Below, in pieces: positions 1 through 64,000 of a DNA stretch of 64,000 nt (the first letter of the stretch is position 1; every line of letters begins with the position of its first letter). Source of the DNA: Flavobacterium sinopsychrotolerans (GTDB lineage Bacteria; Bacteroidota; Bacteroidia; Flavobacteriales; Flavobacteriaceae). The stretch lies in NCBI RefSeq assembly GCF_900110375.1, contig NZ_FODN01000001.1, positions 124,001-188,000 of the forward strand, in the 5' to 3' direction. The notes under the pieces were generated by a model. It saw only the letters and a program-made list of their open reading frames with translations, had not been told where the DNA came from and searched no databases. The position numbers and the translations under genes are program-made.

Positions 1-246
1 ATCATTTAAATCCTATTAAAAAAATATGAAATTCTACCTTTATATTAACATTGTTTATGGAATACGTTAACACTCAAACCTTTAAAAAATAGGTAAATTT
101 ACATAAACTTATGATAATTTATATTTTAAATCATTGATAAACAGATAATTAAATATTTAAAAAAAAGGGGAAGAAAAGACAAGCCTTAGCATTCATTAGC
201 ATATTACAAGTATTAAAACTCATTAATTAATTTAAAACTAAATATT

Positions 247-765
247 ATGAAATCACTTATTATTATCATTCTTCTAAGTTTTTCTTTCACAGCATTGGCT
301 CAGGTAACGGAGAAAGGAAAAATCAAAATTGAGGAACTCCCTGGTGTAGTCATTAAAAGGGTTGGAACTGATTTTTCAGTTTATGTCCCTGATAATAATC
401 CGGACCAAAGAGTAAAAATAGTAGAAGAAAAATTCATTGCTTATGATCTAGGGAAAGATGCTGAAGGAGCTGAAGAATATCTAGTAGTAATGGAAGTAAA
501 AAATGGTTCTTTGTCTGCTACTTATAATGAAAACGGAAAATTAATACGTGTTGTAGAAGAATTCAAAAACGTAAGACTTCCTAGTGATGTTATCTATTCT
601 ATCTACAGTACGTATCCGGGATGGACAATTGTAAATGATAAATTTCTCTACACACAAGAGGAAGGAGATATTATAAAAAAACAATATAACGTTAAAATTA
701 AAAAAGATAAAGAAATTATTAAACTAGTGGTACGTCCCACTGGGGAAATTATTAAAGCTAAATAA
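247..765 (+). CDS. Secreted protein of unknown function (PepSY-like candidate)
   Basis: The 172-residue product starts with a clear signal peptide (hydrophobic stretch at residues 4-16, cleavage probably after the A-L-A-Q segment near residue 19). The mature part is a charged, beta-rich domain of about 150 residues without cysteines. Two weakly similar halves, each with a V/I-rich strand and a KNV- or KYNVKIKK-like stretch, suggest a PepSY/BLIP-like fold, but this is inference. It has its own upstream region and ends at a strong bidirectional hairpin shared with the convergent gene. I do not recognise a function; export to the periplasm is the only role the sequence supports. Confidence 0.75.
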   Translation: MKSLIIIILLSFSFTALAQVTEKGKIKIEELPGVVIKRVGTDFSVYVPDNNPDQRVKIVEEKFIAYDLGKDAEGAEEYLVVMEVKNGSLSATYNENGKLIRVVEEFKNVRLPSDVIYSIYSTYPGWTIVNDKFLYTQEEGDIIKKQYNVKIKKDKEIIKLVVRPTGEIIKAK

Positions 766-780
766 TCCTTTTAACGTAAA

Positions 781-820
781 AGAAAGAGGCTGCTAAAATT
801 ATTTTTAGCAGCCTCTTTCT
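781..820. terminator. Bidirectional intrinsic terminator
   Basis: A perfect 18-bp inverted repeat (781-798 and 803-820) with a 4-base loop lies between two convergent genes. A-rich and T-rich ends on both sides fit termination from both directions. Confidence 0.85.
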
Positions 821-837
821 TTAGTATTTGTAACTAA

Positions 838-1479
838 TTATATATTCTTGACATTTGCGTTGATATTTGCTACAATAAATGAAGTATCATAACCTCCAAA
901 CATTTTCATATAACTTTTTATAGAGCTCCCATATGCGTCTCTAAAATTACGCTTGCCTTTATTTTTAAAATATTTTTTTACAGTACCAGCTCCTCCAAGA
1001 TGTGCAGCAGCCAATATACCGGATTCTGTGATACGAATGCCGTTCATAATTGTGCCCTCATATTTTTCAATTTCTTTTTTTAGCTCCCATTTATTTTTTG
1101 CCAGAAGTGCAATAAATGCTTTTTCTTGCAATTCAGGACTATTCAAAAAAGCGGACCTATTATGTATTCCAACCGATTTTAAGGTTTCTATACCAAACTG
1201 ATATTTACCTAAATAGCCTAGAGAATTAACTGTTTTGTATTTACTCTCCGATTCTCTGTAGCCAATGGCTTCCTTAAAACCAATAAAGAAATTTCCGGTA
1301 AAAGGGATGTTTAAATTGGTGTATTCGCTTTGTTCTTCCGATGGATATAAGTAGTGTGTTCCATCTTGTTCACTGATAAGAAACCAAGGATTAGTTTCTA
1401 AATTAAAAGGTTTAAAACCTGAGCTCAAAAAAACTGTAATAACAGTCAGACTTGTGTAAAAATACCACTTCTTTATCAT
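838..1479 (-). CDS. Exported lysozyme-like / transglycosylase-like protein
   Basis: The 213-residue protein has an N-terminal membrane or signal segment (about residues 6-22). A lysozyme-like core follows, with E-A-I-G-Y-R-E-S-E-S around residues 70-79 and G-Y-L-G-K-Y-Q-F-G near 88-96, the arrangement seen in soluble lytic transglycosylase-like domains. A further A-A-A-H-L-G-G-A-G motif near 157-165 is typical of flavobacterial proteins annotated as peptidoglycan-binding or lysozyme-family. It probably acts on peptidoglycan in the periplasm. The following minus-strand genes (mltG, dapF) are also cell-wall related. The glutamate in the first motif is the likely catalytic residue; the fold assignment is by motif recognition only. 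Confidence 0.7.
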   Translation of the reverse strand: MIKKWYFYTSLTVITVFLSSGFKPFNLETNPWFLISEQDGTHYLYPSEEQSEYTNLNIPFTGNFFIGFKEAIGYRESESKYKTVNSLGYLGKYQFGIETLKSVGIHNRSAFLNSPELQEKAFIALLAKNKWELKKEIEKYEGTIMNGIRITESGILAAAHLGGAGTVKKYFKNKGKRNFRDAYGSSIKSYMKMFGGYDTSFIVANINANVKNI

Positions 1480-1576
1480 AAATTGTTTTTCTTCAAAACG
1501 CTGTCCCGTTAAGAAATTTCTATGCGCAAAGATACAACAAAAATAATAACGCTGATAATCAGTAAGTTAAACTTTT

Positions 1577-2524
1577 CTAAAAATAGATTAAGTGGTATTT
1601 TACATCGTTGAAACGCACAAATTCGATGGTTGGTGCAGGAATTTTAACGGTATTAAATACAGAAAAAACAGTCTTTAGAAAATGAGAATTAGTCTTTATT
1701 TTTGTTAAATCGACATCCAAACTCAGGTAAAATTGTCTGAATCGTTGTGGATTTATGGTCGAAAAAGGAATGTTAGTATCTCTATTTCCGGTTGTCATAC
1801 CTTCAGCCCCATAACCCAATGCTAAATTCAGCCATTTTGGTATTTTAGAACCTTTAGCAAAAGAATGTAAATTGACCGAAAGCCAATAGGTTTGTCCATT
1901 GTAGTCTTTTAGAATTTGTTCTGTAAATGAACTTCCTAAAACCTCAGGTCTGTAGTCGGCATATTTTGTAGTATGAAAAGAGAATTTCGGCGTAATACGT
2001 TGTTCGTTCCAGATTAATTCTTGAGAAACATATAAAGCTGTACCAGAAGCGTTAGCAATGATGTCACCGGCAGAAGCACCCCATTCAGAAGAATATCCGT
2101 CTAAAACCTCAACGGCTGTTAGAAATGCTAAGCCAAGGCCAGCACCATACAGCAATTGATTTTTTTTAGTAGCTCCGCTCCAATGTAGCATTTCGGTACC
2201 AAACCGGCCCAAATGATACGACGAAAATACATGGCCGGCTTTATCCATCTGAAGCCACTCGGAATTGTCATTTATAAAATGAAAATCAGATTTGGGATAC
2301 TCGGCATACCAAAGTTGGTTCAAGCCTATCAACGTTCCCGTGGCCAAAACAGCTTCCGAAATGATAACGGTATTTTGCCTTTTCTTATTTAAAGAATCGG
2401 AGGGTTTAAAAAAACTTTCCTCACGATTTTGTGAGAAACCAATTTGAAATCCAATAAACAATAAAAGTATAAGGAGTGCTTTAAATTTCAAAATTATCTT
2501 TTCACACCTTGACTGTTGATCCAA
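1577..2524 (-). CDS. DUF2279 family exported protein (YfiM-like)
   Basis: The 315-residue protein carries the DUF2279 signature: W-L-Q-M-D-K-A-G-H-V-F-S-S-Y near residues 90-103, then a glycine-rich hydrophobic segment and D-G-Y-S-S-E-W-G-A-S-A-G-D. It is probably in or at the outer membrane. The ATG start overlaps the mltG stop by 31 bases and adds a hydrophilic leader in front of the signal peptide. A TTG at 2489-2491, two bases past the mltG stop, would begin a much better signal peptide (K-F-K-A-L-L-I-L-L-L-F-I-G-F), so the true start may be 2491. The gene is co-transcribed with mltG. Biochemical function is unknown. Confidence 0.75.
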   Translation of the reverse strand: MDQQSRCEKIILKFKALLILLLFIGFQIGFSQNREESFFKPSDSLNKKRQNTVIISEAVLATGTLIGLNQLWYAEYPKSDFHFINDNSEWLQMDKAGHVFSSYHLGRFGTEMLHWSGATKKNQLLYGAGLGLAFLTAVEVLDGYSSEWGASAGDIIANASGTALYVSQELIWNEQRITPKFSFHTTKYADYRPEVLGSSFTEQILKDYNGQTYWLSVNLHSFAKGSKIPKWLNLALGYGAEGMTTGNRDTNIPFSTINPQRFRQFYLSLDVDLTKIKTNSHFLKTVFSVFNTVKIPAPTIEFVRFNDVKYHLIYF

Positions 2525-3534
2525 TCCGAATATTTTTTGGCGTTTTTATTGTGTTCTTCTAAAGTAGCAGCAAACTCATGATACCCAAAACGCTCTACAC
2601 TCGCACAGAAATAAATAAAGTTATTTTTTTCAGGATCCAAAACAGCTTCTAACGCTGTGATGTCAGGCATAGCAATAGGTCCAGGAGGCAGACCAACATT
2701 CATATATGTATTATAAGGATGCGACATTGTCAAATCATTGTAAAAAACTCTTTTGATTACCTGATTAAAATCATTCGATTTCTTTTTCATCGCAAATATT
2801 ACGGTTGGATCAGCCTGCAATGGCATTCCAGCTCTTAAACGGTTCAAATACACACCTGCAATTCTTGGTCTTTCGTCTTTTTTTACGGATTCTTTATGCA
2901 CTATTGAAGCCAAAATCGTTGCTTCAATTGGAGTTAACCCTTGTTTTTGCGCTTTGGTAACTCTTTCCTTATTCCAAAAATTACGGTATTCTTTAATCAT
3001 TTTATCGCGAAACTTTTCAGCCGTTGTGTTCCAATAAATCTCATACGTATTCGGAATAAACATTACTAAAATATTCTCTTCATTAAACCCGTTTTCTTTC
3101 AAGAAAATAGAATCTTTGAACGTATTCAATAATGATAAACTGTCGGCTTCTATTTGAGAACCTACACGTCCCGCTAAATTTTCTACACGTTCCTGATTAT
3201 TGAAAGCCAATTTTACAGGCGAATTAAGTCTCAAGGTTTTTACCAACTCATAACTGTTCATTCCTTTTGTGAATAGAAAACGCCCCGGAATTACATTATC
3301 AGAATAGCCTCTTTTACTGGCCACCATTTCAAAACGCTCCATATTCTCCACATAAGGTGCAATTATCTTCTTAACATCCTCGTATTTTGAGTCAGTTGGG
3401 ACATAGACAAACACTTCTTTATCTGCAAATTTTGTATTGGCGGCAAAAATCTGACGCAAAATAATCAATCCGTAAATCATTAATATTGATATTAAAACAA
3501 CAGACGTAATAGTGATGATTTTCTTGATATTCAT
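2494..3534 (-). CDS. mltG: Endolytic murein transglycosylase MltG
   Basis: MltG cleaves nascent glycan strands at the inner membrane and so helps set glycan chain length. The 346-residue protein has one N-terminal transmembrane helix (about residues 9-28). A LysM-like region follows, then the YceG domain with L-A-S-I-V-H-K-E-S (208-216), D-E-R-P-R-I-A-G-V-Y-L-N-R-L (220-233) and L-Q-A-D-P-T-V-I (239-246). The family motif usually reads VEKE; here it is VHKE, keeping the glutamate at 215. It sits in a minus-strand run with an acetyltransferase and dapF upstream and DUF2279 downstream, a cell-wall context. Confidence 0.93.
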   Translation of the reverse strand: MNIKKIITITSVVLISILMIYGLIILRQIFAANTKFADKEVFVYVPTDSKYEDVKKIIAPYVENMERFEMVASKRGYSDNVIPGRFLFTKGMNSYELVKTLRLNSPVKLAFNNQERVENLAGRVGSQIEADSLSLLNTFKDSIFLKENGFNEENILVMFIPNTYEIYWNTTAEKFRDKMIKEYRNFWNKERVTKAQKQGLTPIEATILASIVHKESVKKDERPRIAGVYLNRLRAGMPLQADPTVIFAMKKKSNDFNQVIKRVFYNDLTMSHPYNTYMNVGLPPGPIAMPDITALEAVLDPEKNNFIYFCASVERFGYHEFAATLEEHNKNAKKYSDWINSQGVKR

Positions 3535-3625
3535 ATGTGGTATTATTTTTTTTTCTGGAATAATGATACAACTATTCCTCCTATTTGTTTGATTTTTAAT
3601 TGATACTGGTTCAAAACTAAAAATT

Positions 3626-4159
3626 TTAAAATTTAGTATTGATTAATTGAAAAATAGCTTCGTCTTTATAAATACCGTTCACAAAGGTCCAGTCTTTCTT
3701 TACACCTATTATTTCGAATCCAAATTTAGTAAAAAGAGCTTTACTTGCTTCATTTTCGGTACCAATATTTGCATATAATTGGTGCAAATTAAGATTAAAA
3801 AAAGCATATTCGATTAATAACCCCAAAGCTTCGGAACCAATATTCTGTTTTCGGTTTTCGTTATTTTGGATAACGATGCCTACTCCAGCCCTATTATTCT
3901 TTGGATCAAAATCAAACAAATCGATTAAACCCAAAGCGGGAAAATCCTGATCCTGACAAATAGCCAATCGCAATTGCTTGGCTTCATAAATATCCTGATG
4001 GGCATTTTCTAAATATTGTTTGACTAAAAACCGGCTGTAAGGCGTATGTGTATTACTAACTTCCCAAATGCTCTGATCGTTTTCTATGGCATATACAAAC
4101 TCCAAATCATTGGGTTCTAATGCTCGAATATAGATATTATCGCCTTTTAATGTTTTCAT
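3626..4159 (-). CDS. GNAT family N-acetyltransferase (RimJ/RimL-like)
   Basis: This 177-residue protein has the whole GNAT fold of the RimJ/RimL/SpeG type: an N-terminal I-R-A-L-E-P-N-D-L segment, the acetyl-CoA binding stretch around residues 95-112 (G-V-G-I-V-I-Q ... K-Q-N-I-G-S-E-A-L), and a C-terminal N-E-A-S-K-A-L-F-T-K-F-G-F-E. It transfers acetyl from acetyl-CoA to an amine. The substrate (protein N-terminus or polyamine) cannot be told from sequence. It lies 32 bases downstream of dapF and 91 bases upstream of mltG on the same strand, so they are probably one transcript. Confidence 0.85.
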   Translation of the reverse strand: MKTLKGDNIYIRALEPNDLEFVYAIENDQSIWEVSNTHTPYSRFLVKQYLENAHQDIYEAKQLRLAICQDQDFPALGLIDLFDFDPKNNRAGVGIVIQNNENRKQNIGSEALGLLIEYAFFNLNLHQLYANIGTENEASKALFTKFGFEIIGVKKDWTFVNGIYKDEAIFQLINTKF

Positions 4160-4191
4160 TTAGGTATTTGGTTCTTGGTTTTGGGTTTTAG

Positions 4192-4995
4192 TTAAATCTC
4201 AATCGTTCCTTTAAATACAAATTCAGCTGGTCCTTTCAGAAAAACATTAGTAAAATGTCCATCTTTTTTATCAAAAGAAACGACTAATTTTCCGCCTTCC
4301 ACATTCAAATCAATGGAAGAAGCATCCGTTTTTCCCAACACATTCATTGCAATTGCAACTGCTGTAGCGCCTGTTCCGCAAGAAAGAGTTTCATCTTCAA
4401 CGCCTCTTTCGTACGTTCGAAGCGAAAAAGTGGTATCGTCAATCTGTTTTACAAAATTGATGTTGCTTCCTGCTTTTCCGTACAAATCTCCGTATCGAAT
4501 AGCGGCTCCTTTTTCCTTTATATTGTAATTTTCTAAATCGTCTACTAGTTGCACATGGTGTGGCGAACCTGTATTCAGAAACACATGATCTGGACTTATT
4601 TTTACCTCTTCAACATCAATCATTTGAAGTGAAACCAATCCGTCATCGCCAATTGTTGCGTGGTGTAAACCATCTGTGGCTATGAAAGTAGTGCTGTTCT
4701 CGATTACGTTGAGCTTTTTGGCGAAAGCCACTAAACACCTGCCACCGTTACCACACATGGAACTTTGGTTTCCATCTGAGTTGTAATAGACCATTTTGAA
4801 ATCAGTGGCCGTTGCGAGATTCGAAGCAATCGTGTCATTTTCCAATAGAATAAGACCATCGCCTCCTATTCCCAAGCGTCTGTCGCATAAATGTGCAATA
4901 AGTTGTATATTCTCCTTTGGGAAAAATTCCGAACGGTTATCAACCATTACAAAATCATTTCCTGTTCCTTGGTATTTATGAAATTCTAGTTGCAT
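4192..4995 (-). CDS. dapF: Diaminopimelate epimerase
   Basis: DapF converts LL- to meso-diaminopimelate for lysine and peptidoglycan synthesis. Both catalytic cysteines are present in the family motifs S-S-M-C-G-N-G-G-R-C and E-T-L-S-C-G-T-G-A-T, and the N-terminus has the usual Y-Q-G-T-G-N-D-F. I chose the ATG at 4995 because the family begins M-x-L-x-F-x-K-Y-x-G; the upstream ATG at 5019 adds eight unconserved residues. The resulting 267 residues match the family length. It heads a minus-strand group with an acetyltransferase and mltG, and is divergent from htrA. Confidence 0.95.
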   Translation of the reverse strand: MQLEFHKYQGTGNDFVMVDNRSEFFPKENIQLIAHLCDRRLGIGGDGLILLENDTIASNLATATDFKMVYYNSDGNQSSMCGNGGRCLVAFAKKLNVIENSTTFIATDGLHHATIGDDGLVSLQMIDVEEVKISPDHVFLNTGSPHHVQLVDDLENYNIKEKGAAIRYGDLYGKAGSNINFVKQIDDTTFSLRTYERGVEDETLSCGTGATAVAIAMNVLGKTDASSIDLNVEGGKLVVSFDKKDGHFTNVFLKGPAEFVFKGTIEI

Positions 4996-5132
4996 TTTAA
5001 TTTGTATTGAGTCCAACAAAAGTACGAACTATTAATGAAATGTTAATCATTGTTAAAGAGCGTTAAACTGTATTTTAAAAAAGCAATTTAGTTTTATTTT
5101 TACGGGTAAATATCTTAAAAAACGAATTTAAT

Positions 5133-6533
5133 ATGAAAAAATTTTCAACTCTATTTTTAGTTTCGTTGTTAAGCGGAGCGGTTACTCTTGGAGCTTACAA
5201 ATTATTATTTGACACCAATGGATATTTTTCTAATGACAAAAGTTCAGCGGTTACCATGGCGTCCAATTCTTATGGCAAGAAAGTAGGATTATCAGCAGAT
5301 GTCATAGATTTTACTGAGGCTGCAGAGAAAACCATCCATACGGTTGTTCACGTAAAAAACGTTTCGAGAAGAACAATAACGAATCCCATGTTAGAATATT
5401 TTTATGGGTATAAAGGCGGACAATCTCAAGAACAAGTGGGAACAGGTTCTGGAGTTATCATTTCTGAGGACGGGTATATCGTAACCAACAATCACGTAAT
5501 CAAAGGCGCATCAGAAATTGAAATTACCTTAAACAACAAAAAATCATATCAGGCAAAACTTATTGGAACTGATTCAAAAATGGATATTGCCTTATTGAAA
5601 ATTGACGCGGAGGAGAAATTACCCTATACCGTTTTTGCCAATTCTGATTCGGTGAAAGTCGGCGAATGGGTTTTGGCAGTCGGAAATCCATATAATTTAA
5701 CTTCCACGGTAACCGCCGGAATTGTTTCGGCGAAAGCCAGAGATTTAGACACCAGCGGAATCCAATCTTTCATACAAACAGATGCTGCGGTGAATCCCGG
5801 AAATAGTGGTGGTGCCTTAGTGAATACGCGTGGTGAACTTATAGGAATCAACACGATGATTTCTTCCATGACCGGTTCTTACGTAGGCTATTCCTTTGCG
5901 GTTCCTTCGAATATTGCCCGAAAAATCATTGAGGATCTTATGGAATTTGGGAATGTACAACGCGGAATTCTGGGAGTTGAAGGTGGTGAATTAAACGGAA
6001 CTGCTTCTAAAGAATTAGGGATTTCTCAAACACAAGGATTCTATATTAATAAAGTAACAAAAAATTCCGGTGCTGAAAAATCTGGGCTCACCAAAGGCGA
6101 CATCATTATTAAATTAGACGAACAGAATGTTGCTACTTTTGCTGATCTTTCCGGATACATCAACACAAAAAGACCCAATGACAAAGTACAAGTTACATAC
6201 ATCAGAGACGGAAAAACGAAAATCATTCCTGTAATTCTGAGCAAAAATGAATTCTTCAGTACGGAATTCAAAGGCATTGAATTAGAAAATATTGAGGCTG
6301 CTGACAAAAAGAAATTCAAAATTGATTATGGCGTGCGAATTAAATCTATTAACACCCAAAATTTGAAACAATACGAAGACGAGTTGATCGGAAATATTAT
6401 TTTGAGTATTGATAATATCAAAGCTACTGATGTGGAAACGGTTTCTAAACTTTTGAGTAAAAAAGAGGAAAACCAAACCGTACGCATTGAAATGATTAAT
6501 AAAAACGGTGAAATACTGCGTGTAATTCTCTAA
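5133..6533 (+). CDS. HtrA/DegP-type periplasmic serine protease (Do family)
   Basis: A quality-control protease of the cell envelope. The 466-residue protein has an N-terminal membrane or signal segment (residues 5-25) and a trypsin-like domain with the complete triad H121 (T-N-N-H-V-I), D151 (M-D-I-A-L-L) and S225 (N-P-G-N-S-G-G-A-L). A PDZ domain covers about residues 275-370, and a second, more divergent PDZ-like region runs to the end. It is monocistronic: divergent from dapF upstream and closed by a terminator downstream. The exact paralogue (DegP, DegQ or DegS type) is not resolved, although two PDZ regions argue against DegS. Confidence 0.93.
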   Translation: MKKFSTLFLVSLLSGAVTLGAYKLLFDTNGYFSNDKSSAVTMASNSYGKKVGLSADVIDFTEAAEKTIHTVVHVKNVSRRTITNPMLEYFYGYKGGQSQEQVGTGSGVIISEDGYIVTNNHVIKGASEIEITLNNKKSYQAKLIGTDSKMDIALLKIDAEEKLPYTVFANSDSVKVGEWVLAVGNPYNLTSTVTAGIVSAKARDLDTSGIQSFIQTDAAVNPGNSGGALVNTRGELIGINTMISSMTGSYVGYSFAVPSNIARKIIEDLMEFGNVQRGILGVEGGELNGTASKELGISQTQGFYINKVTKNSGAEKSGLTKGDIIIKLDEQNVATFADLSGYINTKRPNDKVQVTYIRDGKTKIIPVILSKNEFFSTEFKGIELENIEAADKKKFKIDYGVRIKSINTQNLKQYEDELIGNIILSIDNIKATDVETVSKLLSKKEENQTVRIEMINKNGEILRVIL

Positions 6534-6555
6534 CGCATTCCTTTTTTCAAAAACT

Positions 6556-6584
6556 AAAGCCATCTTAAAAAACAAGATGGCTTT
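6556..6584 (+). terminator. Intrinsic terminator of the HtrA gene
   Basis: An 11-bp perfect inverted repeat (6556-6566 and 6574-6584) with a 7-base loop ends in a T-run, 22 bases past the protease stop codon. Confidence 0.85.
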
Positions 6585-6635
6585 TTTATTTTATAAATAA
6601 ATCACAAAATAGCTTACGAAATCGATTGAAATGGG

Positions 6636-6643
6636 TAATTTTG
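6636..6643 (+). promoter_or_regulatory. Putative -7 element of the GAPDH promoter
   Basis: TAATTTTG fits the Bacteroidota sigma-A -7 consensus TAnnTTTG and lies 49 bases before the GAPDH start. No good -33 TTG is seen at the usual distance. Confidence 0.45.
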
Positions 6644-6691
6644 CGCCAAATTTTAAAAAATACACTAACTTATTTTCATTAAATTTTCAAC

Positions 6692-8140
6692 ATGGACACC
6701 ACAACTTTATACGAAAAAGAAGTTTCTTTTCAAGCCGACAGGCGACGTGCGGGAGTAAAACTGATTAAAATCATCAGCGATTTATGGTACGATAAATCCA
6801 TTGAGATGGTCTTATTTCGCAATCAATTAATTGACCGAAATGTCAGTGACATCATCAACCTGCATGAATATGCCGGAGAATTTGTGGGCAAACCCATTTC
6901 TATCTTTGATTCTGTTAAAATTGCAAAAGCTATTTTAGAATTGAATTTACCTCCTGCAAAATTAGATATTGGAAAACTTACGTATGAATACCGTTTAGAA
7001 GATGAAAAATATCCAGACGCAAAGTATTTTGTAATTGACAAATTAAAAAACGCCAAAAACTCAGAGGAAATTCATCCAAAAGATGTGGTGCTGTATGGTT
7101 TTGGGCGTATTGGTCGTTTATTAGCCAGAGAATTAATGTCGAAAACTGGGAAAGGAAGTCAATTGCGATTACGCGCTATCGTAACACGCGATAAAAATGA
7201 TGCTACTTCTCTTGAAAAAAGAGCTTCCTTGTTGCGATACGATTCTATTCATGGTGATTTTCAAGGATCCGTAACTGCTGACCCTGAAAATAATGCTTTG
7301 ATTATCAACGGAACCACCGTTCATGTCATTACGGCAAACGGTCCTGAAGAAATTGATTATACACATTACGGAATTGATAATGCTTTGGTTATTGACAATA
7401 CGGGTGCTTTCACCACACATGAAGCTTTGAGCAGACATTTAGTTTCTAAAGGTACCGATAAAGTATTGCTTACCGCTCCCGGAAAAGGAGTTCCTAATAT
7501 TGTTCATGGTGTAAATCAAAACGAATATAATCCGGATGAAATCAACATTTTTTCGGCGGCATCGTGTACTACAAATGCTATCACGCCAATCTTGAAAGCT
7601 GTTGAAGATACCTTAGGAGTTGTCAAAGGACATTTGGAGACCATCCATGCCTATACCAACGACCAGAATCTTGTGGATAATATGCACAAAAAATACCGTC
7701 GTGGAAGAGCTGCAGCCTTAAATATGGTGATTACCGAAACGGGTGCCGGAAGTGCTGTTGCAAAAGCATTGCCTTCATTGGAAGGAAAATTAACCTCAAA
7801 TGCGATTCGTGTGCCGGTTCCTAATGGTTCATTGGTCGTTTTGAATCTGGAAGTTTCAAGAACAACTTCGGTTGAAGAAATCAATGCCATCATGAAGAAA
7901 TATGCATTGGAAGGCGAATTGGTGGAGCAAATAAAATATTCCATGAATAACGAGTTGGTTTCTTCGGATATCATCGGTACATCGCAGCCTGCTATTTATG
8001 ACAGTAATGCCACAATTGTTTCAAAAGACGGAAAAAACATCGTGTTATACATTTGGTACGATAACGAATATGGTTATAGCCACCAAGTAATCCGATTAGC
8101 AAAATACATTGCCAAAGTAAGACGTTTTACGTATTACTAG
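6692..8140 (+). CDS. gap: Glyceraldehyde-3-phosphate dehydrogenase, long form
   Basis: The enzyme oxidises glyceraldehyde-3-phosphate to 1,3-bisphosphoglycerate in glycolysis, or runs the reverse. The NAD-binding motif G-F-G-R-I-G-R is at residues 136-142, and the catalytic cysteine is C292 within S-A-A-S-C-T-T-N-A. At 482 residues it is about 145 longer than canonical GAPDH; the surplus is an N-terminal extension of about 130 residues before the Rossmann fold, ending in a linker N-S-E-E-I-H-P-K-D. Such long GAPDHs are known in Bacteroidota, usually next to a normal-length paralogue elsewhere. A phosphorylating or gluconeogenic preference cannot be decided here. The gene is monocistronic. Confidence 0.93.
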   Translation: MDTTTLYEKEVSFQADRRRAGVKLIKIISDLWYDKSIEMVLFRNQLIDRNVSDIINLHEYAGEFVGKPISIFDSVKIAKAILELNLPPAKLDIGKLTYEYRLEDEKYPDAKYFVIDKLKNAKNSEEIHPKDVVLYGFGRIGRLLARELMSKTGKGSQLRLRAIVTRDKNDATSLEKRASLLRYDSIHGDFQGSVTADPENNALIINGTTVHVITANGPEEIDYTHYGIDNALVIDNTGAFTTHEALSRHLVSKGTDKVLLTAPGKGVPNIVHGVNQNEYNPDEINIFSAASCTTNAITPILKAVEDTLGVVKGHLETIHAYTNDQNLVDNMHKKYRRGRAAALNMVITETGAGSAVAKALPSLEGKLTSNAIRVPVPNGSLVVLNLEVSRTTSVEEINAIMKKYALEGELVEQIKYSMNNELVSSDIIGTSQPAIYDSNATIVSKDGKNIVLYIWYDNEYGYSHQVIRLAKYIAKVRRFTYY

Positions 8141-8249
8141 CCTACCATTTACAGGTTGTGGCTTGCAGTTGTATTTTTTTTAGTTTTAGTTTTTAGTCTC
8201 CTTAGTTTTAAATTTAAGACAACCGCAACCCAACCTGAATTCAATAGAA

Positions 8250-8284
8250 AATCCGTCGCGTTATCAAAACGAGACGGATTTTTT
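8250..8284 (+). terminator. Intrinsic terminator of the GAPDH gene
   Basis: Arms AAAATCCGTC (8250-8259) and GACGGATTTT (8275-8284) form a 10-bp stem followed by a T-run, about 110 bases after the GAPDH stop. Confidence 0.75.
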
Positions 8285-8315
8285 TTGTTTTATGTTTTTT
8301 GTTATTCTACCAAAT

Positions 8316-8359
8316 TGGAACGCAGATGACGCGGATTAAACGGATTTTCACTGATTTCT
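8316..8359 (+). repeat. Degenerate GGATT-type intergenic tandem repeat
   Basis: The segment repeats a short unit, A-C-G-C-G-G-A-T-T followed by A-A-A-C-G-G-A-T-T and a weaker C-A-C-T-G-A-T-T. Similar runs are, from general recollection, common between genes in Flavobacterium. No function is known. Confidence 0.45.
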
Positions 8360-8422
8360 AAAAAAGTAATATTTGAAAATTCGATTTAACATCCAAAAAT
8401 TCATAACTCATAATTAAAAAAA

Positions 8423-9829
8423 CTACTCCTTAGCTTTTGTCAAATAATAAACCGGAATACCAATCAGCATAATCAAAACACCCCACCCACTGGTGCTGGT
8501 TTTAGTATACAACAAAGCAATACAAATTGCTGTGGCGATAATTAGATACAATCCCGGCAAAAATGGATATCCAAAAGCTTTATACGGTCTTTCGGCATTT
8601 GGCATTTTCTTGCGAAGAATAAATATTCCTAGGATCGTAAGGATGTAAAATATCAAAACGATGATAACCACAAAATCCAATAAATCTCCGTATTTCCCAG
8701 TAAGACATAACGCCGAAGCCCAGATACACTGAGCCCAAATAGACCAAGCAGGAACACTGGCATGATTCAATTCAGCGGCTTTCTTGAAAAAAACACCGTC
8801 TTGCGCCATCGTATAATACACTCTCGCACCCGCCATAATCAATCCGTTGTTGCAGGCAAAAGTTGAAATCATAATCATCACAGCGATAATTAGTGTTCCC
8901 ACCGAACCAAAAATACTTTGCGAAGCCACAACAGCCACACGATCCGATTCGGCTGTAGCAATATCATACAAAGGCACAACAGCCAAGTACATGATATTAG
9001 CCAAAATATAAATTACACTTACAATCAAGGTTCCTAAAAACAAACTCAATCCCACATTTCGTTTTGGATTTTTTATTTCACCGGCGATAAAAGTGACTCC
9101 TTCCCAAGCCACACTGGAGAACATAGAACCTACTAATGCTGCCGAAATTCCAGATATCAAAGCCGTTCCGCTAATAGGCAACCAAGAGCCCGTTTCTACA
9201 TTTAGTGTTTGTGACGTCCAGGCATTGGTCCAGTTCGCATCCCAAACTTCCGCTTTGGCAGCCATAAAACCAAAAATAATCAAACCTGCCAACGATAAAA
9301 TTTTGATAACCGTCAGAACCGTTTGTAAAATCTTAGAATTTTTCACCCCGCGACTATTAATGTAACTCAACAAAATAATAGTAAAAATAGAAACAATCTG
9401 AGCCGCATTGAGTTTGAAATCCCCAATCTCATATAAAATATTTTTATCACTTAAAGGCGCGTACAAATAGGCGGCAAATTTAGCAAAAGCCACACCCACG
9501 GCGGCAATAGTACCGGTTTGAATCACGGCAAAAAAGCTCCAACCGTACAAGAAACCCACCAGTTTCCCGTACGCTTCCTTAATGTACACATATTGACCAC
9601 CCGCTTTAGGAAACATCGCGCTCAACTCGCCATAACTCACGGCGGCAATCACCGTAATGGCGCCCGTAAGCACCCACATAGCAATCAACCAACCGGCCGA
9701 TCCCAACTGCCGAACCATATCCGAGCTTACAATAAATATCCCGGAACCTATCATAGAACCCACCACAAGCATTGTTCCGTCAAGTAATCCTAATTCTCTT
9801 TTAAAATCGTCTGGTTTTTGGTCTTCCAT
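8423..9829 (-). CDS. APC superfamily amino acid permease (LAT-like)
   Basis: A 468-residue inner-membrane transporter with about 12 hydrophobic helices. Helix 1 carries the APC substrate-binding motif G-S-M-I-G-S-G-I-F (about residues 21-29), where the unwound glycine-rich segment contacts the amino acid backbone. Length and the P-K-A-G-G-Q-Y-V-Y-I-K-E-A-Y-G motif after helix 2 match the L-type amino acid transporter-like branch. The substrate cannot be read from sequence. It appears monocistronic. The 5' side borders a GC-rich repeat element and the TPR gene region. Confidence 0.88.
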   Translation of the reverse strand: MEDQKPDDFKRELGLLDGTMLVVGSMIGSGIFIVSSDMVRQLGSAGWLIAMWVLTGAITVIAAVSYGELSAMFPKAGGQYVYIKEAYGKLVGFLYGWSFFAVIQTGTIAAVGVAFAKFAAYLYAPLSDKNILYEIGDFKLNAAQIVSIFTIILLSYINSRGVKNSKILQTVLTVIKILSLAGLIIFGFMAAKAEVWDANWTNAWTSQTLNVETGSWLPISGTALISGISAALVGSMFSSVAWEGVTFIAGEIKNPKRNVGLSLFLGTLIVSVIYILANIMYLAVVPLYDIATAESDRVAVVASQSIFGSVGTLIIAVMIMISTFACNNGLIMAGARVYYTMAQDGVFFKKAAELNHASVPAWSIWAQCIWASALCLTGKYGDLLDFVVIIVLIFYILTILGIFILRKKMPNAERPYKAFGYPFLPGLYLIIATAICIALLYTKTSTSGWGVLIMLIGIPVYYLTKAKE

Positions 9830-9923
9830 ATTTTTTGTTTTGGGGTTTTGGTTTTAGTTGGCTAAAGATATACTTTTTTTAGAAATTTCATAAAAAGGAC
9901 GAAAAAAGTGAGATTGTTCCTTT

Positions 9924-10045
9924 GGGCGTGACCCTGCAGCAGCTTTGTCGTCCCTCCTCGCTACTTTGGGTCGGGCGGTACGCTGTATCTTTATTTTCTT
10001 AAAGAAAGAAAATAAAGGATGCCGCTTCCCTCCCTCACGCAAACC
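9924..10045. repeat. Dispersed palindromic intergenic element, copy 1
   Basis: This GC-rich island in an AT-rich spacer holds a perfect 12-bp hairpin (9989-10000 and 10006-10017). Read on the minus strand its core is AAGCGGCATCCTTTATTT, nearly identical to copy 2 at 57153-57233 and related to copies 3 and 4. Its ends are roughly complementary (GGGCGTGA and TCACGC). It covers most of the 356-base gap between the permease gene and the TPR gene; the rest of the gap shows nothing further. Confidence 0.6.
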
Positions 10046-10185
10046 GAAATAACTATAACGTTTATTCTTTTCAATAAAAATTGTAAGAAAAATTTAATAT
10101 ATTTGAGAAAATATAAAAACGAAATAAAGTTTCGCCTATACTAGTTTGCAGCAATAAAAGCAAAAAAAAACTACAACAAATAATT

Positions 10186-10554
10186 ATGAAAAAGGCACTA
10201 ATATTTTTACTTATTACGACATTTATCACGCAGACAATTGGACAAACCAAAGAGAACAAAGCTGATTATAAAAAGTTGCAAGAAAAAATTGAAAAGATGG
10301 GATATGATAATCAAAACATTCAAAAACAATATGACAATCTTACCATCCAGTATCAACAAACTAATGACAGACTTAATAATTATCTAACTTTTACAGGAAT
10401 TGTTGCGTCCATTTTTGGACTATTAATTGCATTAGCTGGAATTTATATAGGTTTCGAAAGTTTAAGATCACAAAACAGAAGAAAAGATGCAATTAAAACA
10501 CTTGAAGACGCAAAGGGCTATGTAAACGAAAAAAAACGGAATTTGATATCTTAA
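10186..10554 (+). CDS. N-terminal part of a membrane-anchored TPR protein (frame interrupted)
   Basis: This 122-residue reading frame encodes a signal peptide (residues 1-19), a coiled-coil stretch (about 25-62) and one transmembrane helix (67-90). It ends shortly after an A8 run at 10529-10536. The next frame, entered by a -1 shift at that run, reads T-E-F-D-I-L-I-D-D-K-K-K-L-L-Q-S-E-Y-D-K and joins seamlessly to the TPR frame starting at 10572. The two pieces therefore are almost certainly one gene of 630 codons, broken by a lost A or joined by slippage. No homologue of known function is recognised. Confidence 0.7.
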   Translation: MKKALIFLLITTFITQTIGQTKENKADYKKLQEKIEKMGYDNQNIQKQYDNLTIQYQQTNDRLNNYLTFTGIVASIFGLLIALAGIYIGFESLRSQNRRKDAIKTLEDAKGYVNEKKRNLIS

Positions 10555-10571
10555 TTGATGACAAAAAGAAG

Positions 10572-12077
10572 TTGTTACAAAGTGAATATGATAAATTAAT
10601 TCAACTCATTAAAGATAAACTTTTAAGTGACATAGCAATTGAAACTTCGAAAATTAAAGAGGCTGCAGAAAAAAAGACTGAAGAAATTCAAAGCCTTTCA
10701 GTTGAGCAGCAGACTAACAAGACAATTGAGTTACTAGAAAAAAGGCTTGAATTCTTTGAAAACGTTGGTATACCTGATGATCCAGAAATTCTTTTTTCAA
10801 AAGCAAAAATATTAAGAGAGAAAAATATGCATAAAGAAGCTATTTTACTCCTTGAAAAATTAGTTGATAAAGTGCCTTTACATAAAGAAGCTTATTGGTA
10901 TTTGGGATTTGAATATTCTGAATTAAAAGACAATGATAATGCAATTAAAAATTACAAAAAACAATTAGAAATTAATCCTACTGATTCATCAGCCTATAAC
11001 AATATAGCATTAAAATACAAAGCTAAAGACAACTTATTAGATGCATTAGAATCTCTGAATAAGGCTATTGAAAATTCCAACAAAAAGGAACTTTATTATA
11101 CTAATAGAATTGATATTCTTAAAAAGCTAAACAGTTTTGATCGTGCAATTGAAGATTATATCAGTTTGTTAGGAATTAATCCGGATAAAGCTGACTACTA
11201 TAATGAATTAATAAAGCTATTAAGGCACGAAAACAGAATTAACGATACAACAAATTTCTTTGACAAGGCAATTAACCATTTCAAAGAAAATGAACCTGAG
11301 CTTTCGAACAGCTTTAATTTTTCAAAAGCAACATTTTTAGGAGAGATTGGAAAAGAACAATCTGCAATTGAGATACTTCAAGTATTAATTGATAGTAATT
11401 ACAAAATAGAAAGATGCTACATTAGAATTGCCGACTTAAAAAACAAGATTGGAAAGACCGAAGAAGCAATAAGTATTTTATCTAACGGTATTTCTAATAA
11501 CCCGCTATCTTCAGAATTATATGTCTATAAAGCATACATTGAATCAGGAATTAGTGAGGATGATTCAAAATCTACCATTGATATTGGGGGTAAATCAATT
11601 AACACGGAGACATATTATTTCATTTCAGGAAGATTTTTTTATAAAAGAGATAAATTTACATTAGCTAAACATAGTTACAAAGGAGCATTGAAGTTAATAG
11701 AGGCAAAACTTCAAAATGAGAAAATTGAAGAAGGCGATTTAATGAACTACTATGAAACAACAATAATACTTCAAAAGTCATTGACTGTATTTAACGAACA
11801 ATATCGCAAACTAATAGTTAGTGAAAAATATCTAATTATTTTGATGGTATTAGATATAATAAATAGACTTAATACTAACTTTAATGACGCCGAAAGAGAG
11901 AAGGCTATCACAGAAATAAAAAGCCTAAACATAGAAGCAAAAGATAAAGATTTGTTAAATTGGAATTTTGATGATATTAGTGGTTTTATCGAAAAAACAA
12001 AAGGAGGTGATTTAGCTTTTTTCACAAACAAATTAATAAAATATATAGAAAGAAAAATAAATTTAGATGAACTTTAA
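10572..12077 (+). CDS. C-terminal TPR part of the interrupted membrane-anchored protein
   Basis: A 501-residue frame rich in tetratricopeptide repeats (for example A-Y-W-Y-L-G-F-E-Y-S-E-L-K-D-N-D-N-A-I near residues 107-125, and the next with A-Y-N-N-I-A-L-K-Y). TPRs are protein-interaction scaffolds. The only start is a TTG without a ribosome binding site, and the codons before it stay open and coding-like back to the A8 run at 10529-10536, so it is the continuation of the upstream frame. The composition is AT-rich and lysine/asparagine-rich even for this genome. The gene sits alone between two intergenic elements, which hints at horizontal arrival. Confidence 0.7.
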   Translation: MLQSEYDKLIQLIKDKLLSDIAIETSKIKEAAEKKTEEIQSLSVEQQTNKTIELLEKRLEFFENVGIPDDPEILFSKAKILREKNMHKEAILLLEKLVDKVPLHKEAYWYLGFEYSELKDNDNAIKNYKKQLEINPTDSSAYNNIALKYKAKDNLLDALESLNKAIENSNKKELYYTNRIDILKKLNSFDRAIEDYISLLGINPDKADYYNELIKLLRHENRINDTTNFFDKAINHFKENEPELSNSFNFSKATFLGEIGKEQSAIEILQVLIDSNYKIERCYIRIADLKNKIGKTEEAISILSNGISNNPLSSELYVYKAYIESGISEDDSKSTIDIGGKSINTETYYFISGRFFYKRDKFTLAKHSYKGALKLIEAKLQNEKIEEGDLMNYYETTIILQKSLTVFNEQYRKLIVSEKYLIILMVLDIINRLNTNFNDAEREKAITEIKSLNIEAKDKDLLNWNFDDISGFIEKTKGGDLAFFTNKLIKYIERKINLDEL

Positions 12078-12094
12078 ATTAATTACTGCTGGTA

Positions 12095-12160
12095 ATCCCG
12101 ACCGCGCTGATATGCCACAATCGTTCGCGCAGTTTTGCAAACTGTGCCCAGAATGAGCAA
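12095..12160. repeat. GC-rich palindromic spacer element
   Basis: A short GC-rich island after the TPR gene contains the hairpin GCGCAGTTT / AAACTGTGC (12127-12135 and 12139-12147, one G-U pair). Its composition differs sharply from the flanks. It may be another dispersed element, but no second copy is present in this window. Confidence 0.35.
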
Positions 12161-12184
12161 AATAATATAAATAACACAAAAACT

Positions 12185-13045
12185 ATGAATACATTAAAAT
12201 TAGGATGGACAGGTCTTGGCAACATGGGAAATCCAATGGTGATGAACCTACTCAAAGCAGGTTTTGAAGTAACTGTTTTCAATCGTACCAAAGAGAAAGA
12301 AGCGCCATTACTGGCTGGAGGAGCAAAATCAGCAAGCAGTTCGCAAGAACTAATGGAAACTTGCGACATCGTTTTGACCATGCTGTCCAATGACGCAGCT
12401 ATCAAAGAAGTTTTTGAGGGACCATCAGGTTTATTGTCTAAATCCAATCCTGGCAAAACCATCATCAACATGAGTACGGTTGCTCCGGAAACCTCGCGTT
12501 ATTTAAACACCATTTGCAAACAACATAAAGTACATTTTATAGACGCTCCCGTTTCTGGAAGTGTAAAACCGGCACAAGACGGAACGCTGGTTATTCTTGT
12601 GGGTGCTTCAACTGAAGATTACGAATTAGTAAAACCCATATTTGACGTTTTGGGTAAAATTGCGATTCATGTTGGCGAACCTGGCGTGGCAAGTTCGGCT
12701 AAATTGGCCATCAATTACTTATTAGGATTGAATCTTCAAGGCATAGCCGAAACGGTTTTATTTGCCGAGAAAAATGGCGTAAGCAAAGAAGACATGCTCA
12801 ACATCATCAATCAAGGTGCTTGTGGAAACGGAATCACGAATATAAAAACACCTTCTATTCTTAACGATTCCTATCCGGCAGCATTTGCTTTGAAACATTT
12901 AGTCAAAGATTTAAGACTGGCCAAAGAAGCCGGACTCGATTCCCCGTTGATTCATCCTTTGTACGACAGTTATGCAGCAGCAGAACAAGAAGGATTAGGC
13001 GATCAAGATGTGATGGCAATTATCAGCAGTTTGAAAAATAAGTGA
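12185..13045 (+). CDS. Beta-hydroxyacid dehydrogenase family NAD(P)-dependent oxidoreductase
   Basis: The 286-residue protein belongs to the 3-hydroxyisobutyrate dehydrogenase / glyoxylate reductase family. It has the Rossmann motif G-L-G-N-M-G (10-15), the substrate-binding motif D-A-P-V-S-G-S-V-K-P-A-Q-D-G-T-L (120-135) and catalytic lysine K173 in S-S-A-K-L-A-I-N. The N-R-T after the second beta strand (33-35) favours NADPH, as in glyoxylate/succinic semialdehyde reductases. The exact substrate is uncertain. Length and domain layout are normal. It is monocistronic and ends at a shared hairpin. Confidence 0.88.
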   Translation: MNTLKLGWTGLGNMGNPMVMNLLKAGFEVTVFNRTKEKEAPLLAGGAKSASSSQELMETCDIVLTMLSNDAAIKEVFEGPSGLLSKSNPGKTIINMSTVAPETSRYLNTICKQHKVHFIDAPVSGSVKPAQDGTLVILVGASTEDYELVKPIFDVLGKIAIHVGEPGVASSAKLAINYLLGLNLQGIAETVLFAEKNGVSKEDMLNIINQGACGNGITNIKTPSILNDSYPAAFALKHLVKDLRLAKEAGLDSPLIHPLYDSYAAAEQEGLGDQDVMAIISSLKNK

Positions 13046-13110
13046 TATTTGAATAGCAGTACATTCAGCGAATAAACCATTGATTTTAATTGGTTCAAAT
13101 AATAAACAGT

Positions 13111-13137
13111 AAAGCTAAATCTTTAGGATTTAGCTTT
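13111..13137. terminator. Bidirectional intrinsic terminator
   Basis: Perfect 11-bp arms AAAGCTAAATC (13111-13121) and GATTTAGCTTT (13127-13137) separate the convergent dehydrogenase and CDGSH genes. Confidence 0.75.
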
Positions 13138-13165
13138 TCATATTTAATCGAATCAGAAAACGATA

Positions 13166-13393
13166 TTACTTCGTTTTCATTGGAGGCAAGTCAAATGCAG
13201 CTGATTCATGCTCAAAACCATTGCGGTGGGAACCATCACAAAAAGGTTTGTTTACGGATAATCCGCAACGGCAAAGACCTAGAGCGGTTCTTCCTTCTAA
13301 TCCGTATGTTTTTCCTTCGCAGTCTGTTATTTCAAAATCGCCTTCTATTTTTATAGATCCATTGCGATTGATTGTTAGTTTAGTCTTGCTCAT
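13166..13393 (-). CDS. CDGSH iron-sulfur domain protein
   Basis: A 75-residue protein with the CDGSH signature C-R-C-G-L-S-V-N-K-P-F-C-D-G-S-H. The three cysteines and one histidine ligate a redox-active, pH-labile 2Fe-2S cluster in the mitoNEET family. There is no signal peptide or membrane helix, so it should be cytosolic. Its role is probably electron or cluster transfer; the partner is unknown. It is transcribed alone, convergent with the dehydrogenase gene. Confidence 0.92.
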   Translation of the reverse strand: MSKTKLTINRNGSIKIEGDFEITDCEGKTYGLEGRTALGLCRCGLSVNKPFCDGSHRNGFEHESAAFDLPPMKTK

Positions 13394-13651
13394 AATGCTT
13401 TTTAATTTTTAGAGTTCAAAGATTGCAAAATATTTCAGGACCTTTTTGCATTGCTGTGCTTTTTTATGATTCCAAATCGTAATTTACATTAATTCTATTT
13501 TGTGTAACCCGATATCGAGGAAATTTGATTGGGTAAGACTTTCCAAAAATACACTCTTTTCTGAACGAACAATCAGCATCAAATAATCAATCTACTAAAC
13601 AAATAATTGACTATTTTTAGAACTTTAAACCAACCCATTAATCAAACTCTC

Positions 13652-14971
13652 ATGACAAAGAAAATCGCAATCACCTTATTTTTTGGATTCCTAGTTGGAA
13701 CAGGCTACGCTCAAAAAATGAACGTCGCCAAACTAGACAGTTTATTTCAGATTTTGGAAGCCAAAGATAAATTCATGGGAAGCATTGCCTTGTCACAAAA
13801 CGGAACACTACTTTATTCGAAATCCATTGGAATGGATGACATTGAAAGCAATAAAAAAGCAAGTAATTTATCCAAATACCGTGTGGGATCAATTTCAAAA
13901 ATGTTTACTTCGGCATTAATATTTAAAGCGATTGAAGAGAAAAAATTATCGTTGAATCAAACCATTGAAACTTTTTTCCGAACCATCGAAAATGCCAATA
14001 AAATAACCGTTGGTAATCTACTAAATCACCGAAGTGGCATTCATAATTTTACCAGTGCTCCGGAATACATGAACTACAACACCCAACCGAAATCTGAAAA
14101 AGAAATGGTGGAAATAATTGCCAAAGGAAAAAGTATTTTTGAACCCAACAGCAAAGCCGATTACAGCAATTCCAATTATGTTTTATTGAGTTACATTCTT
14201 GAGAAAACCTATAAAAAGCCATTCAAAACCATATTGAACGATAAAATTGTAAAACCATTAGGCTTAAAAAACACCTATGTAGGAAGCAAAATTAATATTC
14301 AAAACAACGAAAGCAATTCCTATTCATTTTCTGAAAAATGGAAAAAAGAACCGGAAACGGATATGTCGATCCCAATGGGAGCTGGCGCAGTGGTTTCTAA
14401 TCCACAGGATTTGACGTTGTTTATTGAAAAGCTTTTCACCAATGCCATAATCTCAGAAAGCAGTCTGAAGCAAATGACAACGCAGCAAGACAACTACGGA
14501 ATGGGGATTTTCCAATATCCATTTTATGAGAAGAAAAGCTTTGGCCATACAGGAGGTATTGATGAATTCAGATCATCATTAGCGTATTTCCCAGAAGACA
14601 AATTAGCTGTTGCATTAACCTCTAACGGCAGAACTTATGACAATAATGACATCATGATTGCCGCTTTGAGTACGTACAACAACAAACCGTTTACAATTCC
14701 AACTTTTAAAACTATTGCGCTAAAAAGCGAGGATTTAGATCCTTATTTAGGGGAGTATTCAGATGCTGGATTTCCAATGAAAATTACCATTACAAAACAA
14801 AATACTAAACTTTTTGCACAGGCAACAGGTCAATCTGCCTTTCCACTGGAACCTACTGAAAAAAACAATTTTGAATTTAAAATGGCAGGAATAAAATTAG
14901 AATTCAAACCAAATGAAAAGCAGATGATTTTAAAACAAGGCGGGGGAAAATTTACTTTGACAAAAAAATAA
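13652..14971 (+). CDS. Beta-lactamase family (class C-like) serine hydrolase
   Basis: An exported penicillin-binding-protein-like serine hydrolase. I placed the start at 13652, where M-T-K-K-I-A-I-T-L-F begins a signal peptide ending near A-Q at residue 21; an upstream ATG at 13607 only adds 15 unlikely residues. The nucleophile motif S-I-S-K is at 80-83, the Y-S-N motif follows in K-A-D-Y-S-N-S-N-Y, and F-G-H-T-G-G supplies the third motif. A C-terminal beta-rich domain of about 100 residues follows. Enzymes of this group are mostly esterases, amidases or D-aminopeptidases rather than antibiotic-resistance enzymes. Confidence 0.87.
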   Translation: MTKKIAITLFFGFLVGTGYAQKMNVAKLDSLFQILEAKDKFMGSIALSQNGTLLYSKSIGMDDIESNKKASNLSKYRVGSISKMFTSALIFKAIEEKKLSLNQTIETFFRTIENANKITVGNLLNHRSGIHNFTSAPEYMNYNTQPKSEKEMVEIIAKGKSIFEPNSKADYSNSNYVLLSYILEKTYKKPFKTILNDKIVKPLGLKNTYVGSKINIQNNESNSYSFSEKWKKEPETDMSIPMGAGAVVSNPQDLTLFIEKLFTNAIISESSLKQMTTQQDNYGMGIFQYPFYEKKSFGHTGGIDEFRSSLAYFPEDKLAVALTSNGRTYDNNDIMIAALSTYNNKPFTIPTFKTIALKSEDLDPYLGEYSDAGFPMKITITKQNTKLFAQATGQSAFPLEPTEKNNFEFKMAGIKLEFKPNEKQMILKQGGGKFTLTKK

Positions 14972-15127
14972 AAAAAATTCTATAAGAGCGAATCTTAATT
15001 ACAATCCTTTGGCATACATTTTTGCTGAATTTCATAAACAGCACCTATAAAACCCGGATATTTTTAAGCACAACTTAAGATCCTATTATATTAAAGACAA
15101 GAAACTGCATTATTTCGATCTAAATTG

Positions 15128-15135
15128 TACATTTG
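15128..15135 (+). promoter_or_regulatory. Putative -7 promoter element (TACATTTG)
   Basis: TACATTTG matches TAnnTTTG and lies 109 bases before the GT9 gene. The rest of this 272-base spacer shows no gene. Confidence 0.35.
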
Positions 15136-15243
15136 CCGAGTAAAGAAGTACATTTTGGATTTAACATCACTAATTAAAAAAATCCCTAATCAACTTTAAT
15201 TTCTAACTAAAAATAGGTTCAACACTATACTAGATTTCCAAAC

Positions 15244-16299
15244 ATGAGCATCTTACAAAAAATAAATGTCTACCGAAGAATTGTGACGCATGGACTAACC
15301 AAGCATATTGGTAATTCACATAAGAAGCAAAATTATGATTTGAGTCAAAAAATTGAAATCAAAAGAATTTTAATTTCCAGGCCAAATCATAGATTGGGAA
15401 ATCTGTTATTAATAACTCCTTTGGTTCAAGAGATTGAAAGAACATTTCCTGATTGTAAAATTGATTTATTTGTAAAAGGCGGTTTAGCGCCAATTATATT
15501 TCAAAATTACAAAAACATTGATTCCATTATTGAGCTCCCTAAAAAACCTTTTAATCACTTAATCAGTTACTTTCAGGTTTGGATAAAAATAAAAAAGCAA
15601 CGTTATGATATTGTTCTTAATGTTTCCAAAAATTCTTCATCAGGACGTTTGTCTACAAAATTTGCTGATGCAAAATATAAGTTTTTCGGTAGTTCAGATA
15701 CGGAAATGGAATTAAAATACGCCGATTATCAGCATATCGCAAAATACCCGGTGTATGAATTTAGAAGTTTTTTAACCAAGTTAGGGTTTAAAGCAACCGA
15801 AAATCCAGTTCCGTCATTGAATCTCAAATTAAACGCTTTAGAAATTGCTGAAGGTGAAAAAACAGTTAAAGAACTAGTCAAAAATGACAAAAAAACCATT
15901 TCCATATTTACATATGCAACTGGTGATAAATGCTATTCAAAATCCTGGTGGGAAGAATTTTATGAAAAATTAAAATTAGAATACGCAAATGATTATAATA
16001 TTATTGAAGTTTTACCAGTTGAAAACATTTCACAAATAGGGTTTAAAGCAACAACTTTTTATAGTAAAGACATTCGTGAAATTGCATCCGTAATTGCTAA
16101 TACCGAAATTTTTATCGGTGCAGATAGTGGAATTATGCATTTGGCCAGCGCTTCTTTAACTCCAACAGTAGGACTGTTTTCAGGTCAAAATCAAAAAACA
16201 TACGAACCGTATAACAATAATAGCGTTGCTATAAATACCAATATTGGTAGTATGGACGAATGGATTAAAACAATAAATAATATTCTTGCTAAAAATTAA
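15244..16299 (+). CDS. Glycosyltransferase family 9 (heptosyltransferase-like)
   Basis: The 351-residue protein shows the two-Rossmann GT-B layout of GT9. The N-terminal part has R-L-G-N-L-L-L-I-T-P-L-V-Q-E-I near residues 52-66, which binds the acceptor in heptosyltransferases. The C-terminal part has I-G-A-D-S-G-I-M-H-L-A-S-A (about 297-309), the conserved nucleotide-sugar motif. GT9 enzymes add heptose or related sugars to lipopolysaccharide cores on the cytoplasmic face of the inner membrane. No other LPS gene is adjacent, so its acceptor is unknown. Confidence 0.85.
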   Translation: MSILQKINVYRRIVTHGLTKHIGNSHKKQNYDLSQKIEIKRILISRPNHRLGNLLLITPLVQEIERTFPDCKIDLFVKGGLAPIIFQNYKNIDSIIELPKKPFNHLISYFQVWIKIKKQRYDIVLNVSKNSSSGRLSTKFADAKYKFFGSSDTEMELKYADYQHIAKYPVYEFRSFLTKLGFKATENPVPSLNLKLNALEIAEGEKTVKELVKNDKKTISIFTYATGDKCYSKSWWEEFYEKLKLEYANDYNIIEVLPVENISQIGFKATTFYSKDIREIASVIANTEIFIGADSGIMHLASASLTPTVGLFSGQNQKTYEPYNNNSVAINTNIGSMDEWIKTINNILAKN

Positions 16300-16488
16300 A
16301 TTTTAGTATGATTCTTTAAATAAAATTTATTTAATAAGACAAAATCAGTTTTTCCAATTAAATATTCAGACAGATATTAATTTTTTGTACTTCACAGTGG
16401 GATTGTGAATACTAAAACATATAAGATATTAAAAAATATTAATACGTGTCTCTTTACATCAATTCTAAAACTGACAATAATATAACTT

Positions 16489-16700
16489 CTGACTGAATTA
16501 AAAGTAGGAAAGGAAATTAATCATTTGGCTTTTCAGTTAAGAAACAACCAAAACAATGAAGATATAGAAAATGGGATGAACTTTTAGAAAATGGAACTTA
16601 ATCCGTTGCAACATTCATAAATTTAGTAAAAACAGATAAAACTTTACTATTTTTTGAAAAGTCTAATTTTTGGAATTATTGTACAACTCTATTTATTTGA
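16489..16700 (+). pseudogene. Possible degenerate coding relic, unidentified
   Basis: In the 376-base gap after the GT9 gene, one frame reads L-T-E-L-K-V-G-K-E-I-N-H-L-A-F-Q and onward for about 33 codons. A neighbouring frame then continues K-W-D-E-L-L-E-N-G-T, stop, S-V-A-T-F-I-N-L-V-K, reaching F-F-E-K-S-N-F-W-N-Y. The residue composition looks protein-like, and one frameshift plus one stop codon separate the parts. I cannot name a family, and chance open frames are possible in AT-rich DNA. The remaining 190 bases of the gap show nothing. Confidence 0.3.
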
Positions 16701-18175
16701 CTAAAATTCTTTTCGTAATATTTTTCTTTTGTAGAAGATATAATTACACCGTTACTAACCGAAGAGTGAATAAACTTAATTTCACCTTCGCAAACTTCAA
16801 CAACCATACCCACGTGGTTGATTTGGCTTCTGCCGTTAGTCTTAAAGAAAATCAAATCACCTTTTTGGGCTTCTTCTGTATTGACTTTGGTCCCAAAACC
16901 AGACTGTTCACGTGATGTCCTAGGAAGTTTAATATCAAATGCGCCAAAAGTAGTACACATTAAACCTGAACAATCAAACCCGGATTTTGTAGTTCCTCCG
17001 GTACGATAACGCGATCCTATATTCTCTGAAGCACGTTCTATCAATTGATCTAAAAAATCATGATCAAAAGTTGGTTTTGCAAAATTATTAAATTCAGTCT
17101 TGTTAGTTATAATTCCACTATCAGAATCTTTACTTATAGCAATGCTTTTTTGTGCAGGCAAATTATTCACACGAATATTCAATTTATAGCCTATAGGAAG
17201 TCTATTCTTAATACCTGGATTTTGTTTTTCTAATTCCTGTACGGAAATTCCATATTGTTTTGCAATGGCATATTTAGTTTCTTTTGGCAATACTTCGCGA
17301 ACAATCTCGGAGGTAACAGCATTTTCGACTGTATTAGTTTGAGAAATTATGGTGTTGTCTACGGTTTCAACATCCGTTTTTTGTTCAGAAATTACGGAAT
17401 TTTCTAAATTTGGTAAAATGGTGTTTGATTGGGAGGTAATTGCAATTTCTTCTTTTTTAGGAAACTCTTTGCTTTCTTGAATGATGTCTTTTATTTCGAT
17501 GGTTGCAGATGTATTTGCAGGAATAGTGATTTGCTGACCTGCTCTAAGCGCTTTACCTTCTAATGTTGGATTTGCTCTGTCTAATTCCTTAACAGCGATT
17601 CCGTATTGTTTTGCAATAGAATATTTCGTTTCCTTTGGCAAAACTTTCCTCCTGATTTCCTCTGTCGTTGGGCTTACAGCTTCACTTGGTTTAGGGACAA
17701 TTTCTAATTCCTTTTTCGGGGAAGTTTGATTTGATGGAGAAACTGATGAAGACTCAGTTGTTGAAGATGCATTTCCAGGTATAACAATTTTTTGACCAAT
17801 TCTCAATCCGGATGATTCTATTGCCGGATTAGCCTGATTCAATTCTTTTAAACTAATTCTGTATATTTTTGCAATTCCGTAAAGTGTTTCTTTAGGCTGT
17901 ACTTCATGCTCTTTTCCAGAATAATTTGTGGCAATTTTAGAATTTGTATTTTTTGTAGATGAACTAGGAATCAATAAAATAGAATTGAGTTTTAAAAGAT
18001 TTTTAGCTTTTGGATTTAATTTTAGAATAGCACTTTGTTTAACTTCATATTTCTCAGCTATGCTAGAAATAGTTTCTCCTTTTACAATGGTGTGCTTCGT
18101 GATATTTTCCTGAGAAAAAAGAACGATACTATTCAATAAAAACAATGTTACAATTAATCTTAAACTCATATTCAT
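16676..18175 (-). CDS. LysM-repeat NlpC/P60 peptidoglycan endopeptidase
   Basis: The 499-residue exported protein has a signal peptide (about 1-22) and four LysM peptidoglycan-binding repeats (28-70, 89-133, 175-219, 292-336), separated by serine/threonine/glutamate-rich linkers. A C-terminal NlpC/P60 cysteine peptidase domain (about 375-499) follows, with nucleophile C402 in F-D-C-S-G-L, H454 in I-N-H-V-G-M-V and H470. It should cleave stem peptides in the cell wall. Repeats 3 and 4 share the same L-P-K-E-T-K-Y-[SA]-I-A-K-Q-Y-G-I core, which points to recent internal duplication. It appears monocistronic. Confidence 0.93.
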   Translation of the reverse strand: MNMSLRLIVTLFLLNSIVLFSQENITKHTIVKGETISSIAEKYEVKQSAILKLNPKAKNLLKLNSILLIPSSSTKNTNSKIATNYSGKEHEVQPKETLYGIAKIYRISLKELNQANPAIESSGLRIGQKIVIPGNASSTTESSSVSPSNQTSPKKELEIVPKPSEAVSPTTEEIRRKVLPKETKYSIAKQYGIAVKELDRANPTLEGKALRAGQQITIPANTSATIEIKDIIQESKEFPKKEEIAITSQSNTILPNLENSVISEQKTDVETVDNTIISQTNTVENAVTSEIVREVLPKETKYAIAKQYGISVQELEKQNPGIKNRLPIGYKLNIRVNNLPAQKSIAISKDSDSGIITNKTEFNNFAKPTFDHDFLDQLIERASENIGSRYRTGGTTKSGFDCSGLMCTTFGAFDIKLPRTSREQSGFGTKVNTEEAQKGDLIFFKTNGRSQINHVGMVVEVCEGEIKFIHSSVSNGVIISSTKEKYYEKNFSQINRVVQ

Positions 18176-18671
18176 TTATTTCAAATTACTTACCCCATTT
18201 TATTCTACACAGCGATTTCGGGATATAATTATTAAATCTCGCTATGGGTTGCTTTTTACTGTTCTATTCAAAAAATTGTAAAAAAATTCCTTATCTCTTT
18301 CAAAAAAAGAGGTTCAGCATGTGTTCATTTTAAATTCTAGTTGATTTTTATTTCAATTGCAAAAACAGCTGAAATAGTAATGCCGTACAATCCTACTTTG
18401 TATTGTTGGGCTGAAAATAAAAATTATAAAGAAAATTGATTCTAAAAACAATCATAAAAGGCTTCTTTAAAAAATTAAATTTTCTGAAAAGCTAATATAA
18501 ATGATTTAATCAAAAAACACAGTCTTTTTTTTAATTTTAACGTTCAAAAAACAAAATTTAGCCTTTTTTTTTGAATTTCGCCCCTATTTTCAGCTTTAGT
18601 CTCTTTTCTTTTTCGAAATTTTTTTTCGTTCCAAATCAACAAATGCGAATTGAAATTCTGATTTTTGATTT

Positions 18672-18757
18672 GTAGCCCTGATGTGAGTGGAAAGCCTTTT
18701 GAAGCGGAATTGGCTATTTTTCCTGAGAAAAAGTTTGTAGCACAGAGCAGGATTAGC
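18672..18757. repeat. Dispersed palindromic intergenic element, copy 3
   Basis: The core AGTGGAAAGCCTTTT (18686-18700) matches copy 4 (49166-49180, reverse) at 14 of 15 bases. The ends, TGTAGCCCTGAT and AGCAGGATTAGC, form an imperfect inverted repeat. The element lies in a 721-base spacer between the divergent NlpC/P60 and Kelch genes; no gene or other structure is seen in the remainder, which is very AT-rich. Confidence 0.5.
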
Positions 18758-18896
18758 TTTTTAAAAAAGACTTTTTCAATAACTCATTATAAACAAATCA
18801 ATAAATTCCTGCTAAAAATTAGTCACGCAAAACGCGTATTACTTGAAAAATAAGAGTAATTTTAAACTATTAACAAGCTCTAAATAAAAATATACT

Positions 18897-20240
18897 TTGA
18901 AAAAAATAATTTTAATTTTATTTTTCTATCCGATATTTTCCTTTGCACAAAATATAAAAGGTAGTGTAATGGATAAAAAAAGTAATCTGCCCATTGAAGA
19001 TGTTAATGTATTGCTCACGCAATTTAACACGAGTACCTTAACTGATGAAAAGGGAAAATTTAATCTAAACATTCCTAAAGAATTCCAAGAAAAAGATTCA
19101 ATATCCTTTTCTCACATTAGATACACCTCAAAAAACATTAGCCTCTCTCAATTGCAGAAAAATGAATTTTCGATTTTTCTCAATGAAAAAATAGAATATT
19201 TAGACGGCCTTACGCTTTCCGCGAATAAACAATTAAAATCAAAAATAGCCTTTAGAAAATTAGCCGCTGCAAAATATGCGATCTCAGCTTTTGGCTCAAT
19301 TTTAAAAGACAACAAAATCTATGTGATTGGAGGTGACGCTTCGTCTAAAACCGACGCTTGGAAAAAAGTCCAATATGAAAAGCCCGATCCTACAATGGAA
19401 GACTACCTTAGAGAACTCAGTTTTCAATTTTCAGGCCAATCGTATAAAGGAAACCTACTGATTTATGACATAAAAACAGATAAATGGGAAATCTCTAAAA
19501 TAAAATTTAGAAAAAGAGCCTATCATAATTTAAACGAATACAACGACAAAATTTATGTTCTGGGAGGCAAAAAAATTTCAGTAAATGGAGTATTTGAATA
19601 TCTGGATGATAAAATTGAAGTGTATGATATAAGCAAAAACACCATTATCGTTGACAATACTAATCCTCATCAGGCTTCCGAATTTGCTTCGTTTACCCAT
19701 AAAAGCACCATAATTATTATGGGGGGCTCTATAAAAATGAAAGAAAGTGGATCAAAAGAATACTCTAATAAAGTTCATTCCTATGATATAAATTCTGGCT
19801 ATTGGTATGAATTAGCAAATATGCCCACAGCTAAAGAAACCAACGGAATCCTGATTAAAGACAAAATATATCTGATTGGAGGTTTTAACACAAAACCCTT
19901 GTCAGCGGTGGAAAGTTTTGATTTACTCACCGAAAAATGGAAAACGGAAGGCGAGTTGTTTTTTGGAGTAAGAAATCCTGCAATTACTCAAAACGATGGA
20001 ATAATATACTTTTTTGAAAACGAAAAAATATACACCTACAATACAATCACAAAACAACTAAAGGAATACTTAATCAATTTACCTATGAAAGCCTCCAAGC
20101 TTTATTTTTCGGAAAACAAATTGTATTTACTTGGCGGCTACATTGAAAACTATTATTCTAAATATCCTTCGCCTAATCTTTTCAGCATTGACATCAATGA
20201 ATTTGAAAATACAAAACCAAACAGGTCGAAATTTTTATAA
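18897..20240 (+). CDS. Exported Kelch-repeat protein with carboxypeptidase-like N-terminal domain
   Basis: The 447-residue protein begins with a signal peptide (M-K-K-I-I-L-I-L-F-F, TTG start codon at 18897). A carboxypeptidase-regulatory-like beta-sandwich domain (about 20-105; K-G-S-V-M-D-K-K-S-N-L-P-I-E-D-V-N-V) is the type common on Bacteroidota surface proteins. From about 125 to 440 there are Kelch beta-propeller blades, marked by repeated I-Y-V-I-G-G, I-Y-V-L-G-G and I-Y-L-I-G-G strands. Kelch propellers bind proteins or sugars. No catalytic residues are evident. It is monocistronic and preceded by repeat copy 3. Confidence 0.8.
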   Translation: MKKIILILFFYPIFSFAQNIKGSVMDKKSNLPIEDVNVLLTQFNTSTLTDEKGKFNLNIPKEFQEKDSISFSHIRYTSKNISLSQLQKNEFSIFLNEKIEYLDGLTLSANKQLKSKIAFRKLAAAKYAISAFGSILKDNKIYVIGGDASSKTDAWKKVQYEKPDPTMEDYLRELSFQFSGQSYKGNLLIYDIKTDKWEISKIKFRKRAYHNLNEYNDKIYVLGGKKISVNGVFEYLDDKIEVYDISKNTIIVDNTNPHQASEFASFTHKSTIIIMGGSIKMKESGSKEYSNKVHSYDINSGYWYELANMPTAKETNGILIKDKIYLIGGFNTKPLSAVESFDLLTEKWKTEGELFFGVRNPAITQNDGIIYFFENEKIYTYNTITKQLKEYLINLPMKASKLYFSENKLYLLGGYIENYYSKYPSPNLFSIDINEFENTKPNRSKFL

Positions 20241-20399
20241 ATTCTTAATTTACGAATAAAAAACCCACCTTATTTGACATAAGGTCACTCCATTTTATTT
20301 TCATGTCCCGTCCTGAAATAGCGATACACAAAACAGATCGTTATGGAAGAAAACATTAATTATGTAAAGTGTACTCAAAAGGACTAGACATCATTCAAA

Positions 20400-20692
20400 T
20401 CACGTATGAACAACATCACTCCACTTTTCAGCAAGTTTAGTGAGGTTAGCTCGCATTAAATCATCAGGAGTCATCGCTATTCTAAACTCGCAATTGGCTT
20501 CAAAATTTAAAAGCCAAGGTTTAGTATAGATAGAATTGCAGATGCATCAGGAACTTCAACTACCATAATAGCGCCTCGATGACCGTCTTGTTCGGAAAAA
20601 TAAACACTCTCTGGTTTGATACCATCAATCACTCGACTGATTATTTCGCCAGCTGTTACTATTATTATCAACATTTTAACTTCAATTAACAT
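20400..20692 (-). pseudogene. Frameshifted small protein (about 97 residues)
   Basis: The frame from the ATG at 20692 reads M-L-I-E-V-K-M-L-I-I-I-V-T-A-G-E-I to P-D-A-S-A-I-L-S-I-L and then stops. One base earlier in register the sequence continues K-P-W-L-L-N-F-E-A-N-C-E-F-R-I-A-M-T-P and on through D-D-L-M-R-A-N-L-T-K-L-A-E-K-W-S to a stop at 20400. A single missing base near 20515-20522 explains both. The restored protein resembles a family of small uncharacterised proteins of about 95 residues; a dimeric alpha-beta barrel fold is only a guess. The gene is either dead or carries a sequencing error. Confidence 0.6.
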
Positions 20693-20740
20693 GGTCTTAA
20701 AAAATAAATATTGTTCTTCGAAGAAAACCCATAAAACGAA

Positions 20741-20768
20741 AAAACTCCCAAGTTTCCTTGAGAGTTTT
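20741..20768 (-). terminator. Intrinsic terminator of the mitochondrial-type aconitase gene
   Basis: Twelve-base arms (20741-20752 and 20757-20768, one G-U pair) with a 4-base loop lie just past the aconitase stop. A T-rich tract follows on the minus strand. Confidence 0.7.
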
Positions 20769-20789
20769 AGAAATATATTATTGAAATGC

Positions 20790-23057
20790 TTACGCTTTTC
20801 CAGCAGCAGCAATCAAGTTTAATGCTGAACCAGCAACGAACCAACCAATTTGTCCTTCGTTATAGGTATGGTTTGCCAAGATCATATCTTTGGTTCCATC
20901 AGCGTGAACGAATTCTAATGTTAATGGCTTTCCTGGAGCAAAATCAACTAAATCTGTGAAGTTGATCGTGTCATCTTCTTGAATTTTTTCGTAATCAGCT
21001 TCATTTGCAAATGTCAATCCTAAAAGACCTTGTTTTTTAAGGTTTGTTTCGTGGATACGCGCAAATGATTTTACCAATACCGCTTTCACACCTAGGAAAC
21101 GAGGCTCCATAGCAGCATGTTCACGAGAAGATCCTTCTCCGTAGTTATGATCTCCCACCACAATTGAAGGAACACCGGCTGCTTTGTAAGCACGTGCTAC
21201 AGCAGGAACTGCATCGTAAGTACCAGTCAACTGATTTTTCACTGTATTTGGTTTTTGATTGAATGCATTGATAGCACCAATCAACATATTATTAGAAATA
21301 TTATCTAAATGTCCACGGAAACGCAACCATGGTCCAGCCATAGAGATGTGATCTGTTGTACATTTTCCGAAAGCTTTGATCAATAATTTAGCACCTGTAA
21401 TGTTTTTCCCATCCCAAGGTAAGAATGGCGCTAATAATTGTAATCTTTCTGAAGTTTCACTAACCGCGATTTGAACACCTGAACCATCTTCTGCCGGTGC
21501 TTGAAAACCCGGGTCTTCAGCATCAAATCCGTTTTTCGGCAATTCGTCGCCTGTTGGCACTTCTAACATCACTTCTTCACCATCTTCGTTTATTAAGGCA
21601 TCCGTCAACGGATTGAAACTTAAATCTCCGGCAATTGCCAAAGCCGTTACCAATTCCGGTGAACCTACGAAAGCCAAAGTGTTTGGATTTCCATCGGCAC
21701 GTTTGGAGAAGTTACGGTTGAAAGAGTGAACGATTGTGTTGCGTTCTTCTTTTTCTGCTCCTTCTCTATCCCACATTCCGATACATGGTCCGCACGCATT
21801 CGCAAATACCGTCGCACCAATCTTATCGAAAGTATCGATAAAACCGTCACGCTCGATTGTATAACGAACCACCTCAGAACCTGGAGTGATAGTGAATTTT
21901 GATTTTAATTTTAATTTTTTGTCGGTGACTTGTTTGGCTATTGAAGCTGCGCGAGCGATGTCTTCGTAAGAAGAGTTCGTACAAGAACCAATCAAACCTA
22001 CTTCAATTTTCAAAGGCCAGTTGTTTTTGATAGCTTCCTCTTTCATTTTTGAAATTGGAGTCGCTAAATCCGGAGTATAAGGACCGTTCAAATGTGGCTC
22101 TAATTCGTCTAAGTTGATTTCAATTACTTGATCAAAATACAATTCTGGATTAGCATAAACTTCCGCATCACCTGTTAAATATGGAGCAATTTTATCAGCT
22201 GCATCTGCAACATCAGCTCTATTTGTAGAACGCAAATAACGGCCCATGGAATCATCATAACCAAATGTAGAAGTTGTAGCACCAATTTCGGCACCCATAT
22301 TACAGATTGTTCCTTTTCCAGTACAAGACATAGAAGTTGCGCCTTCTCCAAAATATTCAACGATAGCTCCTGTTCCACCTTTGACAGTAAGAATTCCTGC
22401 TACTTTAAGGATAACGTCTTTTGGAGCTGTCCAACCGGAAAGTTTTCCAGTTAATTTTACTCCAATTAATTTAGGAAATTTTAATTCCCAAGCCATTCCT
22501 GACATAACATCAACGGCATCTGCACCACCAACACCAATGGCTACCATTCCTAAACCACCTGCGTTTACAGTATGAGAGTCAGTACCAATCATCATTCCAC
22601 CTGGAAAAGCATAGTTTTCCAAAACTACTTGGTGAATAATTCCTGCTCCTGGTTTCCAGAAACCAATTCCGTATTTATTAGATACTGAAGAAAGAAATTC
22701 AAACACTTCATTACTTTGTGTTTTTGCTCTGGCCAAATCGGTTACTGCATCAACTTTAGCTTGAATCAAGTGATCACAGTGTACTGTTGTAGGAACAGCC
22801 ACTTTAGATTTACCTGCATGCATGAATTGCAACAATGCCATTTGAGCCGTTGCATCTTGACAAGCAACTCTGTCCGGAGCAAAATCAACATAATCCGCAC
22901 CTCTTACAAAAGCCTTTGACGGCATTCCATCCCAAAGGTGGTTGTATAAAATTTTCTCTGTTAAAGTAAGTGGCCGACCAACTATCTCACGTGCTTTGTC
23001 CACACGAGATGTCATATTTGTGTACACTTTTTTAATCATTTCAATATCAAAAGCCAT
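20790..23057 (-). CDS. acnA: Aconitate hydratase, mitochondrial type
   Basis: It isomerises citrate to isocitrate in the TCA cycle, in the cytosol, using a 4Fe-4S cluster. Cluster ligands are C359 (G-S-C-T-N-S-S), C422 and C425 (A-C-G-P-C-I-G-M-W). The 755-residue length and the segment [13 protein letters not shown] (158-170) mark the mitochondrial-type aconitase rather than the longer IRP1-like AcnA. It follows a second, unrelated-type aconitase gene (AcnB) on the same strand, but a hairpin terminator lies between them. The gene symbol is the customary one for this position and not strictly diagnostic. Confidence 0.93.
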
Positions 23058-23123
23058 AAGATTTATATATAATTGTTACTATTTTATTTTAGACATACAA
23101 GATACAAAAAAATAGAGTATAAA

Positions 23124-23153
23124 AAAAGCCTGAGTCATTAGACACAGGCTTTT
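23124..23153 (-). terminator. Intrinsic terminator of acnB
   Basis: Thirteen-base arms (23124-23136 and 23141-23153, one mismatch) with loop ATTA are followed on the minus strand by a T-run. It separates acnB from the second aconitase gene. Confidence 0.8.
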
Positions 23154-23179
23154 AAACTATAATTAACTAATTATGTGAA

Positions 23180-25951
23180 TTATTTAACTAATAACTTATG
23201 AGAAGGCGCAAACTTAGTCAGATTGATCCCTTCCACTGCTGTTTTATATTCTTCTATTGTTGGCGTTCTACCAAGGATTGTAGATAAAACCACAACTGGT
23301 GTAGAGGAAAGTAATGACTCTCCCTTTTTACCCTCAGCATCTTCAACAACTCTTCCTTGGAAAAGACGAGTAGATGTTGCCATCACAGTATCTCCTTTAG
23401 CAGCTTTTTCTTGGTTACCCATACAAAGATTACAACCTGGACGTTCTAAGTACAACATGTTTTCGTATGAAGTACGCGCTGCGCCTTTAGGAACATTATC
23501 GTCAAATTCGAAACCAGAGTATTTTTGTAAAATTTCCCAGTCACCTTCTGCTTTTAATTCATCAACAATATTATAAGTAGGAGGAGCTACAACTAGCGGC
23601 GCTTTGAACTCTACTTTACCTTCTTGCTCATCTATATTTTTAAGCATTTGAGCAAGGATTTTCATATCACCCTTGTGAACCATGCACGATCCAATAAATC
23701 CAAGATCTACTTTTTTCACACCGCCATAAAAAGAAAGTGGTCTGATTGTATCGTGAGTATATCGTTTAGAAACATCTGCATTATTCACATCTGGATCAGC
23801 AATCATTGGCTCTGCTATTACATCCAAATCAACAACTACTTCAGCGTAATACTTCGCATTTGCATCTGGTCTTAAAGCTGGTTTTTCACCTGAAATAATT
23901 TCAGCGATTCTCTTATCAGCAATAGCAATCAATCCTTTCAGCACTTCATTTTTGTTATCCATTCCTTTATCGATCATGATCTGAATTCTACCTTTTGCCA
24001 TCTCTAATGACTCAATCAAAGTATAATCTTCAGAAATACAGATAGAAGCTTTTGCTTTCATTTCTGCAGTCCAGTCTGTAAACGTAAAGGCTTGATCCGC
24101 ATTAAGAGTTCCTAAGTGAACCTCAATAATTCTTCCTTGGAATACATTCTCTCCACCAAATGTTTTAAGCATCTGAGATTGTGTAGCATGCACCACATCA
24201 CGGAAATCCATGTACCCTTTCATATCTCCTTTGAATGTTACCTTTACAGATTCTGGAATTGGCATTGAAGCTTCTCCAGTAGCCAATGCAAGAGCAACTG
24301 TTCCTGAGTCTGCACCAAAAGCAACACCTTTAGACATTCTTGTATGAGAGTCACCACCGATGATGATAGCCCATTCGTTTACAGTAATATCGTTAAGTAC
24401 TTTGTGAATTACATCAGTCATTGCATGATAAACGCCTTTTGGGTCACGAGCTGTGATCAAACCGAAGTCGTTCATGAATTTCATTAATCTTGGAATATTG
24501 GCTTTAGATTTATTATCCCAAACTGAAGCAGTATGACAACCCGATTGATAAGCACCATCAACGATTGGCGAAATCACAGTAGCAGCCATAGACTCTAATT
24601 CCTGTGAAGTCATCAAACCAGTTGTATCTTGCGAACCAACAATATTTACGGTAACACGAACATCTGAACCAGCGTGTAAAACTTTACCTGGAGTTGAACC
24701 AACTGCGTTTTTATTAAATATTTTTTCCACTGCTGTAAGACCCTGTCCTTCAACAGAAACCTCTTTTGACGGAGCGTATACAGGTACAATATCTACACCA
24801 AGAGTCTTTGATGCAAATGTTTGCAATTTTTTTCCAAATACAATTGCGTAAGACCCACCCGCTTTTATAAATTCAATTTTCTGAGGCGTAAATGCCTTAG
24901 AAATATCAATCAATTCTTTATCTCCGTTATAAAGTTTCTTTTTCTTTGTGTTGATTGTAAGAACAGTACCAGTAGCAACAGAATACACTTCCTCAAGAAT
25001 AGGGTCACCGCTTTCATTACGAAGAACGTTACCATTTTCATCTGATTTTTTCACCCAGTTTTTAAGATCCAAACCAATACCACCAGTAACATCTACAGTC
25101 GTAAGGAAAATTGGAGAAATTCCGTTTGTTCCTGCAACTATTGGAGCAAAGTTTACAAACGGAACATAAGGACTTGCTTGTTTACCAGTCCAAAGAGCTA
25201 CGTTGTTTACACCTGACATTCTTGAAGAACCAACTCCCATTGTACCTTTTTCAGCAATTAACATTACCGATTTGTCTGGATGTTGTGCTTGTAATGCTTT
25301 AATTTCGGCTTGCGCTTCAGGTGTAATCATACATTTACCGTGCAATTCACGATCTGAACGTGAGTGTGCCTGGTTTCCTGGAGAAAGTAAGTCGGTTGAA
25401 ATATCTCCTTCACCAGCAATAAAAGTAATTACTTTAATTTCCTCTGCTATTTCTGGTAATTTAGTAAAGAACTCAGCCTTAGCATAGCTCTCTAAAATTT
25501 CTTTTGCTATTTCATTACCGCTTTTTAATGCATTAACTAAACGATCTGTATCTGCCTCATAAAGATATACTTGTGTTTTAAGAACTTTTGCTGCTTCTTT
25601 TGCAATTGCAACATCATTTCCTAATGCCAAATCAAGAAGTACTTCAATCGAAGAACCCCCTTTCATGTGAGATAATAATTCTAAGGCAAAAGCAGGTGTA
25701 ATTTCAGCAACTACTGATTGGCCTAGAACGATTTCTTTTAAAAATTTAGCTTTTACATTAGCCGCAGGAGTAGTTCCAGGCACAACATTATAAATAAAGA
25801 AGTTAAGAGAATCTGCTCTATACTCGTTATTTAAATCTTTAATTTGCGCAATGATTTCGCTTAATAATTCAGCGCCATCAATTGGTTTAGGGTGAAGCCC
25901 TTGGCCTTTTCGTTCTTCAATCTCTTGAATGTAATCCTTATAAATATTCAT
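23180..25951 (-). CDS. acnB: Bifunctional aconitate hydratase 2 / 2-methylisocitrate dehydratase
   Basis: AcnB acts in the TCA cycle and can also dehydrate 2-methylisocitrate in propionate catabolism. The 923-residue protein has the AcnB domain order: an N-terminal HEAT-like domain (to about 160), the swivel domain, then the 4Fe-4S catalytic domains with cysteines in G-F-I-G-S-C-M-V-H-K-G and C-N-L-C-M-G-N-Q. AcnB proteins in other bacteria also bind their own mRNA when the cluster is lost. Two aconitases side by side suggest division of labour by growth phase or oxidative stress, which is inference. It is preceded by a 397-base spacer with a promoter element. Confidence 0.95.
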   Translation of the reverse strand: MNIYKDYIQEIEERKGQGLHPKPIDGAELLSEIIAQIKDLNNEYRADSLNFFIYNVVPGTTPAANVKAKFLKEIVLGQSVVAEITPAFALELLSHMKGGSSIEVLLDLALGNDVAIAKEAAKVLKTQVYLYEADTDRLVNALKSGNEIAKEILESYAKAEFFTKLPEIAEEIKVITFIAGEGDISTDLLSPGNQAHSRSDRELHGKCMITPEAQAEIKALQAQHPDKSVMLIAEKGTMGVGSSRMSGVNNVALWTGKQASPYVPFVNFAPIVAGTNGISPIFLTTVDVTGGIGLDLKNWVKKSDENGNVLRNESGDPILEEVYSVATGTVLTINTKKKKLYNGDKELIDISKAFTPQKIEFIKAGGSYAIVFGKKLQTFASKTLGVDIVPVYAPSKEVSVEGQGLTAVEKIFNKNAVGSTPGKVLHAGSDVRVTVNIVGSQDTTGLMTSQELESMAATVISPIVDGAYQSGCHTASVWDNKSKANIPRLMKFMNDFGLITARDPKGVYHAMTDVIHKVLNDITVNEWAIIIGGDSHTRMSKGVAFGADSGTVALALATGEASMPIPESVKVTFKGDMKGYMDFRDVVHATQSQMLKTFGGENVFQGRIIEVHLGTLNADQAFTFTDWTAEMKAKASICISEDYTLIESLEMAKGRIQIMIDKGMDNKNEVLKGLIAIADKRIAEIISGEKPALRPDANAKYYAEVVVDLDVIAEPMIADPDVNNADVSKRYTHDTIRPLSFYGGVKKVDLGFIGSCMVHKGDMKILAQMLKNIDEQEGKVEFKAPLVVAPPTYNIVDELKAEGDWEILQKYSGFEFDDNVPKGAARTSYENMLYLERPGCNLCMGNQEKAAKGDTVMATSTRLFQGRVVEDAEGKKGESLLSSTPVVVLSTILGRTPTIEEYKTAVEGINLTKFAPSHKLLVK

Positions 25952-25989
25952 AATAAAAGTCTTTTCTTGGTATTTTTATTTTTTCTACG

Positions 25990-25997
25990 CAAATTTA
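25990..25997 (-). promoter_or_regulatory. Putative -7 element of the acnB promoter
   Basis: On the minus strand TAAATTTG matches TAnnTTTG, 39 bases before the acnB start. The rest of the 25952-26290 spacer is AT-rich and contains a 12-base perfect palindrome TACAACGTTGTA at 26228-26239; no gene is seen. Confidence 0.5.
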
Positions 25998-26290
25998 GGA
26001 ATTAAAGCCGAGAATTAAAAAAAATATAATAGATGTAGCTTTTTCAAAAATTATTATTACAAAATAAAGAGTTTCACTGCTTTTTATTGTCAAAAATTCA
26101 ATTTTAAATTAAAATAATGAATTATCAATAATTTAAAATCTTTTCTTTGAGAAAGTTGAAATTTAATGTCACTTAGGGAGTGAGATTTTACACTACTTTG
26201 AGCTAAGAACCTTTCTAAATTATCATTTACAACGTTGTAGTTGTATTTATAAAGACTCTTTTTGGTCAAACCAACATATTAGTAAAAACA

Positions 26291-26329
26291 AGAAAGCCAA
26301 ACAGATTTTAGAAATCTGTTTGGCTTTCT
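26291..26329 (-). terminator. Intrinsic terminator of the MoxR gene
   Basis: A perfect 18-bp stem (26291-26308 and 26312-26329) with a 3-base loop lies 20 bases after the moxR stop on the minus strand. Confidence 0.85.
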
Positions 26330-26348
26330 TCCCAATATAAAAAAATTA

Positions 26349-27302
26349 TTACATTAGCTTCTGAATAATAGTTTCTTCACTAATACCTTCGGCATCGGCT
26401 TTGTAGTTCTTAATAATTCGATGACGCAAAATCCCGGTTGCCACAGCTTTTACATCTTCAATATCTGGAGAAAATTTTCCATTAAAAGCCGCATTGGCTT
26501 TCGCAGCCAAAATCAAATTCTGCGATGCTCTTGGTCCTGCTCCCCAATCCAGATAATTCTTAACAAACTCATTCGATAATGGATTATCAGGACGTGTTTT
26601 ACTAACCAATGTCACTGCATATTCAATTACATTATCCGCTACAGGAATTCTGCGAATCAAATGTTGAAAATCAATAATTTCTTGAGCAGTAAACAATGGA
26701 TTAATACTACTTTTAGCATCCGATGTTGTTCGTTTCACCACTTGAACTTCCTCTTCAAAAGAAGGATATTCTAATTTTATAGCGAACATAAATCGGTCTA
26801 ATTGAGCTTCAGGCAAAGGATATGTTCCTTCCTGTTCAATTGGATTTTGTGTCGCCAAAACAAAATAAGGCAAGTCTAATTTATAATTTTCTCCTGCTAT
26901 AGTAACAGAACGTTCCTGCATGGCTTCCAATAATGCAGCTTGCGTTTTTGGTGGAGTTCGATTTATTTCATCTGCCAAAACAATATTCGAAAAAATAGGT
27001 CCTTTTATAAATTTAAATTGACGGTTTTCATCCAATATTTCACTTCCAAGGATATCAGAAGGCATTAAATCTGGCGTGAACTGAATTCTTTTGAAATCAA
27101 GACCTAATGCCTGTGCCAGTGTATTCACCATCAAAGTCTTGGCTAATCCGGGAACACCTACCAACAAGGCATGACCACCGGAAAAAATACAAAGCAAAAT
27201 TTGGTCTACCACAGCATCCTGACCTACAATAATTTTTGCGATTTCTTTTTTTAGCTCATTCCTTTTTTGAACCAAGTTATGTATTGCTGCTACGTCTGAC
27301 AT
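26349..27302 (-). CDS. MoxR family AAA+ ATPase
   Basis: A cytosolic AAA+ ATPase of 317 residues. Walker A G-V-P-G-L-A-K-T is at 49-56, Walker B I-V-L-A-D-E-I-N at 107-114, sensor 1 is in A-T-Q-N-P-I-E-Q-E-G, and a C-terminal lid domain is complete. MoxR ATPases act as chaperones that help mature or insert partner proteins, often together with DUF58 and VWA proteins. No such partner genes are next to it here; neighbours are acnB downstream and a SurA-like gene upstream, both behind terminators. Its client therefore cannot be named. Confidence 0.92.
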   Translation of the reverse strand: MSDVAAIHNLVQKRNELKKEIAKIIVGQDAVVDQILLCIFSGGHALLVGVPGLAKTLMVNTLAQALGLDFKRIQFTPDLMPSDILGSEILDENRQFKFIKGPIFSNIVLADEINRTPPKTQAALLEAMQERSVTIAGENYKLDLPYFVLATQNPIEQEGTYPLPEAQLDRFMFAIKLEYPSFEEEVQVVKRTTSDAKSSINPLFTAQEIIDFQHLIRRIPVADNVIEYAVTLVSKTRPDNPLSNEFVKNYLDWGAGPRASQNLILAAKANAAFNGKFSPDIEDVKAVATGILRHRIIKNYKADAEGISEETIIQKLM

Positions 27303-27322
27303 TTATAAAAGTATTTAAAATT

Positions 27323-27364
27323 AAAAAGAGTTAGCATTATGAAATCATAAAACTAACTCTTTTT
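27323..27364 (-). terminator. Intrinsic terminator of the SurA-like gene
   Basis: Arms AAAAAGAGTTAG (27323-27334) and CTAACTCTTTTT (27353-27364) are perfect. It lies between the SurA-like gene and moxR on the minus strand. Confidence 0.75.
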
Positions 27365-27420
27365 ATTTATTTAACGAAAAAATTTTTATTTCTATTCAAT
27401 CCCAAAGAGTAGTGAAAATT

Positions 27421-28827
27421 CTATTTTTTAAGCCAATTGTTGGTAAAACTACAATCTCTATATTCTCCAATAATTTTGATGTACGTTTCTTTTATCTTCT
27501 CATCAAACCATTTTCCAATAGTAGTAATTTGTTTGTCTTTCAATGCCAAATCTTTGATTTTAATATAATCCTTTGCATAATCTGCAGTGTGCTCATCAAT
27601 TCTATTGGTCACCGTAATTAATTTGAATTTCTTCTTCCCTTCTTCTCCTTGATCTAATATTGGAGCTGAAATTTCATTTTCTTTCAAATTAGATACTTGA
27701 CTGTAAAAAGCAGGATCCATTTTTGTCAATTCAAAACGTGTATCTTGTGTTTTTGGATTAATTAAAGCACCACCATTTGCTCTAGTTTCTTTCTCATCAG
27801 ATAACGTTCTTGCAGCTTCCTCAAAAGTAATTTCCTTGTCTTCGATTCTTTTTTTAATCAAAGTAATTTTTTCTTTCGCTTCATTCAGAGCCGATTCAGT
27901 AACGGTTGGCGACAATAAAATGTGACGTAATTCTACTTCTTGTCCTTTTATCTTTTCTACATAAATAATGTGATACCCAAAATCTGTTTCAAATGGAGCA
28001 GAAATCTCACCTTCAGCTAAACTAAAGGCAACATCTTTGAATTCTTTGACAAACGGTGTTTTTCGATTCATTTTATAAAATCCACCATTTGATCTTGACC
28101 CCGGATCTTGCGAATATAAAACTGCTTTAGTAGAAAAACTTGAACCTTCTTCTATTTCTTTTTTGAACCCATTTAATTTATCAATGACTTTTTGCTTATC
28201 CTCAGCTGAAACTTTAGGTGTAATTATAATTTGGGACACTTCCAATTCTGCACCAAAAAAAGGAAGATCTGAAGTAGGTATTTTTTTGAAAAAATTACGA
28301 ACTTCTTCAGGAGTAATTTCTACAGCATCGACAATTTTCTTTTGCATTTCAGATGTTAACTTCCCTTCTTTTAAAATATCAGAGAAATAAGTTCTAAATT
28401 CTTCCTCAGAATCTTTCTTGTAGTATTGCACTACTTTTTCCAAAGACCCAATTTGTTCTACCATATAGTTCAATCGATCTTCCATCATGCCTTTTATTTC
28501 GGCATCCGTCACTACGATACTATCTTGAATGGCTTGATGCGCATATAATTTATCTTCCAATAACTTCCCTAACATCTGGCATCTTGTAATATCTTTTACA
28601 GAACCTCCTTGAGTTGCAATTTCAAGATACGACTTATCAATATCAGAATCTAGGATAATATAATCTCCTACAGTAGCAATTACACCATCAATTTTTTGTT
28701 TCCCATTTGATTGGATTTTTTTTACAGGAACAATAACGGTATCCTTAATAATTTCTTGCGCACTTGTTATAACACTTGAAAAAAGCAAAAGAAAAAAAGT
28801 AAGTGCAATTTTATTAATGGATTTCAT
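27421..28827 (-). CDS. SurA-like periplasmic peptidyl-prolyl isomerase / chaperone
   Basis: It helps outer-membrane proteins fold in the periplasm. I placed the start at 28827 (M-K-S-I-N-K-I-A-L), which begins a good signal peptide ending at S-A-Q; an ATG at 28848 adds seven residues. A SurA-type N-terminal chaperone domain runs to about 170. Two parvulin domains follow: the first with E-L-E-V-S-Q-I-I-I-T-P, the second with V-E-L-R-H-I-L-L-S-P and F-E-T-D-F-G-Y-H-I-I-Y-V between them. The layout (SurA_N plus two rotamase domains, about 468 residues) is that of SurA. The unusual C-terminus, rich in charged residues, has one cysteine. Confidence 0.88.
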   Translation of the reverse strand: MKSINKIALTFFLLLFSSVITSAQEIIKDTVIVPVKKIQSNGKQKIDGVIATVGDYIILDSDIDKSYLEIATQGGSVKDITRCQMLGKLLEDKLYAHQAIQDSIVVTDAEIKGMMEDRLNYMVEQIGSLEKVVQYYKKDSEEEFRTYFSDILKEGKLTSEMQKKIVDAVEITPEEVRNFFKKIPTSDLPFFGAELEVSQIIITPKVSAEDKQKVIDKLNGFKKEIEEGSSFSTKAVLYSQDPGSRSNGGFYKMNRKTPFVKEFKDVAFSLAEGEISAPFETDFGYHIIYVEKIKGQEVELRHILLSPTVTESALNEAKEKITLIKKRIEDKEITFEEAARTLSDEKETRANGGALINPKTQDTRFELTKMDPAFYSQVSNLKENEISAPILDQGEEGKKKFKLITVTNRIDEHTADYAKDYIKIKDLALKDKQITTIGKWFDEKIKETYIKIIGEYRDCSFTNNWLKK

Positions 28828-28926
28828 TTGTAATTTTTTTATTGGCATTTTTATAATTTATGTTTATTGTAAAGTATCGATTTTTCTGTGTTTAAAGCTA
28901 TTCTTCAAAGACAGTAATAATTTTGG

Positions 28927-28934
28927 CAAATATA
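28927..28934 (-). promoter_or_regulatory. Putative -7 element of the SurA-like gene promoter
   Basis: On the minus strand TATATTTG matches TAnnTTTG, 100 bases before the chosen start. The rest of the 28849-29610 spacer, shared with the divergent amylase gene, is very AT-rich and shows one imperfect palindrome (29332-29357) but no gene. Confidence 0.4.
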
Positions 28935-29331
28935 CATTTTAAGAATAAAGAATCGAACTGAATTTACAATACAATTTCTTACCATTCTTAAAATTTAAAA
29001 CGAACAAAAATAACAATTCAATTACATAATACAAGTTTCCTACCTACTATTAACAAAAATTTATTAACGGGTTTATTTATTCTCTTTTTCAGCACCTAAA
29101 ACATATGAAAACTGGATTTTAGAAATTAAAAAACTGAAATTATAATTCTATATTTCTCCAATATGAGTGAATAAATTCACTTCTTTTTTGTTTTTTTCTA
29201 CTCTCAACGACAACTTTTTCCTTTCAGGCACTATTTTAGTTTTTACACAAAGTGTTGTAATTCTTTATATGCTTATCTCTCAAAAAAGAAAAACACGACC
29301 TTTAAAACTCTCATTTTAAGAGTAATGATTT

Positions 29332-29357
29332 AAAAGTTGTTAACACTACAACGTTTT
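29332..29357. promoter_or_regulatory. Imperfect palindrome upstream of the amylase gene (possible operator)
   Basis: AAAAGTTGT and ACAACGTTTT are separated by seven bases, forming a near-perfect inverted repeat 254 bases before the amylase start. The A-C-G-T-T-T-T half-site recalls LacI-family operators that control maltose and starch genes, but no regulator gene is nearby. This is a guess from shape only. Confidence 0.25.
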
Positions 29358-29610
29358 CGAAAAGAATAAAAAAAATCCTCATATTCATCGTGTAGGAATT
29401 TGTATAAATTAGCTAAAAAAGTGCTTTTTTATCAAAATATTAAACATAAAAATAAATTTATACTAATTATTTAATTTATTTTTTTGATTTCAACAAAACG
29501 AGATTTTATTTCAAATCTTAAAAACCACTAAATAAAAAATAAATTTCTAGGAATCATAATGCTTTCTATTGTTACTCCAAAATCTATTACTTAACCTAAT
29601 TTATTCATTT

Positions 29611-31053
29611 ATGAAAAAACAAAATTTTAAAGCGTATCTGCTATCAGTCTTATTAGTTGGTATGTATTCGTGTAATTCGAATGACAATCTGACAACCGAT
29701 TCAGCTGCTGAAGCATCACAATTCAAAGTAATCAATGTTACACATCACGACGGACAACCATTCAGCACGGGAAAATCAACTAATTCAACAACCGGAAGAT
29801 ATGTTGCAAATCCTGGCGGTGGTGTTATGATGCAGGCTTTCTATTGGGATGTTCCTGCTGGCGGAAACTGGTGGAATACTGTTAACGCCAAAATAACTGC
29901 TTGGTCAAATGCTGGTATTGGTTCCATTTGGCTTCCTCCAGTTTCAAAAGCACAAAACGGACCATTTTCTATGGGGTATGATCCTACAGATTATTTTGAT
30001 TTTGGAAATTACAATCAAAATGGTACTGTAGAAACAAGATTTGGTTCCCGCACAGAATTAGAGAGCTTAATCACCAAAGTACATACAGAAAACATGCAGG
30101 TTTATGCTGATATGGTGCTTAACCACAACAGCGGCGGACAATTAGAAAGCAATCCTTTTACAGGAACACAAACGTACACTAATTTTACCAGTGTCGCTTC
30201 TGGGAAATTCAAGAGGACCAGCGCTGATTTTTATAAAAATTCTTATGGAAATAATGATGAAGGCGCTTTCGGAGGATTTCCTGACTTAGCTCACGTGGTA
30301 CCAAATGTGCAAGATTGGCTTTGGAAAAGAGCAGACGGAGTAGGTAAATATTATAAAAACACGATGAAATTTGATGGCTGGAGATTTGATTACGTGAAAG
30401 GCTTCGGTCCTTGGGTTGTCAAAGACTGGAATGCAAACGTAGGTGGTTTTTCTGTTGGGGAATACTGGGATGCAAACGTAAATACATTAGAATGGTGGGC
30501 TAATAATGCTAATAGTTCTGTTTTTGATTTTGCCTGTTACTACAAAATGAATGATGCCTTCGATGGAAACAATCTTAATATTCTTAATGATGACATGATG
30601 TGGAAAAGAAACCCATACAAAGCAGTTACTTTCGTCTCCAATCATGACACCGATGAAATTTGGAAAAAAGAGTTAGCGTACGCATATATTTTAACTCACG
30701 AGGGATATCCAACTATTTTTTACAGAGATTATGAAGAGTGGTTGAATAAAACAAAACTGAATAATCTTATTTGGATTCACAACAATAAAGGAACAGGAAC
30801 TACTTCTATTTTATATACTGATACTGATGAATATATCGCTCGCAGAAACGGCTACAACGGAAATCCTGGTTTAGTGGTTTACATTAATAATTCATCCACT
30901 TGGCAAGAAAGATGGATTCAGACAAATTGGGTTAATGCTCAAATTAAAGATTTCACAGGAAATTCTACTTGGTTGCCAACGACTCAAGCTGACAAATGGG
31001 TAAAAATTCAATGTCCGCCAAATGGATATTCTGTTTGGTCAATCAACATGTAA
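29611..31053 (+). CDS. GH13 alpha-amylase, surface or periplasmic lipoprotein
   Basis: It hydrolyses internal alpha-1,4 bonds of starch or glycogen. The start at 29611 (M-K-K-Q-N-F-K-A-Y) gives a lipoprotein signal peptide with lipobox cysteine 21 (G-M-Y-S-C), so the enzyme is membrane-anchored. Catalytic residues by family motifs: nucleophile D260 (G-W-R-F-D-Y), acid/base E284 (S-V-G-E-Y-W-D) and D346 (S-N-H-D-T-D); region I is D-M-V-L-N-H (167-172). The G-Y-D-P-T-D-Y-F-D-F-G start of the barrel and a C-terminal beta-sheet domain match the plant/archaeal-like GH13 branch. No Sus transport genes adjoin it, so it acts alone here. Confidence 0.93.
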   Translation: MKKQNFKAYLLSVLLVGMYSCNSNDNLTTDSAAEASQFKVINVTHHDGQPFSTGKSTNSTTGRYVANPGGGVMMQAFYWDVPAGGNWWNTVNAKITAWSNAGIGSIWLPPVSKAQNGPFSMGYDPTDYFDFGNYNQNGTVETRFGSRTELESLITKVHTENMQVYADMVLNHNSGGQLESNPFTGTQTYTNFTSVASGKFKRTSADFYKNSYGNNDEGAFGGFPDLAHVVPNVQDWLWKRADGVGKYYKNTMKFDGWRFDYVKGFGPWVVKDWNANVGGFSVGEYWDANVNTLEWWANNANSSVFDFACYYKMNDAFDGNNLNILNDDMMWKRNPYKAVTFVSNHDTDEIWKKELAYAYILTHEGYPTIFYRDYEEWLNKTKLNNLIWIHNNKGTGTTSILYTDTDEYIARRNGYNGNPGLVVYINNSSTWQERWIQTNWVNAQIKDFTGNSTWLPTTQADKWVKIQCPPNGYSVWSINM

Positions 31054-31068
31054 CATCTAAATATCATA

Positions 31069-31092
31069 AAGGCTGTCTGAAAAGATAGCCTT
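31069..31092 (+). terminator. Intrinsic terminator of the amylase gene
   Basis: Arms AAGGCTGTCT (31069-31078) and AGATAGCCTT (31083-31092), with one G-U pair, are followed by a T-rich run 16 bases after the stop. Confidence 0.8.
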
Positions 31093-31215
31093 ATTTTTTT
31101 TCTGCTATTAATCTTCACAATTCTAATATTGAATTAAAATCGCATGAATTGCAACTTCAAAACCCACCTACTCTATTTAGAGTATACAATTTTTTTAATT
31201 GGCATTTATAAATAG

Positions 31216-31223
31216 TACTTTTG
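31216..31223 (+). promoter_or_regulatory. Putative -7 element of the prfC promoter
   Basis: TACTTTTG matches TAnnTTTG, 19 bases before the chosen prfC start. An upstream TTG (31199-31201) is closer than the usual spacing. Confidence 0.5.
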
Positions 31224-31241
31224 CAGACTATTTATACAAAT

Positions 31242-32831
31242 ATGGGCTTTTTAGAAGAAATACAACGCAGAAGAACTTTCGGGATTATCTCACATCCTGA
31301 TGCCGGAAAAACAACACTTACTGAGAAACTCCTCCTTTTTGGTGGTGCGATTCAAGAAGCAGGTGCCGTAAAAAATAATAAAATTAAGAAAGGTGCTACC
31401 AGTGACTTTATGGAAATTGAACGCCAAAGAGGGATTTCGGTTTCTACTTCGGTTTTAGCATTCAATTACAAAGACAAAAAAATAAACATTCTTGATACTC
31501 CGGGACATAAGGATTTTGCCGAGGACACTTTTAGAACTTTAACTGCTGTTGACAGCGTTATCGTTGTAATTGACGTTGCCAAAGGTGTTGAGGAACAAAC
31601 AGAGAAATTAGTTGCTGTTTGTAGAATGCGAAAAATTCCAATTATCGTATTCATCAATAAATTAGACCGAGAAGGAAAAGATGCTTTTGACTTGATGGAT
31701 GAAGTGGAACAAAAACTGGGTTTAACCGTTACACCATTAAGCTTCCCGATAGGAATGGGTTATGACTTTCAAGGAATTTATAATCTATGGGAACAAAATA
31801 TCAACTTATTTAGTGGAGACAATCGTAAAAACATTGAAGAAACAATTGCTTTCTCCGATGTTCAAAATCCAGAATTAGAGAAAATAATCGGTCAAAAACC
31901 CGCTGATAGATTACGTGAAGAACTAGAGCTGATAGATGAAGTATATCCTAAATTTGACCGTCAGGACTATTTGGACGGAAAACTGCAGCCTGTATTTTTT
32001 GGTTCGGCATTGAATAATTTTGGAGTTAGAGAATTATTGGATTGTTTTGTTCAAATTGCTCCATCGCCAAGACCAAAAGATTCAGAAACACGATTAGTAG
32101 ATCCAAAAGAAGAGAAAATGACTGGATTTGTTTTTAAAATCCATGCCAATATGGATCCAAAACACAGAGACCGTCTGGCCTTTATAAAAATTGTTTCTGG
32201 AACTTTTGAAAGAAACAAACCCTATTATCACGTTCGCCAAAAGAAGAACTTAAAATTCTCCAGTCCAAATGCTTTCTTTGCAGAAAAGAAAGAAATTGTA
32301 GATATCTCGTATCCTGGAGATATTGTTGGCTTGCACGACACTGGAAATTTCAAAATTGGAGATACGTTAACCGAAGGAGAAATCATGAGTTTCAAAGGAA
32401 TTCCGAGTTTCTCTCCAGAGCATTTTCGATACATTAACAATGCCGATCCAATGAAAGCCAAACAATTGGACAAAGGAATTGATCAGTTAATGGATGAAGG
32501 TGTAGCGCAGCTATTTACTTTGGAAATGAATAACCGAAAAATTATTGGAACAGTTGGAGCACTTCAATACGAGGTTATCCAATATCGTTTAGAACATGAA
32601 TACGGTGCAAAATGTACGTATGAAAATTTTCCGGTTCACAAGGCATGCTGGGTAAAACCAAACGACCCAAAAAGCGAAGAGTTTAAAGAATTTAGAAGAA
32701 TCAAACAAAAATTCTTGGCTCATGACAAGTATGGACAATTAGTATTCTTAGCTGATTCTGATTTTACAATACAGATGACACAAAATAAATATCCAAATGT
32801 TAAGTTATTCTTTACTTCTGAATTTGAGTAA
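31242..32831 (+). CDS. prfC: Peptide chain release factor 3
   Basis: RF3 is a GTPase that recycles RF1 and RF2 from the ribosome after termination. The start at 31242 (M-G-F-L-E-E-I) fits the family; an ATG at 31221 would overlap the promoter element. GTPase motifs are all present: G1 S-H-P-D-A-G-K-T, G3 D-T-P-G-H, G4 N-K-L-D. They are followed by domain 2 and the RF3-specific C-terminal domain. Length (529 residues) is normal. The gene is monocistronic and ends at a shared bidirectional hairpin. Confidence 0.96.
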   Translation: MGFLEEIQRRRTFGIISHPDAGKTTLTEKLLLFGGAIQEAGAVKNNKIKKGATSDFMEIERQRGISVSTSVLAFNYKDKKINILDTPGHKDFAEDTFRTLTAVDSVIVVIDVAKGVEEQTEKLVAVCRMRKIPIIVFINKLDREGKDAFDLMDEVEQKLGLTVTPLSFPIGMGYDFQGIYNLWEQNINLFSGDNRKNIEETIAFSDVQNPELEKIIGQKPADRLREELELIDEVYPKFDRQDYLDGKLQPVFFGSALNNFGVRELLDCFVQIAPSPRPKDSETRLVDPKEEKMTGFVFKIHANMDPKHRDRLAFIKIVSGTFERNKPYYHVRQKKNLKFSSPNAFFAEKKEIVDISYPGDIVGLHDTGNFKIGDTLTEGEIMSFKGIPSFSPEHFRYINNADPMKAKQLDKGIDQLMDEGVAQLFTLEMNNRKIIGTVGALQYEVIQYRLEHEYGAKCTYENFPVHKACWVKPNDPKSEEFKEFRRIKQKFLAHDKYGQLVFLADSDFTIQMTQNKYPNVKLFFTSEFE

Positions 32832-32886
32832 ATTTCTGTTTGGAGAAAATTTTTTTTTTTGAAAATCAATTTTAACACACCCGCAT

Positions 32887-32921
32887 AAAAAAACGCTAAC
32901 TCTGAGAGTTAGCGTTTTTTT
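32887..32921. terminator. Bidirectional intrinsic terminator
   Basis: A 16-bp perfect stem (32887-32902 and 32906-32921) with loop TGA sits between the convergent prfC and small exported-protein genes. Confidence 0.85.
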
Positions 32922-32945
32922 TTATAACTTAAAATTAGTTTAAGA

Positions 32946-33305
32946 CTATGCAAGCATACTATCTAAATTTACTGCTTTTTTCAAAAATGATTTTATTAGT
33001 AAACGATTAGGAGCTACGCCCGAAGTAATAATTTGTTTTTTTGTATTTGTTCCTTCTTTAGAAATTGTGCTATTAGGATCTTGTTTTGAACCCATAAACC
33101 ACAACACAAAATTCATATTATTAGAAGAAGAACTTATTGAAGCATTTTCTGTTTTTTTATTAGCATTAATTTCTATAGAATTCACATCAACCACATTTTT
33201 AGTAGACTGAGCAGAAACAGAAACAGTTGATAATAAAATAAAAACAAACAAAATAACAAGGTTAAATAACGCTTTATTGTTTGCTTTCAAAGAAAAGTAT
33301 TTCAT
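32946..33305 (-). CDS. Small exported protein of unknown function
   Basis: A 119-residue protein with a long signal peptide (hydrophobic 14-30, cleavage near S-A-Q at 33). A serine/asparagine-rich linker and a short hydrophobic patch N-M-N-F-V-L-W-F-M-G-S-K-Q (about 63-75) follow. The C-terminal part is basic and amphipathic. No family is recognised; the N-F-V-L-W-F-M-G patch looks conserved-protein-like rather than random. It is monocistronic. The 451 bases upstream to the DUF3467 gene hold no recognisable gene; a T-rich region with one 30-codon open frame ending near 33722 is probably chance. Confidence 0.6.
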   Translation of the reverse strand: MKYFSLKANNKALFNLVILFVFILLSTVSVSAQSTKNVVDVNSIEINANKKTENASISSSSNNMNFVLWFMGSKQDPNSTISKEGTNTKKQIITSGVAPNRLLIKSFLKKAVNLDSMLA

Positions 33306-33722
33306 AGTAATTTGCTTTTTTACAGAGGATAAAAGTCACTCCTTTATTTCGAGAGCGAAAGTATATCTTTTGTTTTCTTGTAAAAAATATTTCCGATGAA
33401 GTGCTGTAATAATCGTTTAAAGCACAAATTTGCTGTTTGTAGCGAAGATTTAACGATGAGTTAATATTCTTCTACAGAATAAATATACAAACTCAAAGCT
33501 ATGAGAAACTATTAGAGTTCAAACAATGATAAGTACAGCCTAAAAAAATATAGGACCGTAATTGATTAATACTTATTAGCAAATATTGAACTTACAGAAT
33601 TTAAAAACTCCCCTTTAATTTGTAGCAACATGAAAGATTATTCAGTATGACTTACTCTATTCTATTCTAAAAAATAAAGAGAACTACAGTTGTTGGTTTC
33701 ATTTAAGAATTGGTTATAAATA

Positions 33723-33750
33723 AAAAAGGCTCCATTTCTGGAGCCTTTTT
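33723..33750 (-). terminator. Intrinsic terminator of the rpoBC operon
   Basis: Perfect 12-bp arms (33723-33734 and 33739-33750) with loop TTTC lie right after the last gene of the operon, the DUF3467 gene, with T-runs on the minus strand. Confidence 0.85.
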
Positions 33751-33756
33751 AGAATA

Positions 33757-34068
33757 TTATGCTTGTCCCGCAGGACCAAAATTAAGCGGAATTGGTGCTT
33801 GTTCAGTGTCTTTTATTTCGCCGTGAGCGACTTCAAAACGGTGAATATTTTCTCCAATAGCTTTCAACAATCTTTTAGCATGTTGTGGTGTCAAGACAAT
33901 TCTTGATTTCACCTTAGCTTTAGGAATACCTGGCATGATACTTACAAAATCTAAAACAAACTCTGATGAAGAGTGATTTATTATTGCCAAATTGGAATAA
34001 ATTCCTTCAGCAATTTTTTCGTCTAACTCAATATTAATCTGCTCTTGTTGTTGATTAGAATTACTCAT
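33757..34068 (-). CDS. DUF3467 family protein
   Basis: A 103-residue cytosolic protein of the DUF3467 family, recognised by Y-S-N-L-A-I-I-N-H-S-S-S-E-F-V-L-D-F, the P-G-I-P-K-A-K-V-K-S-R-I-V-L-T-P-Q-H-A-K-R-L-L block and a proline-rich acidic end. It starts one base after the rpoC stop codon and ends at the operon terminator. It is therefore expressed at the level of RNA polymerase. The position downstream of rpoC is the usual one in Bacteroidota. Function is unknown; a role linked to transcription is inferred only from position. Confidence 0.9.
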   Translation of the reverse strand: MSNSNQQQEQINIELDEKIAEGIYSNLAIINHSSSEFVLDFVSIMPGIPKAKVKSRIVLTPQHAKRLLKAIGENIHRFEVAHGEIKDTEQAPIPLNFGPAGQA

Positions 34069-34069
34069 C

Positions 34070-37000
34070 TTAATAAATATATTCTTCTTTGTTAGCCATC
34101 ATATCATTGTAATCTTCTTTCGAACCTACAATCGTATTATCATATTCTCTCATACCTGTTCCGGCAGGGATTCTATGTCCTACAATTACATTTTCTTTCA
34201 ATCCTTCTAAGTAATCGATTTTACCTGCAACAGCAGCTTCGTTCAATACTTTAGTAGTTTCTTGGAAAGATGCAGCAGAAATAAACGATTTAGTTTGCAA
34301 CGATGCTCTTGTAATACCTTGTAAAACTGGTGTTGCTGTTGCAGTAACAACATCACGAGCTACCACAAGATTTTTATCCGTACGTTTCAATAAAGAGTTT
34401 TCATCACGCAACTCACGAGGCGTAATAATTTGACCTTCTTTTAATGCACTAGAATCTCCAGCATCTTCAACCACTTTCATACCGTATAATTTATCATTTT
34501 GAACGATAAAATCTTTAGTGTGAATCAATTGATCTTCTAAGAATAAAGTATCACCTGGATCTTGTACTCTTACTTTACGCATCATTTGACGTATTACTAC
34601 TTCAAAGTGTTTGTCGTTGATTTTTACCCCTTGCAAACGGTATACTTCTTGAATTTCATTAACCAAATACTGTTGAACAGCTGCTGGTCCTTGGATTCTT
34701 AATATATCATCCGGAGTAATTGCTCCATCAGATAAAGGCACCCCTGCTCTTACGAAGTCATTTTCTTGAACTAGAATTTGGCTTGATAATTTAACCAAGT
34801 ATTTTCTAATATCACCGAACTTAGATTCGATAACAACCTCACGGTTTCCTCTTTTGATTTTTCCAAAAGAAACAACACCATCAATTTCAGAAACAACTGC
34901 TGGGTTTGAAGGATTACGAGCTTCTAATAACTCTGTAATTCTAGGTAAACCTCCTGTAATATCTCCTGATTTAGAAGAACGACGTGGGATTTTTACCAAT
35001 ACCTTACCTGCTTTAATTTTTTCACCATTTTCAACCATCAAGTGGGCTCCAACTGGTAAGTTATAAGAACGAATCAATTCATTGTCTTTACCGTAAACCA
35101 ATAAAGTTGGAATTAATTTTTTAGCTCTAGATTCAGAAATTACTTTTTCTTGGAAACCAGTTTGCTCATCAATTTCAACCATGAATGATTGACCTTGCTC
35201 TAATTCTTCGTAAGCAATTTTACCGGTAAATTCAGAAACGATAACTCCATTATATGGATCCCATTTACAAATCACATCTCCTTTAGCAACAGATTGACCG
35301 TCTTTAACGAAAATACTTGAACCGTAAGGGATATTATTTGTACTTAATAAGATACCTGTTCTTTCATCAATTAATTTCAATTCAGTAGAACGAGATACAA
35401 CAATATCAACTGCATTACCTTCGCTATCTTCACCTTTAACAGTTTTTAAATCTTCAATTTCAAGTTTACCATTAAATTTGGTAATGATACTTGATTCTTC
35501 AGAAATACCACCCGCAACCCCACCAACGTGGAATGTACGTAATGTTAATTGTGTACCAGGTTCTCCAATAGATTGTGCTGCAATAACACCAACTGCTTCA
35601 CCTCTTTGTGTCATCTTACCAGTAGCTAAATTTCTACCGTAACATTTTGCACAAATACCTTTCAACGCCTCACAAGTTAATGGTGAACGCACTTCAACTT
35701 TCTCGATTGGAGAAGCGTCAATTGCTTTCATTATAGCTTCTGTGATTTGTTGTCCAGATTGAATTAAAACTTCATTGTTCAAAGGATTAATAAGGTCTTG
35801 TAAAACAACACGTCCTAAAATTCTTTCTCCTAATGATTCAACAATTTCTTCATTTTTCTTCAATGCTGAAACTTCAACACCTCTAAGAGTACCACAATCT
35901 TCGATATTAACGATAACATCTTGAGATACATCATGTAGTCTTCTTGTTAAATATCCTGCATCGGCAGTTTTCAATGCCGTATCCGCAAGACCTTTACGCG
36001 CACCGTGAGTAGAAATAAAGTACTCAAGGATAGAAAGACCTTCTTTAAAGTTAGAAAGAATCGGATTTTCAATAATTTCACCACCACCAGCAGTAGATTT
36101 TTTTGGCTTAGCCATCAAACCACGCATACCGGTTAACTGACGAATTTGCTCTTTGGAACCCCTTGCTCCAGAATCAAGCATCATATACACTGAGTTGAAA
36201 CCTTGTTGGTCTTCTCTAATGTTTTTCATTGCTAACTCTGTCAATTGAGCATTTGCTGAAGTCCATACATCAATAACTTGGTTGTAACGTTCGTTATTTG
36301 TGATAAGACCCATGTTATAATTAGCAGAAATACCTTGAACTTGTTCTCTGGCGTCTGCAATTAATTTAGGTTTTTGATCTGGAATTCTAATATCACCTAA
36401 AGAGAATGACAATCCACCTTTGAAGGCAAATTTGTACCCCATGTCTTTCATGTTATCCAAGAAAGCAGCTGTTGTAGGTACATCAGTAGAACTTAAAACG
36501 TGCCCAATAATGTCTCTAAGATTTTTCTTAGTCAATACATCATTGATATATCCAGCTGCTTCCGGTACTACTTCATTAAATAATACACGACCAGCAGTTG
36601 TTTGAATAATTTTAAAAACTAATTCTCCAGCTTCATTAAAATCTTTAGCTCTAATTCGAACACGAGCATTCAATTCTACTCTACCTTCATTTAAAGCAAT
36701 ATTTACTTCTTCAGCAGAATAGAAAGTAATTCCTTCACCTAAAATTTTAAGTTCGGGAGTAGATAAACGTTCTTTGGTCATATAGTATAGACCCAAAACC
36801 ATATCCTGAGAAGGTACTGTAATCGGAGCTCCATTTGCAGGATTCAGAATATTGTGAGAACCCAACATTAAAAGTTGCGCTTCCAAAATAGCTTCTGGTC
36901 CTAAAGGCAAGTGAACGGCCATTTGATCCCCATCAAAATCCGCATTAAATGCAGTACAAACTAAAGGGTGCAATTGGATTGCTTTTCCTTCAATTAATTT

Positions 37001-38383
37001 TGGTTGGAATGCTTGAATACCTAATCTGTGCAAAGTAGGAGCACGATTCAGTAATATTGGGTGACCTTTGATTACATTTTCAAGGATATCCCAAACTACA
37101 GGCTCTTTCTTATCAATTATTTTTTTAGCTGATTTTACCGTTTTAACAATTCCTCTTTCTATCAATTTACGGATAACGAAAGGTTTGTACAATTCTGCTG
37201 CCATATCTTTTGGGATACCGCACTCAGACAATTTCAATTCAGGTCCAACAACAATTACCGAACGAGCAGAATAATCCACACGTTTTCCAAGTAAGTTTTG
37301 ACGGAAACGTCCTTGCTTACCTTTAAGGGAATCAGATAATGATTTTAATGGTCTGTTTGATTCTGTTTTTACTGCAGATGCTTTACGCGTATTATCGAAA
37401 AGTGAATCTACAGATTCTTGTAACATACGTTTTTCGTTTCTTAAGATAACTTCAGGAGCTTTAATCTCCATTAATCTTTTCAAACGGTTATTACGGATGA
37501 TTACACGACGGTATAAATCATTTAAATCTGAAGTAGCAAAACGACCTCCATCAAGTGGCACAAGCGGACGCAATTCTGGTGGAATAACTGGTACCACTTT
37601 CATGATCATCCATTCTGGACGATTCTCACGGTTCAAGTTAGACTCACGGAAAGATTCTACAACTTGTAATCTTTTTAATGCTTCCGTTTTACGTTGTTTA
37701 GACGTTTCATTGTTAGCATTATGTCTCAATTGGTAAGACAACTGATCTAAATCAATTCTTGCCAATAAATCCATAATACATTCTGCTCCCATTTTGGCAA
37801 CAAATTTATTAGGATCAAAATCATCAAGATACTGATTGTCAGCAGGAAGTGTATCTAAAATATTTAAATATTCTTCTTCTGTCAAAAAGTCTAATCTTTG
37901 TAATGATTCCCCTTCTGCATTTTTAGCAATACCAGCTTGGATTACTACGTATCTTTCGTAGTAGATAATCATATCTAATTTCTTAGATGGAAGACCAAGG
38001 ATATAACCAATTTTGTTTGGAAGAGAACGGAAATACCAGATATGAGCAATCGGCACAACAAGATTGATGTGACCTACTCTGTCTCTACGTACTTTTTTCT
38101 CTGTTACTTCTACACCACAACGGTCACAGATGATCCCTTTGTAACGTATTCTTTTATACTTACCACAAGCACATTCAAAATCTTTTACTGGTCCGAAAAT
38201 ACGTTCACAGAAAAGACCATCACGCTCAGGTTTGTGCGTTCTGTAGTTGATAGTTTCAGGTTTCAATACCTCACCTCTTGATTCTTTCAAAATAGATTCA
38301 GGAGAAGCAAGTCCTATTGAGATTTTATTAAACCTTTTTACAGGGTTTTTATCTTTATTGTTATTATTTCTATTATTCATCAT
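34070..38383 (-). CDS. rpoC: DNA-directed RNA polymerase subunit beta'
   Basis: The 1437-residue beta' subunit holds the active-site N-A-D-F-D-G-D motif that chelates the catalytic magnesium. The N-terminal zinc ribbon has C71, C73, C86 and C89, and a second zinc site reads [11 protein letters not shown]. Length is typical of Bacteroidota. It is separated from rpoB by 243 bases that contain a hairpin without a strong T-run (38582-38613), perhaps a processing or pausing site. It is part of the tRNA-tuf-secE-nusG-rpl-rpoBC operon. Confidence 0.98.
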
Positions 38384-38581
38384 AGTTTTTACTATTGATT
38401 TATTTGCAATTAAAAATTGATTGTAGATTTATGACTTTCTTAAATCATTAAACTATTACCTCGAATTACTTCTCTAAACTTCAAATAAAATTTTTAAAGT
38501 GCTATTTACAAAACCTATCAGGTCTTAGTAAAAAATCGGAACGGTTTACGGGTATAAATCCTAAAAACTTTTATAAATGAA

Positions 38582-38613
38582 TAATCAGCCCCAATAAAAA
38601 TTGGGACTGATTA
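38582..38613 (-). promoter_or_regulatory. Hairpin in the rpoB-rpoC spacer
   Basis: Fourteen-base arms (38582-38595 and 38600-38613, one mismatch) with an AAAA loop lie 14 bases after the rpoB stop. No strong T-run follows on the minus strand, so pausing, processing or partial termination is more likely than full termination. Confidence 0.5.
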
Positions 38614-38626
38614 CTTCAACTATTAT

Positions 38627-41600
38627 TTATTCTTCTAAACGAATGTCAAGTCCAAGACCTTTCAATTCATGCATTAATACATTGAATGATTCCGGTAATC
38701 CTGGTTCTGGCATAGATTCACCCTTAACGATTGCTTCGTAAGTTTTTGCTCTACCGATAACATCATCAGACTTCACAGTCAAGATTTCTCTAAGCGTACT
38801 TGATGCTCCATAAGCTTCAAGTGCCCAAACCTCCATCTCTCCAAAACGTTGACCTCCAAATTGAGCTTTACCTCCAAGTGGTTGTTGTGTAATCAACGAG
38901 TATGGACCTATAGAACGTGCGTGCATTTTATCGTCAACCATGTGTCCAAGTTTCAACATATAGATTACTCCAACTGTTGCAGCTTGATGGAAACGCTCTC
39001 CTGTACCACCATCATATAAATGTGTATGTCCGAAACGTGGTACTCCAGCTTCATCAGTCAATGCATTGATTTGATCAAGAGATGCTCCGTCAAAAATTGG
39101 AGTAGCAAATTTTCTACCCAGGTTTTGTCCAGCCCAACCAAGAACAGTTTCATAAATTTGACCAATGTTCATACGTGAAGGTACCCCTAATGGATTCAAT
39201 ACGATATCAACTGGCGTTCCATCTTCAAGGAAAGGCATATCTTCATGACGAACGATACGAGCAACGATACCTTTGTTACCGTGACGTCCAGCCATTTTAT
39301 CCCCAACTTTCAGCTTACGTTTTTTGGCAATATATACTTTAGCTAATTTCAAGATTCCTGCTGGCAATTCATCTCCAACAGTAATAGTGAATTTCTCTCT
39401 ACGCAATGCACCTTGTAAATCGTTCAATTTAATTTTATAGTTATGAATTAAATCATTAACCATTTTATTAGTTGCATCATCAGCAACCCATTGACCTTTA
39501 CTTAAGTGAGCAAAATCTTCAACAGCATAAAGCATTTTTTGAGTGTATTTTTTACCTTTTGGTAAAACTTCCTCACCCAAATCATTCATTACACCTTGAG
39601 ATGTTTTTCCGTTCACGATCAGGAAAAGTTTTTCAACTAATTTGTCTTTTAATTCAACAAATTTAACTTCAAACTCCATTTCAAGTGCTCCTAAAGCATC
39701 TTTATCCTGAGTACGTTTACGTTTATCTTTTACTGCTCTTGCGAACAATTTTTTGTCTAAAACAACACCATGTAAAGAAGGAGACGCTTTTAATGAAGCA
39801 TCTTTTACATCACCAGCTTTGTCTCCAAAGATTGCACGAAGCAATTTCTCTTCCGGAGTAGGATCTGATTCTCCTTTTGGAGTAATTTTTCCGATAAGAA
39901 TGTCACCAGGTTTAACCTCGGCTCCAATTCTAATCATACCATTTTCATCTAAATCTTTAGTAGCTTCTTCAGAAACATTCGGTATATCGTTCGTTAATTC
40001 TTCGTTACCTAATTTAGTATCTCTAACTTCAAGTGAATAATCATCAACGTGAATAGAAGTAAAAATATCGTCACGAACTACTTTTTCAGAAATTACAATC
40101 GCATCCTCGAAGTTGTACCCTTTCCATGGCATAAATGCAACTTTTAGGTTACGACCTAAAGCTAATTCACCATTTTGAGTCGCATATCCTTCAGATAATA
40201 CTTGTCCAGGAACCACTCTATCCCCTTTTCTTACGATAGGTTTAAGGTTGATACTTGTACCTTGATTGGTTTTTCTAAATTTAATTAGATTGTATGTTTT
40301 TTCATCAGGCTCAAAACTTACCATTCTTTCTTCTTCAGAACGATCGTATTTGATAGTGATGATATTTGCATCTACATATTCTATAACTCCATCTCCTTCA
40401 GCATTAATCAATACTCTAGAATCAGAAGCAACTTGACGCTCTAAACCAGTTCCAACAATTGGAGCTTCAGGACGAATTAATGGTACGGCCTGACGCATCA
40501 TGTTAGATCCCATCAAGGCTCTATTCGCATCATCATGTTCCAAGAAAGGAATCAAAGAAGCTGAAATAGAAGCAATTTGATTTGGAGCAACATCCGTATA
40601 ATCAACTTTTGTTGGCTCAATTACAGGGAAATCACCTTCTTGACGCGCAATTACGTCTTCGGCAGTAATTTTTCCGGTTGCATCCATTTGAATGTTTGCC
40701 TGAGCAATCATCATTCCTTCTTCTTCTTCTGCGCTTAAGTAAACTGGAGTAGATACTAAATCTACAGTTCCATTAGTTACTTTACGATACGGTGTTTCGA
40801 TGAAACCCATTCCGTTTACTTTAGCATAAACACCAAGAGATGAAATCAAACCAATGTTTGGTCCCTCAGGAGTTTCAATTGGACATAAGCGTCCGTAATG
40901 CGTATAGTGAACGTCACGTACCTCAAAACCTGCTCTTTCTCTCGAAAGTCCACCTGGTCCTAGTGCAGATAATCTTCTTTTGTGCGTAATCTCGGCAAGT
41001 GGATTCGTTTGATCCATAAACTGAGACAACTGGTTTGTTCCAAAGAAAGAGTTGATAACAGATGATAATGTTTTAGCATTAATCAAATCTATTGGTGTAA
41101 ACACCTCGTTATCTCTAACGTTCATTCTCTCACGAATAGTTCTCGCCATACGCGCTAAACCAACACCGAATTGTTGAGACAATTGCTCTCCAACTGTTCT
41201 AACACGACGGTTTGATAAGTGATCAATATCATCAATCTCTGCTTTAGAGTTGATCAATTCAATCAAATATTTCACAATAGTTATGATATCTTCTTTGGTC
41301 AAGACTTGCTTTTCCATTGGAGTATCTAAACCTAATTTTTTATTTATTCTATAACGGCCTACTTCACCTAAGTTGTAACGTTGATCAGAAAAGAATAATT
41401 TATCTATAATACCACGAGCCGTTTCTTCATCAGGCGGTTCAGCATTACGTAATTGTCTGTAGATATGTTCAACAGCCTCTTTTTCAGAGTTTGTTGGATC
41501 TTTTTGCAACGTATTATGAATGATAGCATAATCACCTTGATTAGCATCTTCTTTATGTAACAAAATAGATTTAACGTTAGAATCAATGATTTCTTCCACA

Positions 41601-42442
41601 TTATCTTTGTCGATAATCGTATCTCTATCAAGGATTATTTCGTTACGTTCGATAGAAACAACTTCACCAGTGTCTTCATCTACGAAATCTTCATGCCATG
41701 TATTCAATACACGAGCAGCTAATTTTCTACCAATATATTTTTTAAGTCCTGTTTTAGAAACTTTAATTTCCTCTGCAAGATCAAAAATCTCAAGAATATC
41801 CTTGTCTCTTTCGAATCCAATAGCACGGAATAAAGTAGTTACAGGTAATTTTTTCTTTCTATCAATATAAGCATACATTACGCTGTTTATATCTGTAGAG
41901 AATTCTATCCAAGAACCTTTAAAAGGAATTACTCTGGCAGAATACAATTTTGTACCATTTGCATGGAATGATTGACCAAAGAAAACACCAGGAGATCTGT
42001 GCAATTGAGAAACAACTACACGCTCAGCACCATTAATAACAAAGGTACCACTCGGCGTCATATAAGGAATTGTACCAAGATAAACATCTTGAACAATAGT
42101 TTCAAAATCTTCATGTTCTGGATCTGTACAATATAGTTTTAACCTTGCTTTTAAAGGCACACTATAGGTAAGACCTCTTTCTATACATTCTTGAATTGTA
42201 TAACGTGGTGGATCTACAAAATAATCAAGGAATTCCAATACAAAGTTATTTCTTGTATCAGTAATTGGGAAATTTTCCATGAAGGTATTGTAAAGCCCTT
42301 CGTCACCTCTTTCGTCAGATTTAGTTTCTAATTGAAAAAAATCTTTAAACGATTTAACCTGAACATCTAGAAAATCTGGATAATCAGGAATATTTTTTGT
42401 TGAGGCAAAATTCAATCTTTCAGTCTGATTTGTTATCATCAA
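38627..42442 (-). CDS. rpoB: DNA-directed RNA polymerase subunit beta
   Basis: The 1271-residue beta subunit of RNA polymerase. It includes the rifampicin-binding region with [18 protein letters not shown] and [13 protein letters not shown], in which the usual drug-sensitive residues are unchanged. The C-terminal part has [10 protein letters not shown]. Either of two adjacent ATGs (42442 or 42439) could be the start. It follows rplL after a 273-base spacer that carries a strong hairpin (42655-42693). Confidence 0.98.
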
Positions 42443-42654
42443 TGGACAAAATTTTGATTAAAAAAGTAATTTTTTTGTACAAATATTGAACTATTTATAC
42501 TTTTCTTTTACAACCATTACATCTTTAAAAACCAATTTAAGATAACTACTTTCTTATTATCTGTTAATTTTTTTTCCTCGTAATGGGTAAAATGAATTTG
42601 TTTTAAAAGACTATTATGTAATTATACAAGGTAGACTTTTGTTATACGAAAAAT

Positions 42655-42693
42655 GGTTTAGGTCATTGGGCGACTAAACCCAAGACCTAAACC
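42655..42693 (-). promoter_or_regulatory. Hairpin in the rplL-rpoB spacer, probable attenuator
   Basis: A 15-bp stem (GGTTTAGGTC / GACCTAAACC plus TTGGG / CCCAA, one bulged A) begins 23 bases after the rplL stop. On the minus strand it is followed by ATTTTTC, a weak T-run. This resembles the position of the rplL-rpoB attenuator and RNase III site of E. coli, which lowers polymerase synthesis relative to ribosomal proteins. Confidence 0.6.
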
Positions 42694-42715
42694 TAATTCT
42701 TTAAACTGAGTTTAA

Positions 42716-43084
42716 CTATTTAAGCTCAACAACAGCTCCAGCTTCTTCTAAAGATTTTTTAAGCCCTTCAGCTTCTTCTTTAGAAACACCTTCTTTTACA
42801 TTACTTGGTGCGCTATCAACTACATCTTTAGCTTCTTTCAAACCTAAACCTGTAAGTTCTTTTACTAATTTTACAACTGCTAATTTAGAAGCTCCAGCCT
42901 CTTTCAATACAACTGTAAATTCTGTTTGAACATCTTCAGCAGCAGCTTCACCACCACCTGAAACTACTACAGCTGCAGCAGCTGGCTCGATTCCGTACTC
43001 ATCTTTTAATATTGTTGCTAATTCGTTAACTTCTTTTACTGTTAGGTTAACTAATTGTTCTGCGAATTGTTTCAAATCTGCCAT
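42716..43084 (-). CDS. rplL: 50S ribosomal protein L7/L12
   Basis: The 122-residue stalk protein recruits translation factors to the ribosome. It has the N-terminal dimerisation segment, an alanine-rich hinge (A-A-A-A-V-V-V) and the conserved C-terminal factor-binding block [20 protein letters not shown]. It is in the order rplK-rplA-rplJ-rplL typical of bacteria. Confidence 0.97.
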
Positions 43085-43174
43085 TTTTTCTATCGTTTTA
43101 AAATGATTTGTAAAAATATAATTTATTTATTGTGCGCTTTTTTAAATAAAAACTAGAGTAAAACTCTATTTTTA

Positions 43175-43687
43175 TTATGCTTCCACTTCTTCTGTAGCCT
43201 CTTCGCTTTTTGCGAATTGGTTTTGAAGAGCAGAAATAACTCTTTGTGCTGGTGACTGCAATAATCCAATAAGTTCGCCGATAAGCTCTTCTTTAGATTT
43301 AATAGTTGCTAATGCATCTAATTGATCGTCTCCAATATAAATTTCAGCGTTAATATAAGCTCCCTTTAATACAGGTTTAGCTGATTTTTTTCTGAAATCT
43401 TTTATTATCTTACCAGGAGCATTTGCTATGTCAGAAATGAATATAGCACTATTACCAGTCAAAACTGAAGGTAAATCTCCATAATCATTAGCTGAAGCTT
43501 CCATTGCTTTTGCAAGCAACGTATTTTTAACTACTTCTAATTTTATACCTGCTTTGTAACAAGCTCTTCTCAAGTTTGAAGTTGTTTCTGCGTTCAGTCC
43601 AGAAATATCAGATACATAAACAATGTTTGTACCAGCTAACTGTGCAGTTAAAACTTCAATCGCGATTGATTTTTCTTCTCTAGTCAT
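43175..43687 (-). CDS. rplJ: 50S ribosomal protein L10
   Basis: L10 is the base of the ribosomal stalk to which L7/L12 dimers attach. The 170-residue protein has the expected globular N-terminus (Y-V-S-D-I-S-G-L-N-A) and a C-terminal helix for L12 binding, ending in an acidic tail. It lies 22 bases after rplA, so the long autoregulatory leader known in E. coli is not present upstream; a 90-base spacer precedes rplL. Confidence 0.96.
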   Translation of the reverse strand: MTREEKSIAIEVLTAQLAGTNIVYVSDISGLNAETTSNLRRACYKAGIKLEVVKNTLLAKAMEASANDYGDLPSVLTGNSAIFISDIANAPGKIIKDFRKKSAKPVLKGAYINAEIYIGDDQLDALATIKSKEELIGELIGLLQSPAQRVISALQNQFAKSEEATEEVEA

Positions 43688-43709
43688 ACTAAAAATTTTT
43701 AACTACCAA

Positions 43710-44399
43710 TTATACTGCTTTTGGGTCCAAAGCAATTGCAGGACTCATAGTGCTAGTTAGGTAAATACTTTTGATGTATGTTCCTTTAGCAGCAGTTGGC
43801 TTAAGTTTGATTAATGTTTGAATAATTTCGTGTGCATTGTCAACGATTTGTTCGCTTCCAAAAGAAATTTTACCAATTCCTGCATGCACAATACCAGTTT
43901 TATCAACTTTAAAGTCAATTTTACCAGCTTTAACCTCTTGAACAGCTTTTGCAACATCCATAGTTACAGTACCTGTTTTAGGGTTTGGCATTAAACCTCT
44001 AGGTCCTAAAATACGACCTAATGGACCTAATTTACCCATAACAGAAGGCATAGTGATGATTACATCAACATCTGTCCAACCATCTTTAATTTTTTGCAAA
44101 TAATCATCAAGACCTACATAGTCTGCACCAGCTGCTAAAGCTTCCGCTTCTTTATCTGGAGTAACCAATGCTAATACTTTAACGTCTTTACCAGTTCCAT
44201 GAGGTAATGTTACCACACCTCTTACCATTTGATTCGCTTTTCTTGGATCTACACCCAAACGTACTGCGATATCAACAGACTCATCAAATTTTGCAGAAGC
44301 AACTAATTTTATTAATGCCGCAGCATCTTTAAGAGAATATAGTTTGTTCTTTTCAATTTTTGAAGCAGCCTCTTTTTGCTTTTTTGTCAATTTTGCCAT
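43710..44399 (-). CDS. rplA: 50S ribosomal protein L1
   Basis: The 229-residue protein binds 23S rRNA at the L1 stalk and helps release the deacylated tRNA. Conserved motifs include [12 protein letters not shown] and [14 protein letters not shown]. In many bacteria L1 also represses its own operon. It starts 13 bases after rplK. Confidence 0.97.
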
Positions 44400-44412
44400 G
44401 TCTTTCTCTTAA

Positions 44413-44850
44413 TTAAAAAGGAGCGTCTCCTGATACAGTTATACCCATAGATCTAGCTGTTCCAGCAACCATACTCATTGCAGACTCCATCGTGAATGCA
44501 TTTAAGTCTGGCATCTTGTCTTCAGCAATAGCTCTAATTTGTTCCCAAGTAACACTAGCTACTTTTTTACGATTAGGCTCACCAGAACCAGATTTTAGCT
44601 TTGCAGCTTCCATTAACTGAACTGCTGCTGGAGGAGTTTTTACAACAAAATCAAATGATTTGTCTTTATACACAGTAATTTGTACTGGGCATATTTTGCC
44701 GGGTTTATCTTGAGTTCTAGCATTAAATTGCTTACAGAATTCCATGATGTTTACCCCAGCAGCTCCTAAAGCAGGTCCAACCGGTGGCGACGGGTTCGCA
44801 GCACCTCCCTTAACTTGTAGTTTAACTACCTTACTAATTTCTTTAGCCAT
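44413..44850 (-). CDS. rplK: 50S ribosomal protein L11
   Basis: L11 forms the GTPase-associated centre with 23S rRNA and is needed for the RelA response and for release factor action. The 145-residue protein has the N-terminal [20 protein letters not shown] motif with the proline hinge. It follows nusG after 68 bases. Confidence 0.97.
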
Positions 44851-44918
44851 TTTTTAAAAAATTTAACACTACAATCATTGGAAGCGATTGTAATGGATAT
44901 TATAGATGTAACAAAAAA

Positions 44919-45470
44919 TTATACTTTTTCAACTTGCATAAAACTCAATTCTAATGGAGTTTTTCTTCCGAAAATCTTAACCATTACTTCCAGTTTACGC
45001 TTTTCTTCATTAATTTTTTCAACAGTACCGTTAAATCCATTAAAAGGTCCATCAATAACCTTAATTGTCTCACCGATATTGAAAGGAATTGAACGAGTAT
45101 CTGTATTTACAGCTAACTCATCAACTTTACCTAACATTCTGTTTACTTCTGAAATTCTCAAAGGAACAGGTTCTCCACCTTTAATTTCACCTAGAAAACC
45201 AATAACACTTGTTATAGACTTAATAATATGAGGTATTTCACCAATAAGATTCGCTTCAATCATAACATAACCAGGAAAATAAACTTTGTCTTTGATTATT
45301 TTTTTCCCTTCTTTCACAGTAACGACTTTTTCAGTAGGAACTAAAACTTGCGAAACATAATCTCCCATACCTAATCTTGCGATTTCAGTTTCGATATATG
45401 CTTTCACTTTGTTTTCTTGTCCGCTTACCGCTCTAACGACATACCACTTTTTAATATTATTATCTGCCAT
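44919..45470 (-). CDS. nusG: Transcription termination/antitermination protein NusG
   Basis: NusG binds RNA polymerase and couples it to Rho or to the ribosome. The 183-residue protein has the NGN domain (W-Y-V-V-R-A-V-S-G-Q-E-N-K-V) and a C-terminal KOW domain (V-I-D-G-P-F-N-G-F-N-G-T-V). It starts ten bases after secE, the classic secE-nusG arrangement. Confidence 0.97.
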   Translation of the reverse strand: MADNNIKKWYVVRAVSGQENKVKAYIETEIARLGMGDYVSQVLVPTEKVVTVKEGKKIIKDKVYFPGYVMIEANLIGEIPHIIKSITSVIGFLGEIKGGEPVPLRISEVNRMLGKVDELAVNTDTRSIPFNIGETIKVIDGPFNGFNGTVEKINEEKRKLEVMVKIFGRKTPLELSFMQVEKV

Positions 45471-45480
45471 AACAAAAAAT

Positions 45481-45678
45481 TTAAGCTTTTATCCAGTTAA
45501 AAAATCCAGCTAAAGCTTTTGCGAAAATTTCATCTACTCCCCAAGTTGCCAAGGCGAATAGTACTGAAAAAACAGCAACAACAATCGTTAGACGTTGTAC
45601 CTCAGGCCAAGCTGGCCAAGTTACATTTGACTTTAATTCCTCAAATGCTTCTGATATGTAATTTACAACTTTTGTCAT
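45481..45678 (-). CDS. secE: Preprotein translocase subunit SecE
   Basis: SecE stabilises SecY in the inner-membrane translocon. The 65-residue single-helix form has the conserved amphipathic E-E-L-K-S-N-V-T-W-P-A-W-P-E-V segment followed by one transmembrane helix, as expected for non-enterobacterial SecE. It lies between tRNA-Trp and nusG. Confidence 0.95.
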   Translation of the reverse strand: MTKVVNYISEAFEELKSNVTWPAWPEVQRLTIVVAVFSVLFALATWGVDEIFAKALAGFFNWIKA

Positions 45679-45695
45679 TATGATTTATTTTTTTG

Positions 45696-45766
45696 CACGG
45701 GCGGAGGGATTCGAACCCCCATCAACGGTTTTGGAGACCGCTATTCTACCCTTGAACTACGCCCGT
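45696..45766 (-). tRNA. tRNA-Trp (anticodon CCA)
   Basis: The reverse complement folds into a cloverleaf with acceptor stem ACGGGCG / CGCCCGT, anticodon CCA in the loop C-T-C-C-A-A-A, and T-loop G-T-T-C-G-A-A-T. CCA is not encoded. It lies between tuf and secE, a common position. Confidence 0.93.
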
Positions 45767-45823
45767 ATTAAAAGCCAGTAACAATTTAAAATAGTTACCG
45801 GCCTTAATCAATTATTTATATAA

Positions 45824-47011
45824 CTAAGCTGTGATTTCAGTTACCTGACCAGCACCTACTGTTCTACCACCTTCACGGATAGCGAAACGCAAACCAACAC
45901 TTAATGCAATTGCACTAAGCAATACAACACTAATAGTTAAGTTATCCCCAGGCATAACCATCTCTACACCTTCTGGCAAAGTAATGATACCTGTTACGTC
46001 AGTTGTACGTACGTAAAACTGTGGACGGTAGTTATTATGAAATGGTGTATGACGACCACCTTCTTCTTTTTTCAAGATATAAACCTCTGCTTTGAAAGTA
46101 GCGTGTGGCTTAACTGAACCTGGCTTACAAATAACCATTCCTCTTTTGATGTCTTCTTTTTGAATACCTCTTAAAAGAATACCTACGTTATCTCCAGCTT
46201 CTCCTCTATCAAGAATTTTACGGAACATCTCAACTCCAGTAATAGTAGAAGTCAATTTTTCAGCTCCCATACCAATGATTTCAACTGGATCTCCTGTATT
46301 AGCAACACCTGTTTCGATACGACCTGTAGCAACAGTTCCACGACCAGTGATTGAGAATACATCTTCAACAGGCATCAAGAAAGGCTTTGCAACGTCTCTT
46401 ACCGGCTCTTCGATCCAAGCATCAACAGCTTCCATTAATTCAAGAATTTTTGGTACCCAAACTGGATCATTATTCAATCCACCTAAAGCTGAACCTTGAA
46501 CAACAGGACCATTATCTCCATCATATTCGTAGAAAGATAATAAGTCTCTGATTTCCATCTCAACTAATTCAAGTAATTCCTCATCATCAACCATATCCAC
46601 TTTATTCATGAATACAACCATTCTAGGAATACCTACTTGGCGACCTAAAAGGATATGCTCACGTGTTTGTGGCATTGGTCCATCAGTAGCAGCTACAACA
46701 AGAATAGCACCATCCATTTGAGCAGCTCCTGTAACCATGTTCTTTACGTAATCCGCGTGACCTGGACAGTCAACGTGAGCGTAATGACGATTAGCAGTTT
46801 CATACTCTACGTGAGATGTATTAATTGTAATACCTCTTTCTTTTTCTTCTGGAGCATTATCAATTTGATCAAATGATTTTGCTTGACAGTAACCTGCATC
46901 AGACAATACTTTTGTAATTGCCGCAGTTAATGTAGTTTTTCCGTGATCCACGTGCCCAATTGTTCCAATGTTTAAGTGGGGCTTGTTACGGTTAAAATTT
47001 TCCTTTGCCAT
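45824..47011 (-). CDS. tuf: Elongation factor Tu
   Basis: EF-Tu brings aminoacyl-tRNA to the ribosome. The 395-residue protein has G1 G-H-V-D-H-G-K-T (19-26), G3 D-C-P-G-H-A-D-Y and G4 N-K-V-D, then domains 2 and 3 ending in the usual [12 protein letters not shown]. It follows tRNA-Thr(GGU), an arrangement shared with E. coli tufB. Confidence 0.98.
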
Positions 47012-47064
47012 TTTACTTAATTTTTAATCTTGTTATATATTAATTTCTATTTCCTACTTACTTG

Positions 47065-47136
47065 AGCCAATGTCGGGAATTGAACCCGAGACCTCTTCCT
47101 TACCAAGGAAGCACTCTACCCCTGAGCTACACCGGC
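47065..47136 (-). tRNA. tRNA-Thr (anticodon GGT)
   Basis: The minus strand folds with acceptor GCCGGTG / CATTGGC (two G-U pairs) and anticodon stem-loop C-T-T-C-C-T-T-G-G-T-A-A-G-G-A-A-G, anticodon GGT. It is the tRNA just before tuf. Confidence 0.92.
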
Positions 47137-47220
47137 AGAATCCTTGATGTCAGAATTAGATTTGAGATTTCAGATTCAAAAAAAATTTAAAACCTTAATT
47201 TCAACATCTACTTTATTCCG

Positions 47221-47301
47221 TGGGGAGAGCAGGATTCGAACCTGCGAAGTTTACACAGCAGATTTACAGTCTGCCCTCGTTGGCCGCTTGAGTATCTCCC
47301 C
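47221..47301 (-). tRNA. tRNA-Tyr (anticodon GTA)
   Basis: An 81-base class II tRNA with acceptor GGGGAGA / TCTCCCC, anticodon GTA and a long variable arm. The 84-base spacer to tRNA-Thr(GGU) contains no further tRNA. Confidence 0.93.
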
Positions 47302-47334
47302 TACTTTTTCTATTATCAAACCTTTACAGTCTTG

Positions 47335-47408
47335 AGCCGGCGGAGGGACTCGAACCCACGACCTGCTGATTACAAATCAGCTGCTCTAGCCAACTGAGCT
47401 ACGCTGGC
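47335..47408 (-). tRNA. tRNA-Thr (anticodon TGT)
   Basis: A 74-base tRNA with anticodon stem-loop C-T-G-A-T-T-T-G-T-A-A-T-C-A-G, anticodon TGT. The acceptor arms GCCAGCG and CGCCGGC leave one A-C mismatch at pair 4-69, and the T-stem has one T-T mismatch. It opens the tRNA-tuf-rpoBC operon. Confidence 0.9.
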
Positions 47409-47414
47409 GAATCA

Positions 47415-47444
47415 ATAAAAAAAGTCCGCTATTTCTAACGGACT
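47415..47444 (-). terminator. Intrinsic terminator after hpf, abutting the tRNA operon promoter
   Basis: A 9-bp stem (47423-47431 and 47436-47444, one G-U pair) with loop TTTC is followed on the minus strand by a run of seven T. It would end transcripts coming from hpf, before tRNA-Thr. Confidence 0.75.
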
Positions 47445-47445
47445 G

Positions 47446-47474
47446 CAAATGTAGAGATTTTATCTCTCAATCAA
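47446..47474 (-). promoter_or_regulatory. Promoter of the tRNA-tuf-rpoBC operon
   Basis: On the minus strand TACATTTG (47446-47453) fits TAnnTTTG and a TTG (47472-47474) lies 18 bases upstream, the spacing known for Bacteroidota sigma-A promoters. The hpf terminator begins two bases past the -7 element. Confidence 0.65.
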
Positions 47475-47498
47475 AACATTTTTTAAAAAAAATTCATA

Positions 47499-47801
47499 TT
47501 AAATGTGCGAACTTATTTTTTCTTTCCTTTTTACCAACATTCTCTGTAAGGATTCCGCCGAAAGCTCAACCGCTTCTTCGAAAGTTTTACACTGTTTTTT
47601 AACCAAAAAATCATCTCCGGGAACATTTATTTTTACCTCGGCAATTTTATTCTCTTTATCACTTGTCTTTTCAACTTTCAAAAAAACATCCGCTGACACG
47701 ACTTTGTCATAATACTTTTCCAACTTGTCCAATCTTTCTTGAACAAAATCTACTAGCTTTTTGTCAACAGTAAAGTTAACTGCATGAACACTTACCTTCA
47801 T
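47499..47801 (-). CDS. hpf: Ribosome hibernation-promoting factor (HPF/RaiA family)
   Basis: A small cytosolic protein that binds the 30S subunit and silences or dimerises ribosomes under stress. The start at 47801 (M-K-V-S-V-H-A-V-N-F) matches the family; an ATG two codons earlier is also possible. The 100-residue protein has the conserved N-terminal beta strand and the basic helix ending K-R-K-E-K-I. The short-HPF form without a C-terminal dimerisation domain is seen. It follows xerC and rpsU on one strand. Confidence 0.9.
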   Translation of the reverse strand: MKVSVHAVNFTVDKKLVDFVQERLDKLEKYYDKVVSADVFLKVEKTSDKENKIAEVKINVPGDDFLVKKQCKTFEEAVELSAESLQRMLVKRKEKISSHI

Positions 47802-47831
47802 AATCATCTTTTTTAATTGTTAAACACTTTA

Positions 47832-48728
47832 TCACTTCCGTCCTCGAGGATGAGCATCTTTATGTATACTTTTGAGTTCTGACAAACTGTTATGAGTATA
47901 TACTTGTGTAGACGCGAGACTGGAATGCCCTAATAATTCTTTTACTGAATTTAAATCTGCTCCATTATTTAATAGATGTGTCGCAAAAGCATGCCTCAGT
48001 ATATGAGGACTTTTTTTTACCTTTTCAGACACAGTACTAAAGTAAGAATTTATTAATCGATACACAAAAGAATCATTTAATTTTAACCCTTTTTTTGTGA
48101 GAAAAAAATAATCATTATCAACAATATCCAACAATAAAGCTCTTTCATTTAAGTACAATGAAAATTGATCTGTAATTACTGGCAAAACAGGAAGAATACG
48201 CTCTTTGTTTCGTTTACCCAGCACCTTAATTGTGTTAGTTGACAAATCAATATTTGTCGTTTTTAGATAAATCAACTCCGCTCTTCGCATTCCTGAAGTA
48301 TATAGCAAGTCAATTATAAGTTTATTTCTAATCTCTTCAAAACCAATTGCATCTTGCATTTGATTTAAAACAGCCTTAACTTCCTTTTCAGAAAAAGGAA
48401 TCTGTATTATTTTAGGAGCTTTGAGTGCCTTGTGTTTCAACAGCGGACTAACCTCTATTTGTTTTATTTTTAATAGAAATTTATAAAATGCTTTTAAGGA
48501 TGCAATTTTTCTATTAACCGAGGCATTTGATATATCATCATCAACAAGAGACACAATCCAAGTTCTAATTTGATTATAATTGACTTGCTCAATATTCTCT
48601 TGATCAAAATGAACCGAATTGAATAATTCAAAAGAAGCAATATCATTGCAATACGCAACTACAGTATGCGAAGAATATTTTTTCTCCAACTGTAGATAAT
48701 CCCGAAATGCATCTTTATTAGTAGCCAT
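47832..48728 (-). CDS. xerC: Tyrosine recombinase XerC-like
   Basis: The 298-residue site-specific recombinase has a SAM-like N-terminal DNA-binding domain (to about 100) and the catalytic domain. The catalytic set is R148 (S-G-M-R-R-A-E-L), K172, H242 and R245 (H-I-L-R-H), H268 (L-G-H-S-S) and nucleophile Y277 (V-Y-T-H). It is of XerC/D type that resolves chromosome dimers, rather than a phage integrase, judged by length and by its position between rpsU and hpf. It is likely co-transcribed past a hairpin at its start codon. Confidence 0.9.
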   Translation of the reverse strand: MATNKDAFRDYLQLEKKYSSHTVVAYCNDIASFELFNSVHFDQENIEQVNYNQIRTWIVSLVDDDISNASVNRKIASLKAFYKFLLKIKQIEVSPLLKHKALKAPKIIQIPFSEKEVKAVLNQMQDAIGFEEIRNKLIIDLLYTSGMRRAELIYLKTTNIDLSTNTIKVLGKRNKERILPVLPVITDQFSLYLNERALLLDIVDNDYFFLTKKGLKLNDSFVYRLINSYFSTVSEKVKKSPHILRHAFATHLLNNGADLNSVKELLGHSSLASTQVYTHNSLSELKSIHKDAHPRGRK

Positions 48729-48735
48729 AAAAAAA

Positions 48736-48774
48736 CCGTTAGCATCAAAGTTATAAAACTTTAATGACTAACGG
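48736..48774 (-). terminator. Terminator or attenuator between rpsU and xerC
   Basis: A bipartite stem (CCGTTAG / CTAACGG, 48736-48742 and 48768-48774, with inner AAAGTT / AACTTT) is followed on the minus strand by seven T that run directly into the xerC ATG. It should limit xerC and hpf expression from the rpsU promoter. Confidence 0.65.
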
Positions 48775-48797
48775 TACTTTATTCTAATAGATATTGA

Positions 48798-48992
48798 CTA
48801 ACTCTCTAAGTTATCTCTCATATTTTGGATATAAGCCGCTTTTTGAATTTTGATTCTATTTGTAACTGAAGGCTTAATAAAAGCAGTACGTGCTCTTAAT
48901 TGACGTACAGTTCCTGTTTTATCAAATTTTCTTTTGTAGCGTTTTAACGCTCTATCGATATTTTCTCCGTCTTTAATTGGTATAATTAACAT
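48798..48992 (-). CDS. rpsU: 30S ribosomal protein S21
   Basis: The 64-residue bS21 sits by the 3' end of 16S rRNA. I placed the start at 48992 (M-L-I-I-P-I-K-D-G-E-N-I); a farther upstream ATG (49034) lies before the ribosome binding site. The conserved R-A-L-K-R-Y-K-R-K-F core is present. In Flavobacterium, bS21 helps hide the anti-Shine-Dalgarno sequence, and ribosomes lacking it prefer mRNAs with strong Shine-Dalgarno sites, including rpsU itself. The site in front of this gene fits that scheme. Confidence 0.96.
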   Translation of the reverse strand: MLIIPIKDGENIDRALKRYKRKFDKTGTVRQLRARTAFIKPSVTNRIKIQKAAYIQNMRDNLES

Positions 48993-49000
48993 AATATAGA

Positions 49001-49012
49001 CACCCCCTTTCT
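49001..49012 (-). promoter_or_regulatory. Extended Shine-Dalgarno sequence of rpsU
   Basis: On the minus strand AGAAAGGGGGTG pairs with the conserved anti-Shine-Dalgarno sequence of 16S rRNA over 12 bases, with one G-U pair, eight bases before the rpsU ATG. Other genes in this window show no comparable site. Confidence 0.85.
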
Positions 49013-49021
49013 TTAAGTGTG

Positions 49022-49029
49022 CAAAAGTA
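49022..49029 (-). promoter_or_regulatory. Putative -7 element of the rpsU promoter
   Basis: On the minus strand TACTTTTG matches TAnnTTTG, 29 bases before the rpsU start. The transcript would begin just upstream of the Shine-Dalgarno site. Confidence 0.55.
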
Positions 49030-49120
49030 AACATTATTTTGAATTACGAGTCATGAATTGCAATTTATTTTGAGTGTACTTGCAAAACATCAGTTCCGTT
49101 TAACGATTACGTTTTCATTT

Positions 49121-49187
49121 GCTACCAAGCTATTCGTTGCAGTCTTTTACATTGCGACGCACCGGAAAAGGATTTCCACTACTATCC
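49121..49187. repeat. Dispersed palindromic intergenic element, copy 4
   Basis: Read on the minus strand it begins GGATAGTAGTGGAAATCC and continues CTTTTCC, with AGTGGAAATCCTTTT at 49166-49180 matching copy 3. The other end, GCTATTCGTTGCAGTCTTTT, is its imperfect inverted repeat. It sits between the rpsU promoter and the acyl-CoA dehydrogenase terminator; this 307-base spacer holds no gene. Confidence 0.55.
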
Positions 49188-49194
49188 TTTATAC

Positions 49195-49230
49195 AAAAAA
49201 AGAGTCAAAAACAAAATGACTCTTTTTTTT
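49195..49230 (-). terminator. Intrinsic terminator of the acyl-CoA dehydrogenase gene
   Basis: Arms AAAAAAAGAGTCA and TGACTCTTTTTTT (49195-49207 and 49217-49229) form a perfect stem 70 bases after the gene's stop on the minus strand. Confidence 0.75.
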
Positions 49231-49299
49231 CTTTATTAAACCTAAAGCATGACGTTAAGAAAAACTTATGCGCTCCAGACAAATCGTATCAAAGCCAAA

Positions 49300-50469
49300 C
49301 TACTTTACTGCAGGCTCATAATTTTGATTATCGATGATCATTTTTCCTAAAATCTCTTTAAGAATTTCTGACGTTCCTCCACCTATTGGTCCTAAACGAC
49401 TATCTCTAAACAAACGCGCTAATGGATATTCCTCCATATAACCGTAACCGCCTAACATTTGTAAACAGCTATAAATCGCATCATCTGCAACTTTTGTAGA
49501 TTTCAGTTTAGCCATCGTCGCCTCTTTTACAACGTATTCTCCTTTGTCCAAACAAGCGACTGCGGCATAGTTAAACACCTTACAATGTTCTACCTCTGTA
49601 GCATGTTCAACAAGTGTATGTCTCAATGCTTGAAACTTACTTATTTTTTTTCCGAACGCTTCTCTATGCGACATGTAATCTATTGTATAATCTATCGCAT
49701 ATTCAGCTCTCGCATGTGCATTTATGGCCATAATTAAACGTTCCAAAGCAAAATGCTGCATGATATAAGGAAATCCTTTCCCCTCTTCACCCATTAAGTT
49801 TTCTGCTGGAATCTCTACGTTATCAAAGGCGATTTCAGCTGTATCCGATGCTCTCCAACCTAATTTATCTAGCTTGACAGCCGATATACCTTTTAAACTA
49901 GTATCCATCAAAAAGATACTAATCCCTTTATTACCAAGTTCAGGATTAGTTTTTGCTGCAACAATATAATAGTCTGCATAAATACCGTTTGTAATAAATG
50001 TTTTAGAACCATTAATAATATATTTGTCTCCTTTTTTCACGGCATTAGTGCGCATCCCCGCAACATCACTACCTCCAAAAGGCTCTGAGATACATAAAGC
50101 ACCTATTTTCTTTCCAGCGATACTTGGCACTAAGTAGTCTTGCTTTATTCTTTCATCACCCTCTGCATTCAAATGGGTCATCGCTAAATACCCATGAGCC
50201 CACATTGCAGCAGCAAAACCTGAAGACTTAATTTTTTGTAATTCTTCGAGAAAAATAACCGTATAAAATAAATCGAGATTTAGACCTCCATAAGCCTCTG
50301 GATACGCAATACCAAAGTATCCCATCTCGCCAAATTTCTCCCAAATAAAACGCTCTATTACACCTGTTTTTTCCCACTTTTCAATATGCGGAACAACTTC
50401 TTTCTGCAAAAAATCTTTTAAACTTTCTCTAAATGCTTGGTGTTCTTCAGTGAAATAAATTGAATTCAT
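49300..50469 (-). CDS. Acyl-CoA dehydrogenase family flavoenzyme
   Basis: A cytosolic FAD enzyme that introduces a double bond into acyl-CoA. The 389-residue protein has C-I-S-E-P-F-G-G-S-D (126-135) and the C-terminal G-G-Y-G-Y-M-E-E-Y-P (340-349) and G-G-G-T-S-E-I (363-369). The usual catalytic glutamate of medium-chain enzymes (E in Y-E-G-T) is glycine 364; instead E243 in A-L-E-R-L occupies the helix-G position used by isovaleryl- and long-chain enzymes. Branched- or long-chain substrate is therefore more likely. An inverted repeat that may bind a TetR-type repressor lies upstream. Confidence 0.9.
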   Translation of the reverse strand: MNSIYFTEEHQAFRESLKDFLQKEVVPHIEKWEKTGVIERFIWEKFGEMGYFGIAYPEAYGGLNLDLFYTVIFLEELQKIKSSGFAAAMWAHGYLAMTHLNAEGDERIKQDYLVPSIAGKKIGALCISEPFGGSDVAGMRTNAVKKGDKYIINGSKTFITNGIYADYYIVAAKTNPELGNKGISIFLMDTSLKGISAVKLDKLGWRASDTAEIAFDNVEIPAENLMGEEGKGFPYIMQHFALERLIMAINAHARAEYAIDYTIDYMSHREAFGKKISKFQALRHTLVEHATEVEHCKVFNYAAVACLDKGEYVVKEATMAKLKSTKVADDAIYSCLQMLGGYGYMEEYPLARLFRDSRLGPIGGGTSEILKEILGKMIIDNQNYEPAVK

Positions 50470-50502
50470 ATATTATATATTTTTTTAACAAATAGTATTA
50501 AT

Positions 50503-50531
50503 TGAAACATTAATGACACAGTAATGTTTCA
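50503..50531. promoter_or_regulatory. Putative operator upstream of the acyl-CoA dehydrogenase gene
   Basis: A perfect inverted repeat TGAAACATTA-N9-TAATGTTTCA lies 34 bases before the gene. Its size and spacing fit a dimeric repressor, for example a TetR-family regulator of fatty acid degradation; no regulator gene adjoins it. Confidence 0.5.
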
Positions 50532-50636
50532 GATTTCGTTTTTTTAACGGTTAAGATAATTAGTGAATAAAAAAATAATACATCTATTTTAAAATGCATC
50601 ACAATACTACTATCAGTAGCTCTAAATTTGACACTT

Positions 50637-51533
50637 CTAATTAAAGTCCAAATATAAGCCAATTAAATTTGCTTTATCAACAGGAAATCCCTTAATTTTT
50701 GTTAAATCCTCAACATTCTTAATATTTCCATTCATACTCCGGTACGTTACTATTTCCTTAGCCAGCGAGTATCTGAAATAATGAAACTTCGAAAGTTCCT
50801 TCAATGAAACGTTATTGATTTCTATTTTTTTAAATCGAGGTAAAGCCAAAACTTTGAAATGGGCATTCAAATTTTCGATTACTTCGGGAGATAATCCCCA
50901 TACCTCCTTCATTTGCTCCATGGAAACAAATCCTCCCAAAAGTTCTTTTTGTTTTAAAATACGACTAGAAATCGCATCTCCAATCCCATATATTTTTACT
51001 AAATCCTCTTTCGTAGCCTCATTTATATCAATAAAAACAATTTTTTCTTTTTTGGCGAAAGCCTGATTTTGATACGATGTATATTCTTTAAATTTAGCAT
51101 TCTGTTTTTTATTATTTACCCAATCGGGAAATTTAAAATAAGGAGCCATGACATTTAGTAAAGAATCTGACACTCTGGTCACATTTTGAAATTCCTTAGC
51201 TGAATTCACATATTTGTTCTCTTTTCTAAAAGCCAGCAAACGATCAATTTCCTGAACGGACATTCCTAATTTATATCCTTTATAATCCGATATAAAATTC
51301 GGATTGAAAAGATAAATTTTCGGTTTGCTATTTTTAGAATCCATTTTTAGGGAATCCATTTCAGACTGGAGAGAAAGCCATTTTTGTTTTTCAGGATATT
51401 CTTTACTCACAGTGCTAAAATCAACAAAAAAATAAACTAGTTGCAAAATGACGATAATTAAAAACAAAAAGAAAATACCTGTACGTTGTTCCTTAGTGAA
51501 CTTAAAATAAGTTGGAATCGTTTTGAAACTCAT
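50637..51533 (-). CDS. ComEA-like helix-hairpin-helix protein, membrane-anchored
   Basis: A 298-residue protein with one N-terminal membrane helix (about 18-37). Helix-hairpin-helix repeats follow: a degenerate one at about 105-155, a clear one at 171-205 (D-I-N-E-A-T-K-E-D-L and Y-G-I-G-D-A-I-S-S-R-I-L) and another at about 240-296 (I-K-G-F-P-V-D-K-A-N-L-I-G). HhH motifs bind DNA without sequence preference, as in ComEA, the DNA-uptake receptor. Whether this protein takes part in competence is not shown. It is transcribed alone between divergent neighbours. Confidence 0.82.
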   Translation of the reverse strand: MSFKTIPTYFKFTKEQRTGIFFLFLIIVILQLVYFFVDFSTVSKEYPEKQKWLSLQSEMDSLKMDSKNSKPKIYLFNPNFISDYKGYKLGMSVQEIDRLLAFRKENKYVNSAKEFQNVTRVSDSLLNVMAPYFKFPDWVNNKKQNAKFKEYTSYQNQAFAKKEKIVFIDINEATKEDLVKIYGIGDAISSRILKQKELLGGFVSMEQMKEVWGLSPEVIENLNAHFKVLALPRFKKIEINNVSLKELSKFHYFRYSLAKEIVTYRSMNGNIKNVEDLTKIKGFPVDKANLIGLYLDFN

Positions 51534-51727
51534 GGGATACGTATAGATTTATAAGTTTAAAAAATTATTCTAAAATTAGAAATAAAATCAAGACATATCA
51601 TTTTCTTTTAAAGAAAAATATTTCAGAGACAAATTAATACTTTTTGTACGTCTATTTAAAATAGTTTTATAAGAAATCAATCTTAAAAATGACAATGAAT
51701 TATTTTTTACAACTTAAAATTCAATTA

Positions 51728-51761
51728 TTGTTTTTATTTTTTATAAAAAACAATACATTTG
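51728..51761 (+). promoter_or_regulatory. Putative promoter of the second APC permease gene
   Basis: TACATTTG (51754-51761) matches TAnnTTTG, and a TTG lies 23 bases upstream (51728-51730), at the long end of the usual spacing. Confidence 0.5.
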
Positions 51762-51792
51762 GAGCTTAATAACAAACAAAACCATATAACCC

Positions 51793-53244
51793 ATGTCAAT
51801 TTGGAAAACTAAACCGCTTTCGGTATTGCTAAATGAAGCATCAGAATCTGAAAAAGGATTAAAAAGGACTTTGTCTTCACGTTCATTAGTAGCACTTGGA
51901 GTTGGAGCAATTATTGGAGCAGGATTATTCTCGTTAACGGGTATTGCTGCTGCTGAACATGCTGGTCCGGCAGTTACACTTTCATTTATTTTAGCCGCTG
52001 TAGGATGTGCTTTTGCAGGACTTTGCTATGCTGAGTTTGCATCCATGATACCAGTAGCAGGAAGCGCTTACACATACTCCTATGCCACAATGGGAGAATT
52101 TATGGCTTGGATTATAGGCTGGGATTTAGTTCTTGAATATGCACTAGGAGCCGCTACAGTTGGAGTGAGTTGGTCCCGTTATTTACTTGAATTATTAAAC
52201 AAATATGGCATTCATCTCCCCCATGATTTAATATGTTCACCCTGGGAAACCTTAAAACTAAGCGATGGAACCATTATAGAAGGCGGTATGATAAACCTTC
52301 CTGCTATTTTTATCGTTTCGATGTTGTCTTTATTATTAATAAGAGGAACAAAAGAATCAGCATCTATCAATAACTTCTTGGTTGTAGTAAAAGTAATCGT
52401 AGTTATTATGTTCATCGTTTTAGGATGGAGCTTTATTGACACTGCAAATTACACACCATATATCCCTGAAAACACAGGTGTTTTTGGAGAATTTGGATGG
52501 TCAGGAATTGCTGCCGGAGCTGGAACTGTTTTCTTTGCTTTTATTGGTTTTGATGCCGTATCTACTGCAGCACAAGAAGCGAAAAACCCACAAAAAGGAA
52601 TGCCAATTGGTATCTTAGGATCATTAGTAATCTGTACGATATTATACGTCTTGTTTGCACACGTAATGACTGGACTTGTACCTTACGGTGAATTTGCAGG
52701 AGATGCTAAACCAGCAGCAACAGCATTTGCCAGAACTGGATATACCTTTTTACAAACTGGTTTAATTGTAGCTATTTTAGCGGGTTATACTTCTGTAATG
52801 TTGGTAATGTTAATGGGACAAAGTCGTGTTTTCTACACGATGAGTAAAGATGGTTTATTACCTTCATTCTTTAGTGACATTCATGCAAAGTTCAGAACTC
52901 CATGGAAAACGAATCTTTTCTTTATGGTATTTGTAAGCCTTTTTGCAGGTTTCGTACCCGTAAGTGATTTAGGTCACATGGTAAGTATCGGAACATTATT
53001 AGCTTTCGTACTAGTATGTATTGGAGTATTAGTAATGCGTAAAAAAATGCCGGATGCACCAAGATCATTCAAAACACCATTCGTTCCTTATGTACCAATT
53101 GCAGGTATTTTAATTTGTTTGGCTTTAATGTATTCATTACCAAATGAAAGCTGGGCAAGACTTGTTATCTGGATGGCATTAGGAGTTGCTATCTATTTTA
53201 TCTACGGAAAGAAAAATAGCAAATTGAACAATCCTGATAAATAG
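51793..53244 (+). CDS. APC superfamily amino acid permease (cationic transporter-like)
   Basis: A 483-residue inner-membrane transporter with about 12 helices. The N-terminus L-S-V-L-L-N-E-A, the R-T-L-S-S-R-S-L-V-A-L-G-V-G-A-I-I-G-A-G-L-F entry to helix 1 and F-A-F-I-G-F-D-A-V-S-T-A-A-Q-E in helix 6 match the CAT/YfnA-like branch. The substrate is probably an amino acid but cannot be fixed. It differs from the LAT-like permease at 8.4 kb in branch and length. It ends at a hairpin shared with the convergent PspC gene. Confidence 0.9.
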   Translation: MSIWKTKPLSVLLNEASESEKGLKRTLSSRSLVALGVGAIIGAGLFSLTGIAAAEHAGPAVTLSFILAAVGCAFAGLCYAEFASMIPVAGSAYTYSYATMGEFMAWIIGWDLVLEYALGAATVGVSWSRYLLELLNKYGIHLPHDLICSPWETLKLSDGTIIEGGMINLPAIFIVSMLSLLLIRGTKESASINNFLVVVKVIVVIMFIVLGWSFIDTANYTPYIPENTGVFGEFGWSGIAAGAGTVFFAFIGFDAVSTAAQEAKNPQKGMPIGILGSLVICTILYVLFAHVMTGLVPYGEFAGDAKPAATAFARTGYTFLQTGLIVAILAGYTSVMLVMLMGQSRVFYTMSKDGLLPSFFSDIHAKFRTPWKTNLFFMVFVSLFAGFVPVSDLGHMVSIGTLLAFVLVCIGVLVMRKKMPDAPRSFKTPFVPYVPIAGILICLALMYSLPNESWARLVIWMALGVAIYFIYGKKNSKLNNPDK

Positions 53245-53260
53245 ATTCTTATCATAATTT

Positions 53261-53304
53261 AAAAAGGGCTTATAAAGTATTCAACTACTCTATAAGCCCT
53301 TTTT
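53261..53304. terminator. Bidirectional intrinsic terminator
   Basis: Perfect 14-bp arms (53261-53274 and 53291-53304) separate the convergent permease and PspC-domain genes. Confidence 0.85.
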
Positions 53305-53318
53305 CTATTTAAAACCAT

Positions 53319-53546
53319 TTACAAATCAAAAACAGACGTTCGTTTGGCCCTTATCAAATCCTTCAATCGTATCCAAAAAGCCAAAGTTAAATAAACGGCA
53401 AACCATAATCCTGCCGTAACAAACGATAAATAAATGAAAAATAGTCGTACACTACTGGCACGCATTCCCAAAGTATCCGCCAAACGCGAGGAAACATGGA
53501 AACCGTGTTTTTCAAAAAAAAACTTGAGCTTTATAATTGCTGACAT
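53319..53546 (-). CDS. PspC domain protein
   Basis: A 75-residue protein with the PspC fold: an N-terminal segment K-H-G-F-H-V-S-S-R-L-A-D-T-L-G followed by one or two membrane helices (about 33-58). PspC proteins are small membrane-stress factors; the short stand-alone form is common in Bacteroidota. There are no other phage-shock genes nearby. It is convergent with the permease and upstream of no obvious partner. Confidence 0.8.
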   Translation of the reverse strand: MSAIIKLKFFFEKHGFHVSSRLADTLGMRASSVRLFFIYLSFVTAGLWFAVYLTLAFWIRLKDLIRAKRTSVFDL

Positions 53547-53601
53547 TTTATGAGTTTTGAATAATAGGCAAAATTACAAAATTATCCAATTGACACCTTA
53601 G

Positions 53602-54882
53602 CTAAACCACTAATTGTTTTTTGAGTAATTCTATTCCTACGCTGCACTCCAAACATTTACTTTTGTTACAATATTCATTCTTGAGTTGAAGCAACGATTG
53701 CGAATCAAAAGCACTTTTAGAAACGATTCCAAAAGAATGAAACTTATCAATAATTGCATTTTTTTCTGGTGAAACTTCATTTAACAATCGAATTAAATCC
53801 TCCGATAACTCTTTTCCTTGGCTTTTTGCGAAAGCAAACTGTAGCGGAATTATAGTATTTATAAGAATCAAATCTACAAATGATTTAGAAAGTGATTTCT
53901 TTTTCTTCGGACTTTCTTTATCAAATTGATAATGATTCAGCCAATATTCAGAAGTTGAAACTTGAAACAAATCATAGGTGCTATTTAGAGAATTTAGCGT
54001 ATTGATTTTCGAAAATAGATTCTGCTGCGTATGGTATAAATTAGCTAACTGAGAAAGCCGAATCGTTGGGAAATTGTCTGGACGATGTTTAAAAAACTGA
54101 ACCGGTTCAATGCAATTTTTTTCCAATTGATGTTTATGCAATAAATAGAAATACCTAAATTTTAAATCTTTAAAATAATTATCTTCCTTTTCAGAATCCA
54201 ATAATCCAGCAGTCCCAAAAATTAAAGCTTCCAGGTTCTCGACCTCAAAACTTTCTTTTCTTAGAACAAAAAAAGGAATGTTTTGTGCGATTTTCAAAAA
54301 GATTTCACCATTCGTATTTAATCCAAAATTCTTCGCCAAAAGACAAAATAATACTGCTTCCCAATCGTGATTGGTTTGTTCCAATAAATCAAATATAGGT
54401 TTTGATTTTCTTTCCAAACGTTCAAAAAACAAACGTTCTTGCCAATTTTTGAAGACAAATTCATCAATTTCTTGAATTTGCTTCTCACAGAAAATCCATG
54501 ATTTAGGAGAAATTAAAGATTGATAATTAGATATCGTTACAGCATCAACATATTTTTTAAGTTCCAAAACAGGAATTTCAGTGTTGTTTTTTCTAAAAAT
54601 TTCCGCGTCGTGTTCCCATACCACATGAAGAATCACGTTTTCATAGGCTTCATCTCTTTCGTGATGATGCACATACCAATCAGAAGATTTAAGATGAATT
54701 TCTACATTCCCAGCCCACTTTTGATTCCCAATAGTAATCTGAGCATTAAAAAAATCAGGTCCGGCAAGTTCTAAATATTCTCCAACATTGATAATTGTAA
54801 TTTCCTCACCATTGAAGGTTTTTAAATTCAAGACCTCAAACTTCTTGAATTTCCAGAGATAATGAAGGAAATCTTCTTTCAT
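53602..54882 (-). CDS. DUF2851 family protein
   Basis: A 426-residue cytosolic protein of the DUF2851 family, recognised by the N-terminal G-P-D-F-F-N-A-Q-I-T-I, W-A-G-N-V-E-I-H-L-K-S-S-D-W and H-H-H-E-R-D-E-A-Y-E-N-V-I-L-H-V-V-W blocks, which look like an enzyme-type core. The C-terminus carries four cysteines (C-N-K-S-K-C-L-E-C and a following C), a possible metal site. Function is unknown. It lies close to the exonuclease and PspC genes but with its own spacing; shared transcription is uncertain. Confidence 0.85.
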   Translation of the reverse strand: MKEDFLHYLWKFKKFEVLNLKTFNGEEITIINVGEYLELAGPDFFNAQITIGNQKWAGNVEIHLKSSDWYVHHHERDEAYENVILHVVWEHDAEIFRKNNTEIPVLELKKYVDAVTISNYQSLISPKSWIFCEKQIQEIDEFVFKNWQERLFFERLERKSKPIFDLLEQTNHDWEAVLFCLLAKNFGLNTNGEIFLKIAQNIPFFVLRKESFEVENLEALIFGTAGLLDSEKEDNYFKDLKFRYFYLLHKHQLEKNCIEPVQFFKHRPDNFPTIRLSQLANLYHTQQNLFSKINTLNSLNSTYDLFQVSTSEYWLNHYQFDKESPKKKKSLSKSFVDLILINTIIPLQFAFAKSQGKELSEDLIRLLNEVSPEKNAIIDKFHSFGIVSKSAFDSQSLLQLKNEYCNKSKCLECSVGIELLKKQLVV

Positions 54883-55001
54883 ACTGAATATATTAGATTG
54901 AAGACTAATGTAGTAAAAAAAGAAATAGCAAATTATCGATAATTAAAATTTCAGAAATTTCCCTAGAAAAAGAGTAGCGAAATTGGAAAATATAAATGTT
55001 T

Positions 55002-55484
55002 CTATTTCATCAGGTACAATTTGGCGCAAGCCCGAGCATCCGATAAAGCTTCGTGATGATTCAATGAAATATTCATTTCTCGGCAACAATCACTCAATTT
55101 GGTTGGCTTCAATCCTTTAGCTCTGTAGATTTTAACGGTACATTCCCATCGAGAAGCGATATTCAAATCAGCGTAATCTAAATTATAAAGCGCCATTGAT
55201 TTCGCCAAAACATTCCTATCAAAACTTTCATTGTGCGCCACTACTACTCTATTTTGGAGTCTTTTTTGAATTTCAGGATACACTTGAGCAAATGATTTAG
55301 CATTCACCGTATCGCGAGGATATATTCCATGCACTTGAATCGTAAAGGGCGAATACAGATTATTTGGCGGTTTAATCAAGGTAACAAACTCGTCAACAAT
55401 TATTCCGTTTTCGACAGTAACGATTCCTACGGAACAGGGATGGTATCCTGTTGCAGTTTCAAAATCTATAGCGGTGAAGGTCAA
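55002..55484 (-). CDS. DEDDh 3'-5' exonuclease (DnaQ-like)
   Basis: A 160-residue stand-alone exonuclease domain. It has all catalytic residues: D and E in A-I-D-F-E-T-A-T (near residues 7-9), D in H-N-E-S-F-D-R-N-V, and H and D in H-E-A-L-S-D-A-R-A. Such short DnaQ-like enzymes trim DNA or RNA 3' ends; the exact substrate cannot be told. The 216 bases upstream hold a terminator of the next gene and nothing else notable. Confidence 0.88.
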   Translation of the reverse strand: MTFTAIDFETATGYHPCSVGIVTVENGIIVDEFVTLIKPPNNLYSPFTIQVHGIYPRDTVNAKSFAQVYPEIQKRLQNRVVVAHNESFDRNVLAKSMALYNLDYADLNIASRWECTVKIYRAKGLKPTKLSDCCREMNISLNHHEALSDARACAKLYLMK

Positions 55485-55634
55485 TTTGATTTTAGATTAT
55501 GGGTTAACGATTTTTAATTTTAGATTTACAAAAGTACTATCAATTATAAAGGTTCAATGCATTCGATAACTTTTTTTTACGTCTTCTTGCAAAATTTTTG
55601 GTTCCAAAACTTTTACAGCCCCAAACTAATTAAC

Positions 55635-55668
55635 AAAAAAACCTGCAAGATTAGAAAAACCTTGCAGG
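55635..55668 (-). terminator. Intrinsic terminator of the cystathionine beta-synthase gene
   Basis: Perfect 8-bp arms CCTGCAAG / CTTGCAGG (55642-55649 and 55661-55668) are followed on the minus strand by a run of T, 33 bases after the stop. Confidence 0.8.
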
Positions 55669-55700
55669 AGTATAGTTAAGAAATAAATTCTTGTTTAAGC

Positions 55701-57062
55701 TTATTTTATGGAACCAATAATATCATATTTAGTAATAATATGGTGACTTCCATTTTCTAATTCCACTAAAACAGCTTCATTTTCTTTAGTGAATAATTTA
55801 GAAACTTCTTCGATAGGTGTTCCATGTTTCACTATTGGAAAAGGTTTCCCCATCACATCTTTAATCGGTTTATCGGCTACATCTTTGTCTGCTACGTAAC
55901 TTTGAAACAAATCACTTTCATCAACAGAACCTACAAATCCTGTGATATCAATTACAGGAATTTGAGAAATCTTGTATTTACGCATTCTCTCAATAGCATG
56001 CGAAACTAATTCTTCAGTACGCACCACAATCAATGGTTTATCGATATGATCTTTGATAACATCCTCTGCTTTTGTAATTTCTTCTTCCAGAAAACCACGT
56101 TCTCGCATCCAGTCATCATTGAACATTTTACCCACATAGCGACTTCCTGAATCATGGAAAAGTACCACAACAACATCTTCACGTTTGAAATGTTCTTTAA
56201 GCTGCAACAATCCTTTTATAGCTGCTCCAGCTGAATTCCCAACAAATATTCCTTCTTCGAGCGCAATTTTACGAGTATAAACCGCAGCATCTTTGTCGGT
56301 TACTTTGGTAAAACCATCAATTAGAGAAAAGTCTACATTCTTTGGTAATATATCTTCTCCAATTCCTTCGGTGATATACGAATAGATTTCATTTTCGTCA
56401 AAAATTCCAGTTTCGTGGTATTTTTTAAACACAGAACCGTAGGTATCAATTCCCCAAATTTTAATATTTTGATTTTTCTCTTTCAGATATTTTGCCACTC
56501 CGGAAATTGTACCTCCAGTTCCTACTCCAGATACAAAATGAGTGATTTTACCTTCTGTCTGTTCCCAAATTTCAGGACCCGTTTGCTCATAATGTGCTAT
56601 AGCATTTGAAGGATTATCGTACTGATTAACATACCAGGAATTAGGAGTTTCTTCTGCCAATCGTTTAGAAACAGAATAATACGATCTTGGATCTGTTGGT
56701 TCCACATCCGTAGGACATACCACTACTTTTGCTCCGACTGCACGAAGAATATCCATTTTTTCTTTGGACTGCTTGTCTGAAATCACACAAATCAGTTTGT
56801 ATCCTTTTATGATGGCTACTAATGCCAATCCCATTCCAGTATTCCCCGAAGTTCCTTCGATGATGGTTCCGCCTGGTTTCAAGCGTCCATCAGCCTCAGC
56901 ATCTTCAATCATTTTTACGGCCATTCTGTCTTTTACGGAATTTCCAGGATTGAACGTTTCGACTTTTGCAAGTACCAAAGCCTCTACTTCGGCAGTTACT
57001 TTATTGAGTTTTACTAATGGTGTATTGCCTATTGTGCCTAATATGTTTTCTGCGTAGCGCAT
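55701..57062 (-). CDS. Cystathionine beta-synthase (PLP-dependent, CBS domains)
   Basis: The 453-residue enzyme belongs to fold-type II PLP enzymes. The PLP lysine is K44 in N-P-G-N-S-V-K-D-R, and the phosphate-binding loop is E-G-T-S-G-N-T-G-M-G. A C-terminal CBS-domain pair (about 335-453) identifies it as the cystathionine beta-synthase type, which joins serine or O-acetylserine with homocysteine or sulfide. The heme-binding N-terminus of the human enzyme is absent. Cysteine synthase activity remains possible. It is monocistronic, with a promoter element upstream and a repeat further up. Confidence 0.88.
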   Translation of the reverse strand: MRYAENILGTIGNTPLVKLNKVTAEVEALVLAKVETFNPGNSVKDRMAVKMIEDAEADGRLKPGGTIIEGTSGNTGMGLALVAIIKGYKLICVISDKQSKEKMDILRAVGAKVVVCPTDVEPTDPRSYYSVSKRLAEETPNSWYVNQYDNPSNAIAHYEQTGPEIWEQTEGKITHFVSGVGTGGTISGVAKYLKEKNQNIKIWGIDTYGSVFKKYHETGIFDENEIYSYITEGIGEDILPKNVDFSLIDGFTKVTDKDAAVYTRKIALEEGIFVGNSAGAAIKGLLQLKEHFKREDVVVVLFHDSGSRYVGKMFNDDWMRERGFLEEEITKAEDVIKDHIDKPLIVVRTEELVSHAIERMRKYKISQIPVIDITGFVGSVDESDLFQSYVADKDVADKPIKDVMGKPFPIVKHGTPIEEVSKLFTKENEAVLVELENGSHHIITKYDIIGSIK

Positions 57063-57106
57063 TGTATTATAAATTTAAGATTGTGATTTTGTTGTAAATA
57101 CTGGTG

Positions 57107-57114
57107 CAAAGATA
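57107..57114 (-). promoter_or_regulatory. Putative -7 element of the cystathionine beta-synthase promoter
   Basis: On the minus strand TATCTTTG matches TAnnTTTG, 45 bases before the gene. Confidence 0.5.
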
Positions 57115-57152
57115 GTATTTTGTTATAAAATATTCTTCTTTACGGGATTTTG

Positions 57153-57233
57153 CGTTCGTGATAAAAGCGACATCCTTTACTTGCTTTTTTTAAGCAAGCG
57201 GCAGCTATAGCGGATAGCGCGATAAAACGCCCA
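57153..57233. repeat. Dispersed palindromic intergenic element, copy 2
   Basis: It contains AAGCGACATCCTTTACTT, matching copy 1 (reverse) at 16 of 18 bases. A hairpin CTTGCTT / AAGCAAG (57181-57187 and 57193-57199) and an AGCTATAGCGGATAGCGCGA stretch follow. It sits between the porin and cystathionine beta-synthase genes. Confidence 0.6.
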
Positions 57234-57271
57234 AGAAAAACGATTTGAAAATTTGAAATTTTAAAGAAATA

Positions 57272-59230
57272 TTAATTGAAGAAGTTCCAAATCAAACCAA
57301 ATCGAATCGTGAAATCACGCGATGGATTATTGGGTGACGCATAAAAATTATTCCCCATAAGAGCCGAATTGAAATGTTCCGCTTTGAAATAGATTCTTGT
57401 TCTTTGGATTTTTGCATTGATAAAAAAATCAAGGTTGGTATGATTTCCAATTTGTTTTTCATTCTGCACAAAAAACTCTCCTATTACTGGATTGTATTCA
57501 TTGGCATAATAGCTGGAAAAATAATTCAGTGAAATCCCGGTTTGCAGAAACAAAGCTTTTTTGAACAAATAATTCGTGTAGTAAATCGTATTTCGCGTCA
57601 CAATTTCAGGAACATTAAGCACTGCATCTTGTTGCTCCGTTTTTTGATATAAAATTGTATTGTCCAAAGCAAAATTCCCAAACTTCAACTCTCTGCTGAT
57701 TTTAAGCGACAAATAATTTATGGTTCCGTTGTATTGCGCTGGTGCAACAATTTGTGTTCTGTGAGTTTTTTGTTGTGCAGTTCCTACATCAGTAAAATAC
57801 AAATGATCATTTAAGACTGAAAGCTGTAGCTCGGCATCAATCCAAGGGGAAATAGCATTTGCTTTAATTGTATTGATTTTTTCATTTTTAAAATCATTCG
57901 ACCAATTGTACTGTACAAAACTGCTTTGGTGCAAATTGTAATTATTATTGGGCAGTTTATTTATATTTTGATACTGAAATGCAAGTTGAATTTCATCATT
58001 CAGTTCGTATTGTAATTTAGCATCTAAATTAGACAGCGATTGAGCCGTTACCGATCTGGAATATAAAAATTTACCATTCCATTTATTGCGTCGGTATTCA
58101 TATTGCCCACCAGCACTATTAATTTCCTGACTAAACGAACTTGGTATCGTATTCTGATTATCAAAGATAAGAATTTTGTTATAGTAATAATTTGATCTAA
58201 AATCATCAACAAAAAACTGAAAAATTCCCAAAGTAGTATTCTCATATATTAATCCTACTCTATTGTACATTTTATTGTATCGGGTTTGATCATTAATACC
58301 GCTGTCTAGAAAGGAATCTCCAAAACGATATACTGTCTCAGAACCAACGGTTGACGGAACTGTTTCCTGATTGTATTCGAAAAACTTATTTTCGTAATTA
58401 AATTGGTGTGTCAGGTATAAATTATTTTCTCCTTTTTTAGAATTAATTCTGAAGTTATGATCCAGAAAAATTCTCTTCCCTTTCAGAAACGATTTAGCAT
58501 CATTAAAATACACTTCAAATCGTTGTCGGTTGTTATAGTTAGGATCTTCACTTTCAAAATTCTCGATAGTTGTGATTCCTCCATTTTCCTCATTCAGAAT
58601 ATCTTGAAAGGTATAATGGGCTTTTGCAAAATAGCGTTTATTTTTAGTATTGTAATTGGTGGTAAATCTAAAATTACCCGTACTAGATAATTGGTTTAGA
58701 TATTCCCCTTCTGAACGCAAACCTTTATAAGCAATAGAAAAATTAAGATTTTCAGAGGTGTTTAAAGTAATAAAAGCATCAACAGACTGCCCTTTTTTTA
58801 CAGTGGTTTTAAAGTATAATTCGGTAACGGGAGTCGCAACGGAATAGTAGCGTATTTGGTTAGCCTCTAAAAAATTAAAATGTTTTGCCTTAAAACCAAA
58901 TTCCGGATATGGTGAAAAATCGGTTAAGCTATACTGCAGCGTATTGTAGGTTTGTCCATCATTTGCAAAAGGTAAAAGTCCAAAAATGTCTTTTCGCAAA
59001 TAGTTATGACTGTATTCTTTTTGAATAGTAAGAGAAGTATCGATGTAAGTAGTATCGTTATCTATGGAGATTACTTTGTAGAGATCGATGGTTGCTGATT
59101 TTTTTACACTTTTTTTAATTGTATCAGATCTATTATATTTACTATTGGACTCAAAATCTCCATTATCTTTTTCTTGAGAAAACAATAGAATCGGTAGTGC
59201 TAAACAATAAAACAAAAATAATATTCTCAT
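57272..59230 (-). CDS. Putative outer-membrane porin (flavobacterial type)
   Basis: A 652-residue outer-membrane beta-barrel protein with a signal peptide (1-18, ending L-F-S-Q). The body alternates polar and aromatic residues in amphipathic strands (for example L-Y-F-K-T-T-V-K-K-G and F-A-K-A-H-Y-T-F-Q-D) and ends with a C-terminal aromatic F-R-F-G-L-I-W-N-F-F. It lacks TonB box and plug domains, so it is not a TonB receptor, and the length matches the flavobacterial putative-porin family. Its substrate is unknown. It is convergent with nothing; a terminator of a decayed gene lies upstream. Confidence 0.78.
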   Translation of the reverse strand: MRILFLFYCLALPILLFSQEKDNGDFESNSKYNRSDTIKKSVKKSATIDLYKVISIDNDTTYIDTSLTIQKEYSHNYLRKDIFGLLPFANDGQTYNTLQYSLTDFSPYPEFGFKAKHFNFLEANQIRYYSVATPVTELYFKTTVKKGQSVDAFITLNTSENLNFSIAYKGLRSEGEYLNQLSSTGNFRFTTNYNTKNKRYFAKAHYTFQDILNEENGGITTIENFESEDPNYNNRQRFEVYFNDAKSFLKGKRIFLDHNFRINSKKGENNLYLTHQFNYENKFFEYNQETVPSTVGSETVYRFGDSFLDSGINDQTRYNKMYNRVGLIYENTTLGIFQFFVDDFRSNYYYNKILIFDNQNTIPSSFSQEINSAGGQYEYRRNKWNGKFLYSRSVTAQSLSNLDAKLQYELNDEIQLAFQYQNINKLPNNNYNLHQSSFVQYNWSNDFKNEKINTIKANAISPWIDAELQLSVLNDHLYFTDVGTAQQKTHRTQIVAPAQYNGTINYLSLKISRELKFGNFALDNTILYQKTEQQDAVLNVPEIVTRNTIYYTNYLFKKALFLQTGISLNYFSSYYANEYNPVIGEFFVQNEKQIGNHTNLDFFINAKIQRTRIYFKAEHFNSALMGNNFYASPNNPSRDFTIRFGLIWNFFN

Positions 59231-59301
59231 TTTGAAAGGAATCTAATTAGTCGATTTAAAAAACAATTTTAATCAAGCAAAGGTATAGTAAATAAACAAA
59301 A

Positions 59302-59333
59302 AAAACGAGCTTGACTTACTTCAAACTCGTTTT
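59302..59333 (-). terminator. Terminator left from the decayed SusD gene
   Basis: Arms AAAACGAG / CTCGTTTT (59302-59309 and 59326-59333), with further pairing inside, lie 22 bases after the stop of the SusD relic. T-runs follow on the minus strand. Confidence 0.6.
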
Positions 59334-59354
59334 CAAAATTAAAATTAAAGTTAA

Positions 59355-59445
59355 TCATCGATTCGCATTAACTGATTCATCACTAAAATCATTCGCATCA
59401 ATTTCTGACTGTGGAATTTTCAAAAAAGCATTCCTTGCCACCTGT
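59355..59445 (-). pseudogene. SusD/RagB C-terminal relic
   Basis: Read on the minus strand, about 29 codons give Q-V-A-R-N-A-F-L-K-I-P-Q-S-E-I-D-A-N and then D-F-S-D-E-S-V-N-A-N-R, stop. The L-x-I-P-Q-S-E-I-D-A-N pattern is the typical SusD C-terminus; the intact susD nearby ends with W-P-L-P-Q-L-E-L-D-A-N. Upstream the frame is closed at once by a stop, so only the tail of an old susD remains. The IS3 relic that follows may mark the break. Confidence 0.55.
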
Positions 59446-59523
59446 AGTTAAGCTTGTCACAACATCTTAACATACTGATTGAAGAAGGAAAGAAACTTAA
59501 TAAATCATAATTTGAACAAATAA

Positions 59524-59815
59524 AAATATCCGGAAATTTATAATACCGATTTTAAGAAAAAAGCAGTCGAGTTGAGGAATGAAATAACAAACTTAATTGG
59601 GCTGTAAGAAAACTAGACAAACGACTTTCAAGACTAAATAAATGGCGAAAAGTTATAAAATTTTTGGCTTTGGCAGTTTTCAAGAAAAGGGACTTCCAAA
59701 CAAACACCTGAATAAAATATCATTAACTGCACATAAGTAGAACTGAAAGATGCTGAAATAGAACGACTTATCAAAAAAAGCAATAGGTATTTTTTACAAG
59801 AGCGAACAATGCTAA
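59524..59815 (+). pseudogene. IS3-family transposase OrfA relic
   Basis: Fragments in shifting plus-strand frames read K-Y-P-E-I-Y-N-T-D-F-K-K-K-A-V-E-L, then V-R-K-L-D-K-R-L-S-R-L-N-K-W-R, then F-G-F-G-S-F-Q-E-K-G, and finally V-E-L-K-D-A-E-I-E-R-L-I-K-K and A-I-G-I-F-Y-K-S. These match, in order, the helix-turn-helix start, the W-R segment, the G-x-G-S-F motif and the coiled-coil K-K-A-x-x-I-F end of IS3-type OrfA. Several frameshifts and stops show that it is dead. No OrfB or terminal inverted repeats remain. Confidence 0.6.
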
Positions 59816-59827
59816 ATAATTACAAAA

Positions 59828-59861
59828 AAATAGCTGCAAGAATAAATTCTTGCAGCTATTT
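59828..59861 (-). terminator. Intrinsic terminator of susD
   Basis: A perfect 15-bp stem (59828-59842 and 59847-59861) with loop TAAA is followed on the minus strand by T-runs, 30 bases after the susD stop. Confidence 0.85.
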
Positions 59862-59891
59862 AAAAAACAAATTGATTTCTAAATTTTAAAT

Positions 59892-61520
59892 TTAGTAACC
59901 AGGATTTTGTTGTGCTCTTAAAGTTGGATTAGCATCTAATTCCAACTGCGGTAATGGCCATATGAACTTAAAGTTATCATAAGTAAATGCATTCACACCT
60001 AGCGACCCTGTATATGGAGTACCTAAAGCATAAGCAGCCAAAGCTGGTGCAGCGGTAGGAAAACCAGCATTAGCTATTTTTGCAGGAATACCGCTAATTG
60101 GGAAATTAGCATCATTTTGCAATCTAGTGATATCTGCCCAACGACGCCCTTCACAAATAAACTCAATTCGTCTTTCTTTTAATATAGCGCCTAATAAATC
60201 AATGTTAGTAGCGAAACTTGCTACTGTATAAGCCTGAGTTAATGGGTTTGCCAACGAACGATTCCTAACAGAGTTCAACCTGGTCAAGCCATTTACAACA
60301 TCAGTAGTTCTTGCATAAGCTTCTGCCATGTTTAAAGCTACTTCTGCATATCTAATTATTGGAGCTGCATCCGTTTTATTGACGCCATCTTTGTATTTTT
60401 TTGTGAATTTTGTATTTGGATAATAAACAGAATTACCTGTAACAATCATCGTTCCTTCAGTTCTTCTTTTATCATCAGCCAACCAAGTTGGATCTCTCCA
60501 TATAATTGGACTAATAGCAATTAACCCACGTCCATTTGCAGCAAGTGGAATTGGTGGATGATACATACTAGGTAAAGATCCATTTACGCCTGGGTTGTTT
60601 GTAGCACCATTAGCAATAGAAAAAATAGACTCACTATTCGAATTATTGCTAGCGAAAGGTGTATCTGGATTAGCAGTCATTGCATATTTACCATCTAATT
60701 TGATACCTTCCGAAATTACTTTATCCCATTTACGCATGTGTAAATAAACCCTTGTTTTGTATGCAATGGCAGCTTCTTTAGAAATTCTTTCTATTTGTGC
60801 CGCACCTGCTCTTTTAGTTTTAGAATAAAGCAATGCTTCTGCATCATCTAAATCTTTTAAGATTTTAGTATAGCAATCAGCAACCGTATTTCTTCCTTGA
60901 GCTAAACCTAATTCAATATTTGCAGGAGTTGAATAAGGAATTTCTCTGTAAGGAACACCTAAATTATCTCCATTATTATCTTGAAAAGGTCTTGCAAAGT
61001 GAATCAACAATTCATTATGAGTTATAGCTCTAAAAAACTTTGCTTGTCCAATATAGTCATTCGCTAATTCTTGCGATATAACTCCAGCTGCGGCAGCTTT
61101 TTCAACCCCATCAATAACTATATTAGTTCTATTGATCAAACGATAACCATCCGCCCAGTAATATACATTATTTGCTGACGTAGCATCATAAGTACCAGAA
61201 TAGCTAAGTTGATAAAATGCAGCTAAATTCACTACATCTTCACCTCTATTATCGCCTTGTTGAATAAAGGCTGAACCAAAAATATATCCCCTAGCTCCTG
61301 CTCCATTATAGTTACCTAATTCAGCAGCATTATACATACCCGTAACAGATAAATCGATTAATGCTGGAGTTTGAAACGCAACATTTTCAGATACACTATT
61401 AAAAGGGACTAACTCTATTACACTTTCTTCACTACAAGAAGTAAATAAAAGTGACACCATTGCAAACGGAATTACTAATTTAGTAATCGAGAATGATTTA
61501 AATTTATTTTTATTTTTCAT
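59892..61520 (-). CDS. SusD/RagB family nutrient-binding outer-membrane lipoprotein
   Basis: The 542-residue protein is the substrate-binding lid of a SusCD transporter on the outer membrane. It has a lipoprotein signal with lipobox cysteine C29 (L-L-F-T-S-C). TPR-like helices follow (for example Y-K-T-R-V-Y-L-H-M-R-K-W-D-K-V-I), then the conserved E-R-R-I-E-F-I-C-E-G-R-R-W-A-D-I-T-R motif and the C-terminal end R-A-Q-Q-N-P-G-Y. It is 17 bases downstream of susC, forming one operon. The bound nutrient (glycan or peptide) cannot be told. There are no enzyme genes in the visible part of the locus. Confidence 0.94.
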   Translation of the reverse strand: MKNKNKFKSFSITKLVIPFAMVSLLFTSCSEESVIELVPFNSVSENVAFQTPALIDLSVTGMYNAAELGNYNGAGARGYIFGSAFIQQGDNRGEDVVNLAAFYQLSYSGTYDATSANNVYYWADGYRLINRTNIVIDGVEKAAAAGVISQELANDYIGQAKFFRAITHNELLIHFARPFQDNNGDNLGVPYREIPYSTPANIELGLAQGRNTVADCYTKILKDLDDAEALLYSKTKRAGAAQIERISKEAAIAYKTRVYLHMRKWDKVISEGIKLDGKYAMTANPDTPFASNNSNSESIFSIANGATNNPGVNGSLPSMYHPPIPLAANGRGLIAISPIIWRDPTWLADDKRRTEGTMIVTGNSVYYPNTKFTKKYKDGVNKTDAAPIIRYAEVALNMAEAYARTTDVVNGLTRLNSVRNRSLANPLTQAYTVASFATNIDLLGAILKERRIEFICEGRRWADITRLQNDANFPISGIPAKIANAGFPTAAPALAAYALGTPYTGSLGVNAFTYDNFKFIWPLPQLELDANPTLRAQQNPGY

Positions 61521-61537
61521 TTTTTAATTATTTAAAA

Positions 61538-64000
61538 TTAGAAACCTACGTTAAGACCAATACTGAATATTCTAGATCTTGGAGTCCCATTATAATCATT
61601 ACCCAAAACTTCCATTTCAGGATCTAATCCTTTAAAGTCTGTAATAATCAATAAGTTTTGTCCTTGTACGAAAAGTCTAAATTTCTCTAATCCTACTTTG
61701 TCTAAAACTGTTTTTGGCAAATTATAACCTAAAGTGATGTTGTCTAATTTGATGTAATCGCCTTTTTCTACAAAACGGCTAGAAGCTTGATTAATGTTAA
61801 TTGTGGTTTCTCTATCATCTCTTAATCTTGGAGTCCATCCATCACCAGGATTATCAACACTTTGCCATCTTCCTAAAATTTCTGTACCGTTATTATTGAA
61901 ACCTTGAGATAAAAGCTCACGTCTTGTTAAGTTATTAATTTTATTTCCACCACTAAAACGGAACATAAAACCTAGATCAAAGTTTTTGTAAGCCATATTA
62001 GAGTTGAATGCTCCAAAATAAGTTGGTAATACATTTCCTAAAACCTTTTTATCAGCTGCACCTAAAGAAGAAGCTATAGATACATCAGTTGGATTAGCCG
62101 GATCAAACTTTCTATACGCTTGACTATTAATATCTCCTTGAACCAATGTACCATCTCCTTTAGTAAATACAGGGTTACCATTAGCAGGATTTACACCCCA
62201 GTAGCTAAAGCCATATAAAACATAAGGTGACTCACCTTCTCTCAACAAGTTATTTCCTGTATTATAAGAGTTTGCATCAACAAAATTAATATCCTGACCA
62301 TTAACTAACTTTTCTACTTTACTTTTCACTAAAGATAAGTTGGCACTTAATGTCCATTCAAAATTTTCATTTTTAAAAGCAGATGCTTCAATAGAAAATT
62401 CATGACCTGAATTTTTCAAAGAACCAACGTTTTTAGAAATATAATTCTCTGGAATACCAAGAGATAAAGGCTGAGGAACTTGTAAAATCAGACCGTTTTG
62501 ATTATTAATGAAGTAATCATAAGTTAATTTCAAACGATTGTTTAATAAAGACAAATCAGCTCCATAGTCATACTTCACAGAAGTTTCCCATTTTAACTGA
62601 TCATTCCCAGCTTGAGAATATCCTATACCATTATACTCCGCATACTTTGCATTATTATATAACCCTAAATATGGATAATTACCAATACTTGTATTACCAA
62701 CTTCTGCATAAGAAGCTCTTAATTTGAAATCTGAAACTATGTCTTCCAAAGAACTCATAAAAGATTCTTTACTAACTGTCCATCCTACAGAAGCTCCTGG
62801 AAAAGTACCCCATTTATTAGCTGTAGGCAATGAAGATAATCCATCTTTACGAATAGATCCTTGAAGGAAATATTTTCCTTTATAATTATAATTCAATCTA
62901 CCCGCATAAGAGATAATCCCATTTTCAGTTATACCCCCACCAGATAGTTGAGTTGCATAAGAACCTGTAATTAATCCTTTATTGAAAAAAGTATCAGATA
63001 AACCATTACCTCCGCCGAAGAAAGAACTAACTTTTTGCTTTTGAACCTCATATATCGCTACTGCACTTACATTATGTGACTCCCCAAATGTTTTATTATA
63101 TGACAATACATTTTGGGTATTCCAACGCGTTAAATTTGCAAAGTTATTTCTAACAGCTCCGCCAACACTTGCACCATCACCATTAACAGGGTTTAAATAA
63201 TTAAACCCTTCAGTTCCAATAGCATCAACACTTCCTTGAGTTTTAAAAGTCAAACTTGGTAAAATTTTAAAATCAGCAAACAAGCTCACTAATGATCTGT
63301 CTACTTTAGATTTATAAATATTATGATCTAAAACATAAACAATGTTAGGTAAATTATTAGCAATTACAGATAAATTCTGTCCTTGTCCGACCGTTGAGCC
63401 AGTAATATTATAACCTGTTGGATTATTAGCGTCATAGACCGGCGTGTTTGGCAATTGACGCATTGAATTAAACATAAGACCGGACAATCCGCCTGCATTA
63501 TCATTCAATCCGTTATTTTCAGTTCTAGACAAAGCAATGTTAACACCAACATTTAACCAACTTTTAACTTTTTGGTCTACATTTCCTCTAACATTATATC
63601 GAGTTTGGCTATTAGATTTGGCAATACCTTCTTGCGTATTATAACCAGTCGAAAAATAGTAATTAGTCTTTTCTGTAGATCCAGAAAGAGATAAATTGTG
63701 ATCCGTTTGAACAGCAGCAGAACGAAGGACTGCTTTTTGCCAGTTTGTATCAAACTCAGTACCAACTGCTAAAATTGAAGCACCTCTATTTGTTCTTTTT
63801 TCATTTTGAATTGTAATAAAATCTTTTGTTTTCAACAAATCCAAATAATCTATTGGCTGAGCAATTCCTGTATAGGTATTATAGTTCACTCTGAATTTAC
63901 CACCTTTCCCTTTTTTAGTTGTAATTAAAATCACCCCATTTGCAGCTCTGGAACCATAAATTGCAGTAGCAGAACCATCTTTTAAAACTTCTGTCGATTC
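61538..64000 (-). CDS. SusC/RagA family TonB-linked outer-membrane receptor (partial)
   Basis: The gene continues beyond the end of the window; 820 codons are visible. The visible N-terminal part is the end of the plug domain, with V-L-K-D-G-S-A-T-A-I-Y-G-S-R-A-A-N-G-V, the signature that precedes the plug end I-L-I-T-T-K-K-G. The rest is the beta-barrel, ending S-I-G-L-N-V-G-F. It imports large substrates with energy from TonB, with SusD as lid. The carboxypeptidase-like N-terminal extension and signal peptide are outside the window. Confidence 0.94.
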   Translation of the reverse strand, partial: ESTEVLKDGSATAIYGSRAANGVILITTKKGKGGKFRVNYNTYTGIAQPIDYLDLLKTKDFITIQNEKRTNRGASILAVGTEFDTNWQKAVLRSAAVQTDHNLSLSGSTEKTNYYFSTGYNTQEGIAKSNSQTRYNVRGNVDQKVKSWLNVGVNIALSRTENNGLNDNAGGLSGLMFNSMRQLPNTPVYDANNPTGYNITGSTVGQGQNLSVIANNLPNIVYVLDHNIYKSKVDRSLVSLFADFKILPSLTFKTQGSVDAIGTEGFNYLNPVNGDGASVGGAVRNNFANLTRWNTQNVLSYNKTFGESHNVSAVAIYEVQKQKVSSFFGGGNGLSDTFFNKGLITGSYATQLSGGGITENGIISYAGRLNYNYKGKYFLQGSIRKDGLSSLPTANKWGTFPGASVGWTVSKESFMSSLEDIVSDFKLRASYAEVGNTSIGNYPYLGLYNNAKYAEYNGIGYSQAGNDQLKWETSVKYDYGADLSLLNNRLKLTYDYFINNQNGLILQVPQPLSLGIPENYISKNVGSLKNSGHEFSIEASAFKNENFEWTLSANLSLVKSKVEKLVNGQDINFVDANSYNTGNNLLREGESPYVLYGFSYWGVNPANGNPVFTKGDGTLVQGDINSQAYRKFDPANPTDVSIASSLGAADKKVLGNVLPTYFGAFNSNMAYKNFDLGFMFRFSGGNKINNLTRRELLSQGFNNNGTEILGRWQSVDNPGDGWTPRLRDDRETTININQASSRFVEKGDYIKLDNITLGYNLPKTVLDKVGLEKFRLFVQGQNLLIITDFKGLDPEMEVLGNDYNGTPRSRIFSIGLNVGF

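Follow-up and report, generated by a model that had tools for sequence, protein, structure and literature searches.

The 64-kb stretch of Flavobacterium sinopsychrotolerans DNA analysed here (the window) raised the question of what an extended Shine-Dalgarno sequence does in front of rpsU, the gene of ribosomal protein bS21, and whether its effect would reach the genes downstream. On the minus strand, positions 49012-49001 read AGAAAGGGGGTG, followed by the 8-nt spacer TCTATATT and the rpsU ATG at 48992. When paired by RNAduplex with the 16S rRNA tail ...CACCUCCUUUCU, which is that of the genus Flavobacterium (PMC9976891 and general knowledge) and not the genome's own, the sequence formed 12 continuous pairs, one of them G-U, at -18.4 kcal/mol. 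This assembly yielded no 16S gene in pattern and Rfam searches, and the tail was found in one of the 60 genomes of relatives searched and was absent from the other 59. The site had been described earlier from the letters of the window, and its twelve bases, coordinates, strand, single G-U pair and eight-base spacer all proved to be exact.

The rpsU site ranked first in pairing energy among 11,634 22-nt windows covering both strands of the 64 kb. When the 50 candidate ORFs of the window were scanned with an 11-nt tail, rpsU reached -16.7 kcal/mol and the second best ORF -7.2 kcal/mol, which bears out the observation in the earlier note that tuf and the other ribosomal protein genes are without such a site. 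The mean pairing of the window ORFs was weaker in the first-ATG regions than in a mock region further upstream (-0.8 vs -1.7). These per-gene energies refer to the 64-kb window, and genome-wide uniqueness (3.5 Mb) refers to matches of the pattern RRRGGRGGTG, which occurred 17 times, compared with 36 times for the reversed pattern used as a control. Of the 17, the rpsU site alone was suitably spaced from the start of a recognisable gene.

The coding sequence behind the site (48798..48992, minus strand) specifies a bS21 of 64 aa, which scored 49.7 bits with TIGR00030 (cut-off 28.95) and has Y at residue 54. Upstream, TACTTTTG (49022..49029, minus strand) matches the Bacteroidota -7 promoter element TAnnTTTG, and an element of this kind stood in front of 143 of the 145 rpsU genes that have the extended site. 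Another ATG at 49034, given in the ORF listing, was rejected as the rpsU start since it lies upstream of this predicted promoter element. By analogy with F. johnsoniae, where rpsU is transcribed alone and with a 25-nt leader (PMC9976891), the mRNA leader is predicted to span about 25 nt (48993..49017, minus strand); it would be weakly structured and mostly taken up by the site. The gene is followed by a predicted intrinsic terminator, a stem-loop with seven T in the gap between rpsU and xerC (48729..48775, minus strand), whose last base directly precedes the xerC ATG. On the other side, a GAGTCA/TGACTC hairpin with T-runs was noticed at 49199-49224, after the upstream acyl-CoA dehydrogenase gene, so that rpsU appears isolated on both sides. 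The predicted promoter of its own, short leader and terminator suggest that rpsU is transcribed here as a unit of one gene.

In F. johnsoniae, mutation or depletion of bS21 raises the expression of reporters with strong sites, including rpsU'-gfp (McNutt 2023, NAR, PMC9976891), and ribosomes without bS21 initiate faster on rpsU (PMC9976891). According to the same study, rpsU is typically the sole gene with such a strong site per genome, and about 80% of Flavobacteriales qualify. The window site lies within the published limits (12 pairs and -18.4 kcal/mol, for 9-13 bp and stronger than -13 kcal/mol). We consider it highly likely, with a probability of about 0.92, that AGAAAGGGGGTG serves as cis element in an autoregulation of bS21, the mechanism of which in this species we infer from the F. 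johnsoniae experiments. In replete ribosomes the 16S 3' tail would be hidden by bS21, bS18 and bS6, and ordinary genes would be read without Shine-Dalgarno pairing. In ribosomes without bS21 the tail would be free to pair with the 12-base site, and the quicker initiation on rpsU would restore bS21. With rpsU as a predicted one-gene unit, the loop would be limited to bS21.

The absence of the site from close relatives had been named beforehand as an outcome that would speak against this reading, and the site was present in every relative examined. It was found in all 80 Flavobacterium-type loci fetched (L001-L080), and a strict site pattern matched in 250 of 300 genus genomes. Loss of the site from genomes that fail this pattern was considered and rejected: among 30 such genomes, a bS21 match was obtained in 23, each of which kept the site, with a different spacer, mostly of 6-8 nt. 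When Flavobacterium and its SD-bearing relatives were taken together, the extended site preceded 145 of 145 xerC-linked rpsU genes, which are related sequences and do not represent 145 independent events. Seven of the ten core positions (2-11) were invariant in these genes, and the remaining three varied between A and G only, opposite U, so that pairing was kept. This pattern of conservation points to selection acting on the pairing.

Beyond the family, at the level of order and class, the distribution of the site was patchy, in line with the published survey (PMC9976891), and the adjacency of rpsU and xerC was also retained in families without the site. A strict tie between loss of the site and loss of Tyr54 was rejected, Tyr being retained by the majority of lineages that lack the site; since other Bacteroidota without the site keep Tyr54, this residue alone does not predict the loop. 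One family without the site (f5; L187, L188, L190-L194, L197, L198, L215 and L224) has a strongly conserved rpsU leader of its own, AAAATGAGATGTAA, and in several of its genomes His54 replaces Tyr54. The extended site was absent from phage bS21 genes in IMG/VR (L126-L145). Most of these phage genes share an upstream TATTTATTATCATA or a close variant, which is perhaps a late-promoter-like element. A further IMG/VR record (L125) was rejected as a phage bS21 gene without the site, as it proved to be bacterial chromosomal DNA, with rpsU, xerC and hpf, that had been entered as a viral contig.

The place of the G-U pair differed among congeners. In the window site it lies in the core (GGGGG), whereas in most congeners it is at the fourth position (GAGAGGAGG). 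The leaders of Flavobacterium loci (L001-L080 and L102-L124) switched repeatedly between GAGAGGAGG and GAAAGGGGG, with nearly always exactly one G-U pair. When mapped on a tree of XerC from 103 Flavobacterium loci, the core-G-U form and the common position-four form required 11 state changes, at least eight of which were forced by well-supported branches. Forms with no G-U pair were rare in this tree (4) and forms with two were absent; two examples with two G-U pairs occurred among the matches listed in the genus-wide pattern search. The predominance of sites with a single G-U pair might suggest that a precise strength of pairing has been selected for, but the nearest-neighbour energies of the alternative forms are at most about 1 kcal/mol apart and do not support this. 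Leader exchange by recombination, or selection, could be the cause of the switching.

A search with a divergent bS21 uncovered a second bS21 clade in about 107 of 399 Flavobacteriaceae genomes, or about a quarter, the figure being the count of listed matches at an E of 7e-24 or better. Its members have KRKHRN at positions 20-25 instead of KRKFDK or KRKFDR and keep Tyr54. In two-copy genomes the extended site preceded the xerC-linked rpsU in 25 of 25 cases (-17.0 to -17.1) and the second bS21 gene in none of 25 (+1.9 to -5.1); a related copy in the genome G573 reached -9.8. Among 30 second-copy loci examined, rpoD lay upstream of the gene in 18. Ten genomes contained the second copy only, and in all eight such genomes checked xerC was retained with neither rpsU nor the site within 900 bases before it, hpf lying beside it in seven. 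The genome studied here has only the xerC-linked kind. The list of taxa with bS21 paralogs in McNutt names no Bacteroidota (PMC9976891), and we found no description of a second bS21 gene without the site in the open literature searched. The occurrence of two bS21 genes in one genome, one with the site and the other lacking it, lies outside the window and is possibly new. Tentatively, and at somewhat less than even odds, we suggest that there are two regimes of bS21 supply in Flavobacteriaceae, one based on the self-sensing xerC-linked rpsU and the other on a divergent second gene without the site, often behind rpoD. The second would have replaced the first in some lineages, abolishing the loop and perhaps shifting the mRNA preference of the ribosomes. 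The paired genes, together with the lineages from which the site has disappeared, would offer a natural comparison for testing what purpose bS21 autoregulation serves.

The comparison with relatives also bears on the alternatives to autoregulation. The 16 other RRRGGRGGTG matches in the genome, none of which stands before a recognisable gene start, would suit the explanation that the site is a chance purine run. However, the site is the best of the 11,634 windows and lies at the proper distance from its ATG, and its conservation in 145 of 145 relatives, with all core changes preserving pairing, has already refuted this explanation, to which we give practically no weight. A plain strong ribosome-binding site that provides constitutive rpsU output with no feedback is improbable as well, if less so. 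Extensive pairing could simply stabilise initiation, and unusually stable 70S complexes are reported to form on rpsU with wild-type ribosomes too (PMC9976891). Against constitutive output stand tuf and the ribosomal protein genes in the window, which are highly expressed and have no such site, and the second bS21 gene of many relatives, which is without it. Moreover, the F. johnsoniae reporters react to the bS21 level (PMC9976891).

The earlier note had proposed an autoregulatory loop sensing bS21 and had placed xerC and hpf under the same signal. The loop fits and is already published for F. johnsoniae, and the sequence here agrees with the published sequence criteria, but the extension to the downstream genes was not borne out. 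Downstream of rpsU lie a xerC-like tyrosine recombinase gene (47832..48728, minus strand), for which XerC is the best model although the match is under its strict cut-off, and hpf, encoding a ribosome hibernation factor (47499..47807, minus strand; TIGR00741 above cut-off). Control of both by bS21 shortage through their common locus would agree with the retained gene order, xerC being within 400 nt in all 104 Flavobacterium loci and hpf present in 103 of them. In each of these 104 loci, however, a terminator-like hairpin with a T-run separates rpsU from xerC. The hairpin is recognisable across species, with variable inner arms; in the window it folds far better than shuffled sequences (z = -6.2), and in 67 of the 104 loci the T-run ends at the base preceding the xerC ATG. 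In the window (48722-48775) the U-run stops precisely at the xerC start codon, so that the mRNA of xerC would come either from read-through of the terminator or from a promoter that has escaped recognition. In addition, neither xerC nor hpf has a strong site in the window scan, the published effect concerns translation initiation on rpsU, and xerC persists in the eight second-copy-only genomes checked, in which rpsU and its site are lost. With a predicted terminator in between and no site of their own, xerC and hpf would not be reached by the published translational switch, and we regard their control by bS21 as slightly less probable still than constitutive rpsU output. By read-through, the amount of transcript of both genes may still depend on the rpsU promoter.

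The locus shares with that of F. johnsoniae (PMC9976891) the same gene, pairing beyond -13 kcal/mol, Tyr54 and a single strong site per genome, as well as a short leader and a one-gene transcript, which here are predicted. It differs in the species and in the G-U pair in the core. With the bS21 tail-hiding system of 2021, in which Tyr54 of bS21 stacks on the 16S tail (as related in PMC9976891 and PMC9723584), it shares a bS21 with Tyr54, and rpsF and rpsR are also present in this genome. The site is real but ordinary for its group and, as judged by these features, is a further instance of the already known bS21 autoregulation (McNutt 2023). On the evidence of sequence, it adds a further species to one of the rare clear examples of specialised ribosomes in bacteria.
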